From Litorimonas taeanensis (GTDB lineage: Bacteria; Pseudomonadota; Alphaproteobacteria; Caulobacterales; Maricaulaceae), in assembly GCF_003634015.1 (NCBI RefSeq), contig NZ_RBII01000001.1, positions 372,001-436,000 on the forward strand: DNA of 64,000 bases, read 5' to 3'. This document shows, in pieces, positions 1 through 64,000 of the stretch (positions within the stretch are counted from its first letter, which is position 1; every line of letters starts with the position of its first letter). A program made the position numbers and the translations under genes. A model generated the notes under the pieces. The model saw only the letters and a list, made by a program, of their open reading frames with translations. It was not told the origin of the DNA and made no database searches.

Positions 1-779
1 GTTTCACCGGCTTTGATATATTTTACTTGTAGAACAGGGGCGAGGAGTGAAACGACGGGACGGCTTACTTCTTGATCTGGTTTGGTTGTTGCCGCTCCGC
101 CAAACAAGCCTATACCCGGGCGTACCATCTGAAAATGATAAGGCTTGCCAAGATAAATGCCGGCCGTATTCGCAAGGCTCAACGGAGTGAGCGGTAACTG
201 GGCGGCGGCTTTACGGAAAGCCGCTAATTGGGCTTTATTCATAGGGTTTGACGCATCGGGCGCACAAGCGAGATGGCTCATCACCCATTCTGGGTTAAGT
301 GACTTCCAGAGCTTTTTATCACGAGAGAGTTCTGTCAATTCTTCGGCGTTCAGGCCAAGACGATTCATCCCTGTATCAATATGTATAGCTGTGTAGGGGG
401 GCTCATTAACTTCGTTTGAGACAGACGCCCAAAATCGGGCTTGTTCAATTGAGTTGATAACAGGCTTAAGTTTTGCGCCTAATAATACGCCTTTATCGCG
501 CGGAGCTGGCCCGTTCAAAACATAAATGGCCGCATTAGGGCCGACACCCTCTCGTAATAATTTACCTTCGCCAGCCGTAGCCACAAAGAATATTCGACAT
601 CCAGCCCCGTAAAGTGCCCGCCCTACGGGGACGGCGCCAAGTCCATAAGCATCCGCTTTCACAGAAGCCCCGATCTTAGCGGCTCCCACCTTATTTTTTA
701 GGGCGGTATAGTTCGCTTTGATAGCATCCAAATCGACACGAAGTGTCGGACGAGTAGAATATGAGGGCTGATTAATCAT
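1..779 (-). CDS. alr: alanine racemase (5' part; C-terminus cut by window edge)
   Basis: Pyridoxal-phosphate enzyme that interconverts L- and D-alanine, supplying D-Ala for peptidoglycan. The first 259 codons are present and the rest runs off the left edge; the family is usually 350-380 residues. Seen: the PLP-lysine motif SVKADAYGLG with Lys at residue 41, HIDTGMNRLG at about 133-142, and RPGIGLFGG at about 220-228. The ATG is preceded by AGGGG at a spacing of about 6. The C-terminal domain that carries the second catalytic base lies outside the window. In many proteobacteria alr directly follows dnaB; here both are on the minus strand but three other genes lie between them. The family call is secure. 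Confidence 0.95.
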   Translation of the reverse strand, partial: MINQPSYSTRPTLRVDLDAIKANYTALKNKVGAAKIGASVKADAYGLGAVPVGRALYGAGCRIFFVATAGEGKLLREGVGPNAAIYVLNGPAPRDKGVLLGAKLKPVINSIEQARFWASVSNEVNEPPYTAIHIDTGMNRLGLNAEELTELSRDKKLWKSLNPEWVMSHLACAPDASNPMNKAQLAAFRKAAAQLPLTPLSLANTAGIYLGKPYHFQMVRPGIGLFGGAATTKPDQEVSRPVVSLLAPVLQVKYIKAGE

Positions 780-966
780 GACATGCCCCTAACGGAGTAA
801 TGCGGCAGAGGGAAGGAATTTTGGCGGTTATATTGGGGCAGGGATTAAAACAATGGAACGAAAAAGGAAAAGCCTCGTTGTCTAAAAGTAATAATTTGGA
901 AAATTTCATTTAAGCTATGCCTGATTGCGCTCAGGGCTGGCTCCATTACGGCGAAAGCGAGAAAAA

Positions 967-1998
967 ATGCAAGTGAACGGAACCGAAGGCCAAGATGCAG
1001 GCAATGGTATTGCCTCAGATAAAACCGGGCAAATTGATCTCAACCCTAAAATCGCACTTGAGCAAATCGATAGCTGGCTTGATGGCTTTATAAAGCTGCT
1101 TCCGAACCTAGTCGTCGCCGTCGTGGTCTTTATTTTATTTTGGATCGCCGCGAGACTTATTCAATCCGTTATACTTAAAACCTTTCAACGCCGAAATCGT
1201 AGTAATTTAGGGGAGGTTCTCGGCGCCTTTGCAAAATGGGCTATGCTTATTTTTGGCGGGGTCATTGCCCTTACAATCGTTATTCCGGGATTAGAGCCGG
1301 GCAGCATAGTGGCGGGTCTTGGTGTCAGCTCTGTGGCGATTGGTTTTGCGTTCAAAGACATTTTGCAAAACTGGTTGGCGGGCTTGCTCATTTTATTGCG
1401 TCAACCTTTCGAAATCGGAGACCAAATCGAGGCTTCAGGCTTTGAGGGTACTGTCGAACATATTGAAACCAGAGCCACGATTATTAAAACTTACGATGGG
1501 CAAAAAGCCGTTATTCCTAATAGTGATATTTATACCAATGCTGTGCTGGTCAAAACGGGCGAAACTGTCAGGCGCACGCACTATGATGTGGGCATTGGCT
1601 ATGCTGATGACATTGATGCTGCGAGCGAAGTTTTGCGTAAAATTATGGAAAACCATGATGAAATTGTCAAAAGCCCCAAACCGCAAGTTCTTATTTGGGG
1701 GCTAGATGCAAGTTGGGTGACCTTAAGAATGCGTTGGTGGACGGATAGTGAGAAAAGCGATGTCACCGCCATCAAATCAGACATCTTACGCGCTGTGAAA
1801 TATGCTCTTGATGATGAAGGTGTTGATATGCCTTATGAGACTAAGGTTCATCTATTCCATGACCAAACTGAGGATCGAGATGGCGATCGCGAAAGTCAAA
1901 GAGAAGGCTGGCCTGCTCCCAAAGAAGGTCAGAAACCCAAACCGCGTTACAAGGTCATCGAAGCTGAGGCCGGCAAGAAAAAGGCGAGTACAGAGTAA
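967..1998 (+). CDS. MscS-family mechanosensitive ion channel
   Basis: Small-conductance mechanosensitive channel of the inner membrane, which releases solutes on osmotic downshock. From the chosen ATG (343 codons) there are three hydrophobic segments at about 45-68, 91-107 and 113-145. The last is the Gly/Ala-rich pore helix (SIVAGLGVSSVAIGFAFKD). The MscS beta domain follows with RQPFEIGDQIE and VIPNSDIYTNAV. The C-terminal tail (about 310-343) is charged and Lys/Glu rich. The frame is also open from a TTG at 925, but the ATG at 967 follows a purine-rich stretch and gives a normal N-terminus. The stop overlaps the start of the next gene (TAATG), so the two are probably translationally coupled. 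One of three MscS genes in the window. Confidence 0.92.
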   Translation: MQVNGTEGQDAGNGIASDKTGQIDLNPKIALEQIDSWLDGFIKLLPNLVVAVVVFILFWIAARLIQSVILKTFQRRNRSNLGEVLGAFAKWAMLIFGGVIALTIVIPGLEPGSIVAGLGVSSVAIGFAFKDILQNWLAGLLILLRQPFEIGDQIEASGFEGTVEHIETRATIIKTYDGQKAVIPNSDIYTNAVLVKTGETVRRTHYDVGIGYADDIDAASEVLRKIMENHDEIVKSPKPQVLIWGLDASWVTLRMRWWTDSEKSDVTAIKSDILRAVKYALDDEGVDMPYETKVHLFHDQTEDRDGDRESQREGWPAPKEGQKPKPRYKVIEAEAGKKKASTE

Positions 1999-3380
1999 TG
2001 AACGCCAGATTGATAAAAGCCTGGCAAGACCTGCAAGGAAGTTATTATTTTTTGCCGAGCCTTATGGGGCTCGGTGCAATCATTTTAGCTTTTGTTACGA
2101 TATATATGGACCAGAAATGGGGGCTCTCTGTCTCTCATGAAAGTATCTTTTTTTCTCGTGAAGCCACAGCCGCCCGAACGATTTTGGCAACTATTGCGGG
2201 GTCAATGATTGGAGTCGCCGCAACGACTTTTTCTATTACTATGGTCGCCGTAACCAGTGCAGCGGGGCAATATGGTCCGCGCCTGATTGGTAATTTCATG
2301 CGGGATAGAGGCAATCAAGTTACCTTAGGGACGTTCACCTCTACTTTTATATATTGTTTGCTTGTTTTGCGGATGGCCCGAACAGGAGAGGAGAATGGGG
2401 AAACAACAATTGAGGCATTTGTTCCGAATATATCGCTTTTAGTGGCGATGGGGCTGACATTGCTGAGCGTCGGTGTTTTGATTTACTTTATTCATCATGT
2501 GCCAGAAACATTGAACGTGGGAAACATTACGGGCCGCGTCGGGCGGCGCCTGCGTCAAGACATAGAAGGGCGATATGCTTCTGATATAGGGGAGGCCCTA
2601 CATCCTGATAGTATTAACACAGATAATTACCCAGTTGACAAAGCCATAGAAATCAAAGCCAAGGCGGAAGGCTATGTTCAGGCCATAAACCATAAGGCTT
2701 TGATAGAAAAAATTGCCGCCGCAAATGCCGTAGCAAAAATCGAATATAGGCCGGGCGACTTTGTTACCAAAGGTGATGTGATTATCAGAGTATGGGCCGA
2801 TGGCCCCATTGATGACAAACACCGTAAATGTTTTCGAGAAACCTATGCGATGGGGCAGGAACGTACGTCTTACCAGAATACGCTGTTTTTAGCGGACGAG
2901 CTGGTCGAAATATTGGCCAGAGCTTTGTCACCAGGGGTGAATGACCCTTTCACAGCAATCAACTGTATCAACTGGTTTCACAGCGCCCTAAAGGCATTTT
3001 TAAACAGCCAAGACCCTAGTCCTTTCCGTGCAGATGCGAATGGTGATTTACGGATAATTTCTTATCCAGTTAGTTTTGAGCGGCTATTATCTGTGATTTG
3101 CGATCAATCGCGTTCCTATATCGCGAGTGATAGAAATACTGCTGTCAAAATGATGACGATATTGACGCAGCTTTGCGCAGAGTGTGAAGATGAAGAGCGT
3201 AAAGTTCTTATTGAGGGGCACCTCAAAAAGCTCAAAGAGGCGTGTAATGACAGCCTCATTTCATTGGATGATAGAGAGTCAGTATCGGCACATTATAATC
3301 AAGCTCTAGGCCTTATTCGTAACCCTGTTGATTATAAGCTGGCTCTGTCCAATCAGGGCTGGCTTGGCGGTCAAGGATAA
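1998..3380 (+). CDS. DUF2254 family predicted membrane protein
   Basis: Inner-membrane protein of the DUF2254 family, whose function is not known. The first 170 residues hold four hydrophobic segments (about 18-38, 60-85, 108-125 and 140-165); the remaining 290 residues are soluble, with the family-typical stretch ELVEILARALSPGVNDPFTA near residue 300. Length (460) fits the family. The ATG overlaps the stop codon of the mechanosensitive channel by one base, so expression of the two is probably coupled and a shared role in envelope or osmotic stress is a reasonable inference. The stop codon lies inside the first unit of a 16-bp tandem repeat. Confidence 0.85.
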   Translation: MNARLIKAWQDLQGSYYFLPSLMGLGAIILAFVTIYMDQKWGLSVSHESIFFSREATAARTILATIAGSMIGVAATTFSITMVAVTSAAGQYGPRLIGNFMRDRGNQVTLGTFTSTFIYCLLVLRMARTGEENGETTIEAFVPNISLLVAMGLTLLSVGVLIYFIHHVPETLNVGNITGRVGRRLRQDIEGRYASDIGEALHPDSINTDNYPVDKAIEIKAKAEGYVQAINHKALIEKIAAANAVAKIEYRPGDFVTKGDVIIRVWADGPIDDKHRKCFRETYAMGQERTSYQNTLFLADELVEILARALSPGVNDPFTAINCINWFHSALKAFLNSQDPSPFRADANGDLRIISYPVSFERLLSVICDQSRSYIASDRNTAVKMMTILTQLCAECEDEERKVLIEGHLKKLKEACNDSLISLDDRESVSAHYNQALGLIRNPVDYKLALSNQGWLGGQG

Positions 3381-3418
3381 CCTTGGTTAAGGATAACCCT
3401 CGTTAAGGATAACCATGG
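3371..3418 (+). repeat. three 16-bp tandem repeats at the 3' end of the DUF2254 gene
   Basis: Three near-identical 16-base units begin at 3371, 3387 and 3403, each carrying the core AAGGATAACC (3373, 3389, 3405). The first unit contains the stop codon of the DUF2254 gene. GGTTA and TAACC in successive units can also pair into short stems. On the other strand each core reads GGTTATCCTT. The repeat lies between two convergent genes. Function unknown; it could act as a weak terminator or simply be slippage-prone DNA. Confidence 0.8.
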
Positions 3419-3428
3419 CCGCTACGCC

Positions 3429-5165
3429 CTAAAATCCCATCGCATAGGCGATGTTATTTGTTGTTTCCTTGCGACCAATGGCCTGCCAACTATCAGCTGC
3501 GGCTAAGTCCCATTGAGCCTGCCAAGAAGCAGGCATAGTGGCTTCGCTTAATAGAGCGTTCTCTGGGAGATAGTCATAAAGCTCTGAAAAAGTTTTAGTT
3601 TCACTGCTACTAATCCGATGACAAAGGTGATGTGGTTTTATGTCGGCTGGATGGTTTAGGCCAGCCCCTGCCACGATTTCCAATAAGTTTTTGATATTGG
3701 CAGTTTGGTAATTTGCGACGCGTTCAGCCTTCAGATCGACATCAAGAGCATTAAATCGGGAGGCCTTTTGGGTGGCTATACCTGTCGGACATTTATCATT
3801 GTGACAGCTTCGCGCTTGGATACAGCCTAATGCCATCATCATGGCCCGCGCGGAGTTCACAGTATCGGCACCCAGTGCAAGTAGCCTTATCATATGAAAT
3901 GCGGATATGGCTTTGCCCGAAGCGACGAGGCGTATGTTCTTCCTCATCCCAATGCCGACCAGTGCATTATGCGCGAATAGCAGCCCTTCTCGTAGAGGGG
4001 TTCCTACAGAATTTGTCATTTCAATTGGGGCCGCCCCTGTGCCGCCTTCTGATCCATCGATGGTAATGAAATCTGGGGTGATGCCTGTTGCAACCATAGC
4101 TTTACAGATTGCTAGGAATTCAGATTTTCTTCCGATACAAAGTTTAAATCCGATAGGTTTTCCGCCCGATAAGGTTCGAAGCTTATCAATGAAACTTAAG
4201 AGCTCTAGCGGTGTCTTGAACGCAGAATGGCCCGCCGGGGAGATAACATCCTTACCCATCGGAACATTCCGTATTTCCGCGATTTCTGGCGTAAGTTTAA
4301 CCGCGGGTAAAATACCGCCATGGCCAGGCTTGGCACCCTGAGAAAGTTTGATTTCAATCATTTTAACCGCGTCGCCAGCAGCGCGGCGAGCGAATAATTT
4401 GGCATCAAATTGACCGTCTTGCGTTCGGCAACCAAAATAGCCTGTACCAATTTGCCAAATTAAGTCACCGCCATGCTCCAAATGATACTGACTTATTCCG
4501 CCTTCACCTGTGTTATGAGCGAACTGACCCAATTTCGCGCCTTTATTAAGGGCTAAAATCGCATTCTTGCTGAGGGCACCATAGCTCATGGCAGAAATAT
4601 TAAGCAGGGCGGCATCATAGGGCTGTGAACAATGCGGCCCGCCAAAACGTATGCGGGGATTATGGTTTGTTATCGTCGTCGGAGCAATGGAATGATTAAC
4701 CCATTCATAGCCCGTTTTATAAACGTCAAACAAAGTACCAAACGGACGTGTGTCGCGTTGTTTTTTTGCACGCTGATATACAAGAGCCCGGAATTCTCGG
4801 CTAATGGGAACGCCGTTTAAATCGGATTCAACAAAATATTGTTGAATTTCAGGGCGAATAGATTCGAAGAAATATCGCAGATGCCCAATTACAGGATAAA
4901 GTCGTAAGACAGTTTTCCGTTTTTGGAAAATGTCATACAGGCCAAGCGCTAATATGGATAATGCGCCCAGAAAGCCCCATGCGGCAGGCGGCCAAATCTG
5001 AGACCATAGCGACAGGCCACCAAAAAGGCCCGTCATGCAAATGAAAAATAGGATGCGGGCATTTAGCTCTGAAGGTTCAAGCGCTAACGTACCATCAATG
5101 CGGCGCCGCCTTTGATGTGCCGGTTTTATTGTGGATGACGAACTCGACTGTAAGTGTTCGTGCAT
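3429..5165 (-). CDS. FMN-binding glutamate synthase family protein (GltB-like, membrane-anchored)
   Basis: A stand-alone version of the FMN/iron-sulfur synthase domain of glutamate synthase large subunits, 578 codons. Residues about 38-80 contain two hydrophobic helices, so the enzyme is probably tethered to the inner membrane. The synthase barrel follows: NISAMSYGALS, HNTGEGGIS, GAKPGHGGILP, TIDGSEGGTGAAP, LVASGKAISAFHM. The 3Fe-4S cysteines are in ALGCIQARSCHNDKCPTG (C-x5-C-x4-C), the same spacing as in GltB. There is no N-terminal glutaminase domain and no GltD partner nearby, so glutamate formation from glutamine cannot be assumed; the physiological substrate of these short proteins is not established. 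A good SD (GGGGA) precedes the ATG. Convergent with the DUF2254 gene. Confidence 0.88.
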   Translation of the reverse strand: MHEHLQSSSSSTIKPAHQRRRRIDGTLALEPSELNARILFFICMTGLFGGLSLWSQIWPPAAWGFLGALSILALGLYDIFQKRKTVLRLYPVIGHLRYFFESIRPEIQQYFVESDLNGVPISREFRALVYQRAKKQRDTRPFGTLFDVYKTGYEWVNHSIAPTTITNHNPRIRFGGPHCSQPYDAALLNISAMSYGALSKNAILALNKGAKLGQFAHNTGEGGISQYHLEHGGDLIWQIGTGYFGCRTQDGQFDAKLFARRAAGDAVKMIEIKLSQGAKPGHGGILPAVKLTPEIAEIRNVPMGKDVISPAGHSAFKTPLELLSFIDKLRTLSGGKPIGFKLCIGRKSEFLAICKAMVATGITPDFITIDGSEGGTGAAPIEMTNSVGTPLREGLLFAHNALVGIGMRKNIRLVASGKAISAFHMIRLLALGADTVNSARAMMMALGCIQARSCHNDKCPTGIATQKASRFNALDVDLKAERVANYQTANIKNLLEIVAGAGLNHPADIKPHHLCHRISSSETKTFSELYDYLPENALLSEATMPASWQAQWDLAAADSWQAIGRKETTNNIAYAMGF

Positions 5166-5259
5166 AATATCCCCGATGTGTTATTGTTTTTAACACAACA
5201 GTGAATTGCATAATATGATTTCGAATTCGCTAATGGGGCGTTTAGGCCGCTTTTAGGGC

Positions 5260-6753
5260 CTAAAATGCTGCCCCTTCATACTCTTCAGGGGCCAAATTGC
5301 CGAATTTGGTCAGGTCTGCGTTAAATGACAGTTTAACCGTTCCAATGGGGCCATGACGTTGTTTTCCGATGATAACTTCGGCTTTGCCGTAGAGTTTTTC
5401 CATCTCTTCTTGCCACTGAATGTGCTCATCCGTGCCCTCTGATGGTTCCGCCCGCGCGAGATAATATTCTTCTCGGAACACGAACATAACAACGTCGGCA
5501 TCTTGCTCGATCGAACCGGATTCACGTAGGTCAGAAAGTTGCGGACGTTTATCGTCACGCTGTTCGACTTGCCGTGAAAGCTGGGCGAGGGCGAGGACAG
5601 GAATGTCGAGCTCTTTGGCAAGGGCTTTCAGTCCCTGCGTAATCATCGAAACCTCTTGCACGCGGTTCGCTTGGTTGTTCATGGCGTTTCCGCCCGTCAA
5701 GAGCTGCAAATAGTCCACCACAATCATGTCGAGGCCCACCATGCGCTTCAAACGTCTGGCTCGTGCGGAGAGGGCTCCAATCGAAATGCCGCCCGTATCA
5801 TCAATATGAAGAGGGATGCGGCTGATTTCATCGGCGCTATCACGGATGTGTTCATATTGTTCTGTGTTAATGTCGCCCCGCCGAATACGATGGGAGGGCA
5901 CGCCAGAATGTTCCGCCAGCAAACGTGTGGCAAGCTGCTCTGATGACATTTCGAGAGAGAAAAACCCCACGACGCCGCCATCAACGGTTTTTTCTACGCC
6001 GTTTTCATCACGTTCGCGTCGAAACTTTTTTGCAATATTAAAAGCAATATTGGTCGCGAGAGAGGTCTTACCCATGGAAGGCCGCCCTGCCAGAATAATA
6101 AGGTCAGAACGATGCATGCCGCCAAGTTGTCTATCAAGATCCACCAACCCCGTAGACGTCCCCGAAAGATTGCCGTCACGTGAAAAAGCGGCGCTCGCCA
6201 TTTCAATGGAGTGGATGAGGGCGGTTTCAAAAGAAACAAATCCACTTTGCGTTCCGCCAATCTCGGCCAGATTAAAGAGCTGACTCTCGGCTTGAGTGAT
6301 TTGTTGCCGGGCATCCATATCGCTATCAGGATCTTTGGCGCCATTTTTAATCTCTTCCCCAAGGCGAATGAGTTCGCGGCGCATAGCCAGATCAAAAATC
6401 AGCTTGGCATATTCGGGGGCTGTAACGCCGGGCGGCGCTGAGTCGAGCAAAAGGGCTAGATATTCCACGCCGCCAATATCAATCAGCGTTTCATCTTGGC
6501 TGAAACGGTTTTTAAGAACAATCGCGTCAGCGAGTTTGCCGTGTTCGATCAAGACAGAGATAGAGTCGAATATGCGGACATGGATAGGGTTGTAAAAGTG
6601 CTTTGCTTGCACAATCCCGCTTACGCGGTGGTAAACCTCATTATCATAGAGAAGCGCGCCCAATAGAGCTTGCTCCGCCTCTGCGGAATGAGGCGTCGTG
6701 TCAAGAACCCCCTCAGATGATGGGCCGACGTCATTATCAGATGTAAATACCAT
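5260..6753 (-). CDS. dnaB: replicative DNA helicase DnaB
   Basis: Hexameric 5'-3' helicase that unwinds DNA at the replication fork. At 497 codons the length is normal. Residues about 20-120 form the N-terminal DnaG-interacting domain (HSAEAEQALLGALLYDNE). The RecA-like ATPase has Walker A GRPSMGKTSLA at about 224-234, Walker B-like MIVVDYLQLL near 350, and the DnaB motif LSDLRESGSIEQDADVV near 410. No intein is visible at the usual P-loop site. AGGAA lies about 8 bases before the ATG. Upstream on the same strand is a MoxR ATPase; the 122-base gap holds a hairpin and three GGGGATAA repeats. Confidence 0.97.
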   Translation of the reverse strand: MVFTSDNDVGPSSEGVLDTTPHSAEAEQALLGALLYDNEVYHRVSGIVQAKHFYNPIHVRIFDSISVLIEHGKLADAIVLKNRFSQDETLIDIGGVEYLALLLDSAPPGVTAPEYAKLIFDLAMRRELIRLGEEIKNGAKDPDSDMDARQQITQAESQLFNLAEIGGTQSGFVSFETALIHSIEMASAAFSRDGNLSGTSTGLVDLDRQLGGMHRSDLIILAGRPSMGKTSLATNIAFNIAKKFRRERDENGVEKTVDGGVVGFFSLEMSSEQLATRLLAEHSGVPSHRIRRGDINTEQYEHIRDSADEISRIPLHIDDTGGISIGALSARARRLKRMVGLDMIVVDYLQLLTGGNAMNNQANRVQEVSMITQGLKALAKELDIPVLALAQLSRQVEQRDDKRPQLSDLRESGSIEQDADVVMFVFREEYYLARAEPSEGTDEHIQWQEEMEKLYGKAEVIIGKQRHGPIGTVKLSFNADLTKFGNLAPEEYEGAAF

Positions 6754-6809
6754 GCCGTATTCCTAGTCTGATTCTTGCGGAAGAATATCCGAACAGATAC
6801 AGAACAAAG

Positions 6810-6839
6810 CCCCCTATAGCAAATGAGTTATACAGGGGG
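6810..6839 (-). terminator. hairpin between the MoxR gene and dnaB
   Basis: CCCCCT at 6810-6815 pairs with AGGGGG at 6834-6839; ATA/TAT inside can extend the stem across a small bulge. Read on the minus strand it lies just after the MoxR gene and is followed by CTTTGTT, a short T-rich tail. A weak intrinsic terminator or attenuator ahead of dnaB is plausible; the T run is too broken to be sure. Confidence 0.45.
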
Positions 6840-6865
6840 ATAAATAATGGGGATAACGGGGATAA
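6836..6865 (-). repeat. three GGGGATAA repeats (TTATCCCC on the dnaB strand)
   Basis: GGGGATAA occurs at 6836-6843, 6849-6856 and 6858-6865, so the dnaB coding strand reads TTATCCCC three times within 30 bases. This resembles the first six bases of the DnaA box TTATCCACA but differs at the seventh or eighth. The position ahead of dnaB is suggestive, but the match is imperfect and no function is claimed. Confidence 0.5.
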
Positions 6866-6875
6866 GTTTTTAAGG

Positions 6876-7718
6876 CTAGCCCTCGCGGCGGCTTAAAAAG
6901 GCCAGACGTTCAAATAAATGCACGTCCTGTTCGTTTTTCAAAAGGGCTCCATGCAAAGGCGGTATCATTTTGTTTTTGTCCGTCTCGCGCAAGGTTTCTG
7001 GGTCTATGTCTTCGACCAAGAGGAGCTTAAGCCAGTCGAGTAATTCGCTCGTACTGGGTTTCTTTTTCAGCCCAGGCATTTCCCGCACTTCGAAAAAGCG
7101 CTTTAAGGCGGCAGAAAGCAATCGCGTTTTAATATCGGGGAAGTGAACCTGGACAATTTGCTTCATGGTTTCAGCATCAGGAAATTGGATGTAATGGAAA
7201 AAACAGCGGCGCAAAAACGCGTCCGGCAAATCTTTTTCATTGTTCGACGTGATAATAATGATTGGGCGCTGCTTAGCGGTAATGGTCTCACCCGTCTCGT
7301 AAACATGAAAGCTCATCTTATCGAGTTCATGCAATAGGTCGTTCGGAAATTCGATATCCGCTTTATCAATCTCGTCAATCAACAGAATAGGGCGCTGCTC
7401 TGAGGCAAAAGCATTCCAAACTTGGCCGCGCTTGATATAGTTTTGAATGTCATGCACGCGGTCATCACCCAATTGAGAATCGCGAAGGCGGGCCACGGCA
7501 TCATATTCATACAAACCTTGCTGCGCTTTGGTGGTGGATTTGATGTTCCACTCTAGTAGCGGTGTGCCGAGGGCTTGCGCGATTTCATGCGCCAAAACAG
7601 TCTTACCTGTGCCGGGTTCCCCCTTAATAAGGAGAGGGCGTTCTAGTGTAATCGCAGCATTGACTGCCATTTTCAGATCTTGCGTTGCCACATAGTTTTT
7701 AGTGCCGTCAAATTTCAT
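6876..7718 (-). CDS. MoxR-family AAA ATPase
   Basis: Cytoplasmic AAA+ ATPase of the MoxR class, 280 codons. These ATPases usually act with a von Willebrand factor A (VWA) protein as chaperones for metal-cofactor or complex assembly. Seen: Walker A GEPGTGKTVLA at about 37-47, Walker B PILLIDEIDKAD at about 110-121, sensor IIITSNNEKDLPDAFLRRC at about 153-171. SD GAGAAGAGGCG precedes the ATG. The usual partner, a CoxE-like VWA gene directly downstream, is missing: dnaB follows instead. It is divergent from dksA. The true client is not identifiable from this window. Confidence 0.9.
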   Translation of the reverse strand: MKFDGTKNYVATQDLKMAVNAAITLERPLLIKGEPGTGKTVLAHEIAQALGTPLLEWNIKSTTKAQQGLYEYDAVARLRDSQLGDDRVHDIQNYIKRGQVWNAFASEQRPILLIDEIDKADIEFPNDLLHELDKMSFHVYETGETITAKQRPIIIITSNNEKDLPDAFLRRCFFHYIQFPDAETMKQIVQVHFPDIKTRLLSAALKRFFEVREMPGLKKKPSTSELLDWLKLLLVEDIDPETLRETDKNKMIPPLHGALLKNEQDVHLFERLAFLSRREG

Positions 7719-7923
7719 AGTCGCCTCTTCTCTTTCGCGTGTTGTAACGCGGATTTACCGTGGGGCAAGTCCTCACCTTTATGTGAGCAAAACTTCTGTA
7801 TTGTGTGATTGCGAATCTGAATGACTCGGTATATGTGGCGTCTAAATTGTCACGGGCAATTTACGAATTTCCCGTTCTGGCGATTTATCATGTTTGTTCA
7901 GGATTGACGCCGGGGAGTGCGAA

Positions 7924-8346
7924 ATGACGAAGAAAACTGTAAAATTACCTGCCAATTATATGCCGTCTGATGACGAGGAATTCATGAATCCTCTTCAACA
8001 AGAATATTTCCGCCAAAAATTATTGGCGTGGAAGGCTGATATTGTCGCGGAAACACGAAACACGGTGGAATATTTGAAAGGCGAAAATGTCTCTCATCCT
8101 GACCCAGCGGATACCGCAGCGGCCAATGCCGACCGTCAATTAGAACTGCGCACCAAAGATCGCTTGCGAAAGCTCGTCAATAAAATCGACAAAGCGCTCC
8201 GCCGTATCGAAAATGGCACATATGGCTATTGCGAAGAAACGGGCGATCCCATCCGCCTGAAACGTCTTGATGCTCGCCCTATCGCTACATTATCGATTGA
8301 GGCCCAAGAAATGCACGAGCGCGGCGAACGCCTCCAAGCGGGATAA
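7924..8346 (+). CDS. dksA: RNA polymerase-binding transcription factor DksA
   Basis: Binds the RNA polymerase secondary channel and, with ppGpp, adjusts rRNA and stress promoters. At 140 codons the length is normal. The N-terminal half is the coiled-coil region; the C-terminal zinc-finger-like module reads GTYGYCEETGDPIRLKRL and then ARPIATLSIEAQEMHE. Only one of the four usual zinc cysteines is left (about residue 103), as is common in alphaproteobacterial DksA; Rhodobacter sphaeroides has a functional one-cysteine DksA. The frame is open from a TTG at 7894, but the ATG at 7924 has GGGGAG at proper distance and was chosen. A strong terminator follows. Confidence 0.95.
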   Translation: MTKKTVKLPANYMPSDDEEFMNPLQQEYFRQKLLAWKADIVAETRNTVEYLKGENVSHPDPADTAAANADRQLELRTKDRLRKLVNKIDKALRRIENGTYGYCEETGDPIRLKRLDARPIATLSIEAQEMHERGERLQAG

Positions 8347-8374
8347 TTTTCGCCGCTTTGCGTATGAATATAGA

Positions 8375-8397
8375 CCCGCCCAATGGCGGGTTTTTTT
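8375..8397 (+). terminator. rho-independent terminator of dksA
   Basis: CCCGCC (8375-8380), loop CAAT, GGCGGG (8385-8390), then seven T residues. A perfect 6-bp GC stem followed by a T run, 28 bases after the dksA stop. It also marks the left end of the core-gene block before the AT-rich DUF262 gene. Confidence 0.93.
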
Positions 8398-8426
8398 GTG
8401 GCTTAGAAGACGTGAGGCGAAGCCTA

Positions 8427-8451
8427 AAAATCGATCCCGTGAATCGATTTT
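8427..8451. repeat. perfect 9-bp inverted repeat left of the DUF262 gene
   Basis: AAAATCGAT at 8427-8435 and ATCGATTTT at 8443-8451 around a 7-base loop, extendable by CTA/TAG with one bulge. Its A-stem-T form could make it a bidirectional terminator, or it could mark the edge of the inserted DNA. No matching copy was found on the right side of the DUF262 gene. Confidence 0.6.
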
Positions 8452-8582
8452 AGTCGGATAAGGCCACGGCAGTGGTATAGCGGGCCTCATAATTAATATT
8501 AATCTGTTACTATCACGCAACGCCATTGATTTTTATTTTGTTCACTGCAACTATTTCGCGAACATCATTGTGAGGAAAGATT

Positions 8583-10415
8583 GTGGACCCCAAAAAAATT
8601 GATATTAGTGGCTTACTGTCTAGCAAGAGACGTATTCAATTTTTTGTTCCGCGCTACCAACGAGGTTATGATTGGAAGGGAGGGGATCAAGTCGCTAAAC
8701 TTTTTGAAGATATTCAAGAGTGTATTAAATCTGAAAATAATAATCTATATTTAGGCACTATGATATTCGATGTATCGAATGAAAAAGATGGGCGAATTGA
8801 AATAATTGATGGTCAGCAGAGATTAACAACACTCATTATTTCTCTCATCGCCTGTAGAAACTTTATCAAAAACAATTCTGGTCATCCCAGCTTCAATGGC
8901 AAAGAGTCTAAACTCTTAATTGGAGTAAACTCACATATTTCTACCTCAAACGCACTAGGGGATGACAACAAACTACAGCTTATTGCCTCCGACACAATCA
9001 AACAGGTCTTTAACGCAATTTGTGATGAAGATTGGGATGGTAATTTTAAATTTGATATTAAACTCCCTAAAAACAATAGACATACCCTAAGAAAGCAAAT
9101 CAATAAAATCAGACCCGTCTACAACGAAGCCATGCGAAGCATAGTAGAGTTTTGCGGCAAGTCTAACCCGGGGAAAATCAGAGATCTTCTAGAACAAATC
9201 TACCTACAAACTTATATTATAAAAATCGATATTACCGATAAATCTGAGGCTTTCGAAATATTTGAAAGAACAAACGCTCGAGGGAAAGACCTTGAAGTAG
9301 CAGACCTCTTAAAGAACTACATATTTCTATCTAAACAACACCAATCCGAAGAGATCGCAGAGAGATGGGATATTATTGCAGAGTTTGCAGGCTCCTCAAT
9401 GCTAAGAATGCTCAAATTTTTTTATGTCTCCAGAAAAGGAAGCTCCTCGACTAGGGACTTATATAAGAAGATCACAAAGTATGCGCGTGATTTTGATGAG
9501 ATGGATGAGTTTCTTGATGAACTAGAAGAATTCGCTAGTTTTTATTATTCCTTCTACTCTAATAACAAAAATGACTTCTCAGCAATGCTTCATGAAGAGT
9601 ATAATTTCAATAAAACAGAAACTGTTGAAATTGAGATATGGAGAACTGTTGGGGCTTTAAGGTACTTTGGAATAAATCAAACCACACCTCTGATTTTCTC
9701 AGCTCTTAAATGTTTTTACAGGTCAGATGCTAAGTACAGAGAGTTCTTATCTTTTCTTAGGTTTCTGGAAGGCTACCATTTCATAAACAATAAAGTATGT
9801 AGTAGAATTGGTAATGAAGTTGAAAAGCCATACGCGCGTTTCAGTAAAGAGTTTTACAATAGTGAGAGTTTTACTGAAACTTTTTCAAAATTTATAGATG
9901 AGATGAAAGAACAAATCGCGTCATTATCTGAATTTACGGAAAAGTTTGGTGAAATCACCTACGATGGAAGTGATCAACCTGCACTCATTAGGTATATATT
10001 TGATAGACTATTAAATGAGGGCGTTAAAGATGATCGGGTGCAATTTTTTGATTACTATGCTCTAAAAAATAAAAAACAAAGTAAGTACACGGTTGAACAC
10101 GTTTTACCTCAATCAAGAATAAAAGAAACCACCTCATCGGAAGCAAGTAATTATGAAAGAATAGGGAATTTGTTCATTCTATCAAATCAGATCAATTCTG
10201 CTATTGGCGACAAGCCATTTGATAAGAAAATTGAGTTTTTAAAAAATCCCCAAAAAGTGAAAAAGTCTAAAATCAAACACGTTCCAGATTATGTGAAGGA
10301 TTTTATTGCTAAGCATGAAAATATAGAAAGTTGGAATGAAGATTACGTTCAAAAACGAGTTCAAACTTTAGCAAAGGACACATATCAAATGATGAAAGGA
10401 AGATTCCAATACTGA
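8583..10415 (+). CDS. DUF262 + DUF1524 protein, GmrSD-like modified-DNA restriction nuclease candidate
   Basis: A 610-codon single-chain protein with the two domains found in type IV restriction enzymes such as GmrSD and in SspE-like effectors of phosphorothioate systems. N-terminal DUF262: VPRYQRGYDW at 22-31 and IDGQQRLTT at 75-83, a nucleotide-binding/nuclease signature. C-terminal DUF1524 (HNH-type): VEHVLPQ with His506 and Pro509, then GNLFILSNQINSAIGDKPF. Known members cut DNA carrying foreign modifications, so phage defence is the likely role; the modification recognised here is unknown. GTG start with GAGGAAAG just upstream. The gene is clearly more AT-rich than its neighbours and uses many AGA and ATA codons, a sign of recent transfer. 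No partner methylase, Ssp/Dnd or other defence gene is adjacent. Confidence 0.85.
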   Translation: MDPKKIDISGLLSSKRRIQFFVPRYQRGYDWKGGDQVAKLFEDIQECIKSENNNLYLGTMIFDVSNEKDGRIEIIDGQQRLTTLIISLIACRNFIKNNSGHPSFNGKESKLLIGVNSHISTSNALGDDNKLQLIASDTIKQVFNAICDEDWDGNFKFDIKLPKNNRHTLRKQINKIRPVYNEAMRSIVEFCGKSNPGKIRDLLEQIYLQTYIIKIDITDKSEAFEIFERTNARGKDLEVADLLKNYIFLSKQHQSEEIAERWDIIAEFAGSSMLRMLKFFYVSRKGSSSTRDLYKKITKYARDFDEMDEFLDELEEFASFYYSFYSNNKNDFSAMLHEEYNFNKTETVEIEIWRTVGALRYFGINQTTPLIFSALKCFYRSDAKYREFLSFLRFLEGYHFINNKVCSRIGNEVEKPYARFSKEFYNSESFTETFSKFIDEMKEQIASLSEFTEKFGEITYDGSDQPALIRYIFDRLLNEGVKDDRVQFFDYYALKNKKQSKYTVEHVLPQSRIKETTSSEASNYERIGNLFILSNQINSAIGDKPFDKKIEFLKNPQKVKKSKIKHVPDYVKDFIAKHENIESWNEDYVQKRVQTLAKDTYQMMKGRFQY

Positions 10416-10867
10416 TGTAAGTTCTACTTTATCATACTTTATATTTTCATATGGGCCACGTGTTATTCTCAGAGTTTTAATACGCTGACTTAGCGTCCCT
10501 TTTAGTAATATAAAAAATCTTTCCACGTTCCTAGGTCTCTATTTTATAATCATTCCAATGGCTTGTTGTGAATTTATCTCATTCCATTCACGCCCTTTAC
10601 CCCTCTGTTACACTCCTCTTGTTCGGCTCACACGGACAGGCAGGCGATCGTGGTTTGTTGGTGAGTTGACAGCGGGATTGAGCATCTGGCCTGACGGGGC
10701 TGGACTGTGCCGGGTCTTCTGAGATGGGGCCTGACTGACGTGGCCTAGGTTTGTTGATGGCTCAGGCAATCAACGGACTCGCAGGTCATGACTGCAGGGT
10801 AGTAATCAGGCCGTCTTGGTACAAACCGCTGCCGCGTGGTGGAAACTGCGTAAAACAAAACTCATCT

Positions 10868-10886
10868 GGTCTCCATCGTAGAGACC
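10868..10886. repeat. perfect hairpin GGTCTC/GAGACC
   Basis: GGTCTC at 10868-10873 and GAGACC at 10881-10886 with a 7-base loop. A 6-bp stem with four G-C pairs and no T tail, so not a standard terminator. It is part of the gene-free region after the DUF262 gene. Confidence 0.6.
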
Positions 10887-10905
10887 GCCGCGCGGACACG
10901 TCCAC

Positions 10906-10964
10906 TTTATTGTGGCGGATTGCCGCCCGCCAACCCAATCCGCATTCTTTATTGCGGCGGATTG
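10906..10964. repeat. direct and inverted copies of GCGGATTG
   Basis: A 17-base unit (10906-10922, repeated at 10948-10964 with one mismatch) ends in GCGGATTG. Between the copies lies its complement CAATCCGC at 10936-10943, giving a perfect 8-bp stem with 10915-10922. The pattern is like a small REP-type or palindromic element; without genome-wide copies this cannot be settled. Confidence 0.6.
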
Positions 10965-11058
10965 AGACTGGCGTTCACTTTGGCTCGGCCCTTGATGGCG
11001 AGTGGTAATTTCGCGCGTCCGTATTTAACAGAAATGATTGGGAGGTATAAATGGCGAT

Positions 11059-12024
11059 TCAATCACGGCGTCCATCTGTGACTAAGGTCGGGGACCAATC
11101 AAGAGAGGTTTTTTTCTCTGATATGGCCCAGAGTTTAGTGGCGATCGTCTTATCCAATGCAAAGTCCTCTAAGGGGCATTCTCCGACAGGGCCAACCATT
11201 TCAAAACGGGTCGGGCCATAATATGTGGCAGGCTTCAAAGACTGTTCCGTTGCGCACATCACTTCGGGCCAAGAGCCTTTTTCAGCAGATTGCGCAAAAA
11301 TAGATAAAACTTTCCAGAGTAGCTTTGTGACAGTACCGCCATTTTTATCTATCAAACTCGTTCTTGATGCCCCCGGATGGCAAACATAGACCTGTGTTGT
11401 TTTATTGGCTGCCTTTATCCGTCTTTGTAATTCATAGCCAAAAACCATTTGTGCTAGTTTACTCTGAGCATAAGAGGCCCAAGCCGTATAGTTATCGTTA
11501 TAATTCAAATCTTCGAACTTTATACGCTTCAACCCCATCTTATAACCATTACTCCCAACAATGACGATGCGCCCAGAAGAGGCTTCGATGCGTTCAAAGA
11601 GTAATCCGCAAAGTAAGAAGTGCCCGTAATGATTGACCCCGAGCTGACTTTCGAACCCATCAACTGTGAAGGTTTGTTTTGGGACTTGAGCAATTGCCGC
11701 ATTACATATGAGAGCGTCAATGTGTGCAACTTGCATCAGGATCTGCTCTGCCGCCACTCTGACAGAATCTAAGCTCGCTAAATCGAGTGTGATAGAGGAG
11801 ACGGCGGTGTCTGGCCCGAATTCTTGTTTCAAGATTTGAACGGCGTGGTCTGATTTTTTGGGGTTCCGATTCAACATGACGACATTCGCGCCTTTTGAAA
11901 GCAAAATTTTAGTGGCTTCATAACCTGCGCCAGACGTCGTGCCCGTAATCAAATAGGTTTTTCCAGAAAGAGAGCCTATTCTCGCAGGTGTCCAGCCTTG
12001 GGGGCCAAAACTGTTTTTTGTCAT
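11059..12024 (-). CDS. SDR-family NAD(P)-dependent oxidoreductase (retinol-dehydrogenase/POR-like)
   Basis: Short-chain dehydrogenase/reductase with a Rossmann fold, 321 codons, longer than classical SDRs and similar to the retinol dehydrogenase/protochlorophyllide reductase-like branch. Seen near the N-terminus: TGTTSGAGYEAT (cofactor binding), LDLASLDSVR, CNAAI (the NNAG position), the catalytic Ser in VIVGSNGY, and the YAQSK active site (Tyr-x3-Lys). The substrate cannot be told from sequence. The frame extends to 12096, but the ATG at 12022-12024 has a perfect AGGAGT SD and was chosen. It is divergent from an AraC-type regulator, which probably controls it. Confidence 0.88.
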   Translation of the reverse strand: MTKNSFGPQGWTPARIGSLSGKTYLITGTTSGAGYEATKILLSKGANVVMLNRNPKKSDHAVQILKQEFGPDTAVSSITLDLASLDSVRVAAEQILMQVAHIDALICNAAIAQVPKQTFTVDGFESQLGVNHYGHFLLCGLLFERIEASSGRIVIVGSNGYKMGLKRIKFEDLNYNDNYTAWASYAQSKLAQMVFGYELQRRIKAANKTTQVYVCHPGASRTSLIDKNGGTVTKLLWKVLSIFAQSAEKGSWPEVMCATEQSLKPATYYGPTRFEMVGPVGECPLEDFALDKTIATKLWAISEKKTSLDWSPTLVTDGRRD

Positions 12025-12059
12025 AGCGTAACTCCTGAGGTTAGGATTAAGTTGTTTTA

Positions 12060-12143
12060 TATCTGTGTTGTAACATATGTCTCTTATGGGGTTCAAAATA
12101 GGCTCAAAACTCTTGAAAACTTGCCTATTTGTATCTGTATTGT
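12060..12143. promoter_or_regulatory. candidate AraC-type operators (two direct repeats TATCTGTRTTGT)
   Basis: TATCTGTGTTGT at 12060-12071 and TATCTGTATTGT at 12132-12143 are 12-base direct repeats with one mismatch, 72 bases apart (about seven helical turns), in the shared promoter region of the divergent SDR and AraC genes. AraC-family proteins often bind direct repeats on one face of DNA. That these bind the adjacent regulator is inference. Confidence 0.4.
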
Positions 12144-12189
12144 GGGTTTGTGTTTGAAGGTTTTAAGCTGTGTGGTAGTTAAATCTCCT

Positions 12190-13089
12190 ATGAAAGAGCA
12201 AATAAAACAGTTTATCGAAAGCAAGCTAGACGAAGATGGCGTGGTAGAAACGGGTATTGAGGGCGTTCAGATTTTCCGTGTCACAACATCCGTAAGGTGC
12301 GCGCCCGCAATTTATGAACCGACTGTTGTGGCTATCGTGAGCGGTGTGAAAGAAGCCATATTAGATGGTGAGGCTTATATCTATGATAGCCGCAAATATA
12401 TGTGTTGTACTTTGTCTCTACCTGTCGAAGCGGGAACACCAAAAGCGTCCGTGGAAAACCCTCTATTAGGGGTTACAATTTCTCTCAATCCAAAGATTAT
12501 GTCGGATATGGTCGTTTCAATGGAAAGTTCCGCCATTGGGCTTCAAAGGGCGGCCCGAAAACCTCAAAGTGGGCCACTTCCTAAGGGCTTAGGCCTCGCG
12601 CCTTGGGATGAAGCCTTTGGATCAGCGCTGTTTAGGTTGTTACAATTGGCGGACAGCCCGCTGGACATTGCCATGCTAGGTGAGGGGCGATTGCGAGAAT
12701 TTTACTACGCCCTATTAAAAGGGGAGGCTTGGGAATCAGCCAGACGGGCTTTTGGTGTCGGTAATGATGTGGCGCGTATCATAGAGTATATGTCGTCTAA
12801 CCTATCTGAACCTATTTCAATCGACGAGATATCTCAAAAACTTGGGATGAGCCGTGCGGTTCTGCATCGTAAATTCAAACAAGCAACGACCTTGTCACCG
12901 ATTCAATTTGTTAAATCTATGCGGCTTAACAAAGCGGCTATGAATATTGCGGGTGGGACTTCGGTAAATGAAGCGGCATTAGACGTAGGATATACGAGTT
13001 CTTCGCAGTTTAGTCGTGAATTCAAACGGCTTTACGGGCAATCCCCAAAACAATGGAGCCAATCATCGGATTTAACATCTTTGGTCTGA
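12190..13089 (+). CDS. AraC-family transcriptional regulator
   Basis: DNA-binding regulator of 299 codons. The N-terminal part (about 15-165) matches the AraC_N ligand-sensing type (GVQIFRVTTS, PTVVAIVSGVKEAILDGEAY). The C-terminal double helix-turn-helix spans about 195-290 (ISIDEISQKLGMSRAVLHRKF and EAALDVGYTSSSQFSREFKR), ending in the usual YGQSPKQW. The frame is open from 11998, inside the neighbouring gene; the ATG at 12190 fits the start of the family and leaves a 165-base divergent promoter region. No strong SD is visible. It probably regulates the divergent SDR gene, a common pairing. Confidence 0.9.
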   Translation: MKEQIKQFIESKLDEDGVVETGIEGVQIFRVTTSVRCAPAIYEPTVVAIVSGVKEAILDGEAYIYDSRKYMCCTLSLPVEAGTPKASVENPLLGVTISLNPKIMSDMVVSMESSAIGLQRAARKPQSGPLPKGLGLAPWDEAFGSALFRLLQLADSPLDIAMLGEGRLREFYYALLKGEAWESARRAFGVGNDVARIIEYMSSNLSEPISIDEISQKLGMSRAVLHRKFKQATTLSPIQFVKSMRLNKAAMNIAGGTSVNEAALDVGYTSSSQFSREFKRLYGQSPKQWSQSSDLTSLV

Positions 13090-13131
13090 GAATATCCCCA
13101 ACCACGTATCGTGATTGGGGATGATAATAGT

Positions 13132-14973
13132 TTACTGCTTCTCTGCAATATAGGCGTCAACTTGGTCTTCCAAAACGCTGAGCGGGAGAGGGCCATTGCG
13201 TAGAACAACATCGTGGAATTCCCGGATGTCATATTTATCGCCCAATGCCGTCTTAGCTTTAGCGCGTAAATCCAGGATCTTGTTCATCCCGATTTTATAC
13301 GCTGTCGCTTGACCCGGCATCACGATATAGCGTTCAATCGCTTTGACGCAGTCGCCCTTAGGGTTAGGCGTGTTGGTGACGAGGTAATCAATGGCTTTTT
13401 CGCGCGTCCATTTTTTATCATGCAGTCCTGTGTCAACCACAAGACGCGCTGCACGCCAGAGTTCCATCGCGAGACGACCGAAATCGGAATAAGGGTCTTC
13501 GTAAAAGCCCATTTCCTTGGGCAGGAACTCTGAATATAATCCCCAACCTTCGGTATAGGCTGTAAAGCGCGCATATTTACGGAAATCAGGTATGCCTTCG
13601 AGTTCTTGGGCTATTGCCAGCTGCATGTGATGACCGGGAATGCCTTCGTGATAGGCGAGGGCTTCCATTTGATAGATTGGCATATCTTCCATACGGTAGA
13701 GGTTCGCATAGTAATATCCCGGACGCGATCCATCAGCTGCGGGACGTGAATAAAACGCTTTACCCGCGCTTTGTTCGCGGAAGGCTTCAACAGCGCGTAC
13801 TTCGAGCTCTGCCTTAGGTTTTTGAATAAAGACGCTATCGAGTTCGCCTTTCATAATATTGATAAGGTCAGTGGCTTCGCTCAGATAACGCTCTTTCCCG
13901 CCGTCTTCAGTGTAAAAGAATTGTGGATCTGAACGCGTGAATTCGAAAAACTCCTGAAGCGTACCTTCGAAGCCAACTTGTTTCATAATATCACGCATTT
14001 CGCTATGAATGCGATCCACTTCGGACAAACCAAGGTCATGAATTTCTGATGGCGTCATATCCGTCGTCGTCATCATTTTTAATTCATAGGCGTAATAATC
14101 AGCACCATTCGGCAGTTTCCATACACCGTCATCTGTTGAGGCAGAAGCTTGTTGGCGTTGTAGCTCTGTCCGTAATTCTGCATAAGCAGGGCCAACAACA
14201 TTTTGTAGCGCAGTGATGGCGTCCGTGAAGAGAGTTTCCCGTTGCGCTTCAGTGAGGTTGAGTTTCTCTGTCTTCTTTTTCAAATTATCAAGCATGAGGT
14301 TTAGCTTGTCTGAGTCATCAAAAGGCGCGCCGCTGACGATATTGTCGATGTCGCGTAGAACATGTCCATATACAAAAGCGGGTGGAGCGATGCCTTTGTC
14401 AAAGCTCTCTTTTGCATATTTGATAACGGGACCAAGCTTTTTATCGACGCTTTGAAGGCGGGCGATATATGCTTGGGCGTCTTCTAGGTTTTCGATTTTA
14501 TGCTGATTGAGTAAAAACGTAGGAATGCCTGAATGCGTGCCATACATTTGATTGAAGGCATATCTGTAGTCATACCATTTACGACCCTCAAGCATCCGGT
14601 CTGTCTGGTCTAAGAAGATGTCGTAAGAGAGTTGATTTTGTGGGGTTAAATCTGCACGGTCAAAATTAGCTTTCAACTCATCTGCGGCTTGTGCACGCCG
14701 ATCGAGCCCTTCAAGATAAAAACTTTTGGACATATCGTTCCATTCGTCCATACGCTCTTTGATACCGCGCGCCGCTAATCTTTCAGGATAGCGCTTCAAC
14801 GAAGCCTCATCATAGGCGTTGAACCAGTCGTTTATCCGTACATTGACATCATTTTCAGCGTTTAACTTTACGATGTTGTTGGGTGTGGTTTCTGGGTGTG
14901 TATTATTCTGGCCTTGGCAGGCTGTGAGAGCCAATAAGCTCGCACCTATGATGAGAGTTTTAGTGAATCGCAT
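13132..14973 (-). CDS. DUF885 family lipoprotein, zinc-metallopeptidase-like
   Basis: Predicted exported lipoprotein of 613 codons. The N-terminus is a lipoprotein signal peptide with lipobox LTAC (Cys at residue 19). The body is DUF885, with the putative zinc site in EALAYHEGIPGHHMQ at about residues 441-455 and a downstream Glu in YTEGWGLYSE. DUF885 proteins resemble thermolysin-clan peptidases, but the substrate is unknown. AAGGA precedes the ATG. Directly upstream on the same strand, 20 bases away, is a paralogue of identical length, so this pair is a tandem duplication, probably one operon. Confidence 0.88.
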   Translation of the reverse strand: MRFTKTLIIGASLLALTACQGQNNTHPETTPNNIVKLNAENDVNVRINDWFNAYDEASLKRYPERLAARGIKERMDEWNDMSKSFYLEGLDRRAQAADELKANFDRADLTPQNQLSYDIFLDQTDRMLEGRKWYDYRYAFNQMYGTHSGIPTFLLNQHKIENLEDAQAYIARLQSVDKKLGPVIKYAKESFDKGIAPPAFVYGHVLRDIDNIVSGAPFDDSDKLNLMLDNLKKKTEKLNLTEAQRETLFTDAITALQNVVGPAYAELRTELQRQQASASTDDGVWKLPNGADYYAYELKMMTTTDMTPSEIHDLGLSEVDRIHSEMRDIMKQVGFEGTLQEFFEFTRSDPQFFYTEDGGKERYLSEATDLINIMKGELDSVFIQKPKAELEVRAVEAFREQSAGKAFYSRPAADGSRPGYYYANLYRMEDMPIYQMEALAYHEGIPGHHMQLAIAQELEGIPDFRKYARFTAYTEGWGLYSEFLPKEMGFYEDPYSDFGRLAMELWRAARLVVDTGLHDKKWTREKAIDYLVTNTPNPKGDCVKAIERYIVMPGQATAYKIGMNKILDLRAKAKTALGDKYDIREFHDVVLRNGPLPLSVLEDQVDAYIAEKQ

Positions 14974-14993
14974 ATTTTATCCTTCGTATTAAA

Positions 14994-16835
14994 TTATTTC
15001 GCTAATTTTTGTTCTACCCAACCATCGACAAGTTTTTCGAGGATGGCAAGGGGGACAGAGCCATTGGCAAGTATGACATCGTGAAACTCAGCCAGATTGA
15101 ATTGTGGCCCTAATTCCGTTTCAGCTTTTTGCCTTAGCGCCTGTATCTTCAACATACCGATTTTATAGGCAGTAGCTTGACCCGGCCATACAATATATCG
15201 GTCGATTTCTGCCCTGACGTCGCCTTCGGGGTTAGGTATATTTTCTAGGTAATATTGAACAGCTTCTTCGCGGGTCCATTTTTTAGCATGGATGCCAGTG
15301 TCTACGACTAATCGCGCGGCGCGAAATATCTCCATAGAGAGACGCCCGAAATCGGAATAAGGGTCTGTATATAGGCCTAACTCGGCAGGCAGGCTTTCAG
15401 CATATAGTGCCCAACCTTCGATATAGGCTGTATGCCCCCCGAGTGTTCTAAAAGCGGGTAAACCTTGTAATTCCTGCGCCAAGGCAATTTGCATGTGATG
15501 CCCTGGAATACCTTCATGATAAGCCAGAGCTTGTTGCAAATATTTTGGTTGTTCTTTGATGTCTTTTAAATTGACGTAATATGTCCCCGGGCGCGATCCA
15601 TCCAAAGCGGGACTGTTATAGAAAGCCCCGAATGCTGTGTCCTCTCTGAAGGGTTCAACGCGTTTTACGATCATATCGGCTTTGGGCTTTGTAATGAATA
15701 AGCTCTCTAAACGAGTCTTCATATCGTCTATAATGTCTGTTGCATCAGCCATATAGGCTGCGCGGCCTTCATCCGTATTCGGGTAGACAAATTTGGGGTC
15801 CGTACGAAGATAATTAAAGAACTCGCGTAAACTTCCGCCAAAACCAACTTGGGTCATGATGGTTCGCATTTCGTTTTGTATTCTTTCGACTTCGTTTAAG
15901 CCAATTTCGTGAATTTCATCCGCGGTAAGATCTGTCGTCGTATAATGACGAAGGCGCGCGGCGTAATAGGCTTCGCCATTTGGTAATTTCCATACACCAT
16001 CATCAGACGTGGCTTTGACTTCATGTCTTTTGAACATTGCCATCAGGTCTTGGTAAGCGGGTTCGACTGAATTAAGCAATGCGCGTTCTGCGGCTTGGAT
16101 AAGTTTGTCCTTATTCGGAAGGTCTGCCACCTTTCCCTTAAAGTCAGCGAGGAGAGGGCTATCTGTTGTGCTGGACTGAAAGGGTACGCCTGAAATTACG
16201 TTTTCAGAAGCAGAATGAATTTTCTTGTAAACAAATTTAGGTAAAGCAATCCCGCTATCCAATTGGGCTTGGGCCCTATCAGCGGCGTGTTTTAAATAGA
16301 TATCAAATTGATTGAGGCGGGCAATGTAATCGCGTGCATCATCCTCGGTCTTAATAGGATGAAAATTGATCATAAAGGCTGGTAAATCGGTGTGAGGCCC
16401 GCCCATATGTTGAAAGACATAATCATGATCAGAGAATTCATGTGAGGTTAAGTCATCCTCCATTGCGTATTCAAACAAGCGATAGGATAAGCGGGTTTGT
16501 TCATCGAGCCGGTCAATATCAAATTGATCTCGTAAAATTTGTAGGCGCGCGCGTTTAATGGCGGCTTCTTCATCAAGGGCCATCGCAGAATTGTCGTCGA
16601 GGCGATCCTTATTCGTGTCGCGCCCAAGGTAAGTTTGGTTCATTGGTGAGCGCGCTAGGTCGTCTTCAAAGCGAGCTTCAAACCATGCGTTTAAGTTCGC
16701 GCTTTCAGTTTCAACCAAAACCGCGCGAGTGGGTGTATCACTAGATGGCGTGCAGGCCGTAGACGAAAAAATGAGCCCTCCGAGGGCGACAGAGAGTAAC
16801 AGCGATTTAGAGGTAGAGGAAAGTACAGCGTTCAT
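14994..16835 (-). CDS. DUF885 family lipoprotein, paralogue of the downstream gene
   Basis: Second DUF885 protein, also 613 codons from the chosen start. A signal peptide ends in the lipobox-like STAC followed by TPSSD, so export and lipidation are likely. The metal site is QALAYHEGIPGHHMQ near residues 435-449, followed by YIEGWALYAE. It aligns with its neighbour along the whole length, but residues differ widely, so the duplication is old. The frame remains open back to 17123, overlapping cckA; the ATG at 16833-16835 gives a proper signal peptide and removes the clash. Only a weak AGG lies upstream of this start. Confidence 0.86.
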   Translation of the reverse strand: MNAVLSSTSKSLLLSVALGGLIFSSTACTPSSDTPTRAVLVETESANLNAWFEARFEDDLARSPMNQTYLGRDTNKDRLDDNSAMALDEEAAIKRARLQILRDQFDIDRLDEQTRLSYRLFEYAMEDDLTSHEFSDHDYVFQHMGGPHTDLPAFMINFHPIKTEDDARDYIARLNQFDIYLKHAADRAQAQLDSGIALPKFVYKKIHSASENVISGVPFQSSTTDSPLLADFKGKVADLPNKDKLIQAAERALLNSVEPAYQDLMAMFKRHEVKATSDDGVWKLPNGEAYYAARLRHYTTTDLTADEIHEIGLNEVERIQNEMRTIMTQVGFGGSLREFFNYLRTDPKFVYPNTDEGRAAYMADATDIIDDMKTRLESLFITKPKADMIVKRVEPFREDTAFGAFYNSPALDGSRPGTYYVNLKDIKEQPKYLQQALAYHEGIPGHHMQIALAQELQGLPAFRTLGGHTAYIEGWALYAESLPAELGLYTDPYSDFGRLSMEIFRAARLVVDTGIHAKKWTREEAVQYYLENIPNPEGDVRAEIDRYIVWPGQATAYKIGMLKIQALRQKAETELGPQFNLAEFHDVILANGSVPLAILEKLVDGWVEQKLAK

Positions 16836-16926
16836 AGACCTAACTAACATAAAGATTAAAAAAACATATAGCCGAAGCGCGGAATATATCGCAAGAACGT
16901 GACAGTATTCTTGTGTGAAGTGATTT

Positions 16927-19536
16927 ATGGACCGCGTATTGCAACCCGTAGACGAAACCCCGCTTGTCCCTAGAGCGAAAAGTAAAGGTCTGGGCGCTGT
17001 TCCATTCTGGGTGACTGTTATTGTTATGGCGGCCATTATACTGGCTTGTCTGGTTTTCTTGTTTCTGCAGGCTAGTGGTTTGGGGTGGACTGGCTTTGTA
17101 TTTTTGGGCGGGCTGTCAGTCATCGCCCTGTTTGGCCTTTTAGGTGTGGTGCTGAATCGGCGGGCCGGGGATATGTCCGAAAGAGAGTCCGATTATGATG
17201 CTGTTTTCCAAAACGGGCTTGTGCCTTCTCTTATAGTACAAAACGGCAAACCTGTTCAGGCCAATCAGGCTTATTATAATTTATGCTCACGCCTCGAAGC
17301 CTTTTCTATTGGCGATGAACCACCATCCATTGAGAGAGTATTTGCTTCATCAGAAGCTGAAATGGCGGGTGTGATTTTCCGTTTGCATCATATTCGGCCT
17401 GAAACTGAGACGGCCGAAGAGGTTCTAGACTACATCTCCACAGAGGGTGTCTTAACCCGATATAAAATCTCTGTCCGCCGTCTTGACCACAATGCGACGC
17501 GCTATTTGTGGCAAATATTAGATATTACATCCAAGGGCTCAATGTCCGAAAGTCTGATGACCCAAGCGCCTGTGGGATTGTTTTCGATGTCCAAAGACGG
17601 GCGAGTTTTAGCCATGAATGGAACGCTCCGGAATTGGTTGGGGCTTGAAATGGGGCAATATGCTGAGAAAATGAGCGAATTCATAGAAGCCCCTAAGGCG
17701 CTTTTAGACAGTCTTGCTGTGCCGGGGCGTAGTGTGCGGACGGATACGCGTTTGATTACGCGAAAAGGAGTTGTAACGCCCACTATTGTTGTCGGTCGCT
17801 GGGAGAGCTTAAATAGCGGAGAGTTGGTTTGTAATGCTGCGGTTTATGGACATTCTTCTGCGCCGAAAACAGTTTCCTCTAAGGCTTCCTCCCATATTGA
17901 CGGGCAAGCAATAGGCCGTGGGCACACGGCCTTAGGGTTGAGCGAGGGGCAGTTGGCGGGTTATGCCGCTGCGCCCATTGGGATGCTGGAGTTAAGTCTC
18001 TCTGATGCTTCGCTCGATATTTCTCAAGCGATTGTTACGAGTGTTAATCCTGCTTTTGAACGGATGTGTCAGGGCGTTGAGGCTACACAGAAAAAATTTG
18101 GTGAGATGTTTGCGGTTCGCGAAGGAGAACATCGCTTTCTAGAGCTGAACGCCGTGCAATTCGATGCTGACAAGCCTTTTGATGCGACATTAATCGGAGA
18201 AAATGCTCTGCCTGTCAGCGTTTATATTTTGGTGGATACGGCGCCCCCGCATGTGGATGAACAGGGGCAAACGACGACGACCATATGGGCGTTTTTGGTG
18301 GATGTTAGCGCCCGTAAATCCCTAGAAGATCAGCTTGTACAAAGCCAAAAAATGCAAGCAATTGGGCAGTTAGCCGCGGGCGTGGCTCATGACTTCAACA
18401 ATCTTTTGACAGCGATTCGTTTGAATACGGACGAATTGTTACAACGTCACCCTGTTGGTGATCCTTCTTACCCAGAATTGCAAAACATCAATTCTACGGG
18501 TGCACGTGCGGGGTCGCTCGTGAAAAAGCTTTTGGCGTTTTCACGAAAACAAACACGCCGTATGGAAGTCCTGTCCGTAACAGACTCTTTGTCAGACATG
18601 GTTGTGACTTTACGCCAGACGCTGGGTGAAAAGGCCAAACTGGTCATGGTGCATGGTCGGAATTTGCCGCCTATCATGGCGGATAAAAGCCAAATTGATT
18701 CTGTTTTGATGAATCTTTGCGTCAATGCGCGTGATGCGATGGCAGAGCAAGGCGGCGGGACGATTACTGTCACAAGTAAACATATCGTCCGAGACAAGGT
18801 TAAGGATGCAAGCTTGCAAGAGGCTGTTCGGAATTTGCCGGGGGATGATTTCGTAACAATAGAAGTTGCAGATACGGGCACCGGGATGCCTGATGAAGTT
18901 AAGGCTAAAATATTTGAGCCTTTCTTTACAACCAAAGAGCAAGGCAAGGGCACGGGATTAGGTTTGGCAACCGTATATGGTATCGTGGAGCAATCGGGTG
19001 GGCATCTATCGGTTGAAAGCGAATTGGGTGTGGGGACGACTTTCCGTATTATCTTCCCTGCGGCAGACCCTGAAGTCATTAAGTCTCAATTGGCTGCCCA
19101 AGAGGCGACAGGAGAGTCTGCGTCCGCGCAAAAAGAGGTAAGGAAGCCATCTGATTTAGCGGGCCAAGGGACTATCCTGTTTGTCGAGGATGAAGCTAGC
19201 GTTCGCCTTATAGCGGCGAAAACGCTTCGCAAGCGCGGATATACTGTAGTTGAAGCTGAAGATGGTGAAGAGGCATTGGAAATATTAGAGGATGGTGACC
19301 ATGTCTTCGATATGATGATTTCTGATGTGGTCATGCCGGGTATGGATGGGCCAACTTTGCTGCAAGCAGGAAGATCGCTTTTAGGTCAGGCCCGAATCGT
19401 GTTTATCTCTGGTTATGCAGAGGAGCAATTCTCTGAACTCTTGTCGAAAGAGCCTGATGTAACCTTCCTGCCCAAGCCATTTACCTTGGCGCAATTGGCA
19501 GAAAAGGTGAAGGCAGAGATTGGCGATGCGGAATAA
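16927..19536 (+). CDS. cckA: hybrid histidine kinase CckA (cell-cycle kinase)
   Basis: Membrane-bound hybrid kinase that in Caulobacter relays phosphate through ChpT to CtrA and CpdR. 869 codons. Two transmembrane helices at about 25-75, then PAS-like sensory regions (about 95-200, 205-300 and 330-460). HisKA has AAGVAHDFNNLL with phospho-His at 488. The catalytic domain has VLMNLCVNARDAM, VADTGTGMP and GKGTGLGLATVYGI. The C-terminal receiver domain has SDVVMPGMDGP with phospho-Asp at 800. The order fits CckA exactly, and the neighbourhood cckA-recA-alaS is typical of the class. chpT and ctrA are not in the window. Confidence 0.95.
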   Translation: MDRVLQPVDETPLVPRAKSKGLGAVPFWVTVIVMAAIILACLVFLFLQASGLGWTGFVFLGGLSVIALFGLLGVVLNRRAGDMSERESDYDAVFQNGLVPSLIVQNGKPVQANQAYYNLCSRLEAFSIGDEPPSIERVFASSEAEMAGVIFRLHHIRPETETAEEVLDYISTEGVLTRYKISVRRLDHNATRYLWQILDITSKGSMSESLMTQAPVGLFSMSKDGRVLAMNGTLRNWLGLEMGQYAEKMSEFIEAPKALLDSLAVPGRSVRTDTRLITRKGVVTPTIVVGRWESLNSGELVCNAAVYGHSSAPKTVSSKASSHIDGQAIGRGHTALGLSEGQLAGYAAAPIGMLELSLSDASLDISQAIVTSVNPAFERMCQGVEATQKKFGEMFAVREGEHRFLELNAVQFDADKPFDATLIGENALPVSVYILVDTAPPHVDEQGQTTTTIWAFLVDVSARKSLEDQLVQSQKMQAIGQLAAGVAHDFNNLLTAIRLNTDELLQRHPVGDPSYPELQNINSTGARAGSLVKKLLAFSRKQTRRMEVLSVTDSLSDMVVTLRQTLGEKAKLVMVHGRNLPPIMADKSQIDSVLMNLCVNARDAMAEQGGGTITVTSKHIVRDKVKDASLQEAVRNLPGDDFVTIEVADTGTGMPDEVKAKIFEPFFTTKEQGKGTGLGLATVYGIVEQSGGHLSVESELGVGTTFRIIFPAADPEVIKSQLAAQEATGESASAQKEVRKPSDLAGQGTILFVEDEASVRLIAAKTLRKRGYTVVEAEDGEEALEILEDGDHVFDMMISDVVMPGMDGPTLLQAGRSLLGQARIVFISGYAEEQFSELLSKEPDVTFLPKPFTLAQLAEKVKAEIGDAE

Positions 19537-19571
19537 ATGTTTGAATTCAATGTTTTAAGAAAAACACAATT

Positions 19572-19614
19572 TGTTCCATATTTGTTCTTGCTATAATAGA
19601 ACAAATATGGAACA
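19572..19614 (+). promoter_or_regulatory. recA promoter: two SOS boxes in a perfect inverted repeat around a -10
   Basis: Alphaproteobacterial LexA boxes GTTC-N7-GTTC occur on the + strand at 19573-19587 and, inverted (GAAC-N7-GAAC), at 19599-19613. Together they lie in a perfect 17-bp inverted repeat (19572-19588 and 19598-19614). The 9-base centre contains TATAAT (19592-19597), a consensus -10. LexA bound at either box would cover the promoter. TTGTTC at 19571-19576 is a possible -35 with a short 15-bp spacer. The transcript would start near 19604, giving a leader of about 90 bases. Confidence 0.88.
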
Positions 19615-19620
19615 TAAGTC

Positions 19621-19677
19621 TTACGGCAGTCCGATATAGCCGTAACTTTATTTAGAATATCGAAGGGCTCCGATATT
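19621..19677 (+). promoter_or_regulatory. folded recA leader with two hairpins and an alternative pairing
   Basis: TTACGG (19621-19626) pairs with CCGTAA (19640-19645), and AATATCG (19656-19662) pairs perfectly with CGATATT (19671-19677). The loop of the first hairpin contains CGATAT (19632-19637), which could instead pair with ATATCG at 19657-19662, so the two folds compete. This lies between the predicted start of transcription and the recA ribosome site CTGGAG at 19684. A regulatory role is inference from pairing alone. Confidence 0.4.
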
Positions 19678-19696
19678 TCTCTACTGGAGTTTGACA

Positions 19697-20800
19697 ATGG
19701 CCAGAAACACCACACCTCTTAAAGTCGTCGGCAAGGCTGATGATAAAAATAAATCCGCTGCTCTAGATGCAGCGCTTTCCCAAATTGACCGTGCCTTTGG
19801 TAAAGGCTCTGTGATGAAGCTGGGGCAAAAATCTGCAATGGATGTTGAATCTGTATCGACCGGTTCTTTGGGCCTCGATATTGCGCTTGGCATAGGCGGT
19901 CTACCAAAGGGTCGTATCATTGAAATTTACGGACCTGAAAGTTCAGGTAAGACAACGCTTTCTTTGCATTGTGTTGCTGAAATTCAAAAACAAGGTGGGG
20001 TTGCGGCCTTTATCGATGCAGAGCATGCACTTGATCCTGTTTATGCAGGCAAGCTCGGCGTGGATGTGAATGAACTTTTGATTGCACAGCCTGATACGGG
20101 TGAGCAAGGTCTTGAAATTGCCGATACGCTTGTGCGTTCTGGCGCGATTGATGTTCTTGTTATTGACTCTGTTGCGGCATTGACGCCTCGGGCTGAACTC
20201 GAAGGCGATATGGGCGACAGCTTGCCAGGGTTACAGGCACGCTTGATGAGCCAAGCGCTCCGTAAATTAACGGGCTCGATCTCTAAGTCTGGCTGTATGG
20301 TTATCTTCATCAACCAAATCCGCATGAAGATTGGTGTCATGTATGGTTCGCCTGAAACAACAACAGGCGGGAATGCTTTGAAATTTTATAGCTCTGTACG
20401 TTTGGACATTCGCCGTATTGGTGCCATTAAGCATCGTGACGAGATTGTTGGTAACCAAACCCGCGTTAAAGTCGTGAAGAACAAAGTTGCACCGCCTTTC
20501 CGTCAGGTTGAATTTGATATCATGTATGGAGAGGGTATTTCGAAAACTGGCGAGTTGATTGACTTAGGCGTTAAAGCTGAAGTTATTGAGAAGTCAGGCT
20601 CTTGGTATTCTTATGGTGATGAGCGTATTGGTCAGGGCCGTGAGAATGTACGCCGGTTCTTGAAAGAGAACCCAGATATTGCTGAAGATGTTGAACTTCG
20701 TATTCGTAAGAACGAAGGTCTTATCGAAGAAGAGCTTCTTATGCCAAAAGAAGAGCAAGTTGAGGATGATGGCGACGCGGCCGCTCTTGGTCTCGTTTAG
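19697..20800 (+). CDS. recA: recombinase RecA
   Basis: DNA strand-exchange ATPase and LexA co-protease, the centre of homologous repair and the SOS response. 367 codons, normal for the class. Seen: Walker [10 protein letters not shown] at about 79-87, [14 protein letters not shown], the L2 region with [14 protein letters not shown], and the acidic C-terminal tail EEQVEDDGD. The frame begins at a TTG at 19691, but the ATG at 19697 has GGAG 7 bases upstream and gives MARN. Control by LexA is shown by the SOS boxes upstream. Confidence 0.98.
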
Positions 20801-20823
20801 AGTTCAAAACGCCTTATGAAATA

Positions 20824-20900
20824 GGATTGGGCTACCCGAACGTCCCAATCCCATTGCAAGGCTGAGTATCAAACAAGAGCCCGTGGAGTCCCCGCTCCAC
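20824..20900 (+). ncRNA. two perfect hairpins after recA, possible structured RNA (candidate)
   Basis: GGATTGGG (20824-20831) pairs perfectly with CCCAATCC (20844-20851); GTGGAG (20883-20888) pairs with CTCCAC (20895-20900). With the terminator-like hairpin at 20961-20990, three stems lie in a row in the 238-base gap between recA and alaS. This could be a structured 3' end of the recA message, an alaS leader or a small RNA. No known family is recognised. Confidence 0.3.
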
Positions 20901-20960
20901 TGTCATAACCGCTATCCCTAATCCGCGCGTTTTGATAGATTTGATGGACGCTTTGCATAA

Positions 20961-20990
20961 AAGAGCGCTTGGCACTGCCGAGCGCTCTTT
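20961..20990 (+). terminator. probable terminator between recA and alaS
   Basis: AAGAGCGCT (20961-20969) and AGCGCTCTT (20981-20989) form a perfect 9-bp stem with an 11-base loop, followed by TTCT. The T run is short but the stem is strong. It lies 160 bases after the recA stop and 49 before alaS. Confidence 0.65.
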
Positions 20991-21038
20991 CTATAGGGGC
21001 GGATAAGAATTGAACTTAGAAACCAATCGGACGCCTTA

Positions 21039-23672
21039 ATGCAAAGTTTGAATGATATTCGTCAGCAATTTCTCTCTTATTTTGGGGAGAACGAACATGC
21101 TATTCTACCATCAAGCCCGCTCGTGCCTGATAATGATCCCACATTGCTGTTTGTAAATGCGGGAATGGTACAGTTTAAAGATTATTTTACGGGCGCGGTG
21201 AAGCCACATATACCAAGAGCGACGACATCTCAGAAATGCGTCAGGGCGGGCGGAAAGCATAATGACTTAGATAATGTCGGCTATACGGCGCGGCACCATA
21301 CATTTTTTGAGATGCTCGGCAATTTTTCTTTTGGTGATTATTTTAAAGAGCGCGCCATTGCGTCGGCTTGGGATCTTATAACGAATGTTTATTGTCTCCC
21401 GAAAGAGAAATTACTCGTCACAGTTTATCACACCGATGACGAGGCGTATGACCTTTGGAAAAAAATCGCGGGTCTCCCCGATGATCGAATAATCCGAATT
21501 GCGACCTCAGATAATTTTTGGGCTATGGGGGATACAGGACCTTGCGGGCCATGTTCTGAGATATTTTATGATCATGGCGAAGACATTCCTGGAGGCCCTC
21601 CAGGCTCACCTGATGAAGATGGTGACCGCTTTATCGAAATTTGGAACTTGGTTTTCATGCAGTATGAGCGCTTTGCCGATGGCCGAGAAGAAGCTCTGCC
21701 AAAGCCGTCTATTGATACAGGCATGGGGCTAGAGCGCATTACGGCTATTCTTCAGGGCGAGCATGATAATTATGATATCGACCTGTTTAAGACACTTATT
21801 CGCGCTTCTGTTGATTTGACGGGTGTGAAAGCTGAAGGTGAGGCGAAGTTTTCCCATCGCGTTATCGCTGACCATTTACGCTCTTGTTCGTTTCTTATGG
21901 CGGATGGTGTTTCGCCGTCTAATGAAGGGCGAGGTTATGTGTTGCGGCGTATTATGCGCCGCGCCATGCGGCACGCGCATTTGCTTGGGGCCAAAGACCC
22001 GCTCATGCATCGCCTAGTGCCCACATTGATTCAAGAAATGGGCGGCGCTTATGATGAACTCAATCGCGCCAAAGCGTCTATAACGGCAACCTTTGAACAA
22101 GAAGAGGAGCGTTTTCGCCGTACATTAGGCCGCGGAACAGCTTTATTAGAGGGGGCTGTAGAAGGGCTTAGCAAGGGCGCGAAACTGGACGGTGAAACAG
22201 CCTTTAAACTCTATGATACATATGGTTTTCCAATTGACCTGACACAAGATGCCTTACGGGCGAAAGGGCTCGGTGTTGATTTGGATGGGTTCGCGGCCGC
22301 TATGGAGCGCCAAAAATCCCAATCACGCGAGGGTGGGTTTGCGTCTGGCGACCAAGCGACGGATGATGTTTGGAATGAAGCCAAAGCTATAGCGGGTGAT
22401 AGTGAGTTTACCGGATATGAAGAATTAAGTTCTGAGCAGAGCGTTAAAACCCTGGTTCAAAATGGTGTATCTGTTGAGAAGGCAAACACTGGCCCCGTTA
22501 TGTTCCTTACGTCTAAAACGCCATTCTATGCAGAAAGTGGTGGTCAGGCAGGGGATAAAGGGACGGCGACATTCGGGAATGGCGCAAAAATCACCATTAC
22601 TGATGTGCAAAAAAAGGCAGGTGGCCTGCATGTTCATATCGGTGATTTAACAGGCGAAATTGCTGTAGGGGCGTTAGCAACAATTACTGTGGATTCAAAA
22701 AACCGCGAAACGACGCGTCATAATCACTCTGCGGCGCATTTGCTGCATGAGGCCCTTCGCCGTGTGTTGGGCGAACATGTCGCCCAAAAAGGCCAAATGG
22801 TGGATGGTGAGCGCATTCGCTTTGATATTTCACACGGGGCCGCCATTACGCGCGAAGAGCTAGCCCGTGTCGAAGATGAGGTAAACGCGATCATACAACA
22901 AAATGCTCCTGCTATGACAAAGCTCATGAGCCCTGATGAAGCGATCAAAGCGGGCGCCCTAGCGTTGTTTGGCGAGAAATATGGTGATGAGGTGCGTGTA
23001 CTGGCTTTGGGGAATGACCCGAAAGACCTCACAAAGGCCTATTCTGTAGAATTATGTGGGGGAACACATGTCGCGCGTACGGGCGATATTGCCTTGTTCA
23101 AAATTGTGAATGAAGAAGCGGTTGCAGCGGGTATCCGCCGCGTTGAGGCTGTTACAGGTGAGGTTGCAAGGCGTTATTTAGAAGACCAAGCGGGTCTAGC
23201 GCGTCAAGCGGCCGACACGCTGAAAACACGTCCAGAAGACGTCCCAGAGCGCCTTGAGGGCCTGTTGGCTGACCGAAAGCGCCTTGAAAAAGAGTTGTCA
23301 GAGACGCGCAAGCAATTGGCGCTCGGCGGCGGTGGCGGAGCCAGTGCGGCCGAAGATATAAATGGCACTCAGGTCATGGCGCGTGTTCTTGAAGGTGTTT
23401 CAGGTAAGGAATTACGTCCGATGATGAATGAGCAATTGGACGCATTAGGGTCCGGTATTGTGGCTTTCATCGCCAAAGAAGATGGAAAAGTCGCTGTCGG
23501 CGTTGCCGTTAGTGATGATTTGACGTCAAAATATTCTGCCTCGGATTTGGTGAATATTGGCGCGCCTTTCGTAAATGGTCGCGGCGGCGGTAAGCCAGGT
23601 ATGGCCCAAGCTGGGGGGTCTAAACCCGAAGGGGCAGAGGAGGCGCTCGCAGCGATTAAAGCTGCGATATAG
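21039..23672 (+). CDS. alaS: alanine--tRNA ligase
   Basis: Charges tRNA-Ala and clears mischarged Ser/Gly through its editing domain. 877 codons, full length. Aminoacylation core about 1-460: start [55 protein letters not shown]. Editing domain: [14 protein letters not shown] near residue 565, and the zinc-site [10 protein letters not shown] near 670. The C-terminal region has a glycine run (ALGGGGGAS) and the C-Ala domain ending [18 protein letters not shown]. The ATG has no clear SD. Downstream, arfB follows after 15 bases. Confidence 0.98.
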
Positions 23673-23687
23673 GCGTATCAGATAGGT

Positions 23688-24122
23688 GTGAGCGACGCGC
23701 TTTATATTAACACACAGCTTTCGATTCCAATGGCAGAGATTGAGCTGTCTGCCATTCGGGCTTCTGGCCCGGGTGGACAACATGTCAATAAAACATCGTC
23801 CGCGATACAACTTCGCTTTTATATTCCGTCGAGCGCAAGTTTGAACGCAGAGCAAAAGTCTAAACTTTTCGCTCATTCTGATAATCATATATCTGAGAAC
23901 GGTATGATAGTGATTAAGGCCCAAGGATCACGGTCTCAACATCGCAATAAAGAGGACGCTTTGTTTCGATTAAAGGGGATTATCAAAGCCGCTTTGCAGC
24001 CGAAAATAAAACGTAAACCGACTCAACCTACTTATGGTTCTGTAAAACGACGATTAAAATCAAAAGCCATCCGGTCAGAGAAAAAATCATTGCGAGGGAA
24101 GGTCGAGAGAGACGACTTTTAA
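23688..24122 (+). CDS. arfB: alternative ribosome-rescue factor ArfB (YaeJ/ICT1-like peptidyl-tRNA hydrolase)
   Basis: Releases peptides from ribosomes stalled on truncated mRNA by hydrolysing peptidyl-tRNA. 144 codons, close to E. coli YaeJ (140). Seen: the catalytic GGQ loop in RASGPGGQHVNKTSSAIQLRF at about residues 24-44, KAQGSRSQHRNKEDALFRL, and the basic C-terminal tail (KRKPTQPTYGSVKRRLKSKA, then KKSLRGKV) that inserts in the empty mRNA tunnel. The GTG start keeps the N-terminal strand that aligns with YaeJ; the next ATG (23733) would remove it. It lies 15 bases after alaS and is probably co-transcribed. Confidence 0.93.
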   Translation: MSDALYINTQLSIPMAEIELSAIRASGPGGQHVNKTSSAIQLRFYIPSSASLNAEQKSKLFAHSDNHISENGMIVIKAQGSRSQHRNKEDALFRLKGIIKAALQPKIKRKPTQPTYGSVKRRLKSKAIRSEKKSLRGKVERDDF

Positions 24123-24278
24123 CACTAAAACGCCCGTTTTTGTCGGTAAACAGCAGATTCCTCGGCTTATAACAGGCAAAAAGACTTGCCCAAAGCGCAG
24201 GGACTCGCTACATGCGCGCACGAATAGGCGCTCCTCTTTGTGATGGGGCGTTTTTAAATGGTAACATTGGAGGCCCCG

Positions 24279-24458
24279 ATGGCTGTCCCTAAGAGTAAAA
24301 TTTCTAATTCACGTCGTGGCATGCGCCGCGCACATGATCGCCTAACTGCAACAAACTATGTCGAAGATCAGGACAGTGGTGAGTTGCGTCGTCAACACCA
24401 CATTGACCTGAAATCAGGCATGTATCGTGGGCGTCAGGTTCTGACACCAAAAGATTAG
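24279..24458 (+). CDS. rpmF: 50S ribosomal protein L32
   Basis: Small protein of the large ribosomal subunit, 59 codons. The start [20 protein letters not shown] is diagnostic. It has no CxxC zinc pairs, as usual for proteobacterial L32. The frame opens at 24258, but the ATG at 24279 has TTGGAGG 5-6 bases upstream and matches the conserved N-terminus. Eno follows 38 bases later. In many bacteria rpmF precedes plsX; here it does not. Confidence 0.97.
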
Positions 24459-24484
24459 TCTTAAAAATTCACATTAATAACTGA

Positions 24485-25774
<1,290 letters not shown>

Positions 25775-25795
25775 TGACTAACTGATAACGATTAT

Positions 25796-25826
25796 AAAAG
25801 GCGCGAATCACTTTCGCGCTTTTTTT
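25796..25826 (+). terminator. rho-independent terminator of eno
   Basis: GCGCGAA (25801-25807), loop TCACT, TTCGCGC (25813-25819), followed by seven T residues; AAAAG before the stem pairs with the T run. It begins 22 bases after the eno stop. Confidence 0.93.
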
Positions 25827-25882
25827 ATGCGCATAGAACAGAGTCTTAAGTCTGTCTTAACGACTATCCGTAATATCACCTT

Positions 25883-26248
25883 ATGCGTTACACTCCGCAA
25901 ATGAATGAAGTGCACTCGTCTCAGTTTGCGCCAATCGCGATAGTCTCAGGCTTTTTCCGTAATGTTCGGTGGCCCGTTTTGGCGATCTGTACTCTCTATG
26001 TATATTTGGCCTTTCACGCGCTTTCTGGCTCTCAGGGCGTTGTGAATTGGGTGAATAATGATACGCGCGCGGAGATATTGCAGTCTCGCTTAGATAATCT
26101 CACCTTGCAAAAGCAGGTTTTAGAGGCAAAGGTAGAGGCGTTAAGTGTCGAGCAATTGGACATTGACGTTTTAGACCAACTTTCGCGCGAGAAACTATTT
26201 TATTCGTATCCGAAAGAGTTAACGATTTGGCTTGACCCAGAGGGGTAA
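25883..26248 (+). CDS. ftsB: FtsB/DivIC-like cell-division protein
   Basis: Bitopic inner-membrane protein of the divisome, expected to complex with FtsL and FtsQ. 121 codons. One transmembrane helix at about 30-48 (WPVLAICTLYVYLAFHAL), then a periplasmic coiled coil at about 60-92 (ILQSRLDNLTLQKQVLEAKVEAL), and a C-terminal region with LFYSYPKELTIWL. Length and layout fit septum formation initiator proteins, and the place between eno and pdhA is the usual one in alphaproteobacteria. No clear SD; ATG codons at 25883 and 25901 are both possible starts. Confidence 0.88.
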   Translation: MRYTPQMNEVHSSQFAPIAIVSGFFRNVRWPVLAICTLYVYLAFHALSGSQGVVNWVNNDTRAEILQSRLDNLTLQKQVLEAKVEALSVEQLDIDVLDQLSREKLFYSYPKELTIWLDPEG

Positions 26249-26333
26249 AATTGCCGATTATAGTCTAAATCACGAATTTGAAGTGAAAATTTTAATTCGT
26301 ATGTAAACTATCATTTTGACCCTCGAGATGTCT

Positions 26334-27350
26334 ATGGCTACGAAACCTAAAAAAGCGACCCCTAAAAAGTCGTCTTCTCTTTCAAAAACAAATGCTGAGG
26401 AGCTCTTAGGGTATTACCGAGATATGTTGCTTATCCGCCGTTTCGAAGAAAAGGCTGGGCAGCTTTACGGCATGGGTTTGATCGCAGGATTTTGTCACCT
26501 TTATATCGGCCAAGAGGCTGTCGTTGTAGGTTGCCGCGCTGCGATGAATGAAGGCGATCAAATGATCACAGGGTATCGTGATCACGGGCATATGCTGGCT
26601 TGTGGTATGGAAAGCCGCGGCGTTATGGCCGAGCTTACAGGGCGCGAAGGGGGCTATTCCCGCGGTAAGGGTGGTTCCATGCATATGTTCAGCACGGAAA
26701 AGAAATTCTATGGCGGACATGGTATCGTTGGGGCTCAGGTTCCATTGGGCGCAGGTTTAGGCTTTGCGAATAAGTATTTAGACAATGGTGCGGTAAGTCT
26801 GGCCTTCTTTGGTGATGGTGCGTCTAATCAAGGGCAGGTCTATGAAACATTCAACATGGCGAAGCTTTGGGACTTGCCAGTCGTATTTGTAATTGAAAAC
26901 AACCAATATGCTATGGGGACATCTGTAGAGCGTTCATCCGCTGAGACAGAACTTTATAAGCGCGGCAGCAGTTTTGAAATTGAAGGCATACAGGTTGACG
27001 GGATGAATGTTCTTGAGGTGCGCGACGCGGCTCAAAAAGCTATCGATCATGCGCGCTCTGGCAAGGGGCCCATGATATTGGAAATGAAAACCTACCGTTA
27101 CCGCGGACATTCTATGTCAGATCCAGCAAAATACCGGTCTCGCGACGAAGTAACTAAGACACGCTCAGAGCGTGATCCCATTGATTTTGTTCGGGCCCAG
27201 TTGCTAGATAAAAAATGGGCAGATGAAGCCAAGCTAAAAGAGCTCGATAAAGAAATTAAAGAAATTGTCGTTGATGCGGCTGACTTTGCTCAGGAATCGC
27301 CTGAGCCTGATCCTTCTGAGCTTTGGACAGATGTGTTGCTAGAGGCCTAA
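26334..27350 (+). CDS. pdhA: pyruvate dehydrogenase E1 component subunit alpha
   Basis: Thiamine-diphosphate subunit that decarboxylates pyruvate and, with PdhB, loads the acetyl group on lipoyl-E2. 338 codons. Seen: GFCHLYIGQEAVVVG, GYRDHGHML, GREGGYSRGKGGSMHMF, the ThDP-binding FFGDGASNQGQVYETFNMA (about 155-173), and the loop YRYRGHSMSDPAKYRSRDE that in mitochondrial homologues is phosphorylated. The frame extends to a TTG at 26316; ATG codons at 26328 and 26334 are the realistic starts, and 26334 has GAG at a usable distance. First gene of the pdh cluster; the stop is 3 bases before the next ATG. Confidence 0.96.
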   Translation: MATKPKKATPKKSSSLSKTNAEELLGYYRDMLLIRRFEEKAGQLYGMGLIAGFCHLYIGQEAVVVGCRAAMNEGDQMITGYRDHGHMLACGMESRGVMAELTGREGGYSRGKGGSMHMFSTEKKFYGGHGIVGAQVPLGAGLGFANKYLDNGAVSLAFFGDGASNQGQVYETFNMAKLWDLPVVFVIENNQYAMGTSVERSSAETELYKRGSSFEIEGIQVDGMNVLEVRDAAQKAIDHARSGKGPMILEMKTYRYRGHSMSDPAKYRSRDEVTKTRSERDPIDFVRAQLLDKKWADEAKLKELDKEIKEIVVDAADFAQESPEPDPSELWTDVLLEA

Positions 27351-27353
27351 GCC

Positions 27354-27842
27354 ATGCACCTTGTTCAGCTGAACATTGCAGAAGCTCAATATGATATGGA
27401 ATCCCGTGAAATGAACGGGTTCACAAGCCGTATCGACGCTATAAATGCCATAGCGGACCGAGCGGAAGGCTTTGTTTGGCGTTTGAAAGATGACGGCAAA
27501 CTAGATGGTGCTCTCTCTATTCGTCATGAGGGTTTCGGAGAGTCAGTGCTTATAAATATGAGCGTTTGGACATCGATAGAAAGTCTGTTTCAATTCGTTT
27601 ATAAAACGGCCCACACTAAGGTAATGCGTGAAGAGAGAAGGAATTTTCACAAAATACCAAAAGAACATATGGTCCTCTGGTGGGTCGATGAGGGGCATAT
27701 ACCCACGTTAGACGAAGCCTATCATAAATTAGAATGGTTGAGGTCCAATGGGGCTTCACCACAAGCCTTTTCATTTGCTTTGCCTTTCAATGAAAAAGGT
27801 CAGCCCGTTCAAACTAATTTTCCTAAAAAGGATTGCGCCTAA
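27354..27842 (+). CDS. DUF3291 domain-containing protein in the pdh operon
   Basis: A 162-codon soluble protein of the DUF3291 family, related to small ferredoxin-like (ABM-type) barrels; function unknown. Seen: HLVQLNIAEAQ at the N-terminus, INAIADRAEGFVWRLKDD, MSVWTSIESLFQFVYKTAH, and HMVLWWVDEGHIPTLDEAYHKLEWLRSNG near the C-terminus. Related families include haem-degrading and quinol monooxygenases, but no activity can be assigned. It begins 3 bases after pdhA and 50 bases before pdhB, so it is co-transcribed with them, although no role in pyruvate oxidation is known. Confidence 0.85.
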   Translation: MHLVQLNIAEAQYDMESREMNGFTSRIDAINAIADRAEGFVWRLKDDGKLDGALSIRHEGFGESVLINMSVWTSIESLFQFVYKTAHTKVMREERRNFHKIPKEHMVLWWVDEGHIPTLDEAYHKLEWLRSNGASPQAFSFALPFNEKGQPVQTNFPKKDCA

Positions 27843-27892
27843 TGCCATCCTTATATTCATTCAAGTCCTTCCTTTTTAGAGGTTTCTAAAAC

Positions 27893-29278
27893 ATGGCAAT
27901 AGACATTAAAATGCCCGCGCTTTCCCCGACAATGGAAGAAGGCACACTTTCAAAATGGCTCGTAAAAGAGGGCGATAGCGTATCCTCTGGTGATATTTTG
28001 GCTGAAATTGAAACAGACAAAGCGACAATGGAGGTTGAATCCATTGACGAAGGCACAGTGGGTAAGATTGTGGTGTCTGCTGGGACAGATAACGTCAAAG
28101 TCGGCGAAGTGATTTTGCAGCTCTTAGAAGAAGGTGAGACAGAAGCTGATCTAGGAAAGCCAGCGGCCGCTCCTGAAAAAACAGAGGCGAAGTCAGAGGT
28201 GAAATCTGAAGCTGATAGTGCGCCTGAGCCCAAAAAATCGGCTCCACCCAAATCTGTTACGGTTGCAAAAGACCCAGATATTCCGACGAATATTAAAATG
28301 GTTGAAACAACGGTCCGTGATGCTTTGCGCGATGCTATGGCAGAGGAAATGCGCCGCGACGAAACTGTCTTTGTTATGGGCGAGGAAGTCGCGGAATATC
28401 AGGGCGCCTATAAAGTGACACGCGAGCTATTGCAGGAATTTGGTGCTCGCCGTGTAGTCGACACGCCAATTACGGAATATGGTTTTGCTGGTATTGGCTG
28501 CGGTGCGGCGATGGGCGGGTTAAAGCCAATTGTTGAATTCATGACGTTTAACTTTGCGATGCAGGCAATTGACCACATCATTAACTCTGCCGCGAAAACT
28601 CTATATATGTCGGGTGGTCAGATGCGCTGTCCAATTGTCTTCCGTGGACCAAACGGCGCGGCGTCTCGCGTTGGGGCGCAACATAGTCATGATTACTCAT
28701 CATGGTATGCCAATGTTCCGGGTCTTAAGGTTATTGCGCCTTATGATGCAGCTGATGCTAAGGGCTTGATGAAGGCCGCCATTCGTGATCCGAACCCAGT
28801 GGTCTTCCTTGAGCATGAGTTGATGTATGGGGAGAGCTTTGATGTTCCAGATATGGATGACTTCCTTATACCGATTGGCAAAGCAAAAGTTCGCGTTGAG
28901 GGCACAGATGTAACGCTTGTTGCACATAGCCGCATGGTAGGACGTTGTCTCGAAGCCGCTGAAATCCTTGCAGAAGAGGGTATTAGCGCCGAAGTTATCG
29001 ACCTACGCACAATTCGTCCGTTAGACACAGACACGGTGATTGAATCCGTTAAAAAGACAAATCGCATCGTTTGCGCCGAAGAAGGTTGGGGGCAAAGCGG
29101 TATCGGAGCAGAAATTGCAGCCGTTGTGGTAAAAGAAGCCTTTGACTACCTTGATGCTCCGCCTGAGCGTGTATTCCAAGCGGATGTACCTCTGCCATAC
29201 GCCGCAAATTTGGAGGCACTTAGCTTACCTGGGACAGATGATGTCGTCGAAGCTGCAAAGAGGGCGTGTTACAAATAG
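27893..29278 (+). CDS. pdhB: pyruvate dehydrogenase E1 component subunit beta with N-terminal lipoyl domain
   Basis: Partner of PdhA in the heterotetrameric E1. 461 codons, about 130 more than a plain E1-beta, because residues 1-80 form a lipoyl domain with ETDKATME (lipoyl Lys about 43). An Ala/Pro/Lys/Glu-rich linker follows (about 85-125), then the transketolase pyrimidine-binding domain ([45 protein letters not shown]) and the C-terminal transketolase domain ([16 protein letters not shown]). A lipoylated E1-beta is typical of alphaproteobacteria. The linker has the usual low-complexity composition. Confidence 0.97.
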
Positions 29279-29336
29279 ATTTGGATTTAACCCATTGGTG
29301 TTTCTAATATTTATTATGAGGATCACCGTGGGTCGC

Positions 29337-29367
29337 TTGAAAGATTTATTCGACATAAAGTTATAAT
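29337..29367 (+). promoter_or_regulatory. possible sigma70 promoter between pdhB and pdhC
   Basis: TATAAT at 29362-29367 is a consensus -10; TTGAAA at 29337-29342 is a fair -35, but the 19-bp spacer is long. The 266-base gap between pdhB and pdhC is otherwise without genes, so a separate promoter for pdhC is plausible. Confidence 0.35.
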
Positions 29368-29544
29368 ATGTTTTGCTCGAAAAACTTTACTCAGTATTTC
29401 TGGCGGAAAAAATCTCAAGGATTGCTTTAACACTTTCGGGTGTCATTTAATTTTTGGACGAATATGAAACATTTGAGGCTGAAATAAATTAAGCTAAAAT
29501 GTTTTGAAGAGGCGGTTACGGAAGACCGAAAAAGGACTTAGATT

Positions 29545-30870
29545 ATGCCAATTGAAATTCTCATGCCAGCTTTGTCTCCGACTATGGAAGAGGGCACGCT
29601 CTCTAACTGGTTGATGAAAGAGGGCGATAAAGTGTCCTCTGGTGATCTATTAGCCGAAATTGAAACAGACAAAGCGACGATGGAAATTGAAGCCGTCGAA
29701 GAGGGTATTCTTGCAAAGATCTTAGTCCAATCGGGAACGGAAGGTGTGAAAGTTAATGCGCCGATCGCGATCTTGCTCGAAGAAGATGAGGATGAGAGTG
29801 ACCTAGACGGATATAGTGTTGGCGGCGGATCCGCGCCGAAGGCCACAGCCAAAGACGAAAAGGCTGAAGCCGCGAAAGACACCAAAGCAGAACCAAAACA
29901 AGAGACGTCTGCCTCTAAAGCCAAGTCAGGCCATGACGGCAATCGCATCAAAGCATCACCTCTGGCAAAACGTCTTGCGAAAGATGCTGGCATTGATCTG
30001 GCGAGCGTGAACGGTTCTGGTCCGAATGGCCGTATTATTAAGGCCGACATTGATGGCTATGAAGCGCCCAAAGCGGCTGCTAAACAACAAGCCGCTCCGC
30101 AGGTGGAAAAAGAGGAAAGCACCGAAGTTGGCGCAGTTCGCTCTGGCGGTGCGGATTACTTGTCTAAATTAGGCATCGAAGCTGGCACCTATGATTTGGA
30201 ACCATTGGACGGGATGCGTAAAGTCATTGCTAAACGCCTTTCTGCCTCAAATAACAATGTTCCTGATTTCCCGCTCACCATTGATTGCGAAATTGATGAG
30301 CTCTTGAAAATGCGCAAAGAGCTGAATGGTCAAGCCCCAGAGGGTGTTAAAGTCAGTGTGAATGACATGTTGATTAAAGCGTCTGGGCTCGCGCTCAAAC
30401 ATTGCCCGAAAGCGAATGCGAGCTTCACGCCTGATGGCATTGCCTATCACAGACACGCTGATATTGCGGTCGCTGTTGCGATTGACGGCGGATTGATTAC
30501 GCCAATTGTCCGCGAAGCCTGTAATAAAGGTTTGTCTAGTATTTCAACGGAAATGAAGGATTTGGCCTCTCGCGCCCGCGATAAGAAACTTAAGCCACAA
30601 GAATATCAGGGAGGAACCTTTTCTATCTCAAATCTTGGGATGATGGGGATTAAAGAATTTGGTTCTATTATTAATGAACCGCATGGAATGATTTTATCCG
30701 TTGGTGCAGGTAGCCCGCGCCCTGTTGTAAAAGACGGCGCTTTGGCTATTGCGACCGTGATGACCGTGACTTTAACCTGCGATCACCGTGTTGTGGATGG
30801 GGCATTGGGCGCGGAATGGCTTCAACATTTCAAACGCTATGTTGAGCAACCCATCACGATGATGCTCTAA
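29545..30870 (+). CDS. pdhC: dihydrolipoamide acetyltransferase, E2 of pyruvate dehydrogenase
   Basis: Core of the pyruvate dehydrogenase complex; transfers acetyl groups from lipoyl arms to CoA. 441 codons. Single N-terminal lipoyl domain ([10 protein letters not shown], Lys about 43), nearly the same as that of PdhB. A Lys/Ala/Glu-rich linker, then the peripheral subunit-binding domain at about 132-170 ([30 protein letters not shown]), a second linker, and the catalytic domain ending in [15 protein letters not shown] with His414 and Asp418. SD AAAGGA precedes the ATG. The gene is separated from pdhB by 266 bases. Confidence 0.97.
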
Positions 30871-30962
30871 ATTCATTAACGAAGTTCATGAGCAGGTCGT
30901 TATGGTTAACTTAACGTCTACTGCTATTAATACTCTCGCGACAGGCGAGGGTTATTGCTCCT

Positions 30963-30993
30963 GATTCGAGATAGGCCTAGCTTGGCCTGAATC
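30963..30993 (+). repeat. hairpin upstream of the small pdh-linked membrane protein gene
   Basis: AGGCC (30973-30977) pairs with GGCCT (30984-30988), and GATTC (30963-30967) pairs with GAATC (30989-30993), giving a 10-bp stem with a 5-base bulge. It ends 7 bases before the SD of the next gene. It could reduce translation or end the pdhC transcript; there is no T run. Confidence 0.4.
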
Positions 30994-31009
30994 GAATGAC
31001 GGAGGCTCC

Positions 31010-31759
31010 ATGTTTTTGAAATCTCTTTTAACCGGAACCGTCCTTGCATCGCTAGCAGGGGCTGTGGTGTATTTTGGTACGGGTGGAGAACTCGCACAGG
31101 CGGATATACGGCGTGCTGTCCTGGAAACAAAAGATGCTACACAAACGGTAACAACGTCAGTGAAAGAGACATTTGACGACCTAAAAACTGCCGCGATGCA
31201 AGACGGGCCAGTCATCCAAGAGGCTTCTCTCAAAACAGATACTCTGACAGACATTGTGAACACGGGAACCGTGGATGATAAGGGTGATAGTCGACAAAAG
31301 AAGTGGCTATCGCGTTATCTTGGAAAGTTAAAGTCAGAGAAAGATGGTGTTCCCTTTAAGGCTGACGATGAAAATGACATTTGGGCCGCCAAGATAGAAA
31401 GCCACAAAACAATACCTTCATTACTCGTGCCAGCCACAGCGGAATTCAATGATGTTTACTCGACTATTTTGTCTCAGGCTGAATCATTAGAAAGCCAAGA
31501 ATCACGAGATAGAGCCTATTTGAACTTGATAAATTTCAGCGTTCGAAATGGGGCGTTTGATAAGGCTATGTCTGTCATTGAAAAAATTAGCCAACCGCAA
31601 TTTCGCGATACAGCGCGGAGTAATGTTGCCGTTGGGTTGGCACGAAAAGGCCAGCAAAAACAGGCTTTTGCAATTCTTGATGAAGTTGAGACAGCTGCGC
31701 TCTCTGACGTTCTGCGCTTGCAGGTCACAGAGGCTATAAAAACATCAACAGCGCAATAG
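31010..31759 (+). CDS. uncharacterised exported or membrane-anchored protein with TPR-like repeats
   Basis: Not assigned to a named family. 249 codons with excellent SD (GGAGG, 6 bases before ATG). Residues about 5-25 are hydrophobic (LLTGTVLASLAGAVVYFG), a signal anchor or uncleaved signal peptide, with the rest expected in the periplasm. Residues about 40-130 are polar and probably extended. The C-terminal 90 residues contain two related 33-34 residue helical units (RDRAYLNLINFSVRNGAFDK and RDTARSNVAVGLARKGQQKQ, each followed by a second helix), resembling degenerate TPR repeats and suggesting protein binding. It sits between pdhC and lpdA on the same strand, so it may be expressed with them. 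Function unknown. Confidence 0.8.
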   Translation: MFLKSLLTGTVLASLAGAVVYFGTGGELAQADIRRAVLETKDATQTVTTSVKETFDDLKTAAMQDGPVIQEASLKTDTLTDIVNTGTVDDKGDSRQKKWLSRYLGKLKSEKDGVPFKADDENDIWAAKIESHKTIPSLLVPATAEFNDVYSTILSQAESLESQESRDRAYLNLINFSVRNGAFDKAMSVIEKISQPQFRDTARSNVAVGLARKGQQKQAFAILDEVETAALSDVLRLQVTEAIKTSTAQ

Positions 31760-31874
31760 TGGATTCTCTATAATTAATTGCTTTGGGAAGCTGTTATTCT
31801 CAAATAGAGGTTCTAATTCGAACATTTATCTGCCATAAGGTTTGGGATTAAACTCCCACTTAAAAGGCAAGTTT

Positions 31875-33266
31875 ATGGCTGATACAGCTTTCGATGTTAT
31901 TGTAATTGGTTCTGGCCCAGGGGGCTATGTCACCGCGATCCGTTCGGCGCAATTAGGCTTTAAAACAGCCATTGTCGAGAAAGATGATTTAGGTGGCGTT
32001 TGTTTGAATTGGGGATGTATCCCTACGAAAGCGCTTTTACGGTCTGCAGAAGTTTATCATAACATGCAGCATGCTTCGAATTATGGTTTGTCTGCTGAGC
32101 CCAGTTTTGATTTGGCTAAAATCGTGGAGCGCTCGCGGAAAATTGCCGGGCAACTTTCTGGCGGTATCAAACATTTAATGAAGAAAAATAAGGTCAATGT
32201 GATCAGTGGATTTGCTACCCTGAAAAATGGGAAAGAGGCGCCAACTGTGGTGGTTGATGGAACGGATTATTCTGCCAAACACGTTATTCTTGCCTCTGGT
32301 GCTCGGGCGCGTACGATACCGCAAGCGGGTCTGGAACCGGATGGAAAATATATTTGGACGGCCCGCGAAGCTATGGTGCCTGACACAATACCTAACAAAT
32401 TATTGGTTGTTGGGTCTGGGGCTATCGGCATGGAGTTTGCTAGCTTCTTTGATGCTTTTGGCGCTGACGTAACCGTTGTTGAGATGGTCGACCGCATCTT
32501 GCCGGCTGAGGATGAAGAAATTTCGAAAATGGCGCGTAAAGCTTTCGAAAAGCGTGGTGTGACGATTAAAACAGAAACGCAGGCTAGTGTGAAAACGGGC
32601 TCTAACGGAGTAACGGCGACCTTAACCAAAGATGGAAAGTCTGAAACCGCAGAATTTGACCGCGTAATTCTCGCGGTGGGTATTGTTGGCAATGTCGAAG
32701 ATATGGGCCTTGAAGACTTGGGTGTAAAAATTGACCGTACCCATATTACCGTGGATGAGTATTCGTTTACAGGTGTGAAAGGTCTTTACGCAATTGGTGA
32801 TGTCACAACACCGCCTTGGCTAGCGCATAAAGCCTCACATGAAGGTATTATCTGTATCGAAAAAATCGCGGGTCAATCCCCGCATCCGCTAAATGCGAAT
32901 GCGATACCGGGTTGTACTTATTGTCATCCGCAGATCGCTTCAGTTGGCTATACAGAAGCTCAAGCCAAAGAGGCTGGGTATGATGTGAAAGTTGGACGTT
33001 TTCCCTTTATCGGAAATGGTAAGGCGATAGCCTTGGGCGAACCAGAAGGGCTTATCAAAACGGTATTTGATGCCAAAACAGGGGAGCTCCTCGGCGCGCA
33101 TATGATTGGTGCTGAAGTTACTGAATTGATTCAGGGCTACACGATTGCACAAAAATTAGAGACGACGGAACATGAGCTAATGGAAACAGTCTTCCCCCAT
33201 CCTACGCTTTCTGAAATGATGCATGAAGCAGTCTTGGATGCCTATGGCCGGACTATTCACTTTTAG
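31875..33266 (+). CDS. lpdA: dihydrolipoyl dehydrogenase (E3)
   Basis: FAD disulfide oxidoreductase that reoxidises dihydrolipoyl groups with NAD+. 463 codons, normal. Seen: FAD-binding VIGSGPGGYVTAIRSAQLG at the N-terminus, redox-active pair in GGVCLNWGCIPTKALL at about 40-55, NAD-binding VVGSGAIGMEFASFF, YAIGDVTTPPWLAHKA, and the C-terminal His-Glu pair in VFPHPTLSEMMHEAVLDA. The frame starts at 31842; the ATG at 31875 gives the standard MADTAFDVIVIGSG and has AAGG upstream. Last of the pdh-linked genes. Confidence 0.97.
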   Translation: MADTAFDVIVIGSGPGGYVTAIRSAQLGFKTAIVEKDDLGGVCLNWGCIPTKALLRSAEVYHNMQHASNYGLSAEPSFDLAKIVERSRKIAGQLSGGIKHLMKKNKVNVISGFATLKNGKEAPTVVVDGTDYSAKHVILASGARARTIPQAGLEPDGKYIWTAREAMVPDTIPNKLLVVGSGAIGMEFASFFDAFGADVTVVEMVDRILPAEDEEISKMARKAFEKRGVTIKTETQASVKTGSNGVTATLTKDGKSETAEFDRVILAVGIVGNVEDMGLEDLGVKIDRTHITVDEYSFTGVKGLYAIGDVTTPPWLAHKASHEGIICIEKIAGQSPHPLNANAIPGCTYCHPQIASVGYTEAQAKEAGYDVKVGRFPFIGNGKAIALGEPEGLIKTVFDAKTGELLGAHMIGAEVTELIQGYTIAQKLETTEHELMETVFPHPTLSEMMHEAVLDAYGRTIHF

Positions 33267-33277
33267 CATTTGATGCC

Positions 33278-34429
33278 TTAGTCGAGTAAAATACGCCCTC
33301 TATTAAAGGGCTTGCGGGTCTTTCCGAAGCGCAGGCCTTGAGCCAATTTGATTTTGGCTCTGAGGCAGGGCTTTTCAACCCAATACCAAGATAGTGTTGA
33401 AATGGCGATGGTAACGGGGACTGCAATGGCTAATAGCGCCCACATTGATAGTGCGGGAAACCATTGGAAGAAAAGCTGTAACAGACACCAGTGATAAATA
33501 TAAACGCCGTATGAAATATCCGGAATCTTTTGAAGGGCGGAAAACTTTGGGGCTTTCATATAGGCGAGAAGCATGAGCCCATAACCCAAAAATAAGTTAG
33601 TTGAGATTTCAACGCTAGGCGTATTCCCTAACAAAAAAGCCAATAGGGTAACAATTATGAAGCCCAATAAGTGGAACTTTATTCGGTCTTTATAAGCAAA
33701 AAACGTCGCTCCCAGACCATAGGCCACGCCAAAACGGAGGCAGTTTTGGACTGTCCCAGAGAGGGTTTCAAATATGCCGAGTTCTTTGGTGACTAACCAA
33801 GCGATAGAGGGAAGAATAAATTGCGCTAAAATCATCCATTTGCGCCGCATGAGACCTAAAGCGAAAACGAAAGCAGTTAAGACATAGGCGATAAGCTCAT
33901 ATCTCAAAGTCCAAAGGGGCGCCGATGCAAATTGCTCTTCATTTCCAGTGAAAACACCCGGTAAGATTACGTCAGTATTTAAAAATGTTAAAACCAATAA
34001 TGGTTGTTTCCAAACATCAGAATGGGTCAAATATTCCCAAATTGGCAAGGATGTACTCAATGGGCCGATGACAAACATCACAAATAACAAATGCGCTATC
34101 AAGGCCGGGTAAATTCTCAATAGTCTGGCTGAGCTATAATCCTCAATATCACCGCGATAGGTCATGCTTTTTGTCACCAAAAAACCAGAGGCAATGAAAA
34201 ACACATTCACGGCTAGGTAACTAAAGCCGTAATCAAAAAAGAGATGAGGTTCTGCATTCAGGTCACGATTAGCGATAACACTTGCATGACCAATTACCAC
34301 CAAGAAGGCCATAAGCAATCTTAAGGGCGTAAAGAAATTATCATGCCCGTCTCGAATTTGGACAGGTGTTACAAAACGCTGCCATATAGTCTGGGGCTTT
34401 AGATGTGATATGTCAGTTTTATGGGTCAT
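33278..34429 (-). CDS. acyltransferase 3 family membrane protein (OafA-like)
   Basis: Multi-spanning inner-membrane O-acyltransferase, 383 codons from the chosen start, which probably acetylates or acylates a surface glycan. Seen: PLRLLMAFLVVIGHASVIA with the conserved active-site His in the first helix, VNVFFIASGFLVTKSM, SARLLRIYPALIAH, LWTLRYELIAYVL, SYGVYIYHWCLLQ and WYWVEKPCLRAK at the end. About ten hydrophobic helices. The frame is open to 34537; ATG codons at 34498 and 34429 lack strong SDs, and 34429 puts the first helix at the usual distance. It stands alone, convergent to lpdA and divergent from lipA; the acceptor cannot be deduced. Confidence 0.85.
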   Translation of the reverse strand: MTHKTDISHLKPQTIWQRFVTPVQIRDGHDNFFTPLRLLMAFLVVIGHASVIANRDLNAEPHLFFDYGFSYLAVNVFFIASGFLVTKSMTYRGDIEDYSSARLLRIYPALIAHLLFVMFVIGPLSTSLPIWEYLTHSDVWKQPLLVLTFLNTDVILPGVFTGNEEQFASAPLWTLRYELIAYVLTAFVFALGLMRRKWMILAQFILPSIAWLVTKELGIFETLSGTVQNCLRFGVAYGLGATFFAYKDRIKFHLLGFIIVTLLAFLLGNTPSVEISTNLFLGYGLMLLAYMKAPKFSALQKIPDISYGVYIYHWCLLQLFFQWFPALSMWALLAIAVPVTIAISTLSWYWVEKPCLRAKIKLAQGLRFGKTRKPFNRGRILLD

Positions 34430-34601
34430 GTTTCTATTTTCGGAACGCTGATAAGCGTTTGAAGTTAATATAAGCAAAAAGTGCGCCATATTCTCCATAG
34501 AGTAAGCGAGGCATACATTTACCCATATTTGGGGCATAGCTTTGCAGTTAAGAAGAGAAAATTGGCTTGCTCCTGCGGCTCAAAACCCCCATTTAACTTT
34601 C

Positions 34602-35567
34602 ATGGCTACCCTAATTGATACCAATAAGAATTTGCGCCCCAAACCTGCGCTGCGACATCCGGAAAAGGCGAACCGCCCTGATACGGAAATATTGCGCAAA
34701 CCGGCTTGGATACGCGTAAAGGCGCCGACTTCAAAAGGTTACGCTGAAACGCGTAAAATTGTAAAAGATAAAGGGCTTGTGACTGTTTGCGAAGAGGCAG
34801 GCTGTCCAAATATTGGTGAGTGCTGGGAAAAATCTCATGCCACATTCATGATACTTGGTGAGATCTGCACGCGGGCTTGTGCTTTTTGCAATGTTGCAAC
34901 TGGCCTGCCGCAAAATGTTGATGCCTATGAGCCAACAAAAATCGCTGAAGCTGTAAAAGAAATGGGCTTGCAACATGTCGTCATCACTTCTGTGGATCGC
35001 GATGATTTGAAAGATGGCGGTGCTCAGCATTTTGTAGACGTGATTAACGCAATCAGGTCATCTTCGCCAAAGACAACAATTGAAATTTTGACACCCGATT
35101 TCCTTCGCAAAGAGGGGGCTGTCGAAACGGTTATTGATGCCCGCCCAGATGTGTTTAATCACAATTTGGAAACGGTTCCGCGCCTGTATTTGTCCATCCG
35201 TCCAGGGGCGCGATATTATCATTCTATGCGTTTGTTGGAACGCGTGAAAGAACGCGACCCTTCACAATTCACAAAGTCAGGCTTGATGGTGGGTCTTGGT
35301 GAGACCAAAGAAGAAGTCATGCAGGTTATGGATGACATGCGTAGCGCGGGTATCGATTTTCTGACTATCGGGCAATATCTTCAGCCGACCCGCAAACATG
35401 CGGCGGTGAAACGCTTTGTGACTCCAGAAGAATTCAAAGCCTATGAAACCATTGCAAAGGCGAAAGGGTTTTTATTGGTCTCGGCTAGCCCATTGACCCG
35501 TTCAAGCTATCATGCGGATAGTGATTTTGCGAAATTGCAAATGGCCCGAAAAGCACGCCACGCATAA
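34602..35567 (+). CDS. lipA: lipoyl synthase
   Basis: Radical SAM enzyme that inserts two sulfurs into octanoyl groups on lipoyl domains, here serving the nearby PdhB and PdhC. 321 codons. Auxiliary cluster cysteines in [14 protein letters not shown] (first Cys about residue 63); radical SAM motif CTRACAFC at 89-96; [18 protein letters not shown]-terminal RSSYHA with the conserved RSS serine. The frame opens at 34542, but ATG 34602 gives MATLIDTNK, the usual alphaproteobacterial N-terminus. The stop overlaps the next start (TAATG). Confidence 0.97.
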
Positions 35568-36070
35568 TGCCATCAACAACTTTCACAAAGCATATTCCTC
35601 ATGCGCCAGATGACTTGTTAAAACTCGTTTCTGATGTCGAAGAATACCCTTTATTTATCGACTTGGTCTCTAATTTACGCATTACAAAAAAAATAAGCGA
35701 GACGGATTTTGAGGCTGAAGCAATCGTTGCCTATAAAGCCATTCGTCAGACCTTTAAGTCATCGATAAAAATTGATCCTGAGAAACGCAGTATTCGTGTG
35801 AAAAAAGCGGAGCGCGGCGGTGCAATCAAAATTTTAGACAATCGTTGGACATTTCATGAATTGCCTGATGGGACGACCTTGGTCGATTTTTATGTTGATG
35901 TGACCTTATCGGCCTTTCCGTTGAATATTCTTATTAAAGATAAATTCGCAAAGGCGAGTAAAGACATTATGGCGATGTTTGAAAAACGCGCCAAAGAAGT
36001 CTGTCCACCTGTTAAAGCCGATCCAAATTTAGATTTGGTTCAAGAAAAATTAAATTTAGGCCTTGTTTAG
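35567..36070 (+). CDS. COQ10/RatA-like START-domain protein
   Basis: 167-codon protein of the polyketide cyclase/START superfamily that includes mitochondrial COQ10 (ubiquinone binding) and E. coli RatA. Seen: [23 protein letters not shown] at the N-terminus, [21 protein letters not shown] in the middle, and [19 protein letters not shown] at the C-terminus, all typical. Overlap with lipA by one base (TAATG) shows coupling, a frequent alphaproteobacterial arrangement. A role in ubiquinone handling is more likely than toxicity, but sequence alone does not decide. Its stop overlaps the convergent pncC by 4 bases. Confidence 0.88.
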
Positions 36071-36576
36071 CTTAGATTGATTAAATGCGATTTGAGAGCC
36101 TTTAAAGCTTCGTAACAGGTCAAATCTCTTACCTTATTTCGGCCAACATCGCCAAAATTATGCAAAGCAGATTGCGGAGAGTGTGTTTTTGACGCGGCTG
36201 CAATCCAGACCGTACCCACAGGTTTTTCTTCGGTTCCACCGCCTGGGCCCGCAATGCCCGTTACGGCAATCGCTAAATCCACGTTTAATCGTTGCAACGC
36301 GCCCTGCGCCATTTGCTCGGCTACATTTTGGCTAACGGCGCCATAGCTTGACAGATCTTGTTCTGAGACACCTAGTTGCTCGACTTTTACTGTGTTGTCA
36401 TAGGCAATTATGCCGCCCTTAAATGAGGCGGACGATCCAGCAATGGCGGTTAAGGCCGCGCCGATTAGTCCGCCCGTACAGCTCTCAGCGGTGGCAATAT
36501 GTAAATGCTTTTCAGCCGCCAAAAAATTTACGTCGGCGGCAAGTTTGAAAATATCTTTCAGGGTAGGGGGGCTCAT
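36067..36576 (-). CDS. pncC: CinA C-terminal family, nicotinamide-nucleotide amidohydrolase
   Basis: Deamidates NMN to NaMN in the pyridine nucleotide cycle. 169 codons, corresponding to the stand-alone CinA C-terminal domain. Seen: [21 protein letters not shown] at about 28-48 with the catalytic Ser/Thr region, [23 protein letters not shown], and [21 protein letters not shown]. The start overlaps the ispDF stop (ATGA), so the two form an operon with coupled translation. The 3' end overlaps the convergent COQ10-like gene by 4 bases. Confidence 0.93.
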
Positions 36577-37715
36577 TCGGGTAACACTATCGTCGCGCTT
36601 GCTTGGGCCGCTAGTCCTTCGCCGCGCCCAGTAAAGCCAAGTTTTTCAGTTGTCGTTGCTTTAAGGCTAACACGATGCATGGGGAGTTGACAGAGTTCAG
36701 AAATGCGCGAACGCATGGCCTCGCGGTGCGGCTTAATTTTTGGTTTCTCACAAATCAATGTAACATCCACATGTTGCAGTTTCCCCCTGCGCTTTTGCAT
36801 TTCCTCGAGGGCGAAAAGTAGAAATTTATCAGAGCTTGCCCCTTTCCATTTTTCATCGGATGGCGGAAAGTGATCGCCAATATCACCAAAGGCCAGAGCG
36901 CCAAGGATAGCGTCCGTCAGTGCATGTAGTCCCGCATCTGCATCGGAGTGACCTTTCAAAGAATATCCGCATTCGATAGGTACGCCGCATAACCATAATG
37001 TTCCTCCATCTTCAAATTGGTGAACGTCAAAGCCACTGCCGGTGGCGATATAGGTAGGCGTCTGGAGCATAGCCTCTGCTTTAGCAAAGTCTTCTGCATA
37101 GGTCAGTTTGAAATTGCGTTCATCCCCTTGGGTAAAGGTAAGGCTTAATCCAGCCTTATGAGCGACGGCGATATCATCTGCAAAGGCATCGTTTGCCGCA
37201 TATTCGTCGAAGGCAGAGAGTATTTTGTCATAATGAAAGGCTTGCGGTGTTTGCACTCTTAATATCTCGTCCCGATTAACAGCAGCGCCTTCGGGCGATT
37301 TACAAGCGTCGACAATTTTCAGTGCGGGTACGGCTGCGGAGTGCGTTTCTAACGCTTGCCCCAAGGCTTTTATCAGGGCCTCTGTGACAAATGGCCGAGC
37401 CGCATCGTGAATATAGACATGGTCTATGTCTTTTCCTTTCAGAGAATTTAACCCGCATCGCACAGATTCTGTGCGAGTGCTTCCGCCAGTGACTATTTTT
37501 AAGGCGGAGGAGGGTTTTTCTGATAAATCACCGATGAATCGGCAATTTTTCGCAACGACAATCGAAATGACATTGAAATCAAACGATTTTTTAAGGTTCG
37601 AGATTGTGTGTTCAATCAGCGGCTTTCCTGATAAGGGTTGAAACTGTTTTGGAATGTTACCGCCCACACGCTCACCTTTACCTGCGGCGACTAATATTAA
37701 GGCAGAACGTAGCAT
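36573..37715 (-). CDS. ispDF: bifunctional IspD/IspF (MEP pathway)
   Basis: Fusion of two non-consecutive steps of the non-mevalonate isoprenoid pathway: CTP transfer to MEP (IspD) and cyclisation to MEcPP (IspF). 380 codons. IspD about 1-215: [51 protein letters not shown]. IspF about 220-380: [10 protein letters not shown] with the metal ligands Asp and His, [50 protein letters not shown]. Such fusions are characteristic of alpha- and epsilonproteobacteria. Product feeds the carotenoid genes at 55-60 kb. Confidence 0.97.
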
Positions 37716-37778
37716 AAAGACTCAAAACATGCGGTGAATTATTGTGCGCCCTTGTGAACGCGATTAAAGACTGACTAC

Positions 37779-38801
37779 ATGGCAAATCCTATTCATATCG
37801 GCAAGCTCGAACTCTGTTCGCGCGTACTTGTCGCCCCTATGTCGGGCGTTACCGATTTACCTTTCCGGAAAGTACTAGCGAGGTTTCAACCTGGCTTAGT
37901 CGTGTCAGAAATGGTCGCTGGCGATAGGCTCGCCAAAGGGGATAAGGAATCATTGGCGCGGGCCGCAGGGTCGAACGATATCTATCCACTTGCTATTCAA
38001 CTCGTGGGGCACGACCCTGATTGGATGGGGGTTGGTGCCAAATTATGTGAAGATGCCGGCGCGCACATCATTGATATCAATATGGGCTGCCCTGCGCGAA
38101 AGGTCGTTGGGGGGCAATCAGGTTCGGCCTTAATGCGCGATCTTGATCACGCCATGGCAATGATAGAAACAACACTTGCCTCCACCACATTACCAGTCAC
38201 ATTAAAAATGCGGTTAGGGTGGGATGATGATAGTTTGAATGCAGCGGAGTTGGCGCAGCGCGCTGAAGCGGCTGGTATTCAAATGGTCGTTGTGCATGGA
38301 CGGACACGCTGTCAGTTCTATGAGGGAAAAGCGGATTGGGCTGCTGTCAAAACTGTCAAAGACGCGGTATCTATACCTGTTATCGTTAACGGCGATATTG
38401 AAAGCGGCGAGCAGGCATTGACGGCCATGTCTCAATCTGGGGCCGATGGGGTCATGCTTGGGCGAGCCTTAACGGGCCGCCCTTGGCTTTTGAGCGAAAT
38501 TATTACGGCCGTAGACGGCCTGCCTCTTCCAAACTTGACCGTAGCTGAAAAGGGACAGGTCGCCCTTGACCATTACCGCGATATTCTTGCTTTCTATGGT
38601 ATAGGAAAGGGGCTTCGCGTCGCGCGTAAACATGTGGCAGGATATTTAGAGCACGCGCCAAATAGAACCTCAGATAAAGACAGGCGAGAGGCTTTGTCAT
38701 CTAAAGACCCAGAGATTGTAATCTCATATCTGAAATCAGCCTTTAAAGCGCCCTCTAATAATGAAGCCGTGCAGCGAGCAGCGGAAGACATTGTAGCATG
38801 A
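37779..38801 (+). CDS. dusB: tRNA-dihydrouridine synthase
   Basis: FMN enzyme that reduces specific uridines in tRNA. 340 codons. Seen: [55 protein letters not shown] with the catalytic Cys, [37 protein letters not shown] and [18 protein letters not shown]. In alphaproteobacteria dusB commonly heads the ntrBC operon, as here; the ntrB ATG overlaps the dusB stop (ATGA). Divergent from ispDF. No strong SD is visible. Confidence 0.96.
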
Positions 38802-39853
38802 ATAGTTTCAATCCAGACTTACCGCTTGGGGCCTTATTTACCGAGGATGCGCCATTCCCTTGCTTTTTAGTGCATCCCGCCGAGGAAACTATCGTTTGGG
38901 CCAATGATATGGCGCAAAATTGGGTTGGGCTTTCTCTACGCCGTATGGGGGCCAAACCCGTTTGGAGTCTCTTAGGGATTGATGAAGAGTCTAAATCTTC
39001 AATTTTGAAAGCTTATAATCAAGGTGCGGCCGTCACTGTTCGTGATTCCGAAGTGACTTTACCGAGTGAAGGGGATGGCGAAACACGAGTGTGTCACATC
39101 AGCGCTTTTGCCACACAAGGGCATATCGGGTTGTCTTTCCGTTTTGCAAAAGCCCAGCCGCGAAGCCTTAAAATGGGCGGGCAGGTTGTGTCAGGTATGG
39201 GGCGGCTTATTGCTCATGAACTTAAAAACCCTCTCGCGGGTATCAAGGGCGCGGCGCAATTATTAAGTGATGATGTGACGAGCGAAGAAGGACAGGCGCT
39301 CATCAATCTAATTTCTTCAGAAATTGACCGTATCCGCCGTCTAGCAGACCGAATGGAAACGCTTGGTGATAGAGATCCTGAAGTTGGGGAGCGCGTAAAT
39401 ATACATGAAATTTTACGCCGCGCGCGCAAAATTATTCAATCTGCAGATGGCGCGCTTCAATTCACGGAAAGTTATGATCCATCCTTGCCTCATGCTGCTG
39501 GGGATCCAGATACGCTTATGCAGGCCTTGTTGAATTTAATAAAGAATGCCTCAGAAGCTGGGACACATATTACTCTTAAAACGAAATTTCGTAGCGGTGT
39601 ATCCGCTACTGTTGAAGGCGGAAAAGTTAGCCTGCCGATAGAAATTCAAGTGATTGATAATGGGCCGGGGATACCTCCCGATTTAGTGGATCAGGTCTTC
39701 CAACCCTTTATGTCAACGAAAAAGGATGGCCAAGGCTTAGGCTTGGCGCTCGTTTCAAAAGTGGCATCGGCGCATGGGGGCGTCGTCGAGGTCAGATCTC
39801 ACCCAGGAAAAACCAAATTTTCATTGCTCCTACCGGTGCCTGAAGATGCGTAG
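38798..39853 (+). CDS. ntrB: nitrogen regulation histidine kinase NtrB
   Basis: Cytoplasmic sensor kinase that phosphorylates NtrC when the cell is short of nitrogen, usually under PII control. 351 codons. N-terminal PAS domain about 15-120; HisKA at [16 protein letters not shown] preceded by phospho-His at 140 (IAHELKNP); catalytic domain [21 protein letters not shown] and [19 protein letters not shown]. Coupled to dusB by ATGA overlap; ntrC starts 27 bases later with AAGGAAG as SD. No transmembrane segment, as expected. Confidence 0.96.
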
Positions 39854-39880
39854 AGTTTTTCAATTAATGAAGGAAGCATC

Positions 39881-41197
39881 ATGAAATACGAAGTTCTTCT
39901 TGCTGATGATGATGACAGTGTACGCCTTGTATTATCAAAAGCGCTAACTCGGGCAGGGCATACCGTAAAAGCCACAGATAACGCGCAAACGCTTTTAAAA
40001 TGGGCCCAGGCCGGTCAAGGTGATATTATCGTGACTGACGTCATGATGGGGGGGCGAGAAGTTTTCGAAACTTTGCCAGATATTGGTGATGCTCGCCCCA
40101 AAATGCCAATCGTCGTCATTAGCGCGAATAATACCGTAAACACTGCGTTGAAAGCAGGTCGGCATAAAGTGTTCGAATATGTTCCCAAGCCTTTTGATCT
40201 AGAAGACGTCACCAATGCCGTAGCGCGCGCGGGGCAATCGGTTAATCCACGCCGAAGTCGTCAGTCATCGAAAAGTAAAGGCTTGCCCATGATTGGACGA
40301 AGTGCGGCTATGCAGCCTGTCTATCGTGCGGTTTCCAGATTTTCGGATAGTGACCTGCCTATACTCATTCAAGGCGCGGTTGGAACAGGCAAAGACTTGG
40401 TGGCCCGCTTACTCCATGACGGCGGAATGCGCCGTGATAGGCCGTTTCTGCGCACCAATGATTTTGATAACACGTCTTTAACGCTGCAAAAGGTCAATGG
40501 CGGCGATATTTATGTTGATGAAATTGCCGAATTGACTCTCAGTCAACAAGACCGTCTTCTGGCTTTGATGACAGAAGCTGAGAAAATTAGCCCCACAGTT
40601 CGCCCGCGTATCATTTCGGCTACGCGGAAAGACCTTAGAAAATTAGTGGAAAAAAGTGCGTTTCGAGATGACCTTATGTTCCGTATTAATGTGGCTGAAA
40701 TTCGTATTCCGCCTTTATCAAATCGCGATAATGATACTTATGAGCTGGCAGAAAGCTTTCTTGTTCAAGCCTCTCAGGGCCAGACTCGTCGGTTTGAATC
40801 GGATGCGCTTGATATCTTACATCGTCATGAGTGGGCCGGAAATGTTCGTGAGTTAGAGAATTTAGTTCGGCGTCTGGCTGTGCTTTATTCCGATGAAATT
40901 ATAACAGCAGAAATGGTGTTGCAGGAATTTTCTAAAGATATTCGGCCGCATGGCGACACCAATGAAAGCCAAGTTAAACTGGATAAACGCCTAGAAGAGG
41001 CCTGCCGCAGTTTGTTAAATGATGAAGAAGCAAAGTTTGAGGATTCACTTTATCAAACAGCATTAGGTTGGGTTGAAAAACCTTTAATCGTTGAGGCCTT
41101 GCGATTAACTGGCGGTAATCGGGCAAAAGCCGCTGAGCGCTTAGGTATTCACCGCAACACGCTTCGGACGCGCTTGAAATCTTTAGATATATCCTGA
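39881..41197 (+). CDS. ntrC: response regulator NtrC lacking the sigma54 (GAFTGA) loop
   Basis: Partner of NtrB that controls nitrogen-assimilation genes. 438 codons. Receiver domain 1-120 with Asp10-12, phospho-Asp53 (IIVTDVMMGG) and the KPF lysine near 109. AAA+ domain about 140-365 with Walker A GAVGTGKD (165-172), Walker B GGDIYVDEIAE (Asp213, Glu214), and arginines in FRDDLMFRINV. FIS-type HTH at the end (GGNRAKAAERLGIHRNTLRTR). The stretch between PFLRTN and Walker B is about 20 residues shorter than in E. coli NtrC: both the ELFG motif and the GAFTGA loop that contacts sigma54 are gone. Rhodobacter capsulatus NtrC lacks GAFTGA too and acts with sigma70 polymerase, so a sigma54-independent mode is likely here. 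Confidence 0.92.
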   Translation: MKYEVLLADDDDSVRLVLSKALTRAGHTVKATDNAQTLLKWAQAGQGDIIVTDVMMGGREVFETLPDIGDARPKMPIVVISANNTVNTALKAGRHKVFEYVPKPFDLEDVTNAVARAGQSVNPRRSRQSSKSKGLPMIGRSAAMQPVYRAVSRFSDSDLPILIQGAVGTGKDLVARLLHDGGMRRDRPFLRTNDFDNTSLTLQKVNGGDIYVDEIAELTLSQQDRLLALMTEAEKISPTVRPRIISATRKDLRKLVEKSAFRDDLMFRINVAEIRIPPLSNRDNDTYELAESFLVQASQGQTRRFESDALDILHRHEWAGNVRELENLVRRLAVLYSDEIITAEMVLQEFSKDIRPHGDTNESQVKLDKRLEEACRSLLNDEEAKFEDSLYQTALGWVEKPLIVEALRLTGGNRAKAAERLGIHRNTLRTRLKSLDIS

Positions 41198-41271
41198 GTG
41201 CGCATTACTGTTGATTTTATGCAACAGTGATGTAATGCGGTAACAGTTAGTTTTCGGTTCTGCGGAATCGT

Positions 41272-43629
41272 ATGAGGGACTGTGTGAGCGGCATTAAGGC
41301 ACAATCAACATTAGACACGCAAATTGCTGGGCGCTTAGCGTCTGGCGAAATGGCGATTGATGACACGGCCTTACTTGCCTCTGAAATTCCCAGTACGGGG
41401 CTCTCGACTGTCGGGATCACTCCAAACACAGAACCCTTTATAAAACGCGCCCCTCGTATTGCGCGCTCTGCCCTATTTGGTGTCGCTTTTGTAAGCGCGA
41501 TGTTTGTTACGGCCCTTGGGGCCATACTCTCTTTTTCTGATGTAGAGCCGCAAATTGACCAATCATATGAGTTATTGAGGGCCAATTTGGTTCTTATTTT
41601 ACTCCTCGCTATATATTTAGGGTATCGCGTATGGGGCACGCTTTTTGCGGCTGAAAGGCGCCGAACAGCGCCGTTGTTACATCGACGGTTCGTCTTTATT
41701 TTCAGTCTCGCCGCTCTTTTACCTGCAATTATCGTGGGCAGTTTTTCCTTCTCATTCATTAGCCAAAATTTGAATGATATTTTTGGTAATGATGTGCGTG
41801 ATAATATGAGCCAAGCTAGCGCCATCTTGGAGGATTATGTCGATCAAGAGCTGTCTGACTTGGGCGAAGATATTTCTGATTTGTCCTCTGCGTTGAACGC
41901 ACAGCCGCGTGATATCCTGAATCGCATTTCATTGACGGCAGAGTTGCAAATTCAAGCCCGTGTTCGTGATTTAGACTCTGTCTATATTCTAAGTGATCAA
42001 GGTGATGTATTAGCGCGCGTTGAAAGCCCCTATGCACCTGCCTTTCGCGTGCCGACTAATGGTGTACTGCAAAGCGTTGTCAATGGTGGTGTGGCTTACC
42101 AAAAACGGGATGACTTGGATTACTTAATTGCTCTGACACCACTGCCGGGGTTTGCGAATGCATATCTTTATGTCGGCCGAGGGCTGCGTTCAGAAAGTCA
42201 GGTTTTATCCAGTATTTCTGGGATTGAGGCTGCGACTTTGTCTTTGCAAAACTTCAATCGCAAGCAATCAAAAATGAGAACTATATTTCTTCTGACATTA
42301 ATCGAAACGGCATTTCTGATTGTCATGGCCTCAATTTGGTTGGGATTGCTTTTGGGTAACCGCATTATCGAACCTCTTGGACGTTTGATTACCGCGGCTG
42401 AGCGCGTGCGTGCAGGTGACATGAGTGTGCGTGTTGATGTTGGCGGCGACTGGGGCGAGATTTCTGATCTTGGCGGCGCGTTTAACCGGATGACGCAACA
42501 ATTGGATTTTCAGCGTCACGCTTTGGTGAAAGAGCATGATATTTCAGAACAAAGACGCCAATTCTCCGAAGCTGTTTTATCGGGCGTAAGAGCCGGGGTT
42601 ATCGGGTTGGCGCAAACGGGGCGTATTACACTGGTGAATAACTCGGCTGAGCAGTTATTAGGCGTGGATGGGAGCGCCTTGCTGGATGCACCAATTGACG
42701 AAGTTCTCTCGCCATTTGCAGCGGCTTTCAAAAAGGGCCGAGAAAGTATTTTGGCAACAGCAGAAGACCAAGTGAGCTTTGAAATTGATGGTCAAATTCG
42801 TAACTTCGATTTGCGTGTTTCCGCTTACCAAGGCCCAAGAGAAGATACAGGCTGGGTGCTAACGTTTGATGATATGACGCGCCTCGTTGCTGCTCAGCGG
42901 CATTCCGCTTGGAGAGAAGTGGCGCGGCGAATTGCGCATGAGATCAAGAATCCTCTTACGCCCATCCAATTATCGGCTGAACGCTTGCAAAGAAAATACA
43001 GCAAGGAAATTAAAAGCGACCCGCAAACCTTTGAAAATTGCACACAAACCATTATTCGTCAGGTCGGTAGCCTTGAGCAAATGGTGAATGAATTTTCGGC
43101 GTTTGCGAGGATGCCAGCACCCGAAATGGATAATGTGAATATACAAATGCTACTCGAAGCCGTGTTGTTTGAGCAGGGCGTGGCCTTTCCACAAATTAAA
43201 ATTTATCAAAAAGATAAACCAAAGACGGAATTAACCGTATGGGCCGATGAACGTCTGATTACTCAAGCATTGACCAATGTGTTTAAAAATGCAGGCGAAG
43301 CCGTTTCCCGCATTGCCGAGGCAAGTGGTGATGAGAATTTCCAAGGCGTTATAAGGGCTGAAATTCAAGAAGATGATGGGCAGATACTCATTCGTATAAG
43401 GGATAATGGGCCCGGCTGGCCTGTTACAGACAGATCTCGATTGTTAGAGCCTTATGTGACGACAAGAGAAAGCGGGACGGGGCTAGGTCTCGCTATTGTA
43501 AAACGAATTGCCGAAGACCACGGCGGAACACTTTCTTTAACTGACCCGTCTGCGGGAGAAAAAGGGGCCTGCGTGGAATTACGTTTGCCCAAACGCAGTA
43601 AAGATTTGCCTCTGGAGCATGCACGCTAA
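41272..43629 (+). CDS. ntrY: nitrogen regulation sensor kinase NtrY
   Basis: Membrane-bound histidine kinase paired with NtrX; linked to nitrogen, redox and envelope control in alphaproteobacteria. 785 codons. Four transmembrane helices (about 65-85, 103-122, 143-165, and 345-370), with a periplasmic region between the third and fourth, HAMP about 370-420 (ERVRAGDMSVRVDVGGDWGE), PAS about 430-530, HisKA with phospho-His556 (RRIAHEIKNPLTPIQLSAER), and HATPase (IRDNGPGW, ESGTGLGLAIVKRIAEDHGG). The ATG at 41272 has GCGGA upstream; a GTG at 41284 is also possible. Its stop overlaps ntrX by one base. Confidence 0.96.
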   Translation: MRDCVSGIKAQSTLDTQIAGRLASGEMAIDDTALLASEIPSTGLSTVGITPNTEPFIKRAPRIARSALFGVAFVSAMFVTALGAILSFSDVEPQIDQSYELLRANLVLILLLAIYLGYRVWGTLFAAERRRTAPLLHRRFVFIFSLAALLPAIIVGSFSFSFISQNLNDIFGNDVRDNMSQASAILEDYVDQELSDLGEDISDLSSALNAQPRDILNRISLTAELQIQARVRDLDSVYILSDQGDVLARVESPYAPAFRVPTNGVLQSVVNGGVAYQKRDDLDYLIALTPLPGFANAYLYVGRGLRSESQVLSSISGIEAATLSLQNFNRKQSKMRTIFLLTLIETAFLIVMASIWLGLLLGNRIIEPLGRLITAAERVRAGDMSVRVDVGGDWGEISDLGGAFNRMTQQLDFQRHALVKEHDISEQRRQFSEAVLSGVRAGVIGLAQTGRITLVNNSAEQLLGVDGSALLDAPIDEVLSPFAAAFKKGRESILATAEDQVSFEIDGQIRNFDLRVSAYQGPREDTGWVLTFDDMTRLVAAQRHSAWREVARRIAHEIKNPLTPIQLSAERLQRKYSKEIKSDPQTFENCTQTIIRQVGSLEQMVNEFSAFARMPAPEMDNVNIQMLLEAVLFEQGVAFPQIKIYQKDKPKTELTVWADERLITQALTNVFKNAGEAVSRIAEASGDENFQGVIRAEIQEDDGQILIRIRDNGPGWPVTDRSRLLEPYVTTRESGTGLGLAIVKRIAEDHGGTLSLTDPSAGEKGACVELRLPKRSKDLPLEHAR

Positions 43630-45017
43630 TGACCTATGATATTTTAATTGTCGAAGATGAAGTTGATATTCGCGAAATGATTGCGGGTATTTTAGAGGAT
43701 GAGGGACATAAGACACGGCAGGCTGGAACAAGCCAAGCCGCTCTTGAGGCGGTACGAAAGCGGCAACCCAATCTTGTTGTCTTGGATGTATGGTTGAAAG
43801 GGAGCGAGATGGACGGCATCGAGGTGCTTGATGCTCTGAAGTCTTATTATCCAACTTTACCTGTCATCGTCATCAGTGGTCATGGCACTGTGGAAACGGC
43901 GGTCTCGGCTATTCGAAAGGGGGCATATGATTACATCGTCAAACCCTTCAAATCAGAAAAATTGATAGTCACAGTGTCACGAGCTTTGGAAAGCGCTCGC
44001 TTGCGTCAAGAGAACGAAGAACTGAAGGGGCGAACACAAAGCGATACGACTTTAATCGGCACATCGGGAATCATTCAGCAATTAAGAGCCAAAATTGATC
44101 GAATCGCTGGGACAAATTCTCGGGTTTTAATTACGGGGCCGTCTGGGAGTGGCAAGGAACTTATCGCGCGCCTCTTGCACGCGCAATCAAAGCGGGCAAG
44201 TGGGCCTTTCAAAGCTGTAAATGCGGCATCGATGGTGCCTGAACGCGTAGAGGAAGAGTTGTTTGGTATTGAGGCCGAAGATGGCCATGTGGTCAAAAGC
44301 GGTTTGCTGGAAACGGCCCATAATGGAACGCTTTATCTGGATGAAATTTCAGATATGCCTGCTGAAACTCAAGGGAAATTATTGCGCCTTTTGGTCGAAC
44401 AGCGTTTTCGTCGATTAGGGGGGAAGGCGGATGTACAGGTCGATGTCAGAGTCATCACCTCAAGTTCGCATGATCTGGCGCAAGACGTGGAAAAAGGCCG
44501 TTTTCGTGAAGACTTATTCCACCGTCTTAATGTGATGCCTTTGGAAGCCCCGACGCTAGGAGAGCGTAGAGAAGATATTCCGTTACTTGTTGAGCATTTT
44601 ATTCAACAATTAGCGACCTCAACGGGGCTACCTGCTCGTGAAATCGGCCCAGATGCTATGGCGGCACTGCAGGCGCATGATTGGCCGGGAAATGTTCGGC
44701 AACTCCGCAATAATGTCGAAAGACTGCTTATACTTGCCACAGGTGAGCCAAGCCAACCCATTACGCTTGAAACCCTGCCGCCAGAGGTCTCTGTTGTTCG
44801 GCCCTCAGGTGGGGCATCCGAATCTGAACGTATGATTGCTATGCCGCTTCGTGATGCGCGTGAGCATTTTGAACGCGAATATTTACAAGCGCAAATTGAC
44901 AGATTTGACGGAAATATTTCACGCACAGCCAGTTTTGTGGGGATGGAACGTTCAGCCTTGCACCGAAAATTAAAGTCGTTAGGTTTGGGGGCAAATGGGC
45001 GCGAAGACGCCTCGTAA
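43629..45017 (+). CDS. ntrX: response regulator NtrX
   Basis: Response regulator of the NtrYX pair. 462 codons. Receiver domain with phospho-Asp53 (LVVLDVWLKGSEMDG) and KPF near 105. AAA+ domain with GPSGSGKE at about 170-177, EELFGIEAEDGHVVKSGLLE, Walker B GTLYLDEISDMP near 236-246, and FREDLFHRLNVMPLEAP. C-terminal FIS HTH (GNISRTASFVGMERSALHRKL). At the place of GAFTGA it reads IEAEDGHV, so sigma54 contact is not expected; this is the normal state for alphaproteobacterial NtrX. Start overlaps the ntrY stop (TAATG). Confidence 0.96.
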   Translation: MTYDILIVEDEVDIREMIAGILEDEGHKTRQAGTSQAALEAVRKRQPNLVVLDVWLKGSEMDGIEVLDALKSYYPTLPVIVISGHGTVETAVSAIRKGAYDYIVKPFKSEKLIVTVSRALESARLRQENEELKGRTQSDTTLIGTSGIIQQLRAKIDRIAGTNSRVLITGPSGSGKELIARLLHAQSKRASGPFKAVNAASMVPERVEEELFGIEAEDGHVVKSGLLETAHNGTLYLDEISDMPAETQGKLLRLLVEQRFRRLGGKADVQVDVRVITSSSHDLAQDVEKGRFREDLFHRLNVMPLEAPTLGERREDIPLLVEHFIQQLATSTGLPAREIGPDAMAALQAHDWPGNVRQLRNNVERLLILATGEPSQPITLETLPPEVSVVRPSGGASESERMIAMPLRDAREHFEREYLQAQIDRFDGNISRTASFVGMERSALHRKLKSLGLGANGREDAS

Positions 45018-45079
45018 ATCTATTCTGCGTAGGTCTCTACTTTGGCACTGCGCGAGGGCGTTGCAAAAGGTAAGAGCGA

Positions 45080-46453
45080 ATGCGGGTCATTATTTGCGGT
45101 GCTGGACGAGTTGGCTATGGCCTCGCTCAACGCTTGGCTGTTGAAAACAACACGGTGACAGTCATTGATTTGTCATCAGAGCTTATTCGTCAAATCACGA
45201 CGGATTTAGATGTTAGAGGCGTGGTCGGTAGTGGGGCACACCCCGATGTCTTGGATCGTGCAGGCGTGCGGAACGCTGACATGATTATCGCTGTCACCTA
45301 TGCTGATGAAGTGAACATGATTGCCTGCCAAGTCGCGCATTCACTTTTTGACGTGCCGACTAAAATTGCACGTGTTCGCGCGCAAAGCTATCTCGATACT
45401 CGGTGGAACGACCTCTACAGCCGTGAAAACATGCCTATCGATATTATTATTTCTCCGGAAATTGAAATTGGTAAAGCTATTTTGAGGCGTCTTAATACGC
45501 CCGGTGCGTTCAATGTTGTCCCCTTTGGCAAGGGGCAAGTGCTTTTACTTGGTGTTAAAATCACCGAAGATTGTCCGATTACAAACACACCTATTCGTCA
45601 AATTCCTGACTTATTCGAAGGGCTACACGCGGCTATTGTCGGGATAAAGCGGGATGAAACCGTTTTTGCGCCAACGCCTGATGACCCGTTGAATGTGGGG
45701 GATGACGCCTATTTCATTACCAAGCGGGAACACGCCTCTCGATTGCTTGAAATCATAGGAGCCTATCAGCAAAAAGCGCGGCAGGTCGTCTTGATTGGTG
45801 CCGGTAATGTCGGCCGTTATGTCGCTAGGGAGCTTGAAAGCGTGCCTGGCGTCCGTGTTCGGATGATTGAACACAATAAAGACTGCGCCGAGAGAGCGGC
45901 TGAAGAATTAAGCCGCACCGTTATCTTAAACGGGGATGCGATGGATGCTGATATACAAGAAGAAGCGGGTGTCGGTAGTTCAGAAGTCGTGATTTCGCTA
46001 ACCAATGACGATAAAATCAACTTACTCTCTGCCGTTCTTGCTAAAAAGCTCGGAGCTAAGAACACAATCAGTTTGGTCAATGATATTTCAATGCAAAATA
46101 TGCAGGCTGAGCTTGGTGTAGATATGGTCATCGACCCGCGCTCCAGCACAATTTCTTCCATTTTAAGACATGTTAGGCGTGGCCGTATTTTGGATGTGTA
46201 TTCTCTTGATCAAGGCGGCGCTGAGGTCATGGAAGGGGAGGTTTTAGAGACATCGCCGCTGGCGGGTAAAGCTCTGCGCGACGCAGAGCTGCCAAATAAC
46301 ATTACAATTGGGGCTATTATCCATAAGGGCGTGGTCGAGTTCCCTCGACCTGATTTAATCGTACGTCAGGGCGATAAAGTGATTCTTTTGGCTGAACGCT
46401 CAGCCATGAAATCCATTGAAGCCATGTTCAGGGTCAGTACGGATTATTTCTAA
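45080..46453 (+). CDS. trkA: Trk potassium transporter regulatory subunit TrkA
   Basis: Peripheral NAD(H)-binding subunit that gates TrkH. 457 codons, built as two RCK halves: the first begins MRVIICGAGRVGYGLAQRLA, the second near residue 237 with VVLIGAGNVGRYVARELE. Each is followed by a TrkA-C domain (about 140-220 and 370-455). Asp/Glu residues after the second strand favour NAD. It follows the ntrYX operon by 62 bases and precedes trkH by 5 bases. This ntr-trk linkage is usual in alphaproteobacteria. Confidence 0.96.
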   Translation: MRVIICGAGRVGYGLAQRLAVENNTVTVIDLSSELIRQITTDLDVRGVVGSGAHPDVLDRAGVRNADMIIAVTYADEVNMIACQVAHSLFDVPTKIARVRAQSYLDTRWNDLYSRENMPIDIIISPEIEIGKAILRRLNTPGAFNVVPFGKGQVLLLGVKITEDCPITNTPIRQIPDLFEGLHAAIVGIKRDETVFAPTPDDPLNVGDDAYFITKREHASRLLEIIGAYQQKARQVVLIGAGNVGRYVARELESVPGVRVRMIEHNKDCAERAAEELSRTVILNGDAMDADIQEEAGVGSSEVVISLTNDDKINLLSAVLAKKLGAKNTISLVNDISMQNMQAELGVDMVIDPRSSTISSILRHVRRGRILDVYSLDQGGAEVMEGEVLETSPLAGKALRDAELPNNITIGAIIHKGVVEFPRPDLIVRQGDKVILLAERSAMKSIEAMFRVSTDYF

Positions 46454-46458
46454 CGTCT

Positions 46459-47898
46459 ATGGCCGTTACACGTATCATTCTTTGGCTCGGCTATTCAGCG
46501 GTCTTTCTCGCAGCGCTGATGGGCGCCTCTGCCTTTGCGGCCTTGCTATTGCTCGATTTTCACATGGCCGTTTTAATGAGCGTATCAGGCTTATTCACTT
46601 TCATGTTTGGCGCCATATTTGTTTTGATTATGTCCAAGACACCTTCGCGTGAGACGAATAGTGACGCTTTAGTCTTTCTACTTTTATTCTGGTGTCTTTC
46701 ACCTGTTTTAGCGGCCACGCCATTTTGGCTTAACGCCCCTGAGGGGACATGGCTCAGGAGCTATTTTCATGCTGTCAGTGCCATGACGAGCACAGGGGCA
46801 AGCGGTTATGTGATTGATGATTTGCCGCAATCCTTGGTGTTTTGGCAGTCCATACTTCAGTTTTTTGGCGGGGTAAGCGTTGCAACTTTTGCCGTCGTGA
46901 TTCTTGCGGCGTTGAATTTAACGGGAACAGGGATACATCGGTCTAACCTTTTTGCTTTGAAAAAAGGGGAACTTTTCCCAAGACTGGTAGGAATAGGCCG
47001 TATAGTGGCAGGAATATATGCCCTAATTGCGAGTGTGTGTTGTGTGTTGATGATATTAGGCGGAGCGCCTCTGTTTGAATCAATATGCCTGTCATTAGCC
47101 GGGGTCTCGACTGGAGGAATCCCGCCGCGGTCAGAGGATTTATTTATATATATCCCGCGTTTTGCGGCTTTCGTGTTGGCGGTCAGCTGCGCTTTGGGAG
47201 CCATGAACATTTCCATCATCTGGGATGTGTTTCGCGTTCGGAATTGGCGGAATTTGAGACGTCTTTACCTTAGTGTTGAGCATCGCACTTTGATATCTTT
47301 GACGATAATCATCACATTTTTAGGGCTTTTTTACGCTGGATTACAAAACATTTTCCCTATTTTTATAGAGGCGATTTTCTTCATTAGTACAGCTGGGTTT
47401 ATTTATGACCCCATAAGTATAGAGCAAATACCTAGCGTGGTTCTTATAGCTATCGCCTTGGTTGGTGGGTCAGCGTTATCAACAGCGGGCGGATTAAAGA
47501 TGATTCGTATCATCCTTTTATTCAAACATCTGAGTACTGATATAAGCCGGCTTTCGCATCCTTCACGGGTTTTGCCTGTTAGCTTTAAGAGGCGGATTAT
47601 TCCCGATCAGGCCTTTTTGTCAATTTGGATGTACTTTTTCGGTTACACATTGGTGCTTGGAGCAGGCATAGTTGGTTTTGGCGTTATAGGTCTAGATTTT
47701 GCAGATGCTACAACGGTGAGCGCGGCAGCCTTGGCCAATATTGGCCCGTTATTACCTGCCACGATTCCAGATTCAGGACTAAGCTGGCATGAAATGACAG
47801 CAGCACAAATGGCTTTGAGTTCTGCATTAATGTTAGTTGGGCGGGTTGAAGTCTTGGCGGTTTTGGTCTTGATTACGCCTTCATTTTGGCGACAATGA
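46459..47898 (+). CDS. trkH: TrkH-family potassium uptake protein
   Basis: Potassium-translocating subunit in the inner membrane. 479 codons with about ten to eleven hydrophobic segments plus re-entrant pore loops. Selectivity-filter-like motifs are visible as AMTSTGASGYV (about 110), AGVSTGGIPPRS (about 218), STAGFIYDP and AALANIGPLLP, the four pseudo-repeats of the family. It is 5 bases after trkA with no terminator between, so one operon. The frame gives no strong SD, consistent with coupling. Confidence 0.95.
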   Translation: MAVTRIILWLGYSAVFLAALMGASAFAALLLLDFHMAVLMSVSGLFTFMFGAIFVLIMSKTPSRETNSDALVFLLLFWCLSPVLAATPFWLNAPEGTWLRSYFHAVSAMTSTGASGYVIDDLPQSLVFWQSILQFFGGVSVATFAVVILAALNLTGTGIHRSNLFALKKGELFPRLVGIGRIVAGIYALIASVCCVLMILGGAPLFESICLSLAGVSTGGIPPRSEDLFIYIPRFAAFVLAVSCALGAMNISIIWDVFRVRNWRNLRRLYLSVEHRTLISLTIIITFLGLFYAGLQNIFPIFIEAIFFISTAGFIYDPISIEQIPSVVLIAIALVGGSALSTAGGLKMIRIILLFKHLSTDISRLSHPSRVLPVSFKRRIIPDQAFLSIWMYFFGYTLVLGAGIVGFGVIGLDFADATTVSAAALANIGPLLPATIPDSGLSWHEMTAAQMALSSALMLVGRVEVLAVLVLITPSFWRQ

Positions 47899-48027
47899 TT
47901 TTATGTCCATTGGAAAGCAAAAAAGTCTTGCCACTCATGGGCGACGCCGCGTAAGCCACAATCATGGATTACGGTGGTCACGTCGTTTTGAAATTAGTCG
48001 TTAAAAATATAAAAGAGGGAATTCCCA

Positions 48028-48270
48028 ATGTCTTCTGACCGAAAACAAAACTTACAAGATACATTTCTTAACTCCGTCCGTAAGTCCAAGACCAGTCTGA
48101 CAATTTTTTTGGTCAATGGTGTGAAATTACAAGGTGTCGTTACTTGGTTCGACAATTTTTGTGTTTTATTGCGCCGAGACGGACAGGTTCAGCTGGTTTA
48201 CAAACATGCAATTTCTACGATTATGCCATCTGGTCAGGTTCAACTGTTTGATCCAGAGCTTGAAGATTAA
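48028..48270 (+). CDS. hfq: RNA chaperone Hfq
   Basis: Hexameric Sm-like protein that helps small RNAs pair with mRNAs. 80 codons. Sm1: [24 protein letters not shown] from about residue 11; Sm2: the [11 protein letters not shown] motif near 58-68. The C-terminal tail is short (about 10 residues), as in other alphaproteobacteria. AGAGGGA precedes the ATG. hflX follows 59 bases later, the conserved hfq-hflX pair. Confidence 0.98.
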
Positions 48271-48329
48271 AAATCGATTGAAGACATTTCGTCTTATTTT
48301 CTTCCCTTCTATTCCATTAGGCGGTGCTC

Positions 48330-49646
48330 ATGCTGGAGCGTGATATACCGCGAGAGCGGGCTATTGTCCTGCATCCTCGTTTTGCCAATAACCGCGCAGA
48401 TGATGCGGATTATGACCTCGAAGAAGCCGTTGGTCTGACCGAGGCCCTTGATGCAGAGTGCGTTGAAGCGCGAATTATCCCCATCCGTGAGGTGAAAGTC
48501 TCTAACTTATTTGGTTCGGGGCAAATAGAAGACATCAAGACTGTTATCAAAGCGCATGAGGCCACTCTGGCTATCGTGAATGCCTCTTTATCACCAGTTC
48601 AGCAGCGTAACCTTGAAAAGTTTTGGAAGTGTAAGGTCATTGACCGCACCGGTCTTATATTAGAGATTTTTGGTCTCCGTGCCGCGACGAAAGAAGGGCG
48701 TTTACAAGTTGAATTGGCCCGTTTGGGTTATGAGCGCTCTCGCCTTGTTCGGACATGGACTCATTTGGAACGACAACGCGGCGGCGGTGGGTTTTTGGCA
48801 GGCCCAGGGGAAACCCAAATTGAAAGTGACCGCCGGATTCTCAACGATAAAATCACCAAGCTTCGACGAGATTTGGATGATGTGCGTCGTACGCGTGGCC
48901 TACAACGGAAAAAACGCGAGCGAGCGCCAGAGCGCGTTGTAGCGCTCGTTGGTTATACGAATGCGGGGAAATCCACATTATTTAATGCCTTAACGGCGGG
49001 CGGTGTCATGGCGAAAGACATGCTCTTTGCGACATTGGATACGACGCATCGGATTTTGCCGCTTCCTTCTGGTCAAACCGCTATTCTATCAGACACAGTT
49101 GGATTTATTTCCGATTTGCCTACTGACCTTATCACAGCCTTTCGGGCGACATTGGAAGAGGTCAAGGATGCAGACTTATTGCTCCATGTACGTGATATTT
49201 CTGACCCTCTCACAGAACGTCGTCGCGATGAAGTATTGGAAGTTCTTGACCAAATCGAAGCTGGGCCAGAACACGGCCAAACGGTTATAGAGGTCTGGAA
49301 TAAAGGCGACTTAATCGTTGGGCCTGAACGAGAGGCCTTGAAAGAACGCGCCGCTGCCACTCTTGATTTTGATGACATGATGAATGCTTTCCTGATTAGC
49401 TGTCTTAGCGGGGAAGGGTTGTCGGATTTACTTTTAGGTGTGGAAGAGGCGCTAAGCGCCAATGACCACACGATTTCAGTGACAATTGATCCTGCAAATT
49501 TTTCAGCCAGAGCGTGGCTTCATTCTCATGGACATGTTCTAGAAGAGGATATGCGCAAATCTGGAAATGTCGATATGACAGTTCGCTTATCAGAATCGGA
49601 TAATGGTAAGTTTAGAGCGAAATATGCACGCCTTGTAAGGTTGTAA
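48330..49646 (+). CDS. hflX: ribosome-associated GTPase HflX
   Basis: GTPase that splits and rescues stalled ribosomes, notably in heat stress. 438 codons. HflX N-terminal domain about 1-195, with FGSGQIEDIK, the GLILEIFGLRAATKEGRLQV stretch and GPGETQIESDRR; G domain with G1 VGYTNAGKSTLFNALT (about 208-223), G3 DTVGFISDLP, and G4 NKGD. The frame opens at a GTG (48324); the ATG at 48330 has AGGCGG at correct distance. Hfq is directly upstream. Confidence 0.96.
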   Translation: MLERDIPRERAIVLHPRFANNRADDADYDLEEAVGLTEALDAECVEARIIPIREVKVSNLFGSGQIEDIKTVIKAHEATLAIVNASLSPVQQRNLEKFWKCKVIDRTGLILEIFGLRAATKEGRLQVELARLGYERSRLVRTWTHLERQRGGGGFLAGPGETQIESDRRILNDKITKLRRDLDDVRRTRGLQRKKRERAPERVVALVGYTNAGKSTLFNALTAGGVMAKDMLFATLDTTHRILPLPSGQTAILSDTVGFISDLPTDLITAFRATLEEVKDADLLLHVRDISDPLTERRRDEVLEVLDQIEAGPEHGQTVIEVWNKGDLIVGPEREALKERAAATLDFDDMMNAFLISCLSGEGLSDLLLGVEEALSANDHTISVTIDPANFSARAWLHSHGHVLEEDMRKSGNVDMTVRLSESDNGKFRAKYARLVRL

Positions 49647-49742
49647 TCTATAAAGTAATAAGCGTTTCCCCCGACGCATTTTGTTGAAAACACATTTTAG
49701 GTGAATTAGCCTGTTGTGATTGATGTTGGAGGGAGCCCTATT

Positions 49743-50561
49743 GTGGATATCGTATTAGAGCAAATTAAGAAGATCCCAGACTATATCGTGCTGTTCGCAC
49801 CAAGCGTGTTATTGGGCTTTATCATTTTTATTGGTGGCCGTTTAATCGTCAGAAAAGCCTCTACGGGAACGGTGAAAGCGACTGAAAAAATCCCGAATAT
49901 TGACTCTACGCTTGCACGCTTCTTTGGGTCTCTTGTTCTCTTTATAGGCATGGGCGCCGTGATTGTTTTGGCCTTGTCGGCCATGAAGATTAATCTTGCG
50001 TTTTTAGCGACCATTGTTGCGGCTCTAGTATTGGCTTTGGGCTTTGCTTTGCAGGATTCTCTGGGGGATTTTGCATCTGGAATCATGCTGGCCTTATTTC
50101 GCCCCTTTAAAGTCGATGATCAGGTTGAAGTTGCGGGTGAAACAGGCGTTGTCATTGAAACGGGCTTGTTTAGCACTCGTCTCGTGACGCGGGATAATGT
50201 TATTATCAATGTGGCCAATGGTGCTGTGTTTGGCGGGACAATCAAAAATTATTTCCACGATGGGAAGCTGCGATTGGATACGGATATAGGTGTCAGTTAT
50301 GATGCTGACCTAAATAAAGCTATCAAAGCAATCTTATCCGCCGTGAAAGGCGATGCCCGTATTTATTCAGATCCTGCGCCTTGGGCAAAAGTCGTTTCTC
50401 TCGGAGATTCAGCTGTTGTCATACAGCTACGTGTTTGGACGGATGCTGAGGATCACCGCAAAGTTAAGATGGATATTAGTCAACCCATTAAAAAAGCGCT
50501 CGACAAAGCCGGAATCGAAATTCCGTATGAGCATAATACAATTGTCAGAAAATCGGCTTAG
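49743..50561 (+). CDS. MscS-family mechanosensitive channel (first of tandem pair)
   Basis: 272 codons, the size of E. coli MscS. Three transmembrane helices: about 16-35, 58-80 and 85-120. The third is pore-lining (ATIVAALVLALGFALQDSLGDFASG), followed by FRPFKVDDQVEVAGETGVV and a C-terminal beta/alpha domain ending GIEIPYEHNTIV. The frame begins at a GTG (49716), but the GTG at 49743 has a perfect GGAGGG 9 bases before and was chosen. The second MscS gene starts 15 bases after its stop; the two are clearly related but not near-identical. Confidence 0.9.
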   Translation: MDIVLEQIKKIPDYIVLFAPSVLLGFIIFIGGRLIVRKASTGTVKATEKIPNIDSTLARFFGSLVLFIGMGAVIVLALSAMKINLAFLATIVAALVLALGFALQDSLGDFASGIMLALFRPFKVDDQVEVAGETGVVIETGLFSTRLVTRDNVIINVANGAVFGGTIKNYFHDGKLRLDTDIGVSYDADLNKAIKAILSAVKGDARIYSDPAPWAKVVSLGDSAVVIQLRVWTDAEDHRKVKMDISQPIKKALDKAGIEIPYEHNTIVRKSA

Positions 50562-50576
50562 TCAGGGGATTACGTC

Positions 50577-51491
50577 ATGAATATTTTAAATCACAAAGCT
50601 TTCTTTTCTGACTTGTTGCAAGTGCAGGTGAGTGAGGGGGCGCAAGACGCCACGCCGAAATTGTTGGAAAACCCAAGTGGCTTCGCTCAATATTATTTGG
50701 ATGTCGTTATTGAAAAATCCGTCTTCTTTGTTCCCAAAATTCTGCTCGCCATACTTATTCTCTGGATAGGGTTTTCTATTGCAGGGCGTCTATATAATGC
50801 GTTTTTAAAGCGAACCAAAGAGAGTGCCCATGTCGACACGACCATTGGCAATTTCGCGGCGGGCGCCTTAAAATACGCTGTAATAATTGCAACACTCTTA
50901 GGCGCCATTGCGGCCGTCGGTATCCCTGTTGCCAAAGTGTTTGTTATCCTATCGGCTGCGACATTGGCGATTGGTTTGGCGCTGCAAGGCTCTATGGCTA
51001 ATGTTGCTGCGGGATTACTGCTTGTATTATTCCGCCCCTATAAAATTGGTGACTATGTCGAAGTTGGCGGAGAAGAAGGCGTGGTTGATGATTTAAATAT
51101 ATTCACCACGACATTGATAACATTAGATAATATCAAGGTTATTTTGTCTAATAGTGAGGTCAGAGGGAATACAATAAAGAACTATACAGCCCAGCCTATT
51201 CGGCGTGTCGATGTGGATTTCGGAATTGATTATGATGATGATATGGATAAGGCGATCAAAATCATCACGACGACGGCGGCTAAAGACAAGCGCGTACTTA
51301 GCGAGCCTGACGCACCTTGGGCGCGGGTGTCTTGTCTGAATGATAGCTCGGTTGATATCCAAATGCGGGTTTGGTGCAAACCCGAAGATTATTGGGATGT
51401 AAAGTTTGACCTGTTGAAAGCTGTAAAAGAAGCTTTCGATAAAGGCGGGATCTCAATTCCTTATCCCCATGTCGTCGAAATAGAGAAATAA
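50577..51491 (+). CDS. MscS-family mechanosensitive channel (second of tandem pair)
   Basis: 304 codons; compared with its upstream neighbour it has about 35 extra N-terminal residues. Hydrophobic helices at about 50-70, 95-115 and 120-150; pore helix with LSAATLAIGLALQGSMANVAAG, then FRPYKIGDYVEVGGEEGVVDDL and the end GGISIPYPHVVEIEK. SD GGGG precedes ATG. Co-transcribed with the preceding gene. Two unlike subunits side by side leave open the possibility of mixed heptamers. Confidence 0.93.
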   Translation: MNILNHKAFFSDLLQVQVSEGAQDATPKLLENPSGFAQYYLDVVIEKSVFFVPKILLAILILWIGFSIAGRLYNAFLKRTKESAHVDTTIGNFAAGALKYAVIIATLLGAIAAVGIPVAKVFVILSAATLAIGLALQGSMANVAAGLLLVLFRPYKIGDYVEVGGEEGVVDDLNIFTTTLITLDNIKVILSNSEVRGNTIKNYTAQPIRRVDVDFGIDYDDDMDKAIKIITTTAAKDKRVLSEPDAPWARVSCLNDSSVDIQMRVWCKPEDYWDVKFDLLKAVKEAFDKGGISIPYPHVVEIEK

Positions 51492-51538
51492 GCCTTATAG
51501 ACCAATATGAGTGGCGAGTTAAATTGAAGCTCTCTGGT

Positions 51539-52363
51539 TCAGCTTTTTGCCTTGATCCAGAGCGCTTCAAGTTCATCAAGGCTGTAGGCTTCTATGGGTT
51601 TCTGATTAGCTGATGTTTCAATCTGATGTTCTATATTTTGAAAACGTGAAGTGAACTTCGCATTTGCTTTGCGAAGGGCGATTTCTGAGTCGACGCCGAG
51701 TTTTCTAGAGAGGTTTACGACGGTAAATAATAAATCCCCGATTTCATTTTCAATCTCGTCTTTGTCTCGACTGTCTATAGCCTCTTTGACCTCGGCAATT
51801 TCTTCATCAATCTTATCCCAAACAGGGGCTGCCGACGGCCAATCAAACCCTGTTTTCGCGGCGCGTTTCTGAAGCTTTTGGGCTCGCATCAAAGCGGGGA
51901 GACTTAAGGCAACCCCTTCTAAGCGGCTGGTTTGCCCTTTCGCGCTGCGTTCCGCCGCTTTCATTTTTTCCCAGTTTATATCTTCGGCATCAGGCAAGCT
52001 ATCCTCTGCGAATATATGAGGATGGCGACGCACCATTTTCTCGACGAGCCCATTCGTCACATCGTCTAAGTCAAAAGCATTTTCTTCTTCTGCAAGCTTG
52101 GAGTGAAAGACCACTTGAAACAAAAGATCGCCCAATTCTTCGCGTAATTCGCCCATATCTTTTCGTTGTATGGCATCGTCAACTTCATAGGCCTCTTCAA
52201 TGGTGTAAGGCGCGATAGTTTCAAAACTCTGCTGGCTATCCCATGGGCATTCATTGCGCAGTCGGGTCATAAGATTTTTTAACCGAGCATAAGGTGTTTC
52301 CCCGGAAAGGAGACTATTCTGCGGGGCTTTTACCTCATGAGATTTCACGTCAGGCCTTATCAT
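51539..52363 (-). CDS. mazG: nucleoside triphosphate pyrophosphohydrolase MazG
   Basis: Hydrolyses (d)NTPs to NMPs and pyrophosphate, clearing aberrant nucleotides or lowering ppGpp-related stress. 274 codons with two MazG domains: the first near 25-115 (CPWDSQQSFETIAPYTIEEA, EELGDLLFQVVFHSKLAEE), the second near 165-250 (DKIDEEIAEVKEAIDSRDKD, EIGDLLFTVVNLSRKLG) with the metal-binding EExxE/ExxD patterns. It is the last gene on the minus strand after ccmABCD, starting 20 bases after ccmD; in other alphaproteobacteria it is often near hflX, as here. Confidence 0.96.
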   Translation of the reverse strand: MIRPDVKSHEVKAPQNSLLSGETPYARLKNLMTRLRNECPWDSQQSFETIAPYTIEEAYEVDDAIQRKDMGELREELGDLLFQVVFHSKLAEEENAFDLDDVTNGLVEKMVRRHPHIFAEDSLPDAEDINWEKMKAAERSAKGQTSRLEGVALSLPALMRAQKLQKRAAKTGFDWPSAAPVWDKIDEEIAEVKEAIDSRDKDEIENEIGDLLFTVVNLSRKLGVDSEIALRKANAKFTSRFQNIEHQIETSANQKPIEAYSLDELEALWIKAKS

Positions 52364-52383
52364 CGTTGGGGGTATATGCGGTG

Positions 52384-52491
52384 TTAGAGTTTAGGTTTTC
52401 TGAGCGTCCAGATAATAAGAGTCAGTAACCCTAAAAAGCTAATGCCATAGGCCGCGAGAATGAAAGGGGTATTAGAGCCATAATCAAACAT
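52384..52491 (-). CDS. ccmD: heme exporter protein CcmD (35 codons)
   Basis: Very small single-span membrane protein that helps release holo-CcmE from the CcmABC heme exporter. 35 codons starting MFDYGSNTPFILAAYGISF and continuing with hydrophobic residues to a basic end (TLRKPKL). The N-terminal aromatic region, one helix at about 10-29 and a positive C-terminus facing the cytoplasm fit CcmD. The ATG lies one base after the ccmC stop, and mazG begins 20 bases further down. Too short to be found by length-based gene calling, but position and topology make it convincing. Confidence 0.9.
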   Translation of the reverse strand: MFDYGSNTPFILAAYGISFLGLLTLIIWTLRKPKL

Positions 52492-52492
52492 T

Positions 52493-53233
52493 TTAGGACT
52501 CTTTTATCGTTATTGTTGCGGCTTGTGAAACAGGGCGGCGTTTGTTCTTCAACTTTGCTAAATCGCCTTCTATGCCGCGTAGAGCACACCAACCCAACAG
52601 GGCCATATATCCGATGGACATTACTAAGAGAGGTATAAGGAACTCTTGCGCCATGCCCGGGGCGCCTGGCTGTGACACTGAGGCCGGTTGATGTAGTGTA
52701 TTCCACCATTCGACAGAGAATTTTATGATAGGAATATTGATAAAGCCTACCATGGCGACAATTGAGGCTAATCTCGCTGCGCGGCGGCGATCTTCTATCG
52801 TCGCCCATAATAAAAGATAGCCAGTATAGATAAAGGCTAAGATCAGTACAGACGTCATACGTCCGTCCCATTGCCACCAAGTTCCCCAAGCTGGACGCCC
52901 CCAAAGACTGCCGGTGATAAGGGCAAGGATTGTGAAAACGAGGCCGGGAACGGCGAAGCTTTTTGCGGCGCTATCTGCCAAGCTGTGACGCCAAACGAAA
53001 CTAACAAGGCTTGCCACGGCGAGGGCAGTATAGGCAAAGAGGGCGCACCAAGCAGCAGGTACGTGAACATACATCATGCGCACACCCTCTCCATGAAGTT
53101 CTGCGGCAGGTGAGCTAAACAGGCCTAGATAGGTTGCGATGGTTATGCAAAGGGCTGCGAGTCCACCTAAAAGCGGCGTTAGCCATTTTGAGACCCGCGC
53201 AAAACGGGCTGGGTTAGCCATATAGCTTATCAT
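52493..53233 (-). CDS. ccmC: heme ABC transporter permease CcmC
   Basis: Inner-membrane protein of system I cytochrome c maturation that presents heme to CcmE. 246 codons, six transmembrane helices. The tryptophan-rich heme motif reads WGTWWQWDGRMTSVL near residue 125. Conserved heme-ligand histidines lie in MMYVHVPAAWCALF (about 58) and NTLHQPASVS (about 185). The start overlaps the ccmB stop (ATGA). A second ATG at residue 5 (53219-53221) is possible. Member of ccmABCD. Confidence 0.96.
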   Translation of the reverse strand: MISYMANPARFARVSKWLTPLLGGLAALCITIATYLGLFSSPAAELHGEGVRMMYVHVPAAWCALFAYTALAVASLVSFVWRHSLADSAAKSFAVPGLVFTILALITGSLWGRPAWGTWWQWDGRMTSVLILAFIYTGYLLLWATIEDRRRAARLASIVAMVGFINIPIIKFSVEWWNTLHQPASVSQPGAPGMAQEFLIPLLVMSIGYMALLGWCALRGIEGDLAKLKNKRRPVSQAATITIKES

Positions 53234-53901
53234 GACGGCTCCAAATTCAAGCGTAATGCGGCGCTGCTCGCTGGTATTCCTACGGCAATTGAGAGTAAAC
53301 TTAAACCGCTCAGAATACGAATCTCAGATGCGGCCCAACCATCCGTCACAAAACTCTCTGTGGCGGCTATTCCAAATATTAAAAGCGGGATGAGGAATGG
53401 CATGACCAGTAATATAGCCAAAAATCCTGCCCCTACACGACCGCATAATATGGCGCCAGCTAGTGTTACATAAGCTGCCAAAGCAGGAGCCGTCAAAGCC
53501 AGTGCGAATAAGATCGCCGCAATCAATCTTCCTTCTAATCCAAACAGTAAAGAGGCAAAGGGTATGGTTATAAAAAGTGGCAAAAATCCTGTCACCAGAA
53601 AGCTTGCCCATTTCGCCAAGCAAAGGGTTAGAGGCGATATACCACTAAGTAGGATTTGTGAAAGCGTGCCTTGGCGAAAGTCACTTTGGAAAATCGTGTT
53701 AAAGGATAAGAGCATCGAGAATAGAACACTAAGCCAAATTAGAGCCGTCCCGAGCCGCCTTAGCTCGGATATCTGCCCGCCCAAAGCGATACTACAGAGA
53801 GCCAAAAAGGCGCTCATAAATACGGCGCCCATAATCCACCCACCGCCAGAGCGCCATGCAAGAGTTATATCTCTCAGAAATAGGGAGAGGAACGCTTTCA
53901 T
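53230..53901 (-). CDS. ccmB: heme exporter protein CcmB
   Basis: Permease of the CcmAB ABC module. 223 codons, six predicted helices. N-terminus FLSLFLRDITLAWRSGGGW and the stretch SDFRQGTLSQILLSGISPLTLCLAKW (about 73-98) are typical. CcmAB hydrolyses ATP to free heme-loaded CcmE from CcmCD rather than pumping heme itself. Both ends overlap neighbours by ATGA (4 bases), showing tight coupling with ccmA and ccmC. Confidence 0.95.
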   Translation of the reverse strand: MKAFLSLFLRDITLAWRSGGGWIMGAVFMSAFLALCSIALGGQISELRRLGTALIWLSVLFSMLLSFNTIFQSDFRQGTLSQILLSGISPLTLCLAKWASFLVTGFLPLFITIPFASLLFGLEGRLIAAILFALALTAPALAAYVTLAGAILCGRVGAGFLAILLVMPFLIPLLIFGIAATESFVTDGWAASEIRILSGLSLLSIAVGIPASSAALRLNLEPS

Positions 53902-54536
53902 GTCATCTCTGAGGATAAATGTAGGGTTTTGGTTTGCACACCCTGAAGGGGAATGGGCGAATGTGTAGCCACGACCGCAATGCCCCCTGCCTTTATGTGA
54001 TCTGAGAGTGTCTGAGTTACAAATGCGCGCCCTTGCACATCGAGAGCAGAAAAGGGTTCATCCAAAAGCCAGAGGGGGCGTTGTGATGCCATGATTTTTG
54101 CAAGGCCGAGCCGTTTTTTCTGCCCCAAAGAGAGTCCTTCGACCATTACAGAGGCCGCCGCGCTTAATCCTGTGCGTCGAAGTAAATCATCAATGTCAAT
54201 CGATAGTGATTGAAGGTTGAGAAAGAATTTCAAGTCCTCAGCGGCTGTAAAGCCGCGGCTAGAACCGTCGGGCTGGGAAAGCAAAGCGGCGCAATTAAAA
54301 GGGTGTGCATCACCCGCATAGTCAATTTGTCCTATCTCAGGCTTTAATAATCCTGCCAGAGACAAGAGAAGGGTCGACTTCCCAATTCCATTTTCTCCTG
54401 TGACGTATACTAGGCTGCCAGAGGATAGAGTCAGCGACAGATTGTCAATCAGGACACGTTCACCCCGAGCTAGGGTGAGGTTTCGCATCTCGACATAAAA
54501 AGTCGTCTCGCTAGATATTGGCTCAATCGCGGTCAT
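53898..54536 (-). CDS. ccmA: heme exporter ATP-binding protein CcmA
   Basis: ATPase of the CcmABCD complex. 212 codons. Walker A TGENGIGKSTLLLSLAG near 38-54, ABC signature in VEGLSLGQKKRLGLAKIM near 132-149, Walker B LWLLDEPFSALD near 155-166, and the H-loop THSP. First gene of the minus-strand ccmABCD-mazG run, divergent from ccmE; the 92-base gap should hold both promoters. Confidence 0.95.
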   Translation of the reverse strand: MTAIEPISSETTFYVEMRNLTLARGERVLIDNLSLTLSSGSLVYVTGENGIGKSTLLLSLAGLLKPEIGQIDYAGDAHPFNCAALLSQPDGSSRGFTAAEDLKFFLNLQSLSIDIDDLLRRTGLSAAASVMVEGLSLGQKKRLGLAKIMASQRPLWLLDEPFSALDVQGRAFVTQTLSDHIKAGGIAVVATHSPIPLQGVQTKTLHLSSEMT

Positions 54537-54628
54537 CGCGGGCTATATGGCTAAAATGACGCGCCCTGTCACCCTTACTTTATGTCGCCCTGCATTGCGC
54601 CTTAGACCTAGCAGCGCTAAAAGTACCT

Positions 54629-55087
54629 ATGTCAGACAGCAAGCCTAATCGTATTGTACCGCCAAACCGAAATAAGCGGCTTGCTGCTATTTTGGGTTTT
54701 GGGGTATTAACTGTCGCGGGCCTAGGCCTGATTTTTTCAGCCTTGGGTCAAAATACAGAGTTTTTTTATAACCCTAGCGATATTGCCTCGGAAGGGTTTG
54801 TACCTGGGTCAGACATCTATCGAATGGGAGGGATGGTCGTTACGGGGTCTGTGAACCGTAAGGGGGGGGTACTCACCGAATTTTCTGTTGCGGATTTTGA
54901 ACGCGAAATGGAAGCGCCAATCCTTGTCATGCATGACGGGAGTTTGCCTGACTTATTCAAAGAGGGGCAGGGGGTCGTCGTGTCGGGCCGTATGAATGAG
55001 GCGGGTGTTTTTATCGCCAATGAGGTTCTGGCGAAGCATGATGAGAATTATCAGCCGAAAATAAAGTACCAAGACGAGAAGTCTTAG
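54629..55087 (+). CDS. ccmE: cytochrome c maturation heme chaperone CcmE
   Basis: Periplasmic heme chaperone anchored by one N-terminal helix (about 18-40). 152 codons. OB-fold core with FFYNPSDIA, YRMGGMVVTGSV and SLPDLFKEGQGVVVSGRM; the heme-binding His and the conserved Tyr are in EVLAKHDENYQPK near residues 137-143. It is divergent from ccmABCD instead of following it, and ccmFGHI are not in this window; split ccm loci are known in alphaproteobacteria. Confidence 0.95.
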   Translation: MSDSKPNRIVPPNRNKRLAAILGFGVLTVAGLGLIFSALGQNTEFFYNPSDIASEGFVPGSDIYRMGGMVVTGSVNRKGGVLTEFSVADFEREMEAPILVMHDGSLPDLFKEGQGVVVSGRMNEAGVFIANEVLAKHDENYQPKIKYQDEKS

Positions 55088-55453
55088 TATTCTCTATAAA
55101 TCACTGTGTATCTGCAAATCACAACGTATCACCACTAAGAATAGGGGCGTTGTGAAAGGAAACGCGGACGACAAAGCCGATGTGGGGCAACCTGGCCGCC
55201 CGCTGTCCAACACAAAGGAAGGACGAGGCATCTATAGAACATAATCTGCCTTGGGGGGAGTGATTCACTGTTAACATCATTGAAATAATTAGGTTTTTAT
55301 CGTGCAATGAAGTGGACACTCAATTTTAAAGTGATGACGCTGGGTTGATGTGGCCGTTATCACACGTGAGAGTTTACTAAAAAAATGGAATGAAGCCTGC
55401 AAAGAATCACGCCTTCGGCTTGCACCCTTGCAGTTCTCCTTTAAGCCCAAATT
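55088..55453. other. 366-base gap between ccmE and crtY
   Basis: No convincing gene on either strand; the minus frame at 55119-55319 (66 codons) has no family features. The right half holds a CRP-like palindrome at 55349-55364, and near crtY CTGCAA and TTGCAG can pair across about 20 bases in what is probably the crtY leader. The transcription start was not identified. The crt promoter must lie here. Confidence 0.6.
55349..55364. promoter_or_regulatory. CRP/FNR-type palindrome upstream of the crt operon
   Basis: TGTGG-CCGTTA-TCACA matches the CRP consensus TGTGA-N6-TCACA at nine of ten positions. It lies 89 bases before the crtY start codon. Binding by a CRP-family regulator, and so control of carotenoid synthesis by carbon or oxygen state, is inference. 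Confidence 0.45.
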
Positions 55454-56659
55454 ATGGTGCAAAATCCGGATATAATCATTGCTGGTGCAGGGCTTTCAGG
55501 CTTGCTGATGGCTTGGCGATGTTTGGACGTAAATCCTGAGTTGTCTATTTTAATGATAGAGGCATCGGATAAAATCGCTGGCGATCATACATGGTCTTTT
55601 AACCTCAGCGATGTGCCTGATTACCTGCATGACTGGCTAAAGCCTTTTATCGTCTATCAATGGCCGCGATATGACGTGAAGTTTCCCAAACGGGAACGCA
55701 CGTTGGAAATCCCTTATTGCACAGGGAATAGTGATTCACTTCGCACCTGCGTAGCTCCATATATTGAAAACGGGCGTCTGAAGGTGATGTTAGGAACGAA
55801 AGTGACGGCTTTAACGGCTTTTTCTGTGACGCTCGAAAATGGCGATGTATTGAAGGCGCATTGCGTGTTGGATGCACGGGGGTTTCAGCCAAACAAAAAC
55901 GTCTTCCTTGGCTATCAAAAATTTGTTGGGAAAACCATACGCACGCAAAAACCGCATGGCCTCATAAATCCAATCATTATGGATGCCACCGTGAAGCAAT
56001 TGGGCGGTTATCGATTCGTCTATTGTCTGCCTTTCAGCGACCATGAGGTATTGGTTGAGGATACTTATTATACAGATGGGCCAGAATTGTCTGAGAGTGA
56101 AATTGCAGGGCGCGTTGATGGTTATATTCAGGCGCAGGGGTGGGAGGAATATGAAGTCGTGCGCCAAGAGAAGGGTGTCTTACCCATTACCTTAGGAATT
56201 GATAAAGCCGAGCTAAATAATTGTGACGTGACAATTGGTATACGAGGCGGATTTTATCATGCAGTGACAGGATATAGTTTTCCTGACGCGGTAAAACTTG
56301 CAGACTATCTGTCATGGGATATTCAAGGAGATAGGGAAACTTCTTCATCCCTAGCCATCGATGGGGCTCCACATTTTTTGAGATGGAGTAAATTCCCGAA
56401 AGAGTCATTCCTTCGCCTCTTAAACCGTATGTTGTTTCGGGCCTGCGAACCTGAAAAACGCTATAAAGTTTTGCAGCGATTTTATGGTCTTTCTGAGGGT
56501 TTGATTAAACGGTTTTATGCGGGCAAATTAACCCTTACTGACAAAGCTCGAATCCTGATTGGAAAACCACCTGTGCCAATTCATAAAGCCCTATATAATT
56601 TCAGCGAGAAAGCCTTTATTGAACGTGAACGTGAACGTCGACAGAGAGATTCTCTATAA
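55454..56659 (+). CDS. crtY: lycopene beta-cyclase
   Basis: Flavoprotein that cyclises both ends of lycopene to give beta-carotene. 401 codons. N-terminal dinucleotide fold DIIIAGAGLSGLLMAWR, the family motif GDHTWSFNL near residue 43, LDARGFQP, GGYRFVYCLPFSDHEVLVEDTYY, and a C-terminal part typical of CrtY (FLRLLNRMLFRACEPEKRY, RFYGLSEGLIKRFYAGKLT). First gene of crtY-crtI-DUF1993-crtB; crtI begins 2 bases after its stop. No crtZ or crtW is present nearby, so hydroxylation or ketolation would need genes elsewhere. Confidence 0.95.
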   Translation: MVQNPDIIIAGAGLSGLLMAWRCLDVNPELSILMIEASDKIAGDHTWSFNLSDVPDYLHDWLKPFIVYQWPRYDVKFPKRERTLEIPYCTGNSDSLRTCVAPYIENGRLKVMLGTKVTALTAFSVTLENGDVLKAHCVLDARGFQPNKNVFLGYQKFVGKTIRTQKPHGLINPIIMDATVKQLGGYRFVYCLPFSDHEVLVEDTYYTDGPELSESEIAGRVDGYIQAQGWEEYEVVRQEKGVLPITLGIDKAELNNCDVTIGIRGGFYHAVTGYSFPDAVKLADYLSWDIQGDRETSSSLAIDGAPHFLRWSKFPKESFLRLLNRMLFRACEPEKRYKVLQRFYGLSEGLIKRFYAGKLTLTDKARILIGKPPVPIHKALYNFSEKAFIERERERRQRDSL

Positions 56660-56661
56660 TA

Positions 56662-58197
56662 ATGTTTCCTACCGACCCACCGAATATGAGACCTAGCAAG
56701 CCTACCGCCATCGTAATTGGGGCAGGGTTTGGCGGTATTGCACTCGCGATACGTCTTCAAATTATGGGGTTTCAAACAACGCTTGTTGATAAGCGGGATA
56801 AGCCCGGGGGACGTGCTTATGTATATGAGCAAGATGGTTATAAATTTGACGGTGGCCCGACGGTTATTACTGACCCAGATTGTCTTAAAGAGCTATTTGA
56901 ATTAGCTGGGAAAAATATAGAGGATTATGTCACGCTCCTCCCTGTAGATCCTTTTTATCGTTTGCAATGGGAAGACGGTGACGTCTTCGACTACAATAAT
57001 GATGATGCCTATTTGGAAGAACAAATTGCAAAAAGAAACCCTGATGATGTTGCAGGGTACCATAAGTTTTTGAGGTATTCCAAAGACTTATACCGAGAAG
57101 GTTATGAGAAGCTAGGTACGACAGCTTTTTTGAAAATGGGCCAAATGTTCAAAGCGGCCCCGCAATTAATTCGCCTTCGCGCCGATAAGTCCGTTTATGC
57201 TATGGTGTCAAAATTCGTCAAAGATGAAAAAATACGACAACTTCTCTCGTTTCAATCGCTTTTGGTCGGCGGCAATCCATTTAAAACCTCGTCTATTTAC
57301 GCTCTCATTCATGCGTTAGAACGCAAGGGCGGCGTCTGGTTTGCCAAAGGCGGGACAGGCGCGTTAGTGGAGGGTATGGTTAGGCTTTTCAGTGACTTAG
57401 GCGGAGAACTTCGTTTAAATACAGATGTCACAGATATTCATGCTGACGGCGATAAGGTGCATAGCATAACCGCAGCAGATGGCTGGACAGCTAAAGCAGC
57501 GTTAATCGCGTCTAATGCTGATGTCGTTCATACATATTCGCAGCTCTTACGTGATACACCACGCGGAAAACGCTATGGGAATAAATTGAAAAAAGCGTCT
57601 CATTCTATGTCACTGTTTGTGATATATTTTGGGCTGAAAACAACCCACCCCAATTTGAAACACCACATCATTTTATTAGGAAAACGCTATAAGAATTTGA
57701 TTGCAGAGATATTTGGTAAAGGCAAAAAACTGCCTGATGATTTCTCCCTTTATCTGCATGCGCCTTGCGTCACGGATAAGAGCATGGCTCCAGAGGGGTG
57801 CTCGTCTTATTACGTGTTATCACCGGTTCCGCATTTGGGTCATGCTGATGTTGATTGGGATGTTGTTGGGCCGCAATATACACAAAAGATTTTAGACTAT
57901 ATAGAGGCCCATGCTATTCCCAATCTCAATAGGGATTTAACGGTGCTGAAAACCCTGACGCCGTTCGGCTTTCGCGATGAATTAAATGGTCACCTAGGGA
58001 GTGCGTTTTCGATAGAGCCTATTTTGACTCAATCGGCGTGGTTCCGTCCACATAACCGTGATGACGTTATAAAAAATATGTATATTGTCGGCGCCGGAAC
58101 GCACCCTGGTGCGGGCGTTCCGGGCGTCGTTGGTGCAGCGAAAGCCACAGCAGGTGTCATCGAAAATGATTTTAATCAGGTCCTAAAAGGAAAGTAA
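56662..58197 (+). CDS. crtI: phytoene desaturase (lycopene-forming)
   Basis: FAD-dependent desaturase that introduces four double bonds into phytoene to form lycopene. 511 codons. FAD-binding VIGAGFGGIALAIRLQIMGF at about 17-36, DKRDKPGGRAYVYEQDGY, FDGGPTVITDP, SFQSLLVGGNPFKTSSIY, and the C-terminal bacterial-CrtI signature VGAGTHPGAGVPGVVGAAKA near 475-494. Starts 2 bases after crtY and ends 1 base before the next ATG. Confidence 0.97.
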   Translation: MFPTDPPNMRPSKPTAIVIGAGFGGIALAIRLQIMGFQTTLVDKRDKPGGRAYVYEQDGYKFDGGPTVITDPDCLKELFELAGKNIEDYVTLLPVDPFYRLQWEDGDVFDYNNDDAYLEEQIAKRNPDDVAGYHKFLRYSKDLYREGYEKLGTTAFLKMGQMFKAAPQLIRLRADKSVYAMVSKFVKDEKIRQLLSFQSLLVGGNPFKTSSIYALIHALERKGGVWFAKGGTGALVEGMVRLFSDLGGELRLNTDVTDIHADGDKVHSITAADGWTAKAALIASNADVVHTYSQLLRDTPRGKRYGNKLKKASHSMSLFVIYFGLKTTHPNLKHHIILLGKRYKNLIAEIFGKGKKLPDDFSLYLHAPCVTDKSMAPEGCSSYYVLSPVPHLGHADVDWDVVGPQYTQKILDYIEAHAIPNLNRDLTVLKTLTPFGFRDELNGHLGSAFSIEPILTQSAWFRPHNRDDVIKNMYIVGAGTHPGAGVPGVVGAAKATAGVIENDFNQVLKGK

Positions 58198-58198
58198 T

Positions 58199-58705
58199 AT
58201 GTCTGAACTCTCTATGGCGAATGCTATTGGCGCGCTCCCTCGGATGCTTGATAATCTAGAGCATATTCTTCGCAAAGCAGAAGGCAATGCCGAGGAACGT
58301 GGTATTGACCCTAGCGTATTCTTAAATGCTCGCCTTGCACCTGATATGTGGCCGTTATGGAAACAAGTACAAACCGTCGCCCGTTTTGCTGGTATTGCCC
58401 CTTACCGTATCGTCGGGCGCGACGCCCCAGAATATGATGAACCCACTGATAGTTTCGAAGCGCTCTATGCTTTGATTGCAAAATCGAAGTCAGATATCGC
58501 GGGTGTTTCGGCAGAGGAACTCCAAGGAAAAGAAGGCCGTGTCTTCAAATTGAAAATAGGGCCACGGGAAATCGACTTTACAGGTATTTCATATTTTTCA
58601 GGCTTCAGCATTTCTCAAATCCATTTCCACACCACGACCGCTTATAATATTTTGCGCCATAACGGAGTGCCTCTTGGTAAATTTGATTATTTTGGTGGTC
58701 AGTAA
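58199..58705 (+). CDS. DUF1993 family protein inside the crt operon
   Basis: 168-codon soluble protein of the DUF1993 family, a DinB-like four-helix bundle of unknown function. Seen: ALPRMLDNLEHILRKAEGNAEERG at about 12-35, ARLAPDMWPLWKQVQTVARFAG at about 44-66, and the C-terminal QIHFHTTTAYNILRHNGVPLGK near 140-161 with several histidines that could bind metal. It starts one base after crtI and ends 11 bases before crtB, so it is expressed with the carotenoid enzymes. Whether it contributes to carotenoid handling is unknown; DUF1993 proteins are not established crt enzymes. Confidence 0.88.
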   Translation: MSELSMANAIGALPRMLDNLEHILRKAEGNAEERGIDPSVFLNARLAPDMWPLWKQVQTVARFAGIAPYRIVGRDAPEYDEPTDSFEALYALIAKSKSDIAGVSAEELQGKEGRVFKLKIGPREIDFTGISYFSGFSISQIHFHTTTAYNILRHNGVPLGKFDYFGGQ

Positions 58706-58716
58706 AAGCCTCTGTC

Positions 58717-59640
58717 TTGGACGCAGTTACACAATTTGGACACGCCTCGATTAAGAAGGGCTCTAAGTCCTTTGCATTGGCGAGTCGGGTTTTACCGCCA
58801 GAGTTAAGAGACGACGCCTCTATGCTTTATGCATGGTGTCGTTATTGCGATGATGTGATTGATGGCCAAGAAATGGGTCACGGGCAAATTGCGGATTATA
58901 AAATAGGGCAAAGGGACAGACTTAACCGGCTACGTGAAGATACCTCTCATGCGCTTGCGGGGAAACCTACGGATAATCCTGTTTTTGCTGGTTTAGCGCG
59001 TGTTGTCCAAACGCATGAGATAGATCACCGTCACCCTTTTGAATTGCTTCGTGGCTTTGAAATGGACACAGAAGACCGAATTTATAAGCGTGTCGATGAT
59101 ATTCTGGACTACTCCTATCATGTGGCGGGTGTCGTCGGCGTTATGATGGCGAATATCATGGGCGTAAGAGATGAGGCTACGCTCGATCGCGCGAGTGATT
59201 TGGGGCTTGCTTTTCAGCTTACAAATATTGCGCGGGATGTGATTGAGGATGCGCAGGCTGGCCGCGTATTCTTGCCTCAAGACTTGCTATTAAAACATGC
59301 CGCGCCGTTCAATGCAGAGGCGTTGGCGAGGCGTGAACATTGGCCCGCCGCCCATGCTGCGGCGTGTGAACAACTGGATATCGCCGAGCAGTATTACGAA
59401 AGCGCCAAAGTCGGCATTAAAGCGCTGAACTTTCGCTGCGCATGGGCGATTAGCGCAGCTTTGTCTGTATATCGCGAAATTGGCGAAAAGCTAAGGTCTG
59501 GTGGCTCAGAAGCATGGGAAAAGCGAGTTGGCGCCTCTAGGGGGCGAAAACTGAGTCTTGCAGTTGGAGCAATTATTCCTGCGGCGGGCCGAAACTCTGT
59601 ACCGGTGACGCTCAGAGAAGGGCTCTATAAACGGCCATAA
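58717..59640 (+). CDS. crtB: phytoene synthase
   Basis: Condenses two geranylgeranyl diphosphates to phytoene, the first committed carotenoid step. 307 codons. Aspartate-rich motifs: AWCRYCDDVIDGQ at about 29-41 and LTNIARDVIEDAQAGRVFLP near 168-187, plus KKGSKSFALASRVLPPELR at the N-terminus. TTG is the only usable start codon in frame close to the conserved N-terminus; the SD is weak, so translation may depend on coupling with the gene 11 bases upstream. Last gene of the operon; convergent with the small membrane protein gene. Confidence 0.96.
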   Translation: MDAVTQFGHASIKKGSKSFALASRVLPPELRDDASMLYAWCRYCDDVIDGQEMGHGQIADYKIGQRDRLNRLREDTSHALAGKPTDNPVFAGLARVVQTHEIDHRHPFELLRGFEMDTEDRIYKRVDDILDYSYHVAGVVGVMMANIMGVRDEATLDRASDLGLAFQLTNIARDVIEDAQAGRVFLPQDLLLKHAAPFNAEALARREHWPAAHAAACEQLDIAEQYYESAKVGIKALNFRCAWAISAALSVYREIGEKLRSGGSEAWEKRVGASRGRKLSLAVGAIIPAAGRNSVPVTLREGLYKRP

Positions 59641-59664
59641 CAGCCATTAATTATAGGGCCGATG

Positions 59665-59964
59665 TTAAGGCCCCAATCGCCGCTTTTTTCTATAAAACCA
59701 AAAAGCAATTATAATCGGGATGTCAATTATAGCTCGCATTATGCCCGTTACGAGATACTCAGACATTGCCCCCGCAATTTGTTCAGGGTCAGCAGCGCCG
59801 CTCGCCGTCATGTCAATAAGCGCAGGTCTTGTGGCGCTAAGAATAAGGGTTAAAAAATACCCTAATATGAATAACGGTATGGCTAACCATAGTCGATTAA
59901 TTCTCAACAAGGCTAGCAATAAGCCGATAACAAGCGGTAGCCAATCAAGGAGCAAATTTAGCAT
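59665..59964 (-). CDS. small uncharacterised membrane protein downstream of accC
   Basis: 99-codon protein not assigned to a family. Hydrophobic helices at about 3-20 (LLLDWLPLVIGLLLALL), 26-45 (LAIPLFILGYFLTLILS) and 73-92 (GIMRAIIDIPIIIAFWFY), ending in the basic tail RKKRRLGP, a sensible membrane topology. The ATG directly abuts the accC stop codon, as for a coupled third gene of the accB-accC operon. The overlapping plus-strand frame (59720-59968) looks like a shadow. No function proposed. Confidence 0.6.
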   Translation of the reverse strand: MLNLLLDWLPLVIGLLLALLRINRLWLAIPLFILGYFLTLILSATRPALIDMTASGAADPEQIAGAMSEYLVTGIMRAIIDIPIIIAFWFYRKKRRLGP

Positions 59965-61335
59965 TTAGTCTTGCTCTGCTAACCACTTCTCTAACCAATG
60001 GATATTGTAGTCACCCTTCTGAAAGTCGGGGTCATCAAGTAAAGCTTCGTGAAGTGGAATTGTCGTTTGCACGCCTGATATGACCATTTCGCCAAGAGCA
60101 CGCCGTAGCCGCAAAATTGCGCCTTCACGCGTATTGCCCCAAACGATGAGCTTGCCAATCAAGCTGTCATAATAAGGCGGAATTGAATATCCTGCATAAA
60201 GCGCGCTATCGAGGCGAGTATTCATGCCACCTGGTGCATGGAAATCGACGACTTTACCCGGTGAAGGGGCGAAAGTTTTCGGGTTTTCCGCGTTAATACG
60301 ACACTCAATAGAATGCCCATGAAACTTAACATCAGATTGCTTGTAATTCAGCGGAAGGCCTTGGGCGACGCGAATTTGTTCACGCACTAAATCAATGCCC
60401 GTGATTTCCTCCGTTACAGGATGTTCTACCTGAAGGCGGGTGTTCATTTCGATAAAGAAAAATTCGCCTTTTTCATAAAGGAATTCAATTGTGCCAGCTC
60501 CGCGATAGCCGATTTTGCGAATCGCATTGGCAACGATGGTGCCTATGTCTTCACGTTCTTTGGCCGTTAGTGTCGGAGAAGGGGCTTCTTCGAGTACTTT
60601 TTGATTGCGGCGTTGAAGTGAACAATCCCGCTCGCCCAAATGCACAACATTGCCATGTTGATCGGCAAGGACTTGAATTTCAATATGACGCGGCCCTGTC
60701 AAATAGCGTTCAAGATATACAGCGCCATTACCAAAAGCCGCAATCGCTTCTTGCTGCGCTGCAGAGAGGGCTTCTTTAAGTTTATCAGGTGTTGCCGCTA
60801 GACGCATGCCACGACCACCACCCCCTGCGGCTGCCTTAACGAGGAGTGGAAAACCAACGGCTTTGGCTACCTCTACAGCCTCTTCGTAACTATCCACACT
60901 GCCATCAGATCCAGGGACACAAGGAATCCCGGCATCCATAACGGTTTGCTTGGCCGTGATTTTGTCGCCCATAATGCGAATATGCTCTGCCGTTGGGCCA
61001 ATAAAGGCCATGCCGTGGGCTTCGACAATATCTGCAAACTTAGCATTTTCAGATAAAAAACCATACCCGGGATGAACCGCATCAGCGCCAGTAATTTCAC
61101 AAGCGGCGATGATTGACGGAATATTCAGATAGCTATCCGTGGCACTATTTGGCCCAATACAGACGCTCTCATCCGCGAGGCGGACATGCATAGCATTGCG
61201 GTCTGCTTCGGAATGAACAGCCACCGTGTTTATGCCCATTTCTTTACAGGCGCGGTGAATTCGTAAGGCAATCTCGCCGCGATTGGCGATAAGTACCTTT
61301 TTAAACTCTCGTTTTTCTACAGATTTGGCCGTCAT
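59965..61335 (-). CDS. accC: acetyl-CoA carboxylase, biotin carboxylase subunit
   Basis: ATP-dependent carboxylation of biotin on AccB, the first half-reaction of fatty-acid synthesis. 456 codons, normal. Seen: KVLIANRGEIALRIHRACKE, HPGYGFLSENAKFA, KAAAGGGGRGMR (ATP-grasp glycine loop, about 170-181), RHIEIQVLADQHGNVVHLGE, ERDCSLQRRNQKVLEEAPSP, EMNTRLQVEHPVTE, and AGYSIPPYYDSLIGKLIVWG. It starts 3 bases after accB. Its annotated start has about 10 extra residues before the conserved FKKVLIANRG. Confidence 0.98.
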   Translation of the reverse strand: MTAKSVEKREFKKVLIANRGEIALRIHRACKEMGINTVAVHSEADRNAMHVRLADESVCIGPNSATDSYLNIPSIIAACEITGADAVHPGYGFLSENAKFADIVEAHGMAFIGPTAEHIRIMGDKITAKQTVMDAGIPCVPGSDGSVDSYEEAVEVAKAVGFPLLVKAAAGGGGRGMRLAATPDKLKEALSAAQQEAIAAFGNGAVYLERYLTGPRHIEIQVLADQHGNVVHLGERDCSLQRRNQKVLEEAPSPTLTAKEREDIGTIVANAIRKIGYRGAGTIEFLYEKGEFFFIEMNTRLQVEHPVTEEITGIDLVREQIRVAQGLPLNYKQSDVKFHGHSIECRINAENPKTFAPSPGKVVDFHAPGGMNTRLDSALYAGYSIPPYYDSLIGKLIVWGNTREGAILRLRRALGEMVISGVQTTIPLHEALLDDPDFQKGDYNIHWLEKWLAEQD

Positions 61336-61338
61336 CGC

Positions 61339-61827
61339 TTAGACAATCACGAATAGCGGTTCACCGAATTCGACAGGCTGGGCATCATCAACATAGATGG
61401 CTTCAACCTTACCTGATTTTGGTGCCGTAATCGGGTTGAACGTTTTCATAGCTTCGACGAGTAAAATTGTATCGCCTTCGCTGACGCTATCGCCAACTTT
61501 AACAAAGGGGTCGGCATCGGGCGAGGGGCGTACATAAGCGGTTCCGACCATCGGTGAGGTCGTTGCATCTTTGTGAGTCGCAGGTTCTGCGCTGACAGGC
61601 GCTGTGTTTTGCGCGGCCGGGGTAGGCGCCGCTGCTGGCGCTATGGCTGATGGGGCCGCCATGGCTTGGATGACTTGTCCGCCCCCTTTGGAGACCCGAA
61701 TTTTCAGATCGCCTTTTTTCATCTCAATTTCATTAAGGTCTGTATCGTGTAAAATATCCGCGAGCTCTCTGACCAAATCAATGTCATTGGGTTTTGGGCT
61801 ATTGGTGGATTTTTTTGTATCGGCCAT
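61339..61827 (-). CDS. accB: acetyl-CoA carboxylase biotin carboxyl carrier protein
   Basis: Carries biotin between AccC and the carboxyltransferase. 162 codons. Residues 15-55 form a polar N-terminal region ([20 protein letters not shown]), followed by an Ala/Pro linker (about 60-90), and the biotinyl domain from about 88 on, with the attachment motif [10 protein letters not shown] (Lys about 129; many other bacteria have EAMKMMN). Operon with accC. AGAG before the ATG acts as SD. Confidence 0.97.
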
Positions 61828-61920
61828 AAAGTCTCTCTCTTACTTGATTGGCAAATGTGTGTTCATCCGCAAGGGATGTTGATTCAACGTCTTTTTATTG
61901 GCGGCTTGTATAGGCGGGCT

Positions 61921-62358
61921 TTATGCAGAAGTCTTTAGTAGATTTAAGACGGCTTGCAGGCCTAATTGATAAGAATTTGCTCCAAAACCGCTAATTGTGC
62001 CTGTCGCGGCCTCTGCGACATAGGATCGGCGCCGGAAACTTTCGCGTTTTGCCGGCTGTGAGAGGTGAATCTCTACAATCGGTACGTCCAAGAGTTTCAG
62101 CGCATCATATATGGCGACAGATGTATGTGTGTAGGCGGCAGGATTGATTAGAACGGCTGATGCCTTATCCGCTGCCTCTTGAATATGATCGACAATTTCG
62201 CCTTCAATATTGCTTTGCTTGAAGACGATATCCAATTTTGTCGCCGCACGGCACTCGGCTTCGATATCGGCCAGTGTCTTTGACCCATAGATTTCGGGTT
62301 CACGCGTGCCGAGCCGGTTTAAATTGGGCCCGTTGAGTATATAAATGGGTTTGGTCAT
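61921..62358 (-). CDS. aroQ: 3-dehydroquinate dehydratase, type II
   Basis: Shikimate-pathway enzyme converting 3-dehydroquinate to 3-dehydroshikimate. 145 codons, as usual for the dodecameric type II form. Seen: [19 protein letters not shown] near the N-terminus with the catalytic Arg/Tyr region, [32 protein letters not shown], and [20 protein letters not shown]. The frame is open to 62478; ATG 62356-62358 gives the standard [13 protein letters not shown]. aroQ-accB-accC in the same direction is a common alphaproteobacterial order. Divergent from thiS. Confidence 0.96.
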
Positions 62359-62418
62359 TGAGACGCTGTTTATGGCATGGTAACGCGCCCTGCAACGCAA
62401 AAGACAAAAGGTGTGATT

Positions 62419-62619
62419 GTGGAAATTATGGTCAATGGTGATTTTCATTCCTTTGATGAAGGTCTGACGATTGCACAAATGCTCGTAAAACTGGACTTAC
62501 CCCTGAAAAAGATTGCGGTAGAACGGAATTTAGAGGTCGTTCCAAAATCGGCTTATGAAGATGTCGTTTTACAAGAGGGCGACAAGCTCGAAATTATTCA
62601 TTTTATCGGAGGCGGCTAA
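62419..62619 (+). CDS. thiS: thiamine biosynthesis sulfur carrier protein ThiS
   Basis: Ubiquitin-like protein whose C-terminal glycine carries sulfur as thiocarboxylate for thiazole formation by ThiG. 66 codons ending FIGGG, with the start reading [20 protein letters not shown]. The frame is open to an ATG at 62377, but the GTG at 62419 has AAAGG 8 bases upstream and yields the family-typical length and N-terminus. thiG overlaps by one base (TAATG). Confidence 0.93.
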
Positions 62620-63398
62620 TGTCGGCGCAAAAAGACAAGCTTATCGTTGCGGGACGCGAATTTGATTCGCGGCTTATTATTGGAACGGGGAAGTATAAAG
62701 ATTACGCTGAAAATGCAGCGGCCCTAGAGGCGTCTGGAGCCGATATGGTGACGGTTGCTGTGCGCCGCGTTAATTTGTCAGACCCCAAAGCGCCTATGCT
62801 TGCGGATTACATAGACCCTAAAAAGACAACATATCTTCCGAATACAGCGGGCTGTTTTACAGGTGAAGACGCTGTGCGCACATTACGTTTGGCCCGAGAA
62901 GCAGGCGGCTGGGACCTTGTTAAGCTAGAAGTTTTATCTGACCCCAAACATCTCTACCCGGATATGGAAGAAACTCTACGGGCGGCAGAACTCTTGTTGA
63001 AGGATGGTTTCGAAGTCATGGTCTATTGTTCAGACGATCCTGTTTTTGCTAAAAAACTAGAAGAAATGGGTTGCTGTGCCATCATGCCATTAGGCGCGCC
63101 AATTGGATCGGGTCTCGGGATTCAAAATCCAGTGAATATCCGCCTCATTGTTGAACAAACAAAAGTGCCTGTTATCGTTGATGCAGGTGTGGGGACAGCG
63201 TCAGACGCGACGGCAGCTATGGAACTGGGATGTGATGGCGTTTTAATGAACACAGCGATTGCCGAAGCCAAAGATCCGATTCGTATGGCGAAAGCCATGA
63301 AACACGCCGTTATTGCCGGACGGGAAGCTTATCTGGCGGGACGGATGCCCAAAAAAATGTATGCCGATCCAAGCTCACCGCTTGCAGGGCTGATTTAG
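62619..63398 (+). CDS. thiG: thiazole synthase ThiG
   Basis: Forms the thiazole phosphate of thiamine from DXP, dehydroglycine and ThiS thiocarboxylate. 259 codons. Seen: [46 protein letters not shown], the catalytic Lys region [16 protein letters not shown] near 107, [15 protein letters not shown], and [24 protein letters not shown]. Start overlaps the thiS stop. thiO, thiE and thiC are not in the window. Confidence 0.97.
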
Positions 63399-63502
63399 GA
63401 GCGCGTTTTAAGCAGGCTTTCTTGGCTTCTGGGGCAAATTTTATGAATGTGACTTGAAAATGCCACAATTGGGAATTTGATAGGCAAAGAGGAGTTCAAA
63501 TC

Positions 63503-64000
63503 ATGCCTTTCACATATTTATTAAAGCCTATTCTTGCGACGAGCCTTGTGTTCACATTGTCAGCCTGCGCTTCATCCCCGATTGATACCTTTAAACGCGT
63601 CGGCGGCGGTGCATCTAAGACGGCCTCAGAGGTAAGAACAGGTGAGGCGCCCAAAAGCGTAGAAGGACTGGATGATAGTCATAGTTTCGCGGATGTCGTT
63701 CTCACCCCCCTTGAAGACATAAATGTCCGAAAAGATGAAATTCCGCCTATATTGCTCACAATGGACAGTCCATATTTTCAACCCGAGGACTCTAGCTGTT
63801 TTGGTCTATACAAAGAAATATTAGAGTATGATGGGTTATTAGGCCCTGATTTTGATGCGGACGAACAGGCCAAACGCTCTTCAAAGATCAAAGCTTATAC
63901 GGCCGCGTCATCTGTTGTTGGCAGCGTCATTCCTTTTAGAGGGTTAGTTCGCACGGCTACAGGCGCAGCAAGCTATGACAAAGATATAGAACGGGCCTAC
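63503..64000 (+). CDS. uncharacterised lipoprotein (3' end cut by window edge)
   Basis: First 166 codons of a gene that runs off the right edge. A clear lipoprotein signal peptide (about 1-20, ending LSACASSP), so the product is probably anchored in the envelope; Asp at +2 is absent (Ala), which favours outer-membrane sorting. The rest visible is polar, with FADVVLTPLEDINVRKDEIPP and a short hydrophobic stretch at about 135-152 (AASSVVGSVIPFRGLV). GAGGAG lies 8 bases before the ATG. No family recognised. Confidence 0.8.
   Translation, partial: MPFTYLLKPILATSLVFTLSACASSPIDTFKRVGGGASKTASEVRTGEAPKSVEGLDDSHSFADVVLTPLEDINVRKDEIPPILLTMDSPYFQPEDSSCFGLYKEILEYDGLLGPDFDADEQAKRSSKIKAYTAASSVVGSVIPFRGLVRTATGAASYDKDIERAY

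Follow-up and report, generated by a model that had tools for sequence, protein, structure and literature searches.

A likely double LexA operator and a conserved leader RNA upstream of recA in Litorimonas taeanensis

Two LexA-like boxes that face each other upstream of recA in Litorimonas taeanensis raise the question of whether both act on one promoter and, if so, on which. RecA both triggers the SOS response and belongs to it; because of this double role, the leak of recA and the steepness of its induction set how easily the whole response fires. The initial annotation had described a 17-bp perfect inverted repeat around a TATAAT, taken as the recA -10, and had proposed that two LexA dimers could sit on this promoter and repress it more tightly than a single box would, or that the repeat could form a cruciform. 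The locus was analysed in the window (the whole stretch of DNA under study, 64,000 nucleotides) and in related genomes. Quite probably, the two boxes form a double LexA operator that acts on a single recA promoter.

The repeat itself is as first described. Its arms are 100% complementary (17 of 17 positions paired) with 9 nt between them, and each contains GTTCCATATTTGTTC, in opposite orientations (Table 1), with TATAAT (19592-19597) at the dyad centre. Both boxes, spaced 26 bp centre to centre, match exactly the alphaproteobacterial LexA operator GTTCN7GTTC (GAACN7GAAC on the other strand), as given for Caulobacter crescentus (da Rocha 2008, as tabulated in PMC9578287). A single match to this pattern is not significant in the window (three against 1.31 expected from shuffles), nor is GTTCN7GTTC enriched genome-wide (64 sites, where the reversed control pattern has 106), so the argument is carried by conservation.

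Table 1. Features at the recA locus, in positions of the window
Feature	Position	Strand	Remarks
cckA-like histidine kinase gene, upstream of recA	16927..19536	+	best NCBIfam match CckA, 581.6 bits, under the cut-off of 1000 set for that model
17-bp perfect inverted repeat, 9-nt centre	19572..19614	.	arms 19572-19588 and 19598-19614; symmetry found in this species alone
LexA box 1 (putative), GTTCCATATTTGTTC	19573..19587	+	exact consensus; last base directly before the inferred -35
LexA box 2 (putative), same 15-mer inverted	19599..19613	-	over the inferred spacer and three bases into the inferred -10
Inferred -35, TTGCTA	19588..19593	+	TTG at the same position in 110 of 114 promoters
TGCTATAAT, extended -10-like sequence	19589..19597	+	among 114 promoters only in this species
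Inferred -10, AACATA	19611..19616	+	17 bp after the -35
Conserved recA leader RNA (model R1)	19617..19699	+	69.7 bits, E 6e-16; one copy in the genome
Leader hairpin 1	19621..19645	+	arms 19621-19627 and 19639-19645; loop bases AGUCC 19628-19632
Leader hairpin 2, strongly covarying	19655..19678	+	loop AAGGGCUC; GGGCUCC 19665-19671
Shine-Dalgarno region, GGAGUUU	19686..19692	+	7 nt complementary (with G-U) to GGGCUCC of hairpin 2
recA coding sequence	19697..20800	+	TIGR02012, 577 bits; ATG 19697, with TTG 19691 also in frame

The genome (2.78 Mb in three contigs, from a species that is presumably marine, judging by its kinship) encodes LexA (one match to TIGR00498, 187 bits, over the curated cut-off), and lexA itself is preceded by GTTCN7GTTC, 51 bp upstream. 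Further boxes precede uvrA/ssb (names that come from reading the translations rather than from a family search), two genes for dinB-like polymerases, the gene for a YifB-type ATPase, rmuC, dnaE1, a cytosine methyltransferase gene and dnaB; together, the box-preceded genes form a recognisable alphaproteobacterial SOS regulon. With rmuC left out, the recA boxes score 20.2 bits, within the range of the other SOS boxes of the genome (13.3 to 22.9 bits). The presence of lexA, the occurrence of the motif at SOS genes and the retention of the pair at recA support the view that both elements are LexA boxes.

Two of these boxes deserve separate mention. The one at rmuC (G000:C2:262668-262682, L239) is the identical 15-mer. 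In the window, a single GTTCTGTATCTGTTC box (6791-6805, minus strand) lies about 50 bp upstream of dnaB, which encodes the replicative helicase (5263-6753, minus strand), and is a candidate SOS link.

The strongest evidence for the pair comes from the family. A recA match was present in 129 of the 137 genomes; six were left out because their match started where the contig starts or spanned only part of the gene, giving 123 loci, and one locus (L152) ended too near recA, which left 122 readable promoters. Allowing at most one mismatch per box and boxes 12 to 40 bp apart, a facing pair is found in 114 of these 122, compared with one of 6,100 mononucleotide shuffles, and box 1 is exact in 108 of the 114. 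Exact facing pairs with a gap of 0 to 30 bp occur in 17 of the 137 genomes, against 3 with a match to the reversed control. Centre-to-centre spacing is 18 bp in 63 pairs, 33 bp in 44 and 26 bp in four, this species included, with 17, 34 and 35 bp once each; the 15 genomes of the window's own genus have spacings of 33 bp (11), 26 bp (three) and 35 bp (one). Relatives likewise have two sites, at other spacings and with arms that are not perfectly symmetric. A single 7-bp deletion (GTTC-TTTTTGC-TTGC against GTTC-TTGC) was considered as the origin of the 26-bp from the 33-bp spacing and set aside, as the recA gene tree had too little resolution to show it: L081, L082 and L083 are close to one another in it, but 33-bp species nest among them.

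The eight promoters in which the rule gives no facing pair include six with a degenerate or missing partner, and two (L100 and L144, genus g18) in which box 1 has the opposite orientation. In the latter, the reversed upstream box stands about 125 bp upstream of recA at a spacing of 34 bp (GAACAAAATTAGAAC), so box 1 does not keep one orientation throughout the family.

The gene order in the window is cckA-like kinase, recA, alaS, the kinase gene reading in the same direction as recA. cckA was detected upstream in 80 of the 114 pair-bearing stretches and not detected in 34; because the pair is kept with or without cckA just upstream, it belongs to recA. A divergent promoter was rejected on the same retention of the pair and on the direction of the upstream gene. 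Seven other facing pairs of LexA boxes were found by pattern in the family, five of them near position 1500 upstream of dnaE1, encoding the alpha subunit of the replicative polymerase (identified by family search in L111 and L125, and by reading the translation in L112, L126 and L127); dnaE1 of L. taeanensis (L246) has one box upstream.

Beyond the family, a second box lies within 85 bp in 70 of 80 named recA loci of Alphaproteobacteria, 36 of them exact (rates in shuffles were 7.5% for any second box and 0.3% for an exact one). Most Hyphomonas- and Robiginitomaculum-labelled loci have facing boxes at 18 to 19 bp; the boxes of Bradyrhizobium recA point in the same direction at 18 bp, as do those of most Rhizobiaceae-like loci at 64 to 68 bp. 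By motif, two LexA boxes at recA are common in Alphaproteobacteria, and the operator pair described here is a lineage variant of this widespread design.

Registering the promoters on box 2, which corresponds to GAACAAAnnnnGTAC in relatives, revealed a shared frame, in which TTG stands exactly 17 bp before TAC, AAC or CAC in 110 of 114. TACAT and TACAA are the commonest -10 variants in the family, and AACAT and AACAA are those of the window's genus and genus g12. The conserved promoter of L. taeanensis would be TTGCTA/AACATA, with transcription starting at about 19623. The conserved GGCAGUCC begins 7 to 10 nt after the -10 in 45 of 49 leaders, so the first hairpin of the leader starts about at the expected transcript start. 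The last half of box 2 is GTAC in 82 of the 114 promoters and GAAC, the LexA consensus, in ten, including this species. As the TAC of that GTAC is also the start of the family -10, these shared bases probably set repressor affinity against -10 strength.

Assignment of the TATAAT as the recA -10 was probably wrong, since it lies between the boxes in one of the 114 promoters, that of this species, and the conserved frame is TTG-N17-TAC/AAC/CAC. It is nevertheless a perfect hexamer at the dyad centre with TG one base upstream, and TGCTATAAT makes a good extended -10 where the ancestral AACATA is a weaker one, so this species could use it. Transcription would then start near 19604, inside box 2, from a promoter whose weak -35 lies inside box 1 and on which two dimers would sit symmetrically. 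This arrangement is unlikely: TATAAT is absent from the other 113 promoters, including those of two relatives with the same spacing (L082 and L083), and a start there would put the beginning of the transcript well upstream of the conserved leader hairpin. A scan for sigma70 consensus promoters did not find the TATAAT promoter, and it did not find TTGCTA/AACATA either. Possibly, TGCTATAAT is a species-specific second promoter.

At the conserved TTGCTA/AACATA promoter, box 1 lies directly against the predicted -35, over bases expected to touch sigma region 4 and the alpha C-terminal domains of RNA polymerase. Box 2 extends across the spacer into the first bases of the -10 (AACATA, 19611-19616), so that both boxes meet one promoter. 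A LexA dimer on either box would exclude polymerase, leaving the promoter free only when both boxes are empty. Compared with one box, two would make the promoter less leaky and let it respond more steeply as LexA falls after DNA damage. That LexA occupies the boxes, where transcription starts and that each box represses are all inferred from the DNA sequence. Of the initial proposal, the identification of both elements as LexA boxes finds support; their occupation by two dimers, with tighter repression, would be the likeliest consequence. As the spacing differs by lineage (18, 26 or 33 bp), the boxes are probably independent sites rather than parts of a fixed cooperative complex. At 10.5 bp per turn these spacings correspond to 1.7, 2.5 and 3.1 helical turns, and the lack of a common helical face speaks against fixed face-to-face contacts between dimers as a conserved feature. 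Counting against the double operator, about 97% of SOS promoters in C. crescentus are reported with one box (PMC12700426), so single-box control would suffice for most SOS genes there, unlike the two facing copies on one promoter seen here.

A different division of labour, in which box 2 is the repressing site and LexA bound at box 1 assists or retains polymerase (optimise-and-repress), is decidedly improbable. Box 1 does lie upstream of the -35, a possible place for an activator, in the 33-bp class and in the Rhizobiaceae-like loci with spacings of 64 to 68 bp, and there is a precedent, to go by its title, in Rhodobacter sphaeroides recA (Tapias 2002, cited in PMC6813329 and PMC9380542). However, in the 18-bp class (63 of 114) the -35 lies within box 1, and here the two abut, which favours occlusion.

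There is very little chance that the inverted repeat works as a folded structure, be it a cruciform in the DNA or a hairpin in RNA read through from cckA: the strong folding potential (-15.4 kcal/mol as single-stranded DNA, z = -9) is to be expected of any such repeat, the loop has 9 nt, there is no terminator-like site in the scan, and the arm cores agree at a mean of 3.3 of 7 positions over the 114 promoters, compared with 3.2 for arms of different genera (means worked out from per-promoter counts), with 7 of 7 only in this species. As arm symmetry is not conserved, the suggestion of a cruciform is left without comparative support, and the perfect repeat is best read as a by-product of two good LexA boxes that agree here by chance, not of selection for a cruciform. 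The lack of a terminator-like site also led to rejection of a cckA terminator, and Rfam matches on the repeat were rejected as chance miRNA- or snoRNA-like ones below gathering scores.

Comparison with known systems shows where the double operator resembles them and where it departs. The recA operator of Rhizobium etli is said to have the motif GAACN7GTAC; it was reportedly the subject of work by Tapias and Barbe (1998, cited in PMC3323433). Box 2 is the positional counterpart of this operator, and the 82 family members mentioned above end in GTAC at the same place; unlike these, L. taeanensis has the LexA consensus GAAC, at the cost of the -10 (AACATA for TACATA). In Rhodobacter sphaeroides, work by Tapias in 2002 reportedly gave LexA a dual activity at recA, and its title is said to speak of 'SOS boxes' in the plural; several boxes are probably present there, as here, at another spacing. 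Facing boxes 22 bp apart, with one mismatch, are found in Tateyamaria (L044) and Marinovum (L064). Both recA boxes are exact matches to the C. crescentus operator, and LexA and the usual SOS targets with such boxes are present in L. taeanensis. The lexA promoter of Escherichia coli has two LexA operators, according to PMC9210283, and is thus like this one in having two LexA sites on one promoter; the LexA motif differs, and the gene is lexA there and recA here. No facing LexA pair at an alphaproteobacterial recA was found in the titles and abstract openings of the literature, many subscription papers being outside reach.

A two-operator recA promoter that is family-wide and has few fixed spacings offers a natural series for testing the number and position of operators against SOS thresholds. 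The same series makes visible the choice of GTAC or GAAC, that is, of LexA affinity against -10 strength in shared bases.

The part of the locus most likely to surprise a specialist is the leader RNA. The 49 aligned leaders of the 26/33-bp clade (from 50 eligible, L133 being dropped for a start codon misfit) form two hairpins. Hairpin 2 has double changes at seven of its eight pairs, with as many as six standard pair types at a single pair, and the whole given structure has 103 doubly changed cells, compared with at most 36 when slid. Run without a given structure, RNAalifold recovers hairpin 2 together with the four inner pairs of hairpin 1, whose core is conserved and whose outer pairs are looser (77% of cells paired). 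The covariance model matches 56 of the 137 family genomes, in eight of 19 genera; in a class sample of 289 it matches only the genome of L. taeanensis itself and, weakly, two others (L251 and L252). Rfam 15 contains no match to the leader in the window, even when E values of up to 5 are admitted, and none at gathering score in nine recA loci; a recA leader RNA was likewise not found in the titles and abstract openings of the literature within reach.

This leader may be able to adopt two folds. In the first, hairpin 2 would form, its loop GGRCU could kiss AGUCC of hairpin 1, and the ribosome-binding site would be free. In the second, GGGCUCC of the hairpin 2 loop would pair with the Shine-Dalgarno GGAGUU or GGAGCC and block translation. 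The loops AGUCC and GGRCU are complementary in all 49 leaders; four of the five loop-loop pairs are invariant and the fifth changes on a single side, which makes the kissing contact no more than a suggestion. Pairing of the hairpin 2 loop with the Shine-Dalgarno region reaches 6 or 7 bp in 33 of the 49, compared with one of 49 for the reversed loop. Two pyrimidines that extend this pairing follow GGAG in 33 of the 49 leader genomes and in none of 46 leaderless recA genes of the family (64 less 18 in which no start codon was found). Against a switch, genus g19 has only 4 bp between the hairpin 2 loop and the Shine-Dalgarno, single-sequence folds disagree (L086 and L147 prefer pairing with the ribosome site, and the other two are mixed), and the leader folds with unremarkable energies overall (z = -0.3 for the longer stretch and -0.6 to -1.3 for single sequences).

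On balance, that the leader functions as a translational switch is a tentative reading, somewhat short of an even chance. Equally tentative, and in our estimation a little below even, is the wider picture of two stacked controls on recA, a facing LexA pair and a new family of leader RNA that toggles between two folds, which would gate RecA synthesis at both transcription and translation. A switch of this kind would add translational control of recA in a clade where the searches found none described. Leaders of the 18-bp class also look hairpin-rich.
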